NCBI GenBank assembly: GCA_017461235.1
Contig: JAFTYU010000026.1
Coordinates: 1-32,194, forward strand
DNA length: 32,194 nucleotides
Reading direction: 5' to 3'
Source of the DNA: Clostridia bacterium
Lineage (GTDB): Bacteria; Bacillota; Clostridia; Oscillospirales; Acutalibacteraceae
The position numbers and the translations under genes are program-made. Every line of letters starts with the position of its first letter. The stretch's first letter is position 1. Shown in pieces: positions 1 to 32,194 of this stretch. The notes under the pieces are model-generated. The model had not been told where the DNA came from. It searched no databases and saw nothing but the letters and a program-made list of their open reading frames with translations.

Positions 1-77
1 ACAACTGCAAGTCTCGCCACTCGGACCAAATAAAGCAGATAGCCTATAGGCTGTCTGCGTTGTTTTTTTCTTTTGGT

Positions 78-159
78 GAGAGACTTGAACTCTCTCGCCG
101 AAGGCGAACACAATCGGGTGTTTGCGTAGCAAACTGTAGGGCGCAGCCCTACAAGTCTC
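78..159 (+). repeat. Hairpin core with T-arm inverted repeat (locus A)
   Basis: The outer inverted repeat is GAGACTTG (80-87) with CAAGTCTC (152-159); its right arm is the T-loop and T-stem of the repeated tRNA 3' end. Inside are three hairpins with three-base loops: CGCC-GAA-GGCG (96-106), TTTGC-GTA-GCAAA (121-133) and TAGGGC-GCA-GCCCTA (137-151). The TCGGGTG linker between the first two is shared with loci B and D. Paired stems inside a closing stem give a cloverleaf-like fold. No protein-coding sense was found. Confidence 0.75.
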
Positions 160-175
160 GCCACTCGGACCAAAT

Positions 176-213
176 AAAGCAGATAGCCTATAGGCTGTCT
201 GCTTTGTTTTTTT
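176..213 (+). terminator. Rho-independent terminator of the repeated tRNA 3' end
   Basis: A 13-bp stem (176-188 with 193-205, one G-U pair) is followed by a run of seven T. The first repeat carries the same hairpin at 32-61 with one stem mismatch at position 59. Confidence 0.8.
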
Positions 214-331
214 CTTTTGGTGAGAGACTTGAACTCTCTCGCCGAAGGCGAACACAATCAGAAAACAACTTATCCGACATTTTGCATTAAATTATTGTTT
301 ATCACTCACATCTAATTGTTAATAAATATCC

Positions 332-360
332 TTGAAAAGGGGTTTTTAAAGTGCTAAAAT
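332..360 (+). promoter_or_regulatory. Sigma-A promoter of the PII-like/antiporter operon
   Basis: TTGAAA (332-337), a 17-base spacer and TAAAAT (355-360) lie 43 bases before the start codon at 404. Confidence 0.75.
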
Positions 361-403
361 ACACTCGCAATGTTTGATAGATTTTGATTCAAGGAGAAGC
401 AAT

Positions 404-745
404 ATGAAACTTGTTACAATTATCCTTAACAAAACAGAATGTCTTGACGAAATTCTCGAAGAATTCGGAAACAACAATATTCCCGGTGCTACCATCATAG
501 ACAGTAAGGGAATGGTTCAGGAGCTTTATGATCACGACCACGAAGATATGTTTTTCCTTATGTCTTTAAGAAGCTTGCTGACACCCACACACAAAGAAAA
601 CAAAACAATAATTATGGTTGCAAAGGACGAAGATGTAAAAGTCATCTCCGCCATTGTGAACAAATCAACAGGCGGTCTCGACAAACCTGATACAGGCATA
701 CTTTTCACCATTCCGGTTGATTATGTGGAGGGTATAAAGCACTGA
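404..745 (+). CDS. PII-like signalling protein
   Basis: A 113-residue soluble protein opening MKLVTIILNKTECLDEIL, the beta-strand then helix pattern of the PII/GlnB-like ferredoxin fold, and ending in a strand (GILFTIPVDYVEGIKH). The canonical T-loop tyrosine region of GlnB is not obvious, so this looks like a PII-like rather than a classical nitrogen PII protein. ATG 404 was chosen over an upstream TTG (374) because AAGGAG (391-396) sits seven bases before it. Its stop overlaps the antiporter start by one base (TGATG at 743-747), so the two are translationally coupled. Inference: it senses a small molecule and controls the antiporter. The fold assignment rests on sequence pattern only. Confidence 0.7.
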   Translation: MKLVTIILNKTECLDEILEEFGNNNIPGATIIDSKGMVQELYDHDHEDMFFLMSLRSLLTPTHKENKTIIMVAKDEDVKVISAIVNKSTGGLDKPDTGILFTIPVDYVEGIKH

Positions 746-1926
746 TGTTTGACAATATATCCCTTAACACATTTATAAGCCTTGGCGTTATGATTTTTGC
801 AGGTATGGCTTTAGGCAGACTTGTTAAATTAATTAAACTGCCAAACGTTACAGGCTATTTATTAGCAGGTCTTTTATTGGGTCCAAGCGTTTTAGGCCTT
901 GTAAGTGAAGATTTTTTATCTTCCGCCTCGGTTATATCAGACGCGGCACTTGGTTTCATTGCATTTTCAATCGGCAATGAGTTTAAAATTTCATACTTCA
1001 AGCGTGTAGGTGCGACTCCAATAATCATCGCGATTTTCGAGTCATTTTTTGCAGTTGTTTTTGTAACTGTTGCACTTATGCTTGCAGGATGCGACAAAAC
1101 CTTTTCGCTTGTTCTGGGTTCCATCGCGGCGGCTACTGCACCGGCGGCAACTATAATGGTTATAAAACAGTATAAAGCCCGCGGTCCTGTTACGGAAACT
1201 CTTTTATCCGTGGTTGCTATCGATGATGCTACCGCCCTTATTATGTACTCAATATCAATTGCCATTGCAACGGCAATTTCAGGAGCAGGCGCAAAAACAT
1301 CTGAGCTCATCTTAAAACCTGTTATAGAAATCGGCGGCGCCCTTCTTGCAGGTGCAATTCTCGGTTTCATTTTCCTGCTGCCGTTGAAATTCTTTAAAAA
1401 AGACGGTAACAGACTCTGCATAGTAATTGGTTTTATCTTTGTAGGTCTCGGTCTTTCTGAGCTTTGCGGTTTTTCATCCCTTCTTTTGTGTATGGCAATG
1501 GGTGCAATAGTTGCAAACTTCTCCCACGATGTTAACCACATCATGAAGCTTTCCGACAGAATCACACCGCCCATATTTATGCTATTCTTTGTGGCATCGG
1601 GCGCGGAACTGAAGCTATCCGTTTTACCTGCAGTAGGCGTTGCAGGTATAATTTACATAATCGTCAGAGTTATCGGTAAAATGTTCGGTGCATCGTTCGG
1701 TGCAATTGTTTGCAAGGCAGAAAAAAATATCCGCAAATATTTAGGACCTGCCCTTATCCCGCAGGCAGGTGTTGCCATTGGTCTTTCGCTTGCGGCATCA
1801 TCCGCTTTCCCCCAATTCGGCACACAGATACGCACGGTTATCCTTTGCGGTACATTGATTTATGAACTCATCGGTCCCGTTGTTTCCAAAACCTGCCTGA
1901 AAAAAGCAGGAGAAATCAAAGAATAA
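745..1926 (+). CDS. CPA2-family cation:proton antiporter
   Basis: A 393-residue polytopic membrane protein with about 12 hydrophobic segments. The N-terminus has the family hallmark LPNVTGYLLAGLLLGPSVLG (residues 32-51). The ion-binding pair Asp160-Asp161 in SVVAIDDATAL is the double-Asp motif of electrogenic Na+/H+ antiporters such as NapA. No C-terminal TrkA-N (KTN) or TrkA-C domain follows, so any ligand control must come from a separate protein; the coupled PII-like gene is the obvious candidate. It is expected to exchange Na+ or K+ for H+ at the cytoplasmic membrane. Ion specificity cannot be read from the sequence. A bidirectional terminator follows. Confidence 0.85.
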   Translation: MFDNISLNTFISLGVMIFAGMALGRLVKLIKLPNVTGYLLAGLLLGPSVLGLVSEDFLSSASVISDAALGFIAFSIGNEFKISYFKRVGATPIIIAIFESFFAVVFVTVALMLAGCDKTFSLVLGSIAAATAPAATIMVIKQYKARGPVTETLLSVVAIDDATALIMYSISIAIATAISGAGAKTSELILKPVIEIGGALLAGAILGFIFLLPLKFFKKDGNRLCIVIGFIFVGLGLSELCGFSSLLLCMAMGAIVANFSHDVNHIMKLSDRITPPIFMLFFVASGAELKLSVLPAVGVAGIIYIIVRVIGKMFGASFGAIVCKAEKNIRKYLGPALIPQAGVAIGLSLAASSAFPQFGTQIRTVILCGTLIYELIGPVVSKTCLKKAGEIKE

Positions 1927-1931
1927 AAGTT

Positions 1932-1970
1932 CAATCCCCCATCGGATACCGATGAGGGATTGTTGTTTTT
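1932..1970. terminator. Bidirectional terminator between antiporter and phosphatase-like gene
   Basis: A 14-bp stem with one mismatch (1932-1945 with 1949-1962) and loop ATA, followed on + by TGTTTTT. It serves two convergent genes, whose stops flank it at 1926 and 1969. Confidence 0.8.
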
Positions 1971-2778
1971 ATTCTGCCTTTTTTATTCCGTAGAAGTGGA
2001 TAACATTCATATCCTCTTCCATATCAAGTCCGTGACCGCCGCAGTCCCCGTCAATTTCGTGACATCCGTGGTCCGGCATAAATCCGTACAGAACATTGTG
2101 CTTTTTCCACTTATTATTTATGGTATCAACCATACGGCAATAAAACTCAAGGTTATCGTAGAGAGCCTGCAAGGACACATCTGCCTCAGGCCCGTTCTTA
2201 TGCATAGTGCCGTCATAATTACCGTTATATATAACCATAAGGTCATATTCATCTTTGTCGATAAGCTCCATAGCCTTTTCGTTTACTTCTTCATGGGTAT
2301 CATATATATAATAATCCATTTCTCTTTCAAGGAAAATCATAGAAATACTGTCACGGGAAGTCGAAACTATAGCACATTTTTTGCCTTCCTTAATAAAGCA
2401 GTCAAAAATTGTTTCCGTAGTAAGTACAGGCTTTTCGTATCTTTTTATGCCGTGAACATCGGGCATAACACCTGTGTACATTGAAGCAAAGCACACGGGT
2501 GTAACGCTTGGCATAACTGAAAGCATAGGAAGTGCTAAATCGGAACGTAATGCGGCGTCAATGAATTTATCCGTATATTTCTGATAAAGCCACAAAGCAA
2601 CTGCATCGGGATTATAGAGTATAGCTCTGTCGCATTTTTCTGCACCGAGTTTTTTCTCCGCAAGGGCAGTTAAAAAGGGATTTGCGTTTTCTGAATTTTT
2701 TGATTTTTGCAAACCCATTAACTCCAACGCTGTGTTTTTTACGGATGATATACAAATTGAATTATAAAGCTCTGACAT
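1969..2778 (-). CDS. Alkaline phosphatase superfamily (nucleotide pyrophosphatase/phosphodiesterase-like) protein
   Basis: A 269-residue protein with the metal-ligand set of type I phosphodiesterases/nucleotide pyrophosphatases. Asp58 (NPDAV), nucleophile Thr93 in SVTPVCFASMYTG followed by the family-typical MPDVHGI, Asp189 and His193 (YDGTMHKNG), Asp236-His237 (MPDHGCHE) and His249 (GGHG) are all in order. It should hydrolyse a phosphomonoester or phosphodiester with two zinc ions. No signal peptide or membrane segment is present, so it is probably cytoplasmic. AGGTGA precedes ATG 2778 by seven bases. It is shorter than the 400-residue secreted family members. The substrate is unknown. Confidence 0.8.
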   Translation of the reverse strand: MSELYNSICISSVKNTALELMGLQKSKNSENANPFLTALAEKKLGAEKCDRAILYNPDAVALWLYQKYTDKFIDAALRSDLALPMLSVMPSVTPVCFASMYTGVMPDVHGIKRYEKPVLTTETIFDCFIKEGKKCAIVSTSRDSISMIFLEREMDYYIYDTHEEVNEKAMELIDKDEYDLMVIYNGNYDGTMHKNGPEADVSLQALYDNLEFYCRMVDTINNKWKKHNVLYGFMPDHGCHEIDGDCGGHGLDMEEDMNVIHFYGIKKAE

Positions 2779-2804
2779 ATTAAATCACCTATATATTTTG
2801 TTTA

Positions 2805-2875
2805 CGCACCGAAGGTATATCGCGCCATTAAGAATATCGCAAATCCTACCAGGATTTATATCGCGGTGATGCTTA
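2805..2875. repeat. 71-bp direct repeat, copy 1: part of the ATATCGC hairpin array
   Basis: This matches 3351-3421 at 70 of 71 positions (A at 2833 versus C at 3379). It holds three ATATCGC linkers (2817-2823, 2834-2840, 2858-2864) separating ACC-GAA-GGT, a weak ten-base spacer and the 7-bp hairpin AAATCCT-ACC-AGGATTT. It lies just downstream of the four-helix-bundle gene. The final GGTGATGCT arm has no pairing partner here, unlike in copy 2. Confidence 0.9.
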
Positions 2876-2879
2876 ATGT

Positions 2880-3221
2880 TTAACTCTTTTTTGCTGTTGT
2901 TATTGATGCTATTAATTTTCTTCGTATAGTCCCACATTTATCCCTATAAACCCTATAGGTCATATCGTCAATTGCTGTTATTTTATTTAAAACTTCCAAC
3001 CAATATTCTGTTTCGTAACATTCTTTAAGTGCAATTTCCATTTTATTTATAAAATCAGCTTTACTCTGAGCATATTTTGCTTCGTGAGCATTGGCACCTA
3101 TTGATGAACACGACCGCAATAATTGATTAGTGAAAACAGAACGCCCTTTGATAGCATCACATATTCCAGTCAGTTCTACAACAAGTTCAACCGCCAGTTC
3201 TTTAATTGTTGCATTTTGCAT
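2880..3221 (-). CDS. S23-type four-helix-bundle protein
   Basis: A 113-residue, almost entirely helical, basic-ended protein. It matches the four-helix-bundle family first found inside 23S rRNA intervening sequences (S23/IVP, related to Avd of diversity-generating retroelements). Signature segments are VVELTGICDAIKG, the strongly conserved LLRSCSSIGANAHEAKYAQS and FINKMEIALKECYETEYWLEVL. AAGGA precedes ATG 3221 by about six bases. The gene is not within rRNA. It is bracketed by 71-bp direct repeats (2805-2875 and 3351-3421) and preceded by a tiled hairpin array, so gene plus arrays look like a mobile or recently duplicated module. The biochemical function of free-standing family members is unknown; nucleic-acid binding is plausible. 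Confidence 0.85.
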   Translation of the reverse strand: MQNATIKELAVELVVELTGICDAIKGRSVFTNQLLRSCSSIGANAHEAKYAQSKADFINKMEIALKECYETEYWLEVLNKITAIDDMTYRVYRDKCGTIRRKLIASITTAKKS

Positions 3222-3234
3222 AATATTCCTTTCT

Positions 3235-3431
3235 GCGATATATTCGTCTTGTGCCGAATGCGATATATCTTATCTTGCGTTAAGATGCGATATAGTGAAA
3301 CTCGGTTTCACTGCGATATGATATAAATCCCATGCGCGCGCAGCGCATATCGCACCGAAGGTATATCGCGCCATTAAGCATATCGCAAATCCTACCAGGA
3401 TTTATATCGCGGTGATGCTTACAGCATCACC
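3235..3431. repeat. Tiled hairpin array with GCGATAT/ATATCGC 7-mer linkers
   Basis: Four GCGATAT linkers (3235, 3260, 3287, 3313) are followed by four reverse-complement ATATCGC linkers (3347, 3363, 3380, 3404). Except near the centre, palindromes fill the space between them with no spare bases: ATTCG/CGAAT, ATCTTA/TAAGAT, AGTGAAAC/GTTTCACT, ATGCGC/GCGCAT, ACC/GGT, AAATCCT/AGGATTT and GGTGATGCT/AGCATCACC. The slot at 3370-3379 is nearly unpaired. The last hairpin (3411-3431) runs into the 3' end of ddh, with that gene's stop in its loop. The array lies between ddh and the four-helix-bundle gene and would be transcribed in both, if they are cotranscribed. Confidence 0.85.
3351..3421. repeat. 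71-bp direct repeat, copy 2
   Basis: This is the right-hand partner of 2805-2875 (70/71 identical), 546 bases away start to start. The copies enclose the S23-type gene and the left half of the array. It ends exactly at the ddh stop codon (TTA on +, 3419-3421). Confidence 0.9.
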
Positions 3432-4399
3432 CTACGTAGTTCTTCTCCGCTTTTATCAGAAAGGTAAGCGGGAGCAATATCAAAAACAGTTTTACAACCG
3501 CTCAAACCTTCTTTATTAAGGCGATATGCCGCTCTTGCGTATGCAACGATTACACTGGCGGTAAATTCGGGGTTGGAATCAAGTTTAAGACTGTATTCTA
3601 TAACATTGTTGTGTTCAAGATTCCTTCCTGTTTTTCCTGTTCTTATAACGAAACCGCCGTGTGGAATACCCTTATGGTCACGGTCAAGCTCTTCCTGAGA
3701 AATAAAATGAACAGTTGTATCGTATTCATCGAAATAGTTTTTCATTGTAACTATATCATTTTCGATTCGTTTAAGGTCTGCCCCGTCTTCGGCAACAACA
3801 AAACATTCACGTGTATGCTTCTGCCTTGTGGTGAGCTCGGGTTGTGAACCGCTACGTACTGCATCAAGAGCCGCATCGACGGGGATAGTATATTGTCTTG
3901 CATCGATTACACCTTCAACACGTCTGATAGCATCGGAATGCCCCTGGCTTACGCCCTTACCCCAGAAGGTGTAGTCTGCGCCGTCCTTAAGAATACAGCT
4001 TCCGTAAAGTCTGTTAAGGGAGAACATACCCGGATCCCAACCTACAGAAATAATACCAATTTTTCCGCTTTCCTTCGCCGCCGCATCAACATTTGCAAAA
4101 TGCTCGGGAATTTTCTTATGTGTATCAAAGCTGTCAACAACATTGAAATGCTTTGCCATTGCAGGGGTCTGCTCGGGTAAATCCGTAGCACTGCCACCGC
4201 ACATAATAAGCACATCCACATCATCTTTGTGATTTAAAATATCATCTGTTTTGTAAACAGGTGCACCTGAAATTGTTTTAACAGTGGCGGGGTCACGCCT
4301 TGTAAACACACAGGACACTACCATATCATCATTTTGTTTCACGGCACATTCAACACCTTTGGCAATATTACCGTAGCCGTAAAGTCCAATTTTAATCAT
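3419..4399 (-). CDS. ddh: meso-Diaminopimelate D-dehydrogenase
   Basis: A 326-residue protein, the usual family length. It catalyses NADPH-dependent reductive amination of tetrahydrodipicolinate to meso-diaminopimelate, one step to lysine and the peptidoglycan cross-link residue. The N-terminal Rossmann motif is IGLYGYGNIAKG (residues 4-15). SVGWDPGMFSLNRLY, WGKGVSQGHSDAIRRV and the substrate region HGGFVIRTGKTG are characteristic of Ddh. ATG 4399 was preferred to GTG 4408 because GGAG lies eight bases upstream and the product then starts MIKIGLYGYG. A consensus-like promoter lies upstream. Its stop codon lies in the loop of the adjacent array's last hairpin. Confidence 0.95.
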   Translation of the reverse strand: MIKIGLYGYGNIAKGVECAVKQNDDMVVSCVFTRRDPATVKTISGAPVYKTDDILNHKDDVDVLIMCGGSATDLPEQTPAMAKHFNVVDSFDTHKKIPEHFANVDAAAKESGKIGIISVGWDPGMFSLNRLYGSCILKDGADYTFWGKGVSQGHSDAIRRVEGVIDARQYTIPVDAALDAVRSGSQPELTTRQKHTRECFVVAEDGADLKRIENDIVTMKNYFDEYDTTVHFISQEELDRDHKGIPHGGFVIRTGKTGRNLEHNNVIEYSLKLDSNPEFTASVIVAYARAAYRLNKEGLSGCKTVFDIAPAYLSDKSGEELRRVML

Positions 4400-4432
4400 A
4401 TACATCACTCCATTGGGAAAAATACGATAAAT

Positions 4433-4461
4433 ATTTTATTACTATGATTTTTTGCAGTCAA
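4433..4461 (-). promoter_or_regulatory. Sigma-A promoter of ddh
   Basis: On the minus strand TTGACT (4461-4456), a 17-base spacer and TAAAAT (4438-4433) lie 33 bases before the ATG at 4399. Confidence 0.75.
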
Positions 4462-4494
4462 GATTTTTTTATTAAATTTCAGGATTTTTTTAAT

Positions 4495-4569
4495 GCGTTA
4501 TACGCAAATCATGCAGATTTATCTGCAATTCATGAGTTCAAAACTCAAATCATGCCAAAGGCAAATCAT
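4495..4569. repeat. Tiled hairpin array with AAATCAT 7-mer linkers
   Basis: Four perfect hairpins are separated by 7-base linkers with no spare bases: GCGT-TAT-ACGC (4495-4505), GCAGAT-TT-ATCTGC (4513-4526), GAGTT-CAA-AACTC (4534-4546) and GCC-AAA-GGC (4554-4562). The linkers are AAATCAT at 4506, AATTCAT at 4527, AAATCAT at 4547 and AAATCAT at 4563. The design is that of the GCGATAT array with a different linker. It directly follows rlmCD, whose TGA stop lies inside the last linker, and it may act as a 3'-end structure. Confidence 0.85.
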
Positions 4570-5726
4570 TTTTGAAGCAACACTACCGTCTCAACATGGT
4601 TAGTATAAGGGAACATATCAACAGGCTGTATTTTCTTTACCTTATAGCCGTTTTTAGTCAAGAAATATAAATCTCTCTGTTGTGTTTCGGGGTTGCAGGA
4701 GATATACACTATTTTTTCGGGAGCAAGTGAGATGGCACAGGATAAAAACTTTTTATCACTACCTGCTCTGGGTGGGTCCATAAAAAGAACGTCGCATTTT
4801 TCGCCCTGTTCTTTCATTGAAACCATAAATTCACCTGCATCGGCACAATAAAATTTAATATTGTCAATATCATTTATTTTAGCATTGACCTTTGCGTCCC
4901 TTACTGCATCGGCATTCACTTCAACGCCGATCACTTCACCGGCAGCTTCTGACGCAACAATACCTATTGTACCGATTCCGCAATAGGCATCAATAACCCT
5001 TTCCTTACCCGTAAGACCTGCGAACTCCACCGCTTTTCCGTATAGCACTTCGGTCTGCACAGGATTTATCTGATAAAATGATTTAGGAGAAATTCTGAAA
5101 CGGCAACCGCAGAGTATATCTTCGATATACCCTTTACCGAAAAGAACCATTTCCTTATCTCCGAGTACCATGCTTGTAAATTTATTATTTATATTCTGTA
5201 CTATGGTAGTTATATCGGGATGAAGCTTAAGAAGCTCCTTAACAAACGCATTTTTTGATGGAAAAACCGATGTACCCGTAACAAGCACAACCATAATTTC
5301 GTTAGTTGTAAAACCCCGTTTTACAAGCACGTGACGCAGAAATCCCCTTGAATTTTTCTCATCGTAAACAGTAAGTTTAAAACTTTTCACTAGTTTTCTT
5401 ATGGTTAAAATAATTTCGTCTGCTTTTTTATCCTCAATAAGGCAGGAATCCGTCTTAACAATATTATGGGTACTGGATTGATAGACACCCGAGATTATCT
5501 CGCCGCCTCTTGTTCTTCCGAAAGCCGCCTGAACCTTATTGCGGTAATGAAAAGGCTCTTTCATACCTATTATGGGCGAAACCTTGTGAAATCCTGACAA
5601 AAGCTTAGAAGCTTTAGCTTGTTTGAAGCGCAGTTGTTCTTCATAGGTCATATTCATAAGTTGACAACCGCCGCATTTTCTTGAAACAGGACAAATCCGA
5701 GTATTATTTTTATCTTTTTGTACCAT
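4566..5726 (-). CDS. rlmD: 23S rRNA (uracil-C5)-methyltransferase, RumA/RlmD family
   Basis: A 386-residue SAM-dependent RNA m5U methyltransferase, lacking the N-terminal TRAM domain of longer family members. Iron-sulfur ligands are Cys12, Cys18 and Cys21 (CPVSRKCGGC) and probably Cys95. The SAM site is VIDAYCGIGTIGI, with MDPPRAG as the DPPR motif. Catalytic nucleophile Cys344 lies in YISCNPETQQRDL and the base is Glu379 in HVETVVLLQ. In Firmicutes this family (RlmCD) can modify two uridines (U747 and U1939, E. coli numbering), so the symbol is approximate. ATG 5726 was chosen over 5759 because AAGGAA sits seven bases upstream, inside the end of gtrA; the genes are one base apart. Confidence 0.9.
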   Translation of the reverse strand: MVQKDKNNTRICPVSRKCGGCQLMNMTYEEQLRFKQAKASKLLSGFHKVSPIIGMKEPFHYRNKVQAAFGRTRGGEIISGVYQSSTHNIVKTDSCLIEDKKADEIILTIRKLVKSFKLTVYDEKNSRGFLRHVLVKRGFTTNEIMVVLVTGTSVFPSKNAFVKELLKLHPDITTIVQNINNKFTSMVLGDKEMVLFGKGYIEDILCGCRFRISPKSFYQINPVQTEVLYGKAVEFAGLTGKERVIDAYCGIGTIGIVASEAAGEVIGVEVNADAVRDAKVNAKINDIDNIKFYCADAGEFMVSMKEQGEKCDVLFMDPPRAGSDKKFLSCAISLAPEKIVYISCNPETQQRDLYFLTKNGYKVKKIQPVDMFPYTNHVETVVLLQK

Positions 5727-5727
5727 T

Positions 5728-6219
5728 TTAGTTTCCTTTTTTATTTTTTTCGGTATCATTTGTGTTCATACTGTTTCTGTAAACCACAAAACGGCAGTAT
5801 AAATATTCCGATATCATATTAATCGCCATAGTCACACCAAGAACAATATATTCACCGAAATCCCACGGGATTTTTGGTGTTATAATCTCGCCCAAAATTG
5901 TTGAAACGGGTGTAAACACACAATAAAAACCGAAAACTTTAAGCATTGCTATGGGTATATTGGTTGCAGATTTAAATGTAAATTTACGATTTACGGTAAA
6001 GTTCCAGAGAATGGACAAAATCAAAGCAACAAGATAATATGCACCATACTCACTTTCAAAAAACCATTTGGTAAAAGCGTTATTACCCTGAATATCCGGC
6101 ATAAGCTCATTCAGAAGAGTAAAACTCACAACCTGTATTAAACCTGCCGATACAGAAAACAATGCAAATTTGACTACCTGTAAAATATTATCCTTTTTGC
6201 TCAATTTATTATCTGCCAT
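5728..6219 (-). CDS. GtrA-family membrane protein
   Basis: A 163-residue protein with four hydrophobic segments in the GtrA/DPMS pattern: FALFSVSAGLIQVVSFTLL, YYLVALILSILWNFTVNRKFTF (the conserved N-R-K-F-x-F motif), VFGFYCVFTPVSTILG and IVLGVTMAINMISEYLYCRFVVY. The family is thought to move polyprenyl-linked sugars across the membrane for cell-surface polysaccharide assembly. ATG 6219, with GGGGTG six bases upstream, is preferred to the 6249 start, which lacks a ribosome binding site. It is the first gene of a two-gene unit with the rRNA methyltransferase, a pairing with no clear functional logic. Confidence 0.85.
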   Translation of the reverse strand: MADNKLSKKDNILQVVKFALFSVSAGLIQVVSFTLLNELMPDIQGNNAFTKWFFESEYGAYYLVALILSILWNFTVNRKFTFKSATNIPIAMLKVFGFYCVFTPVSTILGEIITPKIPWDFGEYIVLGVTMAINMISEYLYCRFVVYRNSMNTNDTEKNKKGN

Positions 6220-6251
6220 AAAAACACCCCATAATTTCATATAGTACAAAA

Positions 6252-6260
6252 ATTATATCA
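6252..6260 (-). promoter_or_regulatory. Extended -10 promoter of gtrA-rlmCD
   Basis: TGATATAAT on the minus strand (6260-6252) is a consensus extended -10 element 33 bases before the ATG at 6219. The expected -35 position is only T-rich. Confidence 0.45.
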
Positions 6261-6268
6261 CACACACA

Positions 6269-6310
6269 TAAAAAAATAAAGCGTTGCAGATAAATTACCT
6301 GCAACGCTTT
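6269..6310 (-). terminator. Terminator of the sigma factor/beta-propeller operon
   Basis: A 12-bp stem (6278-6289 with 6299-6310) is followed on the minus strand by TATTTTTTT. It lies seven bases past the stop at 6317. Confidence 0.85.
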
Positions 6311-6316
6311 TTACAT

Positions 6317-8713
6317 TTAGTCGATATCAAATATATCAAGCTGTTCCTGAGTGCTCTGGGCAAACGAAGCTATTGTGCCATCGGGAGATGAATAACCGAA
6401 AATCACATCACCGATATAAGTTGCACGATCAAATCCGCCTTCTAATTTTTGTTCTGTAGTGGTCACTGTATAATTTTCTGATTCATACAAAGATTTTTCC
6501 TTTTCGTTCACTGTAACCGCAAGTATGCCTGCCACATTTTTATAAGAATAGGAATCATTCGTCTGATACCAGATTTCAGTTCTTTTAAAATACGGGATAT
6601 ACATAGTATTTGTAACATCATCCCAGCAAAGTGCCTTGTGTGTGATATATGCCTGTGATGTAACATAAGTATATGCTTTACCCTTATTCACCCCCGGAAC
6701 GATAACCTTATAACTCTCTATGGGGTTTGTAGGGTCAGAAACATCGAAAAGCGAAACCTTCATACCGTTATTCTGCCCGTTTTCGTCACCGTCAACACCA
6801 ACACCCAAAACAAGATTTTCACCTACCGGATGAAGGTATGTTGAGAAGCCGGGAATCTTAAGTTCGCCCTTAATCTCGGGCTTTTCGGGATTTGATAGGT
6901 CGATTACGAAAAGCGGGTCCGTCTGCTCAAAGGTTACCACGTAACCCGTATCACCCGTAAAGCGTACGGATTTGATAGTTTCACCGGGTGCTATACCTTC
7001 AATTTTACCTGCTACATTTAAATCCGAGTCAAGGACATACACCTTATTTGAAATATTTTCACCCCAACTACCGGTAGAGGTAGCAATACGAAGATAACCC
7101 TTGTGCTCATCAATGCTGAACTGGTTAAGAGTGTAACCTTCAACCTCACCGCAACCAAGATAACTGATATTATAATTCCTGATATCGAATTTATAAATCT
7201 TTGTTGTGTATGTTGTTACACCGAAGACCTCACCGACAATACCTTCATTTTTGTACCTTGTACTTACTGCATAAAGATTTTCCGTTGTGCAGTAAACATC
7301 TTTACCTGCACCTAAAACCGCCTGATTCTGAACACTATCTTCATCATTAATGTCAATAGTAGTTGCAAAAAGGTAGCTCGTGTCGGTTATTTCATCCATT
7401 ACGCACACATCACCAACTGAAATTCTTTTCATTTCAGCGTTACCGCAAGCGAAAGTAGGAATACAATCACTTACTACATCTTCCTTGTCACCCGTAATAT
7501 CAACGTAATAACTTGAAAGAACAACAAACTGATTACCTATAAGGCGGGATGAAATATAGTCGCCGTCCTGATAAAAACGCCATTTTTCAACAGGGGCATT
7601 CTTCTTTGAAATGTCAAAGCATACCGCCATTGTCAGGTCTGTATCGTATTCGCCAAAGTAATATGAGTCATAATACCTGTAATGGTTTTCAGATTCTTCG
7701 TCAAATTTATTACAATTCGCAATTATTATAAGGTCTTTGTCTTTTACATACATTTCGGCAATTTCCATATAATAAATATCTTCATTCTCAGGCTTTGACA
7801 CATTAATTGAAGCGACTTTTTTCATTTTTCCGTTGATATCGGGTTCAACAACTGCAATCGCACAATCATAAGGAAGAATGGGTTTACCCTTGCTGTTTTT
7901 TTCTAAAACAACCTTTTCGGTATGCTCTGTAACAACTTCTTCCTGTGGGTTGTAGCCGGGTGTGCTCTGAACGTCATCACTTGCGGTAGTTTTTTCCAAA
8001 TCATCGTCTGTTTCGTCGTTCATATTTTCCCAGAAAGCCTGCCAATCCGCATTTGCGGGTTCAACAACATACAGATATTTTCCGTCGTTTTTTATAATAT
8101 CCGCTTCGCTTACGCCCTCAACCTGCTCGTTGGTTTTGCCGAACTCTTTATTTGTATAAGTGCTCTGAAGCACCACCGAATTAGTGCCTGCCATAGGTGC
8201 TGATGAATCCGTTGCCGCACCACCTACTAAAGCGTCCTCCACAATTATTTGCGACTCTGCTTTGTATCCGAATATTCCGTCTGTAAAAAAATTAAAAACA
8301 CCGTCTGCCCCAAGCTTTACCGCATACTTCTGATACTTGTCGGAATAATCCGAAAACATATTTTCTATCTCGGTGTAATCTTCTGTTGATGCTTCAGGAG
8401 TTGCTGGTACAACAGGTTTAAGCGGCTCCTTCTGCCATGGTTTTATAATCATCACGGACGTTAAGGCTATTACAAATGCCGCTGCAGTTGCAACAGAACT
8501 GATTATATATCTTCTTATTCTGCGTTTTTTGCCCTTATTTGAAGCAGGTTTTTGCTCCCGGGGGTTATCCTGCCTGATAAATTCAAGTTTGTCAGCTATG
8601 TTCTGAGATTTTAAGCCTTCAGGTAAACCAAAATTTTCGTTTTCTTTTAGTTTTTCGTTTATTTTTTTACATTCTTCTTGTAAAAGGTCATCGTTAAAAT
8701 TATCTTTATTCAT
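6317..8713 (-). CDS. Membrane-anchored beta-propeller protein, likely partner of the adjacent ECF sigma factor
   Basis: A 798-residue protein: an acidic/basic cytoplasmic tail (residues 1-68), one transmembrane helix (69-90, YIISSVATAAAFVIALTSVMII) and a large extracytoplasmic region. The latter matches proteins with a C-terminal beta-propeller domain (PF09826/COG4880): TNKEFGKTNEQVEGVSEADIIKNDGKYLYVV opens the domain (residue numbers about 185-215), and SNPEKPEIKGELKIPGFSTYLHP is typical. A strong ribosome binding site (AAAGGAG) precedes ATG 8713, 13 bases after the sigma gene. Inference: the cytoplasmic tail is an anti-sigma segment and the propeller senses an envelope signal. No classical zinc anti-sigma motif is visible, so this role is unproven. 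Confidence 0.8.
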   Translation of the reverse strand: MNKDNFNDDLLQEECKKINEKLKENENFGLPEGLKSQNIADKLEFIRQDNPREQKPASNKGKKRRIRRYIISSVATAAAFVIALTSVMIIKPWQKEPLKPVVPATPEASTEDYTEIENMFSDYSDKYQKYAVKLGADGVFNFFTDGIFGYKAESQIIVEDALVGGAATDSSAPMAGTNSVVLQSTYTNKEFGKTNEQVEGVSEADIIKNDGKYLYVVEPANADWQAFWENMNDETDDDLEKTTASDDVQSTPGYNPQEEVVTEHTEKVVLEKNSKGKPILPYDCAIAVVEPDINGKMKKVASINVSKPENEDIYYMEIAEMYVKDKDLIIIANCNKFDEESENHYRYYDSYYFGEYDTDLTMAVCFDISKKNAPVEKWRFYQDGDYISSRLIGNQFVVLSSYYVDITGDKEDVVSDCIPTFACGNAEMKRISVGDVCVMDEITDTSYLFATTIDINDEDSVQNQAVLGAGKDVYCTTENLYAVSTRYKNEGIVGEVFGVTTYTTKIYKFDIRNYNISYLGCGEVEGYTLNQFSIDEHKGYLRIATSTGSWGENISNKVYVLDSDLNVAGKIEGIAPGETIKSVRFTGDTGYVVTFEQTDPLFVIDLSNPEKPEIKGELKIPGFSTYLHPVGENLVLGVGVDGDENGQNNGMKVSLFDVSDPTNPIESYKVIVPGVNKGKAYTYVTSQAYITHKALCWDDVTNTMYIPYFKRTEIWYQTNDSYSYKNVAGILAVTVNEKEKSLYESENYTVTTTEQKLEGGFDRATYIGDVIFGYSSPDGTIASFAQSTQEQLDIFDID

Positions 8714-8726
8714 ATTGACACTCCTT

Positions 8727-9242
8727 TCAGGAAAGAATTTCTCTGAGTTTTTCTAAGGCACGTTTTTGACGTGAACGTACCGTTGCAGGGGGCATTCCGT
8801 AAATATCCCCTATTTCATCACTTTTGAATCCGCCTATTACAGACAATAAAATTATCTGTCCGTCGGGCGGTGTCAGAGAACTCAGAGCTTCTTTAAGTTC
8901 CGCACTGTCGAATGAAAAATCGTCACCCTCAAGCATAAACTGATATTCCTCAACGGGTAATATGTCGGGGGCTTTATTTTTCTTCATAAGGTCGGTTTTA
9001 CATCTGTTGGAGAGTATTTTAAAAATCCATGATTTAAAAAGAGAGGCATCCTTTAAACTATGTATATTACGCCAGGCGGAAAAAACCGTCTCCTGTACCG
9101 CATCTTCCGCATCCTGACAGTTACCCATCATATACACGGCAAATCGGAACATATCCGTAGCGTAAAGTGAATACAATTGTGAAAAAGCCTTGGTGTCACC
9201 TTGTTTTGAACGTTCAACGAGAAAGGCATTATCAATTTCCAT
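8727..9242 (-). CDS. ECF-type RNA polymerase sigma factor
   Basis: A 171-residue protein with only regions 2 and 4 of sigma-70. Region 2 (about residues 20-85) contains LYATDMFRFAVYMMGNCQDAEDAVQETVFSAW; region 4 (about 115-168) contains LTPPDGQIILLSVIGGFKSDEIGDIYGMPPATVRSRQKRAL, a clear helix-turn-helix for the -35 element. AAAGGA precedes ATG 9242. It heads an operon with the membrane beta-propeller protein and diverges from secA. ECF operons usually control themselves, and a possible ECF-type promoter lies upstream. The group and the inducing signal cannot be assigned by eye. Confidence 0.9.
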   Translation of the reverse strand: MEIDNAFLVERSKQGDTKAFSQLYSLYATDMFRFAVYMMGNCQDAEDAVQETVFSAWRNIHSLKDASLFKSWIFKILSNRCKTDLMKKNKAPDILPVEEYQFMLEGDDFSFDSAELKEALSSLTPPDGQIILLSVIGGFKSDEIGDIYGMPPATVRSRQKRALEKLREILS

Positions 9243-9271
9243 TTCATCACATCCTTTGGATTTACTCTCCG

Positions 9272-9305
9272 CTTATAAGAGTGTCAGAATCTTCATTTTG
9301 TTGCA
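9272..9305 (-). promoter_or_regulatory. Possible autoregulated ECF promoter
   Basis: On the minus strand TGCAAC (-35-like, starting at 9305 and resembling the AAC core of ECF sites) is followed after about 16 bases by CACTCTTATA. No sigma-A consensus fits better here. The assignment is by analogy with self-controlled ECF operons. Confidence 0.35.
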
Positions 9306-9393
9306 AAAAAATTAATTTTTTCATTTTTATGGTAACAACTTTATGGTGAAATGTAAACAAAAAATTAATTATAATCTAAAATATATAATTTGT

Positions 9394-9422
9394 TTGCATT
9401 GATAAATCAGGTATGATATAAT
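9394..9422 (+). promoter_or_regulatory. Sigma-A promoter of secA
   Basis: TTGCAT (9394-9399), 17 bases and TATAAT (9417-9422) lie 40 bases before the ATG at 9463. Confidence 0.85.
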
Positions 9423-9462
9423 GTAATTTGTATATGTATACCACTATGAAAGGACGATATAA

Positions 9463-12192
9463 ATGTCTTTACTCAAAAGACTTTTCGGAGATTATTCTAC
9501 CAAAGAGATTAAACGTATTAACGGAACAAAGGACAAAGTTCTTGCTCTTGAAGAAGAGTTCTCCAAGCTTTCCGACGAACAGTTACAGGCAAAAACACCT
9601 GAATTCAAAGCCCGTCTTGAAAAAGGTGAAACCCTTGACGATATTTTGCCCGAAGCTTTTGCCGCTTGCCGTGAGGCAGCGTGGCGTGTTCTCGGTATGA
9701 AGCACTATCCGGTACAGATTTTGGGCGGTATTATACTTCATCAGGGAAGAATTGCGGAAATGAAAACAGGTGAAGGTAAAACACTTGTTGCCACTCTCCC
9801 CGCCTACCTTAACGCACTTTCAGGTAAAGGCGTTCACATTGTTACAGTCAACGATTACCTTGCAAAGCGTGACTCCGAATGGATGGGTAAAATTTATCGC
9901 TTTATGGGTCTTTCCGTAGGTCTTATTATACACGAAAAGACTAACGCAGAAAGAAAAGATGCCTACTCCGCCGACATCACCTTCGGTACCAATAACGAAA
10001 TGGGCTTTGACTATCTTCGTGACAATATGGTTATGTATGCCGCACAGCGCGTTCAACGCGGTCACGCTTTCGCTATTGTTGACGAGGTTGACTCTATCCT
10101 TATTGACGAAGCCAGAACGCCCCTTATAATTTCCGGTATCGGTGATGCCTCAACCGACTTATACAGAATGACAAACGACTTTGTCAGACGTCTCAAAATG
10201 GTTAAGGTTAAAGAACTTGATTCTAAAGTTGATGCTGAAGAAATCGTTGCACAGGAAGGCGGAGACTATCTTGTTGACGAAAAGGCAAAAACTGCAACCC
10301 TTACAAAAACAGGTATTGCTAAAGCCGAAGCGGCATTCAATATCGAAAACCTTATGGATGCAGAGAACCTTACCCTGCAACATCATATAAACCAGGCTCT
10401 TAAGGCTTACGGCACTATGCACCGCGATGTTGACTACGTTGTAAAAGACGGTCAGGTGCTTATTGTTGACGAATTCACCGGCCGTATTATGATGGGCAGA
10501 CGTTACAGCGAAGGACTTCATCAGGCTATTGAAGCTAAAGAAGGCGTTAAGGTCGAGCACGAAAGCAAAACCCTTGCAACAATCACTTTCCAGAACTACT
10601 TCCGTCTTTACAAGAAACTTTCAGGTATGACAGGTACGGCTATGACAGAGAGTTCGGAATTTCAGGAGATTTACTCTCTCGACGTTGTCGAGATTCCTAC
10701 AAACAAGCCCCTTGCACGCCGTGACAATGACGACGTTCTTTACAAAACGGAAGAAGCAAAGTTTAACGCCATTGTTGAAACAATCGTTGAATGTCACGAA
10801 AAAGGTCAACCGGTTCTTGTAGGTACAGTAAACATTGAGAAGAGTGAAAAGCTCTCAAAATTCCTTAAAAAACGCGGTATTAAGCACGAAGTTCTCAACG
10901 CAAAATTCCACGAAAAAGAAGCAGAAATCGTTGCACAGGCAGGTAAATACGGTGCAGTTACAATTGCTACGAATATGGCAGGTCGTGGTACTGATATTAT
11001 TCTCGGCGGTAACCCCGAATTTATGGCTAAAAACCAGATGAAAAAAATGGACTTCGACGACGAGCTCATAGCAGAAGCAACAGGCTTTGCGGAAACTGAC
11101 AATGAGGACATTCTTAATGCACGTAAAACCTTCCGTGAGCTTGAAGCCGAATACAAAAAACAAACAAGTGCCGAGGCTGAAAAAGTACGTGCCGCAGGCG
11201 GTTTATACATCATCGGCACAGAGCGTCACGAATCAAGACGAATTGATAACCAGCTCCGCGGACGTTCAGGTCGTCAGGGTGACCCCGGTGAAAGCCGCTT
11301 CTACCTTTCCGCAGAAGATGACCTTTTAAGACTTTTCGCAGGTGACCGTTTCTACAACACACTGAACGCATTCAAGAGCATCGGTGATATGCCCGTTGAA
11401 GCCAAGCTCTTCACTTCAACAATTGAAAATGCACAGAAAAAGGTTGAAGGCAATAACTTTGCTATACGCCGTAATGTTCTTAAGTATGACGACGTTATGA
11501 ACAAACAGCGTGAAGTTATTTACGGTCAGCGTAATCAGGTTCTTGACGGTGAAGATATCAGCTCCCTTATACAGAAGATGATCGTTGATACAATATCCGA
11601 ATCTGTTGACTTCTACTGCCCTGCCCACGTAAAAAAAGACGAATGGAATATGGCAGGACTTGTTACAAAATACGCCTGGCTCGCTGATGAAAACGACATT
11701 CAGAAGCTTGACAAGACAGAAGATATTGCAGAGCTTCTGCTCAATAAAGCACAGGCTATTTATGATGAAAGAAAAGAAGAATACGGTGAAGAAGCTATCA
11801 AAGAAATTGAGCGCGTAGGTCTTCTTCGCAATGTTGATATGCGTTGGATGGACCACATTGATGCCATGGATCAGCTCAAACGCAGTATGGGTCTTATGGG
11901 CTACGGTCAGAAGGATCCCGTTATTGTTTTCCGTGATCAGAGCCTTGATATGTTTGAAGAAATGACTGACGGTATCCGTGAAGGTACTGTTGACTTTGTG
12001 CTTAAAGCACGTATCAGAAAAGAAGAACCCGTTGAAAGAAAACAAACGGTAAAAATCACTTCAACATCAGGTTCCGATGACGGTACAGTAAAAAAAGAGC
12101 CTAAAAAGGCAGATAAAAAACCCGGCAGAAATGACCCTTGTCCCTGCGGCAGCGGTAAAAAATACAAAAAGTGCTGTGGTATGAATTCATAA
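9463..12192 (+). CDS. secA: Preprotein translocase ATPase SecA
   Basis: A 909-residue SecA, full length for the family. It drives secretory proteins through SecYEG by ATP hydrolysis on the cytoplasmic membrane face. Walker A is TGEGKT (residues 102-107) and the DEAD-type Walker B is DEVD (207-210), followed by [32 protein letters not shown] leads into the preprotein-binding and second nucleotide-binding regions ([22 protein letters not shown]). The C-terminus has the zinc-binding SEC-C motif CPC-x8-CC (Cys893, 895, 904, 905). AAAGGA lies eight bases before ATG 9463. It is monocistronic here, with its own promoter and terminator; no prfB follows. Confidence 0.98.
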
Positions 12193-12194
12193 AA

Positions 12195-12232
12195 AAAATC
12201 CGTAAGGCAATGTAAATTACCTTACGGATTTT
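12195..12232. terminator. Bidirectional terminator after secA
   Basis: A 13-bp perfect stem, AAAATCCGTAAGG with CCTTACGGATTTT (12195-12207 with 12220-12232), lies between convergent stops at 12192 and 12240. The A-rich left flank gives a T-run on the minus strand. Confidence 0.85.
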
Positions 12233-12239
12233 CAATTTG

Positions 12240-12878
12240 TTATTTACTTCTTCTTTTTACAAATATAATAACAAATACCAGAATCAATAATACTATTCCT
12301 GCATAAAACGCTGCGGTTGTTAATTTATCAAGTTTACTTTCAACCTTTTTTTCATTAACAACAATAGTATCAAACGTCTTATCAAAATCATTTATTTCTT
12401 CTATATCATCAACTGTATATGTGAAGCTTATTTTATTCTCCACACCGGAAAAACCGTAAATTTTACGGTAGCTTACCGTTGCTTCACCTTCTACGGTGTA
12501 TTTGGTTTCAAGTGTTATAACAAGGGCATAATGTCCGTTGACGTGCTTGATTTTTTCTACGGAAATGATTTTTATTGAACCATCAACACCAACATCTTCA
12601 AGCACCGCCTTGGTTTCGCTTTCCATTGTTTTTATATATTCTTCTATATCCTTGTCGCTCATATCCGCAACACAAAACTGTTCTTCTGTATTATCTTCAA
12701 ATGTTACGGAAAATGCAGAATTATCGTCTGCTCTGAATTGATTTTCTCCCACTTGATTGAAGTTCTCGGGCAAATCAATTGTATAGCGTGAATCCGCATC
12801 ATAAAGACCCGCACTCACAAAAACAGTAACTTGTAAAACCAATACCAGACTAAAAAACAAAACTAAAAACTTTTTCAT
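12240..12878 (-). CDS. Secreted, C-terminally membrane-anchored protein of unknown function
   Basis: I do not recognise a named family. The 212-residue protein has a signal peptide (residues 1-23, MKKFLVLFFSLVLVLQVTVFVSA) and an extracytoplasmic domain rich in beta strands, including RYTIDLPENFNQVGENQF and SYRKIYGFSGVENKISFTYTVD. One transmembrane helix (about 186-206) precedes a basic cytoplasmic tail KRRSK. The central domain resembles short lipoprotein-like domains that begin with a 'Y.I.LP..F' strand, but this is only a pattern. A weak GAAGTG site precedes ATG 12878. It follows the terminator of the Asp/Tyr-rich gene, so it may need its own promoter, which I could not find. Confidence 0.75.
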   Translation of the reverse strand: MKKFLVLFFSLVLVLQVTVFVSAGLYDADSRYTIDLPENFNQVGENQFRADDNSAFSVTFEDNTEEQFCVADMSDKDIEEYIKTMESETKAVLEDVGVDGSIKIISVEKIKHVNGHYALVITLETKYTVEGEATVSYRKIYGFSGVENKISFTYTVDDIEEINDFDKTFDTIVVNEKKVESKLDKLTTAAFYAGIVLLILVFVIIFVKRRSK

Positions 12879-12888
12879 AGCATCACTT

Positions 12889-12924
12889 CAAAAAACTGCA
12901 CCAAAAGTAAAACTTAAGGTGCAG
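12889..12924 (-). terminator. Terminator after the Asp/Tyr-rich protein gene
   Basis: On the minus strand the stem CTGCACC/GGTGCAG (12924-12918 with 12902-12896) is followed by TTTTTT. It separates this gene from the next one downstream. Confidence 0.75.
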
Positions 12925-12938
12925 CTTTTAACCTTTTG

Positions 12939-13562
12939 TTATTTGTTTTCATCAAAGACATCAGGATTAACGTCTTCAGGATAGTAAGGGGCTTCAACAG
13001 GGTTTACGGGTTGAAAATCCACAGGTTGAGGGTTTACAGGCTCGTTATTCAACGGCTGAGAATTCACAGCTTGGGGATTCACCGGTTGATAATTTGTAAC
13101 ATCAACAGGCTGTGCAAAACCGTTTCCTGCGTTCGTTCTCTCCGCTGCTTCCTGTGCAGCCTTTTCTGCAGCCTCGGCTTTTTTCTTGTTGGATTTTTTA
13201 ACACATACGACAATGATTACCACAATAGCCGCTGTCATTATGAGACCAAAGCCGCCGCAACAAAAAAAGCCTAATATAACCGCAATGACCATTCCTTCTT
13301 CATTGAAAGCAGAATCTTCATAGTAATAATCTTCACCATAACTATCATAATCATCATAGTCATAATAATCTGAATCGTAGTCATAGTCATCGTAGTCATA
13401 ATCATCGTAATCATAGTCATCGTAGTCATAATCATCGTAATATTCATCGTAATCATAACTATCATCTGAATATCCGTATGCCGTAATATTTGCCGCACCA
13501 ACGCCGATTACAAGACTTGAAGCCATAATCAATGCAAGTACAACCGCCGTAATCTTTTTCAT
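12939..13562 (-). CDS. Asp/Tyr-rich single-pass membrane protein
   Basis: A 207-residue protein of unknown function with four low-complexity zones. A signal-like segment (1-24, ending VGAA) precedes an extracytoplasmic stretch made almost only of Asp and Tyr (about 32-82). A Gly/Cys-containing transmembrane helix (91-121) and a Lys/Ala-rich charged helix (122-142) follow. The tail (151-189) has repeats of the type QPVNPQ. ATG 13562 is chosen because GGGGTG lies five bases upstream; an earlier GTG/ATG at 13577 would overlap the upstream stop. It sits 15 bases after the CNNM/HlyC-type gene and probably shares its transcript. The acidic Tyr-rich face suggests cation binding, which is inference only. 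Confidence 0.8.
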   Translation of the reverse strand: MKKITAVVLALIMASSLVIGVGAANITAYGYSDDSYDYDEYYDDYDYDDYDYDDYDYDDYDYDSDYYDYDDYDSYGEDYYYEDSAFNEEGMVIAVILGFFCCGGFGLIMTAAIVVIIVVCVKKSNKKKAEAAEKAAQEAAERTNAGNGFAQPVDVTNYQPVNPQAVNSQPLNNEPVNPQPVDFQPVNPVEAPYYPEDVNPDVFDENK

Positions 13563-13577
13563 AAAAACACCCCTCAA

Positions 13578-14780
13578 TTATTTGTCGTCATCTTCATCTT
13601 CCGACTCTTTTTCGGGCTCAGGAAAGATTTCAACCTTGATTTTTTCAATTCGTCTGTCTTCAACACTGAGAACCGTAAATTTAACATTTTCAAAGACGAC
13701 TTCGTTCATTTCCCCATCCTTGGGAATACACTGGAGCTCATCCATTATATATCCTGCAAGAGTTTCATAATCACCCTCGGGAAGTTCTTTGCCGATGAGT
13801 TCATCTATTTCTTCGATATCAATAGTACCGTCAACGGTAAATGTATTATCATCGATTTTTGAAATTTCTTCATCCTCGTGGTCATATTCGTCCTGAATAT
13901 TACCCATAACCGCCTCGACTATATCTTCCAGAGTAACGATACCTGCTGTTCCACCGTATTCATCAACAACCACAGCCATCTGCAAACGGCTTGCGCGCAT
14001 TTCTTTAAAAAGCTCGCCACAGGCTTTGGTTTCGGGTATAAAGTAAGGCTCACGCATAATCTCGCGCAAAAGCTTTTTTGCAGGCATTTGTTTACCGATA
14101 TATTTGAGAAGGTCTTTAACGTAAACTATACCCACAATATTATCTATATCTTCCTCGTACAGGGGAATTCTTGATCTGCCGTTTTCAATAGCAAGCTGAA
14201 TAAAGTCATCTACAGTTGTATCGTTAACATCCGCCGCAACCACGTCTGTACGGTGAGTCATAACGTCACCTGCATCGATGTCATCAAACTCAAAGATGTT
14301 GTTGATCATTTCCTTCTGATCGTCTTCTATAACACCTTTTTCGCCGCCTACGTCAACCATCATACGAATTTCTTCTTCGGTAACGCTTTCTTCGTTGGCA
14401 TTGGGGTCGAAGCCCAGAATTCTAACAACCGTATTTGTTGAGAAGGATAAAAATCTCACAAAAGGACTTGTTATTTTTGAAATAAACAACAGGGGTTTTG
14501 CAACCATAAACGCAACTTTTTCGGGAACCTGCATACCTATACGTTTAGGTACAAGTTCACCTAATACAAGTGAGAAGTATGACATAATAAGGGTTATAAG
14601 CACAACCGCAACAGGTGAAATGATGCTTTCAGGAACATCAAATCTTGATGTAACGGCATCTGTCAGCATTTCGGCAAATGATGTTGCCGCTGATGCAGAT
14701 GTCAAAAATCCTGCAAGAGTGATGCCTATCTGAATAGTGGATAAAAATCTGGTAGGATTATCAGTAAGCTTTAAAACCAA
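13578..14780 (-). CDS. CNNM/HlyC-CorC transporter, main part (downstream of a frameshift)
   Basis: About 400 residues covering most of a CorC/HlyC-type protein. The DUF21 membrane domain (VLKLTDNPTRFLSTIQIGITLAGF, LITLIMSYFSLVLGELVPKRIG) is followed by paired CBS domains (MTHRTDVVAADVNDTTVDDF, and the segment containing MAVVVDEYGGTAGIVTLEDI) and a C-terminal CorC_HlyC domain ending in an acidic tail. The family is linked to Mg2+ or Co2+ transport and resistance. This frame has no convincing start of its own (only a TTG at 14780, no ribosome binding site). The N-terminus is in another frame at 14771-14992. Restoring one A to the A-run at 14787-14791 (T-run on +) gives a continuous 471-residue protein. 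Confidence 0.85.
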   Translation of the reverse strand: MVLKLTDNPTRFLSTIQIGITLAGFLTSASAATSFAEMLTDAVTSRFDVPESIISPVAVVLITLIMSYFSLVLGELVPKRIGMQVPEKVAFMVAKPLLFISKITSPFVRFLSFSTNTVVRILGFDPNANEESVTEEEIRMMVDVGGEKGVIEDDQKEMINNIFEFDDIDAGDVMTHRTDVVAADVNDTTVDDFIQLAIENGRSRIPLYEEDIDNIVGIVYVKDLLKYIGKQMPAKKLLREIMREPYFIPETKACGELFKEMRASRLQMAVVVDEYGGTAGIVTLEDIVEAVMGNIQDEYDHEDEEISKIDDNTFTVDGTIDIEEIDELIGKELPEGDYETLAGYIMDELQCIPKDGEMNEVVFENVKFTVLSVEDRRIEKIKVEIFPEPEKESEDEDDDK

Positions 14781-14992
14781 ACGGGCTTTTTGTTTCCGTC
14801 CTCCGCCATTTTTTCTATCTTTGCATCGTTAAGTGAAATCACCGCAATCTCCGCCATAGCAAAATAGGCATTCACAAGTATAAGCACGAGCAGTAAAAGC
14901 ACTTTAAAAATCACACTGCCTACACCTGATTGAGTTTCGGTTAAGTTCTGCATTGCTTGGGCCAAAATAAAATTAGGTCCGGGGTCATCCAT
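14771..14992 (-). CDS. CNNM/HlyC-CorC transporter, N-terminal fragment (frameshifted)
   Basis: This holds the first transmembrane helix of DUF21 (VIFKVLLLLVLILVNAYFAMAE) and the conserved AEIAVISLNDAKIEKMAEDGNKK, then runs out of frame into PVWF and a stop. Reading on in the -1 frame from the A-run gives NKKARLVLKLTDNP, the expected family sequence, so one gene is split. ATG 14992 is preferred to 15037; AAAGGAG lies 11 bases upstream. The sequence at the junction is C-AAA-AAG, so sequencing error, a real one-base deletion and programmed -1 frameshifting are all possible. Confidence 0.8.
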   Translation of the reverse strand: MDDPGPNFILAQAMQNLTETQSGVGSVIFKVLLLLVLILVNAYFAMAEIAVISLNDAKIEKMAEDGNKKPVWF

Positions 14993-15055
14993 AGTCGGAT
15001 TTACTCCTTTCAAAAATAAAAATACAATACGGCACATTACACCATATCATTTTTA

Positions 15056-15085
15056 ATTATACATACTTTTCATATATTTTGTCAA
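15056..15085 (-). promoter_or_regulatory. Sigma-A promoter of the CNNM/HlyC-type gene
   Basis: On the minus strand TTGACA (15085-15080), an 18-base spacer and TATAAT (15061-15056) lie 63 bases before the ATG at 14992. Both hexamers are perfect. Confidence 0.85.
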
Positions 15086-15196
15086 TACAATTATATGAAA
15101 GATGTTTCGGGGTTAAATTTTTAACAAAACGTCGCATTAATTGGCTAAATAACCATAAAATAAACTTAAAATTGTGAAATTTTTATCTTTTAACAG

Positions 15197-15225
15197 TTTA
15201 CAAGCGAGAAAAATAGTGTTAATAT
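15197..15225 (+). promoter_or_regulatory. Sigma-A promoter of nifJ
   Basis: TTTACA (15197-15202), 17 bases and TAATAT (15220-15225) give an untranslated leader of roughly 55-60 bases. The 15086-15196 stretch shows nothing further. Confidence 0.65.
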
Positions 15226-15289
15226 AATCAGTGGTGTTTTTATAATACTTATAAATTAATTTACTATATTATTCACAGGAGGAAAAACT

Positions 15290-18200
15290 ATGGCTAGAAA
15301 AATGAAAACCATGGACGGTAACAACGCTGCCGCATATGTATCCTATGCGTTCACAGAAGTTGCCGGTATCTACCCCATCACACCTTCCAGCCCCATGGCT
15401 GACTACGTTGATCAGTGGTCTGCTCAGGGTCAGAAGAACATCTTCGGCACAACCGTAAAGGTTTCCGAAATGCAGTCTGAGGCAGGTGCCGCAGGTACTG
15501 TTCACGGTTCACTCGCAGCCGGTGCACTCACAACAACCTACACAGCTTCACAGGGTCTTCTTCTTATGATCCCCAACATGTACAAAATCGCAGGTGAGCT
15601 TCTTCCCAGCGTTTTCCATGTATCAGCTCGTTGTGTAGCTTCACACGCTCTTAACATTTTCGGCGACCATTCAGACGTTTACGCTTGCCGTCAGACAGGT
15701 TTCGCTATGCTTGCTGAAACAAACACACAGGAAGTTATGGACCTCGGTGCAGTTGCTCATCTTGCAACCATTAAGAGCCGCGTTCCCTTTATCAACTTCT
15801 TCGACGGTTTCCGTACATCTCACGAGCTTCAGAAAATCCAGATCTGGGATTATGAAGATCTTAAAGAAATGTGCGATATGGACGCTGTTAACGCTTTCAG
15901 AAAGAGAGCTCTCAACCCCGAGCATCCCGTAATGCGTGGTTCTCACGAAAACGGCGATATTTTCTTCCAGCACAGAGAAGCTTGTAACACATACTACGAT
16001 GCAGTTCCCGCAATTGTTGAAGAATATATGGGCAAGGTTAACGCTAAGCTCGGCACAGATTATCAGCTTTTCAACTACTACGGTGCTGCTGACGCAGAAA
16101 ACGTAATCGTTGCTATGGGTTCAATTTGTGACGTTGCTGAAGAAGTTATCGATTACCTTCTTGCAAAAGGCGAAAAGGTTGGTCTTCTTAAAGTTCGTCT
16201 TTACAGACCCTTCGCTTCTGAAAAATTCGTTGCTGCTCTTCCAGCAACAGTTAAAAAGATTGCTGTTCTTGACAGAACAAAAGAACCCGGTTCAATCGGC
16301 GAACCTCTTTACCTTGATGTTGTTGCTGCTCTGGATGCTTGCGGCAAAGACGGCATCTTCGTATCAGGCGGTCGTTACGGTCTCGGTTCAAAGGATACTC
16401 CTCCTTCATCAATCTTTGCTGTATATGCAGACCTTGCAAAGGCTGACAGCAAAAAACACTTCACACTCGGTATCAACGACGACGTTACCTACCTTTCACT
16501 TCCCGAAGAAGAAGCTCCCAACACAGCTGCCGAAGGTACAATCGAGTGTAAATTCTGGGGTCTCGGCGGTGACGGTACTGTTGGTGCTAACAAAGACTCT
16601 ATCAAAATCATCGGTGACCACACTGACAAATACGTTCAGGCATACTTCCAGTATGACTCAAAGAAAACAGGTGGCGTAACAATTTCTCACCTTCGTTTCG
16701 GCGACAAGGCTATCAAGAGCCCCTACTACGTAAACAAGGCTGACTTCGTTGCTTGCCATACACCTGCATATATCGAAAAAGGCTTCAAGATTGTTAACGA
16801 CGTTAAACCCGGCGGTGTATTCCTTATCAACTGCCAGTGGGATGAAGCTGAACTTGCTGAAAAGCTCAATGCTGAAACAAAGCAGTACATTGCCAAGAAC
16901 AACATTCAGCTTTACACAGTTAACGCTATTGACCTTGCTGCAGAAATCGGTCTCGGCAAGAGAACTAACACAATCCTTCAGGCTTCCTTCTTTGCTCTTG
17001 CAAACGTTCTTCCCAAGGACGAAGCAATCGGCTATATGAAGAATGCTGCCCTTAAGTTCCTTAAAAAGGGTCAGGATATCGTTGATATGAACCACAAAGC
17101 TATTGACGCAGGCTTCGGCGCATTCAAGAAGGTTGAAGTTCCTGCTGACTGGGCAAACGCAGTTGATAATGCTGAAGCAGTTGCTTCCGAAGGCCCCGCA
17201 AAGCTTGTTAAGATGGTTGACAGCATTATGAAACCTGTTGGTGCTATGAACGGTGATGCTCTTCCCGTTTCTGCATTTACAGACCACGCTGACGGTACTT
17301 TCGAGCAGGGTGCATCCGCATACGAAAAACGCGGTGTTGCAGTTATGGTTCCCGAATGGAACAACGAAACCTGTATCGGTTGTAACAAGTGTGCTTATGT
17401 ATGTCCTCACGCTACAATCCGTCCCTTCGCTCTCAGTGATGAAGAAGCTGCAAACGCTCCTGAAGTTACAAAATTCGGCGAAAAGGTTAAAGCTGTTACT
17501 AACAAGGGTTACAAATATACTCTTGCAGTATCTCCCATGGATTGTATGGGTTGCGGCGTATGTATCGGCGTATGTCCCACAAATTCACTTAAAATGGTAT
17601 CTCGTGAGAGTCAGGATATTCAGCAGGCAGCATTTGATTACTGCGTAGCTAACGTTACAGAAAAAGAAGGCGTTGCTTCTTCTGCAAACCTTATCTCCAG
17701 CCAGTTCAAGAAACCCCTTCTTGAGTTCTCAGGCTCTTGTGCAGGTTGTGCTGAAACAGCTTATGCTCGTCTTGTAACACAGCTCTTCGGTGACAGAATG
17801 TATATTTCCAACGCAACAGGCTGTTCATCAATCTGGGGTGGTCCTGCTGCTACATCTCCCTATACAACAAACGCAAAGGGTCAGGGTCCTGCTTGGGGTA
17901 ACTCACTCTTTGAAGATAACGCAGAACACGGCTTCGGTATGCTCCTTGGTCAGGCAGCTCTTCGTAACAGCCTTATCGCTAAGGTTGAAGAAATCGCTGC
18001 ATCTGAAAAAGCAAGCGATGAAGTTAAGGCTGCTGCTAAAGCTTACCTTGACACTGTTAACGACGGTGAAAAGAACGGCGCTGCTACAGAAGCTCTTGTT
18101 GCTGCTATCGGCGACGGTTCTTGCTGTGACACATGCAAAGCTATCATCGACAACAAAGAATTCCTTTCAAAGAAATCTGTTTGGATCTTTGGTGGTGACG

Positions 18201-18838
18201 GTTGGGCATATGACATCGGCTTCGGCGGTGTTGACCACGTTCTTGCTTCCGGTGAAGATGTAAACATTATGGTATTCGATACCGAAGTTTACTCAAATAC
18301 AGGCGGACAGGCTTCTAAGGCTTCCAACATCGGTCAGGTTGCACAGTTCGCTGCTGCAGGTAAAGCAATCGCTAAGAAGAGCCTTGCTGAAATCGCAATG
18401 AGCTACGGCTATGTTTACGTTGCACAGATCGCTATGGGTGCTGACCAGAATCAGACACTTAAGGCTATCAAAGAAGCTGAAGCTTACAATGGTCCTTCAC
18501 TTATCATTGCTTACTCACCTTGCGAAATGCACTCAATTAAGGGTGGTATGGTTAACTGCCAGAACGAAATGAAGAAAGCTGTTGAATGCGGTTACTGGAA
18601 TATGTTCCGTTACAACCCCGCACTCAAGGCAGAAGGCAAGAATCCCTTCACAATCGACTCTAAACCTGCAACAGGCGATTATAAGGCATTCCTTCTTAAC
18701 GAAGCTCGTTATTCTTCTCTTACACGTTCATTCCCCGAAAGAGCAGAAGCACTCTTCGCACAGTCCGAGCAGACAGCTCTTGAAAGATATGAGCACCTTC
18801 TCAGACTTCAGGCTCTCTACGCTCCCAAGGCTGAATAA
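15290..18838 (+). CDS. nifJ: Pyruvate:ferredoxin (flavodoxin) oxidoreductase
   Basis: A 1182-residue one-chain PFOR that oxidises pyruvate and CoA to acetyl-CoA and CO2 while reducing ferredoxin, the central step of clostridial fermentation. The N-terminal pyruvate-binding region has GIYPITPSSPMAD. Two [4Fe-4S] clusters are bound by Cys695/698/701/705 (CIGCNKCAYVCP) and Cys752/755/758/762 (CMGCGVCIGVCP). The proximal cluster uses Cys817, Cys820, Cys845 and Cys1078. The thiamine diphosphate site is GDGWAYDIGFGG through DTEVYSNTGGQ (about 968-1004). AGGAGG precedes ATG 15290 by about seven bases. Codon choice is more uniform than in its neighbours, as in highly expressed genes. It is monocistronic. 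Confidence 0.98.
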   Translation: MARKMKTMDGNNAAAYVSYAFTEVAGIYPITPSSPMADYVDQWSAQGQKNIFGTTVKVSEMQSEAGAAGTVHGSLAAGALTTTYTASQGLLLMIPNMYKIAGELLPSVFHVSARCVASHALNIFGDHSDVYACRQTGFAMLAETNTQEVMDLGAVAHLATIKSRVPFINFFDGFRTSHELQKIQIWDYEDLKEMCDMDAVNAFRKRALNPEHPVMRGSHENGDIFFQHREACNTYYDAVPAIVEEYMGKVNAKLGTDYQLFNYYGAADAENVIVAMGSICDVAEEVIDYLLAKGEKVGLLKVRLYRPFASEKFVAALPATVKKIAVLDRTKEPGSIGEPLYLDVVAALDACGKDGIFVSGGRYGLGSKDTPPSSIFAVYADLAKADSKKHFTLGINDDVTYLSLPEEEAPNTAAEGTIECKFWGLGGDGTVGANKDSIKIIGDHTDKYVQAYFQYDSKKTGGVTISHLRFGDKAIKSPYYVNKADFVACHTPAYIEKGFKIVNDVKPGGVFLINCQWDEAELAEKLNAETKQYIAKNNIQLYTVNAIDLAAEIGLGKRTNTILQASFFALANVLPKDEAIGYMKNAALKFLKKGQDIVDMNHKAIDAGFGAFKKVEVPADWANAVDNAEAVASEGPAKLVKMVDSIMKPVGAMNGDALPVSAFTDHADGTFEQGASAYEKRGVAVMVPEWNNETCIGCNKCAYVCPHATIRPFALSDEEAANAPEVTKFGEKVKAVTNKGYKYTLAVSPMDCMGCGVCIGVCPTNSLKMVSRESQDIQQAAFDYCVANVTEKEGVASSANLISSQFKKPLLEFSGSCAGCAETAYARLVTQLFGDRMYISNATGCSSIWGGPAATSPYTTNAKGQGPAWGNSLFEDNAEHGFGMLLGQAALRNSLIAKVEEIAASEKASDEVKAAAKAYLDTVNDGEKNGAATEALVAAIGDGSCCDTCKAIIDNKEFLSKKSVWIFGGDGWAYDIGFGGVDHVLASGEDVNIMVFDTEVYSNTGGQASKASNIGQVAQFAAAGKAIAKKSLAEIAMSYGYVYVAQIAMGADQNQTLKAIKEAEAYNGPSLIIAYSPCEMHSIKGGMVNCQNEMKKAVECGYWNMFRYNPALKAEGKNPFTIDSKPATGDYKAFLLNEARYSSLTRSFPERAEALFAQSEQTALERYEHLLRLQALYAPKAE

Positions 18839-18850
18839 GAATAATAAAAT

Positions 18851-18885
18851 AAAACCGCTTGACCGAAAGGTCAGGCGGTTTTTGT
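18851..18885. terminator. Bidirectional terminator after nifJ
   Basis: AAACCGC-T-TGACC pairs with GGTCA-G-GCGGTTT around a GAAA tetraloop, followed by T5. It lies between convergent stops at 18838 and 18888. Confidence 0.9.
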
Positions 18886-18887
18886 TG

Positions 18888-21800
18888 TTACTCGGAAAGT
18901 GCTTTATTTACTGCATTCTGGTAATCTCTTGAGTCTATTTTATTGTTATTATTCATATCTGCTGCCGAAAAGTAATTTCCGTTTAAAGTAATTTGTTTAT
19001 TTGCCGCTTTTTCAATCTCGGCACAGTCAAGAACGTCGCACACACTGTCGCCGTTTAAATCTCCATATACCACTAGATTGAAAACAGAATCAGGTTCACC
19101 ATTAAGGTAAACCACAACCGATGAGCCTGTGCCAAAGAAATCCTCTTTGCCGTTGGAGTATGAGGGCAACGCATAATGGGTAGCGTTGTCACTTACCTTT
19201 ATTAAATCAGTTATGCTATTAGTTCCGGTTACGGTGGTTTTAATTGAAAGCTTTGCTAAATCCACGGTGGTTGCAGAAAGTAACGATGTAATAACCGGGA
19301 TAAATGTACATACACCACTTGTTATTGTCATAAGGGGGTTACTGCCATCCTGACAAACAACAACACAATAATAGTAGTCGTAAATTTTGGTATAACCTGA
19401 AGGGGTAAATTCGCTTGTAGTAGCATCCTTTATAAATTTACCGCCCGTATTACTGTTTTTGGTATTTCCGTACCATTGATATATTCTGTTAAGTCCCATA
19501 ACATCAAAGCTCAAAGTCTGTTTTGTGCTTTCGCAGTATAAGGGAACATCTCCGAATATTGCGTTATCGGTAGTTATTTCAATAAAAGTCTGATTATTTT
19601 CATTAGCCCAGGTTTCGCCAAAGCTACCCTTTGAGCCGTAGATTATAACGTTTTCAAAATCCGCATCTTCAATGCTTGTAACGGATAATGGCAATGCCGT
19701 CGGAATGTTTTCGGGTAAATCTTTTATAGATATAGCATTGTCAAGAATCACCTTATTTGCACTAAAATCTGTTTCGAAAGCACCTGCTTCGACTGTGACG
19801 TCACCTTTAATCCAGACTTCGTTTAGTGACGAGCAACCTGCAAAAGCATCTTTGCCTAAACTTTCAAGAGTAGGAAGATTAACATTTTTTAAAGCTGTAC
19901 AACCTTTGAAAGCATAGTCTGAAAGATGTGTAAGGTATTGATAATTCACATTTTCAAGACTTGTGCAGTTTTCAAAGCCGCTTTCATATATTTTGTTTAC
20001 GAGCGGCGAGGAAAAATTCTTTAATGCAGTACAGTTATAAAAGCTGTGAGAATTAACATATTTAAGAACAGGAAGCTTTGCGGTATTAAGGTTTATACAG
20101 TTATAAAAAGCATTCATAGCTACAGACGTTACCTTTTCCGCATTTATTTCTTTTAATGAGGTGCATTCGCTGAAAGCATATTGACGAATATGTGTTGCAT
20201 TAGGAACAATTACCGTTTCAAGATTTCCACACTTTTCAAATGCATTTTCTCCGACTAAGGTTATCAAGGGCAATTCCACATATCTTATGGAGCTTCCTTG
20301 AAATGCGGTTTCTCCTATGGAGGTTAACGTATCCGAAACAATACTTTGTATTCCTGTACAACCTTGGAAAGAGCTTTTACCAATATCTGTAACATTTTGG
20401 AAGTTGATGTATGGTATGGAAGAAGATCTAAAAGCATAATTGCCGATTTCCGTAACATTATTGCCGATAAACTCTTTAATATTACTACACTTGTAAAAAG
20501 ATTCCTGCCCAAGTTGGGTTACACCCTGTGCTGTTATATATTCAAGTGATGTGCAGTTGCAAAATGCTCTTTCTTTAATCTTTGTTACTGTATCAGGAAG
20601 TATAATGTTTTTAATATGAGTGAAACCACTGAAAACGGATGCTCCTATGGCAGTAGGCGTGATGCCGTTTATGGTGTCGGGGACAATAATGTATGTATTA
20701 TTGTCTGCGTTTTCTCCGTAATATTTCGTTATGGTTCCTTCGGAATCTATAGCATATTTGTCTTCTTCATTCAGAAAAAGTCTTTTATAATTTACGGTAA
20801 TTTCCTCGCTTCGCTTTTTACCCTTTCTTTGGGCATAGGCAGTAATAACTGTGTCATACTTAATTTGTATTGGTTCTTCATAGTCATATACAGATGTATT
20901 GAGAGTTGTGGTTGAAAATGTATATAATATATAAGCATCAGGATCGGAACAAGTCATTTCCAGATAGAATTCTTCATCAAATTCACAGGAATCTACGCTT
21001 AATACGGGAGTCGGAACTTGTGGTATATGGTCATCAAGGATAAATTCAAGATACATACCCTCACGGTATTCAGATTCATCGATTTTTTTGACAATTTCAT
21101 CATAGGTTATTGATGGCTTATCAAGAATAAGATACGTCACCGCAGCACTTACAAATGGTGCCGCCATCGAGGTACCGTTTGCATATGCGAAGCTATTATT
21201 AAGAAAAGTGCTCGTAACCGCTTCACCAATGGCGGCAGTTTCGCATGCTGAGCCATAATTAGAAAAGCCTGTTTTTCGTTGCATCCAATGATCATATGCC
21301 ATAACAGTAATAACATTATCGCAACAGGCAGGAGTATAAAATTGATAATCCAAATATGAACAATCGTTTCCTGCTGCGGCAACAAGTATTATGCCAAAAT
21401 TATGTGCCTTGGCTAAAGCATCACTTATTGCCGGACTCTTACCATCCATACCCAAGCTCATATTTATAACATCAACACCATCTGCTACTGCAGCTTCGAT
21501 GCCCATAACCACCTGTGAAACTGTTCCCTCGCCCTTCGAATTAAGAACCTTATACGGCTTAATTGTAACGTTTTCAAGTGTATTAACAGCAATAATGCCC
21601 GAAACGTGAGTTCCGTGTCCGTTGTCGTCATAACAAGAGGCTGTACTGTCAATTGCATTAAAACCATTGGGGTCAACCCTATCCTTTAACAGATCGTGAT
21701 CGTATGCAATTCCCGTATCAACAACTGCAACTGTAAGCTTACGAGTGTAATTTACACCTGATTCCTTAATTTTCTGACGAAGCTGAGTAAAACCAAGAGT

Positions 21801-22304
21801 ATCACCATCATCCGCCATTACTTCCATAATTTCGGAATTCGGGAGATTTTCGATGATTGTAAAATCTGTAAATCTGTTTATCTCATCCTCCTGAACGTAT
21901 TCAACACCCTTGCAGTTTTCATAATATTCAAGGGCTTCCGTAGCAGATTTATTGTCATCAAACTGCAGAATATGTAAATCGTTATAGCCCTCTATACAAG
22001 CCACGGCGTCAAGAGTATCAATATCACCCTCGGCTTTGACTATAAGTCGGTCTGTTGAATAACTTGCAGGTTCCTCAGTTTCGTCTTCTTCATCCGCACA
22101 GACAGAAAAAGACTCCACTGAATTTACGGCATATTCCTCAGGCTCAGATGTATTGGTATCATATTTCTCAATCATATCACTTAATTGATTGGTAAATTCT
22201 TCAAGTGAGACTGTGTTACCCGTGCTTTCGATTGCCTGAGCAAAAACGGGTAAGCCCCCTATTACCAAAACACCACATAAAATAAAGCATACAAATTTTT
22301 TCAT
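18888..22304 (-). CDS. Secreted subtilisin-like (S8) protease with BspA-type leucine-rich repeats and a C-terminal dockerin-like module
   Basis: A 1138-residue modular exoprotein. Order: signal peptide (1-24, ending VFAQA), a propeptide-like region with an inhibitor-I9-type strand pattern (to about 150), an S8 peptidase, short beta-sandwich/linker segments (about 410-520), BspA/LRR_5 leucine-rich repeats (about 540-870, repeated CTSLENVNY/FSGCSSL-type turns), an Ig-like segment, and a dockerin-like end (1081-1138). The catalytic triad is intact: Asp196 (VVDTG), His230 (NGHGTHVSG) and Ser379 (GTSMAAP), with oxyanion Asn313. The dockerin has two calcium loops, DLNGDSVCDVLD and DMNNNNKIDSRD. ATG 22304 has GGGAGG seven bases upstream. 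It probably docks to a cohesin on the cell surface or acts on host or dietary protein. Confidence 0.9.
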   Translation of the reverse strand: MKKFVCFILCGVLVIGGLPVFAQAIESTGNTVSLEEFTNQLSDMIEKYDTNTSEPEEYAVNSVESFSVCADEEDETEEPASYSTDRLIVKAEGDIDTLDAVACIEGYNDLHILQFDDNKSATEALEYYENCKGVEYVQEDEINRFTDFTIIENLPNSEIMEVMADDGDTLGFTQLRQKIKESGVNYTRKLTVAVVDTGIAYDHDLLKDRVDPNGFNAIDSTASCYDDNGHGTHVSGIIAVNTLENVTIKPYKVLNSKGEGTVSQVVMGIEAAVADGVDVINMSLGMDGKSPAISDALAKAHNFGIILVAAAGNDCSYLDYQFYTPACCDNVITVMAYDHWMQRKTGFSNYGSACETAAIGEAVTSTFLNNSFAYANGTSMAAPFVSAAVTYLILDKPSITYDEIVKKIDESEYREGMYLEFILDDHIPQVPTPVLSVDSCEFDEEFYLEMTCSDPDAYILYTFSTTTLNTSVYDYEEPIQIKYDTVITAYAQRKGKKRSEEITVNYKRLFLNEEDKYAIDSEGTITKYYGENADNNTYIIVPDTINGITPTAIGASVFSGFTHIKNIILPDTVTKIKERAFCNCTSLEYITAQGVTQLGQESFYKCSNIKEFIGNNVTEIGNYAFRSSSIPYINFQNVTDIGKSSFQGCTGIQSIVSDTLTSIGETAFQGSSIRYVELPLITLVGENAFEKCGNLETVIVPNATHIRQYAFSECTSLKEINAEKVTSVAMNAFYNCINLNTAKLPVLKYVNSHSFYNCTALKNFSSPLVNKIYESGFENCTSLENVNYQYLTHLSDYAFKGCTALKNVNLPTLESLGKDAFAGCSSLNEVWIKGDVTVEAGAFETDFSANKVILDNAISIKDLPENIPTALPLSVTSIEDADFENVIIYGSKGSFGETWANENNQTFIEITTDNAIFGDVPLYCESTKQTLSFDVMGLNRIYQWYGNTKNSNTGGKFIKDATTSEFTPSGYTKIYDYYYCVVVCQDGSNPLMTITSGVCTFIPVITSLLSATTVDLAKLSIKTTVTGTNSITDLIKVSDNATHYALPSYSNGKEDFFGTGSSVVVYLNGEPDSVFNLVVYGDLNGDSVCDVLDCAEIEKAANKQITLNGNYFSAADMNNNNKIDSRDYQNAVNKALSE

Positions 22305-22393
22305 AAACTGACCTCCCACCTACTATTTGGGTAATCTTTATTTTGCCATCTGTTATATAGTGTAAAAAAGGCAGTTTTTGACATAAATTTTTC

Positions 22394-22427
22394 AAAAAAA
22401 TTAACCGACCCTCTCAAAAGGTCGGTT
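22394..22427 (-). terminator. Terminator of the AraC-family gene
   Basis: On the minus strand AACCGACC and GGTCGGTT (22427-22420 with 22410-22403) form a stem followed by AATTTTTTT. Confidence 0.8.
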
Positions 22428-22443
22428 ATAGTTATATTTTACG

Positions 22444-22512
22444 TGGTGCGAAGCCTATTTTATAATGCCGACGTCGAGTCAGAAATTTCTCGCTCCTAAC
22501 TTCTCACTCCTA
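22444..22512. repeat. GGAGTGAGAAGTTAGGAGCG-type repeat at the end of the AraC gene
   Basis: On the minus strand two imperfect copies of TAGGAGYGAGAA (TAGGAGTGAGAAGT, then TAGGAGCGAGAAAT) run through the stop codon of the AraC gene and continue as CTGACTCGACGTCGGC. From memory, such direct repeats are common at gene ends in related genomes. The last residues of the regulator (GVRS) are encoded by it. Confidence 0.45.
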
Positions 22513-23350
22513 ATTCCTTTGGGCTCACACCATACTCCGCTTTAAACGCTCTGTAAAAGTTGGCGTAGTCCTGAAATCCGCATTTGTGGTAAACTACGCC
22601 CGGTGCTACACCCTGGGATAAAAGTTCTTTGGCATTCAGTAGCCTTTTAAGCATTATATATCTGTATACGCTTGTACCTACGGAGCGGGTAAATTCGTGG
22701 GAAAGGTGATACTTACTTACGAAAAATTTACGGGCAATACTTTCCAATGACAAATCCTCATTATAATTTTCATTTATAAAGCTAAGCACCTTTGTAACAA
22801 GTAAGGTATCTTTTACAGGCTCGGCATTCCCCTCTTTTTGCAATGCAAGACGGTTTATTTCCACCATAAACTGTAAAAACACACCCGTTGCACTCAGTTC
22901 ATTACCGTAATCGTCACCGTAGCACTCATTTATCATATTCTCAAGAAGCTCGGTTATGTTTGTACGTTGAATACCCGTGGGTCTTAATATATTAGTATGT
23001 GTCGGGGACTGTATATCAAAGCATTTTGTAAGGGTGTTTTCGCCATTTCCGAAGCTTTCAATATATGATTTATCAATCCACAGAACAATTCTCTCATAAA
23101 CGCAACCGGGTTTTACTATGGGCTGGTGCAATTCACGAGGGTTTATAAGGAGCAAATCACCGGGTTTTAATAAATAGGTTTTACCCTCTACCCTATACTC
23201 AACCTCACCGCTTAAGAAAAAATATATTTCATAAAAATCGTGGTGATGCACCGCAACACCCTCGGGCTTCGGGTCACGGTAACGAAAAACCTCAAAGGTG
23301 CTTTTTTCCATATTCTGACGAGTCTGAAAACTTTGGGTCTGAGACTGCAT
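22496..23350 (-). CDS. AraC-family transcriptional regulator of the hexuronate (KDG) operon
   Basis: A 284-residue regulator with an N-terminal cupin sensor domain (HHHDFYEIYFFLSGEVEYRVEGKTYLLKPGDLLLINPRELHQP, about residues 35-80) and a C-terminal AraC double helix-turn-helix (about 185-280). Both HTH signatures are visible: LSLESIARKFFVSKYHLSHEF and APGVVYHKCGFQDYANFYRAFK followed by YGVSPKE. AGGTG lies seven bases before ATG 23350. It diverges from uxuA with an inverted repeat between the two promoters, so it very likely controls uxuA-eda-kdgK in response to a uronate or its breakdown product. Its 3' end runs into a repeat that supplies the last residues and the stop. Confidence 0.9.
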   Translation of the reverse strand: MQSQTQSFQTRQNMEKSTFEVFRYRDPKPEGVAVHHHDFYEIYFFLSGEVEYRVEGKTYLLKPGDLLLINPRELHQPIVKPGCVYERIVLWIDKSYIESFGNGENTLTKCFDIQSPTHTNILRPTGIQRTNITELLENMINECYGDDYGNELSATGVFLQFMVEINRLALQKEGNAEPVKDTLLVTKVLSFINENYNEDLSLESIARKFFVSKYHLSHEFTRSVGTSVYRYIMLKRLLNAKELLSQGVAPGVVYHKCGFQDYANFYRAFKAEYGVSPKELGVRS

Positions 23351-23393
23351 AATTTCACCTACAATGCCAAAAATTTAATATCCGATTATTTAT

Positions 23394-23422
23394 ATATTAC
23401 CGCAACTATTACAATATGTCAA
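23394..23422 (-). promoter_or_regulatory. Sigma-A promoter of the AraC-family gene
   Basis: On the minus strand TTGACA (23422-23417), 17 bases and TAATAT (23399-23394) lie 43 bases before the ATG at 23350. Confidence 0.8.
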
Positions 23423-23445
23423 ACAATATATACAATTTATATTGT
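23411..23445. promoter_or_regulatory. Probable shared operator between the divergent promoters
   Basis: ACAATATA (23423-23430) and TATATTGT (23438-23445) form a perfect 8-bp inverted repeat with a 7-base spacer. A third half-site, ACAATAT, lies at 23411-23417. The site lies between and overlaps the two -35 boxes, so one bound regulator could control both directions. Assigning it to the AraC-family protein is inference. Confidence 0.6.
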
Positions 23446-23470
23446 AAAAACGCCGTGTTATACTTATAAT
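23442..23470 (+). promoter_or_regulatory. Sigma-A promoter of uxuA-eda-kdgK
   Basis: TTGTAA (23442-23447), 17 bases and TATAAT (23465-23470) lie 43 bases before the ATG at 23514. The -35 overlaps the right operator arm. Confidence 0.75.
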
Positions 23471-23513
23471 GTAATAGAATGCAAATACAAATTTTACAGG
23501 GAGGTTTCCTCTT

Positions 23514-24563
23514 ATGAAAATGTCATTCCGTTGGTATGGCGATACCGACCCCATTTCACTTCAGTATATCAGCCAGATTCCCAATATGCGCAGTATCGTC
23601 AGCGCAGTTTACGATGTTAAACCCGGTGAAGTATGGCCCGAGGAAAGCATCGCAAAAATGAAAAAGCAGTGTGAAGACAACAATCTTCTTTTCGACATTG
23701 TTGAATCCATTCCTGTTCACGAAAACATCAAATTAGGCAGAGATGATGCCGATGCACTTATTGACGTATATTGCGAAAATATCCGTCGTTGTGCAAAATA
23801 CGGCATTAAATGCGTTACTTATAACTTTATGCCCGTCTTTGACTGGACACGCACCCAGCTCGACAAGAAAGCACCCGACGGCTCTACAAGTCTTGTTATG
23901 TACTGGGAACAGATGAAAGGTCTTGATCCCCTTAAGGATGATATTCACCTTCCCGGATGGGATTCAAGCTACACTCAGGAAGAAGTTCGTGAGCTTATTT
24001 CCGCTTACGGAGAGCTTGGTGAAGAAGGTCTTTGGGCTAATCTTGAAAAATTTCTCAAAAAAGTCATTCCCGTTGCTGAAGAATGTGGCGTAAAAATGGC
24101 GATTCATCCCGATGATCCGCCCTACCCCATTTTCGGCATTCCCAGAATTATTACCTGCGAGGAAAATCTCGACAGAATGCTTGCTATAGTTGACAGTCCT
24201 GCCAACTCACTTTGTCTCTGCACAGGCTCTTTGGGTTGTGCCGCTTCAAACGATATCGTTAAAATGGTTCGCAAATACAGCGCAATGGACAGAATCGCAT
24301 TTATGCACATCCGCCAGGTACTTGTTCTTCCCGACGGCAGCTTTGAAGAGCAGGGTCACCTTTCAAAATGCGGTAGCCTTGATATGTACGAGATTGTCAA
24401 AGCTCTTGTTGAAACAGGCTTTGACGGATACGTGAGACCTGACCACGGCAGAATGATCTGGGGTGAAACAGGCAAACCCGGCTACGGTCTTTATGACCGT
24501 GCTCTTGGTGCAACATATATCAATGGTCTTTTTGAAGCCTGCGAAAAAGCAAACAAAAATTGA
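23514..24563 (+). CDS. uxuA: Mannonate dehydratase
   Basis: A 349-residue UxuA-type enzyme, the usual length. It dehydrates D-mannonate to 2-keto-3-deoxy-D-gluconate (KDG) in glucuronate breakdown and needs a divalent metal (Fe2+ or Mn2+). Family hallmarks: MKMSFRWYGDTDPISLQYISQIP at the N-terminus, CVTYNFMPVFDWTRT, the metal-binding stretch MAIHPDDPPYPIFGIPRI, LCTGSLG, FMHIRQV, and the C-terminal DGYVRPDHGRMIWGE. GGGAGG sits nine bases before ATG 23514. It is the first gene of an operon whose next two genes use its product. The isomerase and reductase that supply mannonate (UxaC, UxuB) are not in this window. Confidence 0.96.
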   Translation: MKMSFRWYGDTDPISLQYISQIPNMRSIVSAVYDVKPGEVWPEESIAKMKKQCEDNNLLFDIVESIPVHENIKLGRDDADALIDVYCENIRRCAKYGIKCVTYNFMPVFDWTRTQLDKKAPDGSTSLVMYWEQMKGLDPLKDDIHLPGWDSSYTQEEVRELISAYGELGEEGLWANLEKFLKKVIPVAEECGVKMAIHPDDPPYPIFGIPRIITCEENLDRMLAIVDSPANSLCLCTGSLGCAASNDIVKMVRKYSAMDRIAFMHIRQVLVLPDGSFEEQGHLSKCGSLDMYEIVKALVETGFDGYVRPDHGRMIWGETGKPGYGLYDRALGATYINGLFEACEKANKN

Positions 24564-24577
24564 TTGGAGATTATATT

Positions 24578-25225
24578 ATGAACGCAATTTCTGAAAAAAT
24601 TATGTCAATCGGCGTAGTTCCGGTTATAAAACTCAACAATCCCGAAAGAGACTCAGTTGCTCTTGCAGAAGCTCTCGTAAAAGGCGGTGTGCCTGTTGCT
24701 GAAGTTACTTTCCGTGCGGCAGGCGCAGCAAAAGCGATTAAGCTTATGAGTGAAAACGTTCCTGAAATGCTCGTAGGCGCAGGCACTGTTCTCACAACAG
24801 AACAGGTTGATGAAGCTATCGAAGCAGGTGCAAAATTCATTGTTACACCCGGTCTTGACGAATATATCGTTAAATACTGTCAGGAAAAGAACATCCCCAT
24901 TTATGCAGGATGTACCACTCCCACAGATTATCACACCGCTTACAGACTCGGTCTTGACGTTCTCAAATTTTTCCCTGCAGAGCAGTCAGGCGGCCTTGCA
25001 AAAATTAAGGCTATGAGCGCTCCCTTCCCTATGTTCAAGGTTATGCCCACAGGCGGTATTGGTCTTAACAATCTTAAGGACTACCTCTCATGTCCCGTAA
25101 TCGCAGCTTGCGGTGGTTCTTATATGGTTACTGCAGACCTTATTGATAATCAGAAATGGGACGAAATTATCGACCTTTGTAAAAAATCTGTTGAAATTGT
25201 TAAGGAGGCACGTTCAAATGGCTAA
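24578..25225 (+). CDS. eda: KDPG/KHG aldolase
   Basis: A 215-residue class I aldolase that splits 2-keto-3-deoxy-6-phosphogluconate into pyruvate and glyceraldehyde 3-phosphate. The Schiff-base lysine is Lys130 in VLKFFPAEQSGG and the general acid/base is Glu42 in VAEVTFR. AGTVLTTEQVDEAIEAGAKFIVTPG and MPTGGI complete the (beta/alpha)8 phosphate site. ATG 24578 is chosen over an upstream start at 24560 because GGAG lies eight bases before it, and the upstream start would overlap uxuA. Its last codons overlap the start of kdgK by eight bases, and it carries that gene's AAGGAGG within its own end, so the two are coupled. Confidence 0.95.
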   Translation: MNAISEKIMSIGVVPVIKLNNPERDSVALAEALVKGGVPVAEVTFRAAGAAKAIKLMSENVPEMLVGAGTVLTTEQVDEAIEAGAKFIVTPGLDEYIVKYCQEKNIPIYAGCTTPTDYHTAYRLGLDVLKFFPAEQSGGLAKIKAMSAPFPMFKVMPTGGIGLNNLKDYLSCPVIAACGGSYMVTADLIDNQKWDEIIDLCKKSVEIVKEARSNG

Positions 25226-26240
25226 AGTTGTTACTTTCGGCGAAATTATGCTTCGCCTTGCACCCAACGGATACTACCGTTTTTTCCAGGATGACCAGCT
25301 CCAGGCTACTTTCGGCGGCGGTGAAGCAAACGTTGCAGTTTCTCTCGCGAACTATGGTATGGAGTCTGTTTACGTCACAAAACTCCCCACTCACGCTATC
25401 GGTCAGGCGGCAGTTAACTCACTGCGTTATTTCGGTGTTGACACATCTAAAATTGCTCGCGGCGGTGACAGAGTAGGTATTTACTTCCTTGAAAAGGGTG
25501 CTTCACAGCGTGGCAGTGTTTGTATTTATGACCGCGCTCATTCCGCAATTCAGGAAGCATCCGCATCCGACTTTAATTGGGATGAAATCTTTGAAGGCGC
25601 TGATTGGTTCCACTTTACGGGTATTACTCCTGCATTAGGTGCAAATCTTGTTGAAATCTGCAAGGAAGCTTGCATTGCCGCAAAAGCAAAGGGCGTCAAA
25701 ATCTCCTGCGACCTTAACTACCGCGGCAAACTCTGGACAAGAGCAGAAGCAAGAGAAGCTATGACAGAGCTTTGCAAATACGTTGACGTATGCATTTCTA
25801 ATGAAGAAGATGCTAAAGACGTTTTCGGTATTGAAGCTGAAAACACCGACATCTATGGCGGCAAGCTCAACAAAGACGGCTATAAATCAGTTGCAAAGCA
25901 ACTTGCAGATGCATTTGGCTTCGAAAAAGTTGCCATTACTCTTCGCAGCTCCATTTCTGCTAACGACAATGATTGGGCGGCAATGCTCTACGATGGTGAA
26001 AACTACTGTTTCTCAAAAGAGTATCACCTTCACATTGTTGATCGTGTAGGCGGCGGCGACAGTTTCGGCGGCGGTCTTATCTACGCTCTTTTAAGTGGTA
26101 AAGATACTCAGTCAGCTATTGAATTTGCTGTTGCGGCATCTGCCCTTAAACACTCAATCGAAGGTGACTTCAACAGAATCGGCGTTGGCGAAGTTGAAAA
26201 GCTCGCAGGCGGCGACGGCTCCGGTAGAGTACAGAGATAA
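25218..26240 (+). CDS. kdgK: 2-Keto-3-deoxygluconate kinase
   Basis: A 340-residue PfkB-family sugar kinase that phosphorylates KDG to KDPG, linking uxuA to eda. The N-terminal sugar-binding segment is VVTFGEIMLRLAPNGYYRFFQ with FGGGEANVAVSLANYG. The C-terminal PfkB signature DRVGGGDSFGGGL carries the catalytic Asp281. ATG 25218 is chosen because AAGGAGG (25202-25208) lies nine bases upstream; the longer frame to 25113 lies inside eda. The C-terminal tail is Gly-rich (LAGGDGSGRVQR). It is the last gene of the operon and is followed by a terminator. The operon order is uxuA-eda-kdgK, not the pathway order. Confidence 0.95.
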   Translation: MAKVVTFGEIMLRLAPNGYYRFFQDDQLQATFGGGEANVAVSLANYGMESVYVTKLPTHAIGQAAVNSLRYFGVDTSKIARGGDRVGIYFLEKGASQRGSVCIYDRAHSAIQEASASDFNWDEIFEGADWFHFTGITPALGANLVEICKEACIAAKAKGVKISCDLNYRGKLWTRAEAREAMTELCKYVDVCISNEEDAKDVFGIEAENTDIYGGKLNKDGYKSVAKQLADAFGFEKVAITLRSSISANDNDWAAMLYDGENYCFSKEYHLHIVDRVGGGDSFGGGLIYALLSGKDTQSAIEFAVAASALKHSIEGDFNRIGVGEVEKLAGGDGSGRVQR

Positions 26241-26259
26241 AAACCAATAAAAACACATT

Positions 26260-26295
26260 AACCACATCCACGATGCTGCGGATGTGGTTATTTTT
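26260..26295 (+). terminator. Terminator of the uxuA-eda-kdgK operon
   Basis: A perfect 10-bp stem, AACCACATCC with GGATGTGGTT (26260-26269 with 26280-26289), is followed by A and T5. Confidence 0.9.
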
Positions 26296-26296
26296 G

Positions 26297-26325
26297 TTGA
26301 CATAACCCCTAAAAAATGTTAAATT
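26297..26325 (+). promoter_or_regulatory. Sigma-A promoter of the metallophosphoesterase gene
   Basis: TTGACA (26297-26302), 17 bases and TAAATT (26320-26325) lie 30 bases before the GTG at 26356. The -35 begins just after the preceding terminator. Confidence 0.75.
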
Positions 26326-26355
26326 TATCTTAACATTTATTTAGTAGGTGATTTT

Positions 26356-28056
26356 GTGAAAAAAATAATCGCAATTATTCTTTCCGTTACCGTGCTTTTG
26401 TCAGCTTGCATTGTTGGCGTCAGTGCCGCTTCAAGTGATGTTGACTTAGCGTACGCGGTAGCTTCAGACCTTCACTATAACATTCCCGACGAAGAGTTAG
26501 AATGGTTCTCAGAAGACCCAATTTACGGCTATGCCAACAGACGTGCCGCTATGGAAAACGAAAGCGGTCTTATCATTGATGAAATGCTCCGACAGGTTGC
26601 CGAAAACGACAATATAGAGTTTTTACTTGTATCAGGTGACCTTGCAGACAACGGCAGAAGACTTATCGAGGAACATCAGGCAGTTGCCGAAAAATTCAAA
26701 AACTTTGAAGAGACCTCAGGCAAACAGGTTTACGTTATCCCCGGTAACCACGACTACGGCTTACCCGGTGAATACTGCGTAACAGGCGCAGATGAATTCA
26801 AAGAAATTTACGCAGATTTCGGCTATGACAAGGCTATTGTTACAGATGGTTTGTCATATACTGCAAACCTTGGCGATAAATACCGTCTTATTGCGCTCGA
26901 TAGTAATGACCCTGACAAATCAACCGAAGACGGTATGAATGACCACAAAGTTGAATGGGTAATCGAACAGGCACAGAAGGCTTATGACGAAGGCAGATAC
27001 CCCATACTTATGTTGCACCACAACCTTCTTGACCATTTGCCCTTGCAGAGAATTCTCAGCCACGATTTCATAATCAGAGACCATATTGCAACCGCAAACA
27101 AATGGGCGGATGCCGGTATCAAGCTCGTTTTCTCAGGTCACGAGCATTGCAGCGACGCCACTACTCACACATCACCTTCAGGAAACACTATCTCTGACTT
27201 TGCCACAACCTCACTCACTATGTATCCCCTTCAGTACAGATACATTGAAATGAGTGACGATACAATCACATACGAAGCAAAAACTGTTGACAGCATTGAC
27301 ACAGATGCTCTTCTTGCATCCGTTGACGGATATTCTGACGAGCAGATTGCAGAAATGAACAAGGGTCTTAATGCCTTTGCAAAACAGTATCTTAAAAACG
27401 GTGTTGAATACAGACTTGAACGCGGTTTCCAGGATGAACAATTAGGCATCAAGCCCGGTGATATTTATTACACACTCGTAAGAGATGTTGTTGACACATT
27501 CAATGACGTTCTCAACATGCCCCTTTACGGCGAAGGCAGTGCACAGGAATTAGCAAAAGAGTACAACATAGATATCCCCGACAGTGACTATAAAGACGGT
27601 TGGGATGTTGCAACCGAGCTTGTTTCTGCTCACTATGCAGGTAGCGAAGATTATCCCTTGTACGAAAAAGATGTTAAAATTCTTTTCCTTATAATGTCAC
27701 TGGTTATCAAATCGGAATTTGACTATATCGACGATCAGGTATTCTATCAGGCAGCAGCAAGCGTTATCGCCGCACAGAACATCGACTCCATATCAACAAT
27801 TCTTGATATGGTTTCCGCAGAAGAAGAAGGCGTAACAGCAGGTGAATATCTTCTCGTTGCAGTCGCATCACCTTTGCTCGACTCTTTTGCAAATGATGAC
27901 GGTGTTGATGATAACTATGGTGCTATTGACGGTTACGCTCGTACAGATACCTCTTCAAATATCAGCACAAGCTTAAGCACAACCGCCTTAGATGTTGCAA
28001 ACAAATTCTATATCATACTCCGCTATCTCGTAAAAGTTCTTAACCTTTGGATGTAA
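26356..28056 (+). CDS. Secreted calcineurin-like metallophosphoesterase
   Basis: A 566-residue exported phosphoesterase. The binuclear metal motifs appear in family order: Asp38 and His40 (SDLHYN), Asp95 (GDLADNG), Asn131-His132 (GNHDYG), His221/His222 (LHHN), and His262 and His264 (SGHEH). An N-terminal export signal covers residues 1-24. It contains LSAC (15-18), which fits a lipobox, but the hydrophobic run continues past the Cys to VSA, so either lipidation or ordinary cleavage is possible. The C-terminal 250 residues are helical and not recognised. It starts with GTG 26356 after AGGTGA; the substrate is unknown. Expression is monocistronic between its own promoter and terminator. Confidence 0.85.
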   Translation: MKKIIAIILSVTVLLSACIVGVSAASSDVDLAYAVASDLHYNIPDEELEWFSEDPIYGYANRRAAMENESGLIIDEMLRQVAENDNIEFLLVSGDLADNGRRLIEEHQAVAEKFKNFEETSGKQVYVIPGNHDYGLPGEYCVTGADEFKEIYADFGYDKAIVTDGLSYTANLGDKYRLIALDSNDPDKSTEDGMNDHKVEWVIEQAQKAYDEGRYPILMLHHNLLDHLPLQRILSHDFIIRDHIATANKWADAGIKLVFSGHEHCSDATTHTSPSGNTISDFATTSLTMYPLQYRYIEMSDDTITYEAKTVDSIDTDALLASVDGYSDEQIAEMNKGLNAFAKQYLKNGVEYRLERGFQDEQLGIKPGDIYYTLVRDVVDTFNDVLNMPLYGEGSAQELAKEYNIDIPDSDYKDGWDVATELVSAHYAGSEDYPLYEKDVKILFLIMSLVIKSEFDYIDDQVFYQAAASVIAAQNIDSISTILDMVSAEEEGVTAGEYLLVAVASPLLDSFANDDGVDDNYGAIDGYARTDTSSNISTSLSTTALDVANKFYIILRYLVKVLNLWM

Positions 28057-28068
28057 TATGAGATAAAT

Positions 28069-28100
28069 AAAAGCCGCTTTCATTTGAAAGTGGCTTTTGT
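28069..28100 (+). terminator. Terminator of the metallophosphoesterase gene
   Basis: AAAAGCCGCTTTC pairs with GAAAGTGGCTTTT (28069-28081 with 28086-28098, one G-T pair) and ends in a T-run. Confidence 0.85.
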
Positions 28101-28123
28101 TAAAACTATATGAGGTGAAAAAT

Positions 28124-29080
28124 ATGATACCCGCAAATCCGCAAGACTATTTACACGAGCTGGACAGAAAAGCTCTGCGCGAACTTAAACGAATCCCTGT
28201 TTTCGATAAAGTATGCAGTAAATTCATACAACTTTTTGATGAAAAAATATACGGTATGACCGATATGGCAAGTAAAATACGCCTATCAGAAGAACAGGTA
28301 CCGAAAATTTACAATATGTTACCTGATATCTGCGAAAAACTCGGCATAGAAATTCCACCTATTTATCTTGAACTGAACAGAGACCCTAACGCATATACAT
28401 ACGGTGACAAAAAGCCTTCCATAACAGTTACTTCGGGTTTATTGGAATGTTGCAATGACGAAGAAGTTTATGCTGTATTGGCACACGAGTGCGGTCATAT
28501 TGCCTGCCAACACGTGCTCTATCACACTATGGGACAGATTATACTCAACGGTGGGCTTGAGCTTATAGGCGGCGGTTCCTTTTTATCTGCGGCGGTTGCC
28601 ACATCATTAAAACTCGCCTTTTTCTATTGGATGCGTTGCAGTGAGTTCTCCGCAGACCGCGCGGCAGTTATATGTTGCGGAAAATCCGAGCCTGTGGTGC
28701 AGACAATGATGCGCCTTGCAGGCGGTACTTCTCACATAGGTGATGAAATCAACCGCGACCTTTTCGTAGCCCAGGCAGAAGACTATCAGGAGCTGCGCAA
28801 CAGTTCAAAACTAAATAAATTCATTGAATTCTGCGTTCTCAGTAACCAGACCCATCCCCTTCTCTCCGTAAGAGCATACGAGTCCATTCAGTTTCTTGAA
28901 TCGGAACAGTATCAGAACGTCATTAACCATATGAACGGTATAGTTGATGAACCGAAACCATCCGCTAAACCCACAACACGATGTCAGAGCTGTAACGGTA
29001 TTGTTCCGCCGAACGCTGTTTTTTGTCCCCATTGCGGTACAAAACAAGAACAACAGGATATGGCTACGGCGGGAAAATGA
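28124..29080 (+). CDS. M48-family zinc metalloprotease with C-terminal zinc ribbon
   Basis: A 318-residue protein with the M48 (HtpX/Ste24-like) signature: HECGH at 121-125, and a third zinc ligand Glu174 in CSEFSADRAAVIC, with Asp178 after it. A hydrophobic stretch (about 133-170) between the motifs may associate with the membrane. The C-terminus carries a double-CxxC zinc ribbon (CQSCNGIVPPNAVFCPHCG, about 283-302). ATG 28124 is chosen because GAGGTGA (28112-28118) lies five bases upstream; the longer start at 28097 lies in the terminator. The start of the gene is 24 bases past that terminator and no promoter was found. It may act in protein quality control, which is inference. Confidence 0.9.
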   Translation: MIPANPQDYLHELDRKALRELKRIPVFDKVCSKFIQLFDEKIYGMTDMASKIRLSEEQVPKIYNMLPDICEKLGIEIPPIYLELNRDPNAYTYGDKKPSITVTSGLLECCNDEEVYAVLAHECGHIACQHVLYHTMGQIILNGGLELIGGGSFLSAAVATSLKLAFFYWMRCSEFSADRAAVICCGKSEPVVQTMMRLAGGTSHIGDEINRDLFVAQAEDYQELRNSSKLNKFIEFCVLSNQTHPLLSVRAYESIQFLESEQYQNVINHMNGIVDEPKPSAKPTTRCQSCNGIVPPNAVFCPHCGTKQEQQDMATAGK

Positions 29081-29092
29081 ACGTATAAAAAT

Positions 29093-29131
29093 ATCGACGG
29101 TGGTATTTAAAACCATCGTCGATGTTTTTTA
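29093..29131. terminator. Bidirectional terminator after the M48 gene
   Basis: ATCGACGGTGGT pairs with ACCATCGTCGAT (29093-29104 with 29112-29123, one G-T pair), followed by GTTTTTT. It lies between convergent stops at 29080 and 29139. Confidence 0.85.
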
Positions 29132-29138
29132 TTGTAAA

Positions 29139-29627
29139 TTAAACCTTGTTGTGGAAATAATACAGTGTCTGCGAATCAAGTTCAAAATAATAAACGGTAT
29201 AACTGTCAAACTTACCGTAAGTGCCTTCACCAATAGGCTCTCCATCCTTTGTTTTTATATAAAAGAAATCACCTTCGGAAACAACGTTTTTATCAAAATC
29301 GTAATTGGCTTTTAATTCACCGCCTACGATATCAACCCATTCTTCAAAATTTTCTATATGTAACATAATTTCTTTAACGTCTTCTTCGGTTGTTACACTA
29401 AAGTATTCCGATTTTTCAAAATCCTGAACTGTAACTGAATCATAACTATATTCAGCGTAATCTGTAAAATCCTGAAAACCGCCTGACGTATAAAATTCTT
29501 CACTGTTGTATTCAGGCAGAGAATCGATTACCGAATCACTGTATTCAAACATCGACTCCCATTGAGAGCATCCACACAAACCAAATAACAACGTAAGAAC
29601 TAAAATAATTGTTCCGAACTTTTTCAT
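29139..29627 (-). CDS. Small lipoprotein of unknown function
   Basis: A 162-residue lipoprotein: signal MKKFGTIILVLTLLFGLCGCS, with lipobox candidates at the two Cys residues (L-x-G-C around residues 16-19). The mature part is acidic, rich in Glu, Asp, Tyr and Ser, with beta-strand-like C-terminal segments (EGDFFYIKTKDGEPIGEG, YTVYYFELDSQTLYYF). No family is recognised. ATG 29627 was chosen: GGTG lies six bases upstream, and the longer GTG frame starts inside that site. It lies downstream of the 114-codon gene on the same strand, with a 56-base gap and no terminator between them. Confidence 0.75.
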   Translation of the reverse strand: MKKFGTIILVLTLLFGLCGCSQWESMFEYSDSVIDSLPEYNSEEFYTSGGFQDFTDYAEYSYDSVTVQDFEKSEYFSVTTEEDVKEIMLHIENFEEWVDIVGGELKANYDFDKNVVSEGDFFYIKTKDGEPIGEGTYGKFDSYTVYYFELDSQTLYYFHNKV

Positions 29628-29683
29628 ATCAATCACCTTATATATAATTTCACACTAGTACATCGCACTTTAAGTAGTACAAC

Positions 29684-30019
29684 TTATAATCTCTTGAGAT
29701 AGACTTGAATTCTTTCTTCGGGGTCACATCCGTCTATAGCCATCACTTCAATATGATACCAGACTTCTTTCAAAGATTGCCCTTCAAAAACGGGAGTCGA
29801 AGAAAAATCCCTGAAGTTGTTGTAATCGTATGCCTGAGAGCCATCGGGAACTAACCCATACCAGTACAGCTCTCTTTCCTTATCGGTTTTATCGGGTGTT
29901 TTGCCCATCCAACAAGATTGATATTCAGGATATCCTTTAACCAAAAATTCTATTTCGATGCAATACTTACCCTGCAAATCAACGGAAAACAAACCCGTAA
30001 TATCATCAAAGGACATCAT
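29684..30019 (-). CDS. Small hypothetical protein
   Basis: A 111-residue soluble protein starting MMSFDDITGLFSVDLQGKYCIEIEFLV. It has no signal peptide and no membrane helix. Recurring aromatic residues (YPEYQSCWMGKTPDK, ELYWYGLVPDG) and a final strand-like IQVYLKRL suggest a compact beta-rich fold. I do not recognise the family. GGCGGTG precedes ATG 30019 by about six bases. Fourteen bases around the start, GGTGATTGATATGA, are identical to those at the start of the next gene downstream (29627). A weak TTGAAA-17-GATAAC lies upstream and could be its promoter. Confidence 0.65.
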   Translation of the reverse strand: MMSFDDITGLFSVDLQGKYCIEIEFLVKGYPEYQSCWMGKTPDKTDKERELYWYGLVPDGSQAYDYNNFRDFSSTPVFEGQSLKEVWYHIEVMAIDGCDPEERIQVYLKRL

Positions 30020-30085
30020 ATCAATCACCGCCTTGTTATCTCGCTTTTTCTTCTCTTTTTCAACTTGGTAAATATCGTTTGCAGA

Positions 30086-30676
30086 TTAGTTTTTTGTTAC
30101 ACTTTGTGCAGAATAAACTGTCATTCCAATACCACTGTCACGTACCAGGATATCTTTTGGCATTTTCAAAAACTTAAATGTCACAAACAAATCTCCTGCG
30201 GCACCTGAAAGGTTAGCAATTTGAATAAAATAAACACTCCAGAACCACTCATCAGGCACCAATAAATTTATTATGCCTATAATAATACCCCAAACAACAA
30301 TAGGCGCAAGTGCAATTATAATGTAACTTTTTTTATTATAATAATCATCGCTACCCGCATAAGCATATAACCCCGTAAAGCCGTATTTGACCTTACGCGT
30401 ACCAAAAATTTTCATTGTTATGCCATGTATCAGTTCATGTAAAATCATATAAACTACTATACCACCAAGAATGACACAAACTTTTAGTATGTATTCCTTA
30501 AGACTTTCAAACTGATATAATGTTGATATCGGAACAATAAAATGACCTATTATAGCAAGCGGTACTGCTATAACCAACGCAAGAAAATTTACAAGTACCG
30601 CTATTTTTTTATCTTTTTGCAAATTAACGGAATAAATTTCACAATACCCTTCAGGCAAGGATTGCTTACACTTCAT
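30086..30676 (-). CDS. DUF3267-type membrane zinc metalloprotease-like protein
   Basis: A 196-residue membrane protein with about five hydrophobic segments (about 27-45, 63-84, 118-135, 148-165 and others). The zinc-peptidase motif HELIH (80-84) lies in ILHELIHGITMKIFG, followed by VKYGFTGLYAYAG, the DUF3267/site-2-protease-like arrangement. A cytosolic N-terminus carries Cys-x-x-x motifs near the start (MKCKQSLPEGYC). ATG 30676 has AAGGAG eight bases upstream; the longer start is inside that site. A strong promoter of its own lies 22 bases before the start. Active-site chemistry is inferred from HExxH only. Its target is unknown. Confidence 0.8.
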   Translation of the reverse strand: MKCKQSLPEGYCEIYSVNLQKDKKIAVLVNFLALVIAVPLAIIGHFIVPISTLYQFESLKEYILKVCVILGGIVVYMILHELIHGITMKIFGTRKVKYGFTGLYAYAGSDDYYNKKSYIIIALAPIVVWGIIIGIINLLVPDEWFWSVYFIQIANLSGAAGDLFVTFKFLKMPKDILVRDSGIGMTVYSAQSVTKN

Positions 30677-30697
30677 ACACACCACTCCTTTTTATTG

Positions 30698-30726
30698 AAT
30701 ATATCACATTCGTCTAACACTGTCAA
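30698..30726 (-). promoter_or_regulatory. Sigma-A promoter of the DUF3267 gene
   Basis: On the minus strand TTGACA (30726-30721), 17 bases and TATATT (30703-30698). Nothing else was recognised between this promoter and the locus B repeat at about 30834. Confidence 0.8.
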
Positions 30727-30833
30727 CAAGAAAATCGGCACAGTTGTCTGCCTGCAATTATTTATCGGCGTAGCGATTTCAATATTCATTCTTAATTAAA
30801 AAGTCGCCAGGACTCAAAAGAATGATGAATAAT

Positions 30834-30867
30834 AAAAACAGAACCCACACAATAAGTGCAAGTTCTG
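30834..30867 (-). terminator. Duplicated terminator in locus B
   Basis: On the minus strand CAGAAC-TTGCAC and GTGTGG-GTTCTG pair with three G-T pairs (30867-30839), followed by T5. It is the second copy of the tRNA-Leu terminator and has changed on both arms while still pairing. Confidence 0.7.
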
Positions 30868-30884
30868 TTTTGGTGCCGGTGACC

Positions 30885-30961
30885 GGGGTCGACGGGCTCT
30901 GCCCGTCATTCGCTACGCGAACACCCGATTATGTTCGGCTTCGCCGAGGCGGTTCGACCCC
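30885..30961 (-). repeat. Hairpin core with T-arm inverted repeat (locus B)
   Basis: The outer inverted repeat is GGGGTCGA (30885-30892) with TCGACCCC (30954-30961). CGGTTCGACCCC (30950-30961) on + is an inverted 12-base copy of the tRNA-Leu T-arm. Internal hairpins: GACGGGC-TCT-GCCCGTC (30891-30907), TTCGC-TAC-GCGAA (30909-30921) and CGGC-TTC-GCCG (30936-30946). Read on the minus strand it aligns closely with loci A and D, including TCGGGTGTT. Confidence 0.8.
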
Positions 30962-30979
30962 TTCGTTGTTATTAGACAT

Positions 30980-31014
30980 AAAAAAAAAGAACTTACACAA
31001 TAAGTGCAAGTTCT
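30980..31014 (-). terminator. Terminator of tRNA-Leu
   Basis: On the minus strand AGAACTTGCAC and GTGTAAGTTCT pair (31014-30988, one G-T pair), followed by about nine T. Confidence 0.9.
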
Positions 31015-31018
31015 ATTT

Positions 31019-31105
31019 TGGTGCCGGTGACCGGGGTCGAACCGGTACGGTATCGCTACCACTGGATTTTGAGTCCAGCACGTCTGCCAATTCCATCACA
31101 CCGGC
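31019..31105 (-). tRNA. tRNA-Leu(CAA)
   Basis: An 87-base class II tRNA with encoded CCA. The acceptor GCCGGTG pairs with CACCGGC. The anticodon stem CTGGA/TCCAG holds loop CTCAAAA, anticodon CAA (UUG codons). A long variable arm and T-arm ACCGG-TTCGACC-CCGGT fit tRNA-Leu. Confidence 0.95.
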
Positions 31106-31120
31106 AAATATTACTGACTT

Positions 31121-31149
31121 ATTATATTATATTGTTTACAAAAAATCAA
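31121..31149 (-). promoter_or_regulatory. Sigma-A promoter of tRNA-Leu
   Basis: On the minus strand TTGATT (31149-31144), 17 bases and TATAAT (31126-31121), 15 bases before the mature 5' end at 31105. Confidence 0.8.
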
Positions 31150-31223
31150 TATTAATTTTTGAAATATTAAAAAATTAAACCTGAACAAAAAACAAAGTTT
31201 TGTTATTCAAAAACTAAAAAGAA

Positions 31224-31259
31224 AAAATAAAAAAACCTTGAACACAAAGCTCAAGGTTT
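31224..31259 (-). terminator. Duplicated terminator in locus C
   Basis: The same stem as the tRNA-Glu terminator, AAACCTTGA/TCAAGGTTT (31259-31233 on minus) plus T-run, 188 bases further on. Confidence 0.8.
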
Positions 31260-31272
31260 GTGGTGACCCGGA

Positions 31273-31389
31273 CGAGAATCGTCAAGGCAAGCCTTGACGA
31301 TTTGCTTCGCAAATATCCTATTTTATGTCCCTTTCGGCTCCGCCCTTGGCGAACCGCCGAAAGATGGACGATTGTGAGTTCGATTCTCT
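31273..31389 (-). repeat. Divergent, longer hairpin core (locus C)
   Basis: The outer inverted repeat is GAGAATCG (31274-31281) with CGATTCTC (31381-31388). GAGTTCGATTCTC (31376-31388) on + is an inverted 13-base copy of the tRNA-Glu T-arm. Inside are CGTCAAGGC-AA-GCCTTGACG (31280-31299), ATTTGC-TTC-GCAAAT (31300-31314), and a larger hairpin closed by CTTTCGGC/GCCGAAAG (about 31335-31367). Architecture matches loci A, B and D, but the sequence is clearly different. Confidence 0.75.
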
Positions 31390-31411
31390 GTTTATCTTTC
31401 AATAAAAAGAA

Positions 31412-31447
31412 AAAATAAAAAAACCTTGAACACAAAGCTCAAGGTTT
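31412..31447 (-). terminator. Terminator of tRNA-Met-tRNA-Glu
   Basis: On the minus strand AAACCTTGA and TCAAGGTTT pair (31447-31421), followed by T7. Confidence 0.9.
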
Positions 31448-31448
31448 G

Positions 31449-31523
31449 TGGTGACCCGGACGAGAATCGAACTCGTGTTACCGCCGTGAAAGGGCGGTGT
31501 CTTAACCGCTTGACCACCGGGCC
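31449..31523 (-). tRNA. tRNA-Glu(UUC)
   Basis: A 75-base tRNA with encoded CCA. GGCCCGG pairs with CCGGGTC. Anticodon stem CCGCC/GGCGG holds loop CTTTCAC, anticodon TTC. It is 61 bases downstream of tRNA-Met on the same strand, with no terminator between, so cotranscription is likely. Confidence 0.95.
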
Positions 31524-31584
31524 GTATATGAGAGGCTCAAGAGCCCTTTTATGTAACACCTTTCGTAGGTAAGTGTGTTGGAAC

Positions 31585-31661
31585 TGGTAGCGGCAGTGGG
31601 ATTCGAACCTACGACCAATCGGGTATGAACCGAGTACTCTAGCCAGCTGAGCTATACCGCC
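31585..31661 (-). tRNA. tRNA-Met(CAU), elongator type
   Basis: A 77-base tRNA with encoded CCA. Anticodon stem CTCGG/CCGAT holds loop TTCATAC, anticodon CAT; T-arm GTAGG-TTCGAAT-CCCAC. The acceptor GGCGGTA fits elongator Met. It lacks the C1-A72 mismatch of initiator tRNA. Lysidine-modified tRNA-Ile(CAU) is a less likely alternative. Confidence 0.9.
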
Positions 31662-31724
31662 ATATATATGAACAACATACATACCTACGCAGGCGATTTG
31701 CGCTCTCTTTCCGAAAGCCTGTTA

Positions 31725-31753
31725 ATTATAATATGCAAAAGGTGTTTTGTCAA
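31725..31753 (-). promoter_or_regulatory. Sigma-A promoter of tRNA-Met-tRNA-Glu
   Basis: A perfect consensus on the minus strand: TTGACA (31753-31748), 17 bases, TATAAT (31730-31725). Confidence 0.9.
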
Positions 31754-31816
31754 TACCTTTTTACAAAAAAATTTAATGTTTTCAAAAATTATTTTATTTA
31801 ATCGCAAAATTACCCC

Positions 31817-31845
31817 TTGACAACCTTAATATTTATATGTATAAT
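31817..31845 (+). promoter_or_regulatory. Sigma-A promoter of tRNA-Gly-tRNA-Arg
   Basis: A perfect consensus: TTGACA (31817-31822), 17 bases, TATAAT (31840-31845), 14 bases before the tRNA. It diverges from the tRNA-Met-Glu promoter. Confidence 0.92.
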
Positions 31846-31858
31846 ATCTCTTGCATTT

Positions 31859-31934
31859 GCGGATGTAGCTCATCTGGTAGAGCGCCACCTTGCCAAGGTG
31901 GAGGTAGCGAGTTCGAGCCTCGTCATCCGCTCCA
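31859..31934 (+). tRNA. tRNA-Gly(GCC)
   Basis: A 76-base tRNA with encoded CCA. Acceptor GCGGATG pairs with CATCCGC. Anticodon stem CCACC/GGTGG holds loop TTGCCAA, anticodon GCC. It is five bases from the following tRNA-Arg. Confidence 0.96.
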
Positions 31935-31939
31935 TATAC

Positions 31940-32016
31940 GCGCCGGTAGCTCAGTTGGATAGAGTGTCTGGCTACGAACCAGAAGGTCAGGGGTTCGAGT
32001 CCCTTCCGGCGCGCCA
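31940..32016 (+). tRNA. tRNA-Arg(ACG)
   Basis: A 77-base tRNA with encoded CCA. Acceptor GCGCCGG pairs with CCGGCGC. Anticodon stem TCTGG/CCAGA holds loop CTACGAA, anticodon ACG, whose A34 is normally deaminated to inosine. T-arm GGGG-TTCGAGT-CCC(T) is the source of the repeated and inverted copies in locus D. Confidence 0.96.
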
Positions 32017-32019
32017 AAA

Positions 32020-32056
32020 ACAGAGTAATCACATTTGTGGTTGCTCTGTTTTTTTG
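32020..32056 (+). terminator. Terminator of tRNA-Gly-tRNA-Arg
   Basis: A 14-bp stem with two G-T pairs (32020-32033 with 32036-32049) and a T-run to 32055. The beginning of a second copy lies at 32169-32194. Confidence 0.9.
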
Positions 32057-32071
32057 TTGTTTCGAAATTTT

Positions 32072-32152
32072 GGGACTCGAACCCCCACTCGGCGAAGCCG
32101 AACATACTCGGGTGTTCGCGTAGCGAACGATGGGCGGAGCCGATCGAGTCCC
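32072..32152 (+). repeat. Hairpin core with T-arm inverted repeat (locus D)
   Basis: GGGACTCGAACCCC (32072-32085) is a perfect 14-base reverse complement of the tRNA-Arg T-arm. It pairs with TCGAGTCCC (32144-32152) as the outer stem. Internal hairpins: CGGC-GAA-GCCG (32090-32100), TTCGC-GTA-GCGAA (32115-32127) and CGAT-G-GGC-GGA-GCC-G-ATCG (32128-32146). An alternative stem CGAACA/TGTTCG competes with the second hairpin. Confidence 0.82.
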
Positions 32153-32194
32153 TTCCGGCGCGCCAAAAACAGAGTAATCACATTTGTGGTTGCT

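Follow-up and report, generated by a model that had tools for sequence, protein, structure and literature searches.

Integron cassettes recombine at a G|TT crossover, and IMEX elements such as the CTX phage are integrated by the host Xer system through a folded single-stranded site. REP/BIME palindromes, which go with RAYT transposases, are short and have small loops, and tycheposons, which are mobile, make use of the 3′ ends of tRNA genes and leave behind incomplete tRNA copies. According to PMC3053210, the integron site carries extrahelical bases and inverted core sites in two pairs. Units of the kind reported here, short hairpin-bearing repeats of tRNA 3′ ends, are not described in the accessible parts of PMC3053210, PMC8946536 and PMC9897764, and the openly accessible literature, as distinct from subscription papers and preprints, gave no description of them, so that novelty is unproven. 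The window analysed is the whole 32,194-nt stretch of contig JAFTYU010000026.1, with units at both ends. Its draft genome (G000) is related to Oscillospiraceae MAGs from ruminant gut.

Results

All five tRNAs in the right part of the window were confirmed at the positions given by the original prediction, which had placed a tRNA-tethered hairpin element behind every tRNA transcription unit in the window. The direct repeats of 59, 67 and 51 nt with shifts of 148, 188 and 149, the inverted T-arms of 12 to 14 nt and the second T-loop-to-CCA copies are all present in the sequence as it had described. Each unit runs, on the strand of its tRNA, from a T-loop-to-CCA copy through its own terminator, an inverted T-arm and a hairpin core to a new T-loop-to-CCA copy. 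The inverted T-arm is the first part of the hairpin core and pairs with the T copy, and a terminator-like hairpin lies upstream of it in the units read. At the far junction of hairpin-type units the core ends before R57, and no 5′ T-arm half is found there.

On the reverse strand, tRNA-Leu(caa) (31019..31105) carries a unit of 148 bp (30891..31038; model match 30881-30964) made up of the near T-loop-CCA (31019-31038), a terminator (about 30984-31018), a 12-nt inverted T-arm (30950-30961) and a type-A hairpin core (30891-30949), followed by the far copy from T-loop R57 to CCA (30871..30890) and a terminator hairpin beyond it (30834..30870). On the same strand tRNA-Glu(ttc) (31449..31523), the last of the Met-Glu pair, has a unit of 188 bp (31281..31468) with a weak model match (31271-31390, 35.7 bits), in which the near T-loop-CCA (31449-31468), a 13-nt inverted T-arm (31376-31388) and a type-B hairpin core (31281-31375) precede a far T-loop-to-CCA copy (31261..31280) and then a terminator (31215-31260). 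On the forward strand tRNA-Arg(acg) (31940..32016), the last of the Gly-Arg pair, has a unit of 149 bp (31997..32145; model match 32070-32155) consisting of the near T-loop-CCA (31997-32016), a terminator (32017-32053), a 14-nt inverted T-arm (32072-32085) and a type-A core (32086-32145). A second tRNA-Arg T-loop-CCA copy (32146-32165) and the start of a next unit (together 32146..32194) lead up to the contig end, and the array probably goes on at contig G000:C36. The tRNA-Met and tRNA-Gly genes have no unit of their own, as had been stated. An addition to that account is the tail of a tRNA-Pro(ggg) array at the left end of the window (9..259, about 1-259, forward strand), with T-loop-CCA copies at 9-28 and 153-172, inverted T-arms at 78-92 and 222-236, a complete type-A site matched by the model at 78-162, and a last unit broken off within its core.

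At 45 of 79 tRNA loci with enough flank, many of them chosen because of matches and one genome among them listed both as G031 and as SIG569, so that the fraction gives no prevalence, an 18-nt T-loop-CCA copy (at most 3 mismatches) was found on the same strand within 400 nt downstream. The controls gave none on the reverse strand, none upstream on either strand, one with another tRNA's downstream sequence and none in shuffled sequence, and the downstream copies are therefore not due to chance.

An unbiased count of prevalence was taken in the draft genome of the window itself, where 10 of the 31 tRNAs are internal (next same-strand tRNA within 120 nt) and 21 terminal, 20 of the latter being assessable and one truncated where its contig ends. 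Of these 20, 13 have a unit shorter than 300 bp, and 12 of the 13 (12/20 terminal tRNAs) have the inverted T-arm, the exception being tRNA-Pro(tgg) with a different, longer copy. A gene cassette of 1.3 kb takes the place of the short unit at tRNA-Ala(ggc), and six of the 20 are without a unit, among them tRNA-Leu(cag), which has a 4-mismatch copy and a partial core 2.3 kb further on; the claim for every tRNA transcription unit thus stands in the window and falls genome-wide. The zero of 10 for internal tRNAs is not independent evidence, since the next tRNA lies 5-61 nt off in the clusters measured and by definition leaves no room for a unit, and since tRNA-Glu is internal in the relative G013, where its site is empty. 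Nearly all short units measure 136-190 bp, and arrays hold up to four units. The tmRNA gene also carries a unit in the same orientation. The Rfam family Gut-1 adjoins this tmRNA unit, and is also found within a 421 bp tRNA-Tyr unit of G008, upstream of its site.

The covariance model gave 17 matches in this genome, with 11 in a unit adjoining its tRNA or tmRNA, 4 further out in such arrays or where a contig break splits them, and 2 beside a T copy without an adjoining tRNA. The matches lie beside tRNA or tmRNA 3′ ends and are not scattered, which agrees with tethering as first proposed. The model had 137 matches in all, spread over 19 of the genus's 22 genomes; under stricter filters, the 294 genomes taken from the rest of the order gave none. 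The type-A core is common to 9 tRNAs and the tmRNA in the genome of the window and to 17 tRNA species across the genus. Three visibly different core types occur in the genus in one common frame, and at least four further families have the same frame with other hairpins. Pattern matches at L288, L291, L293 and L299 were rejected on reading, no tRNA being found there, and those at L294 and L298 because the tRNA gene was read on the other strand. Carriage by phage or plasmid was likewise rejected, as the Arg site had no match in 50,697 phage and 72,556 plasmid records and the exact core pattern none in viral contigs. A plasmid megablast, in which the best 20 of 101 records covered 6-8% of the query at tRNA-Glu, is uninformative on the units.

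The structure of the hairpin site is paired in 98.6% of 691 cells. Changes on both sides of a pair were seen in 81 cells compared to 24.2 in shuffles, with double changes in all four helices, while the measure of further pair types was not above shuffles (18 vs 18.3). G-T pairs make up 4/681 in the site helices, compared to 29/391 in tRNA acceptor stems and 35/270 in T-stems, and this near-absence of G-U from covarying helices points to DNA rather than RNA. The inverted T-arm fits its own tRNA on average at 13.6 of 15 positions and other tRNAs at 10.4 (64 units); in 29 of the 64 the T-arm of some other tRNA species fits equally well because T-arms are alike. A second site arm (inverted T-arm 3′ half with mid-core) was set aside, as it seemed, by eye only, not to follow the T-stem. 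Rfam searches at gathering score, run on the window, on 8 further loci and on part of L133, gave nothing on the site beyond tRNA.

The compensatory changes in all helices, the placement of the unit downstream of the tRNA on its strand, and an inverted T-arm that could pair with the T-arm of the tRNA are also what would be expected of an RNA device, whose read-through transcript structure would regulate or mimic the tRNA as a decoy or through processing or attenuation. Such a device is highly improbable in view of the scarcity of G-U pairs, the terminator-like hairpin ahead of the inverted T-arm, the differences in occupancy among relatives, the window without an Rfam family above gathering score except tRNA, and the tRNA-Met locus of G008, where the site keeps with the next T copy despite the genes before it.

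Occupied and empty sites were both found in relatives, as would suit the integrated elements originally suggested. The tRNA-Glu site is empty in G013 and occupied in SIG569/G031, where the native terminator lies beyond the far copy and the near terminator is foreign, the local scores to the empty site being 30.5 for the far and 11.5 for the near one. The displaced native terminator argues that a unit entered at the T-loop, bringing a tRNA end and a terminator of its own. Such displacement is clear at this one hairpin-type locus only, and neither terminator of tRNA-Glu in G000 and G006 matches the empty site. In SIG569 a further stretch of 0.7-0.8 kb, which holds an ORF of 173 residues and has no T copy at its end, precedes the common flank. 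Occupancy and unit number vary between relatives at other genes as well. At tRNA-Thr(cgt) the order is tRNA, gene cassette, unit and flank in G018, and tRNA, unit, a different gene cassette and the flank of G018 (93% over 345 bp) in G032; at tRNA-Pro(ggg) one unit in G011 corresponds to two with different cores in SIG569, the distal flank being common to both (86% over 452 bp). Scripted calls of an empty site at G000 Arg and G007 Leu-taa, where a contig end merely cuts the locus, and at G013 Val, which is truncated, were left out.

An origin without any recombinase would have replication slippage and template switching at the T-arm palindrome give rise to an inverted T-arm and a tandem copy, with insertion of hairpin repeats, and unequal crossing-over into arrays. 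Near and far copies do frequently agree in full, no mismatch being present in 66 of 78 T copies, and strict pairing free of G-U is a possible product of inverted-repeat template switching (PMC8794818, PMC7202029). Slippage of native sequence nevertheless fails for tRNA-Glu in SIG569/G031, where the native terminator stands at the far end and a different one at the near end. This origin, which also has to contend with the type-A core on 9 tRNAs and the tmRNA of one genome and 17 tRNA species of the genus and with a gene-bearing segment that terminates in a hairpin site, is considered quite unlikely.

The mean distance between cores was 0.153 by tRNA across genomes and 0.207 within a genome, against 0.19 when shuffled. 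Hopping of cores between tRNAs is thus unsupported, the cores being alike by tRNA across genomes and not within a genome, and apart from one core common to two tRNAs in G008 no recent hopping is visible; the likeness by tRNA may be plain descent. Neither circles nor transfer events were seen in the genomes of the genus, which are drafts.

The one clear gene-bearing segment that ends in a hairpin site is found at tRNA-Met of G008; it is 2,377 bp long, and its genes come before the site, which remains joined to the next T copy. A second segment of about 9.8 kb at tRNA-Leu(taa) of G008 is doubtful because a TnpV protein lies near its end, and it may be a transposon remnant between two units. No integrase domain was found in the 2 proteins of the former or the 8 of the latter, and the short units have no room for an integrase gene. 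The suggestion of tiny gene-less elements is accordingly borne out as to the lack of an integrase in the units and segments examined and needs amendment in that some carry genes and some stand in arrays.

Gene cassettes of a plain type, with longer tRNA copies and without the inverted T-arm, occur at G000 Ala, where the cassette carries barnase/barstar, and at G018 and G032 Thr, and only in these are both T-arm halves present at the distal junction. At tRNA-Leu(gag) of G000 a 5.6 kb stretch with AIPR, GmrSD_N/HNH, EcoRI methylase and Abi_2 has T-loop copies at its bounds. Arrays in G011 (where the protein was identified by eye), G000:C7 and G008 contain or adjoin genes of serine-recombinase type or TnpV. 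These cassettes and the Leu(gag) stretch at the same kind of place, the nearby recombinase genes and the tyrosine integrase match in 21 of 22 genomes are compatible with insertion at tRNA 3′ ends by classical integrases, of tyrosine or serine type, from phages, ICEs and transposons, the units being CIME-like remnants after internal deletion and the hairpins passenger repeats, and integration-derived tRNA fragments are common (PMC9897764). Random remnants at 12 different tRNAs of a single genome would hardly agree in size (136-190 bp), in frame and in a covarying structure, nor would they account for a distal junction without the 5′ T-arm half, and a remnant origin is regarded as unlikely. The predicted use of the classic attachment region holds for an insertion in the T-loop tethered to the tRNA and not for a plain att repeat, the 5′ T-arm half being replaced by the core.

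The Phage_integrase family (PF00589) with its matches in 21 of 22 genomes was represented in the unit-bearing G005, G008, G017 and G031 by a single, Xer-like match each (all four sequences read), and matches in the same class of size and score were present in G009, G010 and G030, all without a model match. Against a cut-off of 265 for the integron integrase (TIGR02249), the proteins of G008 and G031 scored 83 and 89 bits and the two Phage_integrase proteins of G000 55 and 56 bits; no integron integrase was found among the proteins scanned from these three genomes, drafts that may miss genes. An orphan tyrosine recombinase at G000:C33 was rejected as mobiliser, having a close homologue in 1 of 18 other genomes of the genus (G013, 79%). 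The Y1 transposase (PF01797) matched in 9 of 22 genomes and in none of the unit-rich G000, G006, G008 and G013, and derivation from REP-RAYT or IS200/IS605 was rejected on this absence. Neither the integron integrase nor the Y1 transposase explains the units.

Discussion

The anatomy, the arrays, the differences in occupancy and number, the pairing nearly free of G-U, the one displaced terminator and the one gene-bearing segment are best explained by site-specific cassettes at tRNA and tmRNA T-loops, working like integron cassettes and moved by a putative recombinase, an explanation held with slightly more confidence than doubt. A cassette would enter a tRNA or tmRNA gene between positions C56 and R57 of the T-loop and would supply its own R57-to-CCA copy and terminator, so that the tRNA would remain whole while the native 3′ end and terminator would be displaced downstream. 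The inverted T-arm and hairpin core would be its attachment site, predicted to fold with the next T-loop copy to a closed stem with hairpins, attC-like, with the tRNA T-arm in the role of attI. Tandem arrays would result from recurrent insertion and from homologous exchange among copies, some cassettes carrying genes. We infer recombination that is driven by an enzyme, uses a single-stranded folded substrate and acts in trans, and circular forms are likewise putative. Counting against the cassette explanation are that no recombinase was identified, that the folded site rebuilds the 3′ side of the T-arm only and not a two-arm site, and that covariation without G-U can arise by inverted-repeat template switching without selection.

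It is conceivable, though rather doubtful, that tRNA genes and tmRNA serve as integrons in this genus and, with other hairpin cores, in several further Clostridia families, a recombinase in trans capturing cassettes, with accessory genes or without genes, via a folded single strand that mimics the T-arm. If true, each tRNA would have its own compatible cassette pool, as a cassette must rebuild the 3′ end of that tRNA. A cassette-insertion system across tRNA genes of gut bacteria, with no integron integrase found, would account for arrays of tRNA fragments, offer an exchange route for accessory genes and supply, at about 85 nt, a minimal substrate of natural origin for directing insertion to a specific site. 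It raises the question which recombinase could recognise a T-arm in double-stranded form as well as in that of a folded strand. Should the enzyme idea prove wrong, the covarying hairpin units at so many tRNA genes in one genus would still demand explanation.

Compared to known systems, the units share short small-loop palindromes with REP/BIME and differ from these by their position at tRNA and tmRNA 3′ ends, whereas tycheposons differ by being large and gene-bearing with recombinases of their own. As in tRNA-targeting phages, ICEs and CIMEs, insertion is at the T-loop or 3′ part, the 3′ end is restored and a displaced copy lies downstream, and the tRNA 3′ end is duplicated at both unit junctions as in IME/ICE/CIME. 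Unlike ICEs and CIMEs, the units are about 150 bp, usually gene-less and without integrase, have a conserved hairpin core, lack the 5′ T-arm half at the distal junction and thus the full att core in the hairpin type, and occupy over half of the terminal tRNAs that could be assessed in one genome. In IMEX elements such as CTX, too, inverted site copies fold to the substrate and a host recombinase could act in trans; these target dif and the units a T-arm, and a dependence of the units on Xer would be putative. Like the units, integrons hold tandem cassettes anchored at one site, each extending from just past the crossover to a foldable palindromic 3′ site, with or without genes and with a folded site variable in the middle. 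One covarying pair, the inverted T-arm with the T copy, is seen in the units, a second pair or extrahelical bases not being established. In integrons attI lies next to the integrase, whereas the units insert at the tRNA/tmRNA T-arm of many genes and have a C56|R57 crossover, no IntI found, and an inverted arm that differs by tRNA, and each cassette restores the tRNA 3′ end and adds a terminator.

Distribution and anatomy of the tRNA-linked units

The hairpin units linked to tRNA genes are real and systematic, and no description of them was found in the literature searched. The original prediction held that every tRNA transcription unit in the window is followed by the same hairpin architecture, and all the tRNA-linked features that it listed were found in place in the window sequence. 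On the tRNA strand a unit runs from R57 in the T-loop to CCA (20 nt) through a terminator hairpin with a T-run, a short spacer, an inverted T-arm and a hairpin core to the next R57-CCA copy. In the own genome (a 2.15 Mb draft in 43 contigs, of which the window is one complete contig, C8) the first unit measures 144-188 bp at 12 of 13 tRNAs, the exception being tRNA-Pro(tgg), whose unit has 257 bp and whose tRNA copy is longer. Compared by eye, the core types have only this frame in common: type A follows Arg, Gln(ttg), Leu(caa), Leu(gag), Lys, Pro(cgg), Pro(ggg), Ser(gct), Val and the tmRNA gene, which smpB adjoins; type B follows Glu and Tyr and forms the second Pro(ggg) unit; type C follows Gln(ctg). 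Arrays occupy both window ends, the left end being the tail of a tRNA-Pro(ggg) array begun on contig C30, and the tRNA-Arg array at the right probably continuing on C36, where there are two units of 150 bp and a final, truncated one.

The genome has 31 tRNAs, 21 of them terminal and 10 with a same-strand tRNA next within 120 nt. None of these ten carries a unit, which is no test because the gaps of 5-61 nt in the clusters measured make absence follow from the definition. With one terminal tRNA cut by a contig end left out, the 20 assessable ones comprise 12 with a hairpin-type unit, one with another type (Pro(tgg)), one with a gene cassette (Ala) and six with nothing. At E of 0.001 or less, a covariance model for the type-A site (inverted T-arm, core and next T copy), trained on 29 of the 52 distinct ones, gave 17 matches in the own genome and 137 over 19 of the 22 genomes of the genus, with zero in G009, G010 and G030. 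Outside the genus, under stricter filters, it had no match in 294 further genomes of the order or in 397 from the rest of the phylum. The exact core pattern occurred in 26 stretches of named records, all Oscillospiraceae and Clostridia MAGs, 13 of which are titled as from a ruminant gut site.

When written exactly for a single group of T-arms, the pattern of inverted arm, 45-74 nt and T copy matched 5 of 394 genomes of the order, and a wider pattern 9 of 391 genomes of the class, the own genome being among both; these counts are floors, since the two patterns find only two and seven matches in the own genome itself. The complete frame, with hairpins that differ from the genus type, was read at tRNA-Gln (L289) and tRNA-Arg (L290). 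A tRNA-Ala locus (L300) has the frame plus a truncated second unit, and a tRNA-Glu locus (L292) has it within a tRNA cluster, with no clear terminator and an incomplete CCA in the copy. The frame was not seen on reading L288 and L291 (narrower pattern) or L293, L294, L298 and L299 (wider pattern); the printed matches of L295 and L296 are the same as that of L294, except for one base in L295. At least five families have the frame.

Probable insertion at single loci

At tRNA-Glu, G013 has no unit and the own genome, G006 and SIG569 (also G031) have one; the stretch through the next tRNA-Leu is 92-95% identical to G013 in these unit-bearing genomes (153-163 bp, more than half of it tRNA). In SIG569 the far-copy terminator resembles that of the empty G013 site (score 30.5) and the near one differs (11.5), an order predicted by insertion inside the T-loop and not by duplication of native sequence. 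In the own genome and G006 the two terminators resemble each other but not the one at the empty site, so that later exchange between the copies must be assumed there. SIG569 also holds an extra 0.7-0.8 kb with an ORF ahead of the common flank. At tRNA-Thr(cgt), G018 and G032 have a unit and the distal flank in common and one gene cassette each of their own, in different slots, both terminating in a plain T-arm copy that is longer and lacks the hairpin site. At tRNA-Pro(ggg) there is one unit in G011 versus two in SIG569 with the same distal flank, and at tRNA-Lys one in the own genome, two in G006 and two in G008 (plus a truncated third) precede a homologous flank. T copies are identical to their own tRNA end in 66 of 78 cases and differ at 1-4 places in 12.

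The distance of type-A cores within a tRNA species across genomes was 0.153, versus 0.191 for shuffled labels, and that between different tRNAs of one genome was 0.207, no closer than chance, the kinship of genomes being ignored in this comparison. Because cores are closer within tRNA species than within genomes, core lineages appear mostly to keep to their own tRNA, which would follow from a need for each cassette to rebuild the end of that tRNA and also from plain descent. In G008, Leu(taa) and Met carry one identical core. At L022 (G005), tRNA-Leu(caa) is followed by an apparent core end and apparent tRNA-Arg T copy, a chimera that suggests recombination between arrays of different tRNAs.

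Pairing within the sites

In alignment A1 the outer stem, formed by the inverted T-arm and the T copy, and three hairpins have 98.6% paired cells. Both sides had changed in 11 pairs and 81 cells, against 7.7 and 24.2 in shuffles and at most 3 and 10 in slid structures, a test biased towards the structure, which was derived from these same, mutually related sites; further pair types were not higher (18 versus 18.3 in shuffles). The first hairpin shows a G-C to C-G swap in 11 of 29 sites, with intermediates absent. G-T pairs make up 4 of 681 site pairs, versus 29 of 391 in the acceptor stems and 35 of 270 in the T-stems of 56 tRNAs. This rarity points to pairing at the DNA level, through function or through template switching between inverted repeats (PMC8794818).

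Genes in the arrays and recombinase candidates

The third segment of the G008 tRNA-Met array, with a complete type-A site at its end, spans 2,377 bp and encodes a DUF4760 protein and an amidase. A segment of about 9.8 kb at the G008 tRNA-Leu(taa), likewise ending in a site, encodes a response regulator, a histidine kinase, an ABC ATPase, an FtsX permease, DUF5677, two proteins without family and TnpV; since TnpV is a transposon protein, this segment may be a transposon remnant between two units. The tRNA-Leu(gag) array of the own genome is interrupted by 5,630 bp encoding AIPR, GmrSD_N/HNH, EcoRI-type methylase and Abi_2 proteins, with T-loop copies on both sides and no hairpin site at its end. 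At L232 (contig C1), 3′ of tRNA-Ala(ggc), long tRNA-Ala copies bound a Barnase-like ribonuclease with barstar and a second barstar-like ORF.

Hairpin repeats 3′ of T-copy terminators matched Gut-1 RNA (Rfam RF01706) beside the tmRNA unit of the own genome (L133:8305-8473) and at the G008 tRNA-Tyr (L244:14224-14295 and 14641-14717), where one element sits within a 421 bp unit of the array. A second hairpin-array family in the own genome, ATCCA..hairpin followed by TATCATCA or TGTAATC repeats, begins right at the end of the tRNA terminator and was seen 3′ of Thr(cgt) (L101), Arg(ccg) (L120), Ala(ggc) (L118) and a Tyr T copy (L104).

Neither PF00589 nor PF01797, the two families searched, yields an enzyme candidate that tracks the units. 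PF00589 matched two proteins in the own genome and one each in G005, G008, G017 and G031, these single ones being Xer-like with 342-352 residues; two Xer-like proteins scanned scored under the XerC, XerD and integron cut-offs. It matched none in G003 and a different protein in G012, both incomplete drafts. A lone 281-residue tyrosine recombinase lies at L132:4057-4902 (contig C33), with relatives in G013 and G021 and several copies in G024. At L134:10542-11297 (end of C7) the 3′ end of a recombinase zinc-ribbon protein, of the large serine recombinase type, abuts the CCA end of a tRNA-Leu cassette.

Comparison with known systems

The reading that fits the units best is one of site-specific cassettes on tRNA T-loops, each with a foldable site that resembles attC. 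Hairpin-type units lack the plain att site that marks tRNA-targeting islands. By integrase and attI the tRNA arrays do not belong to the integrons, and their likeness to an integron array lies in the way of working proposed for them.
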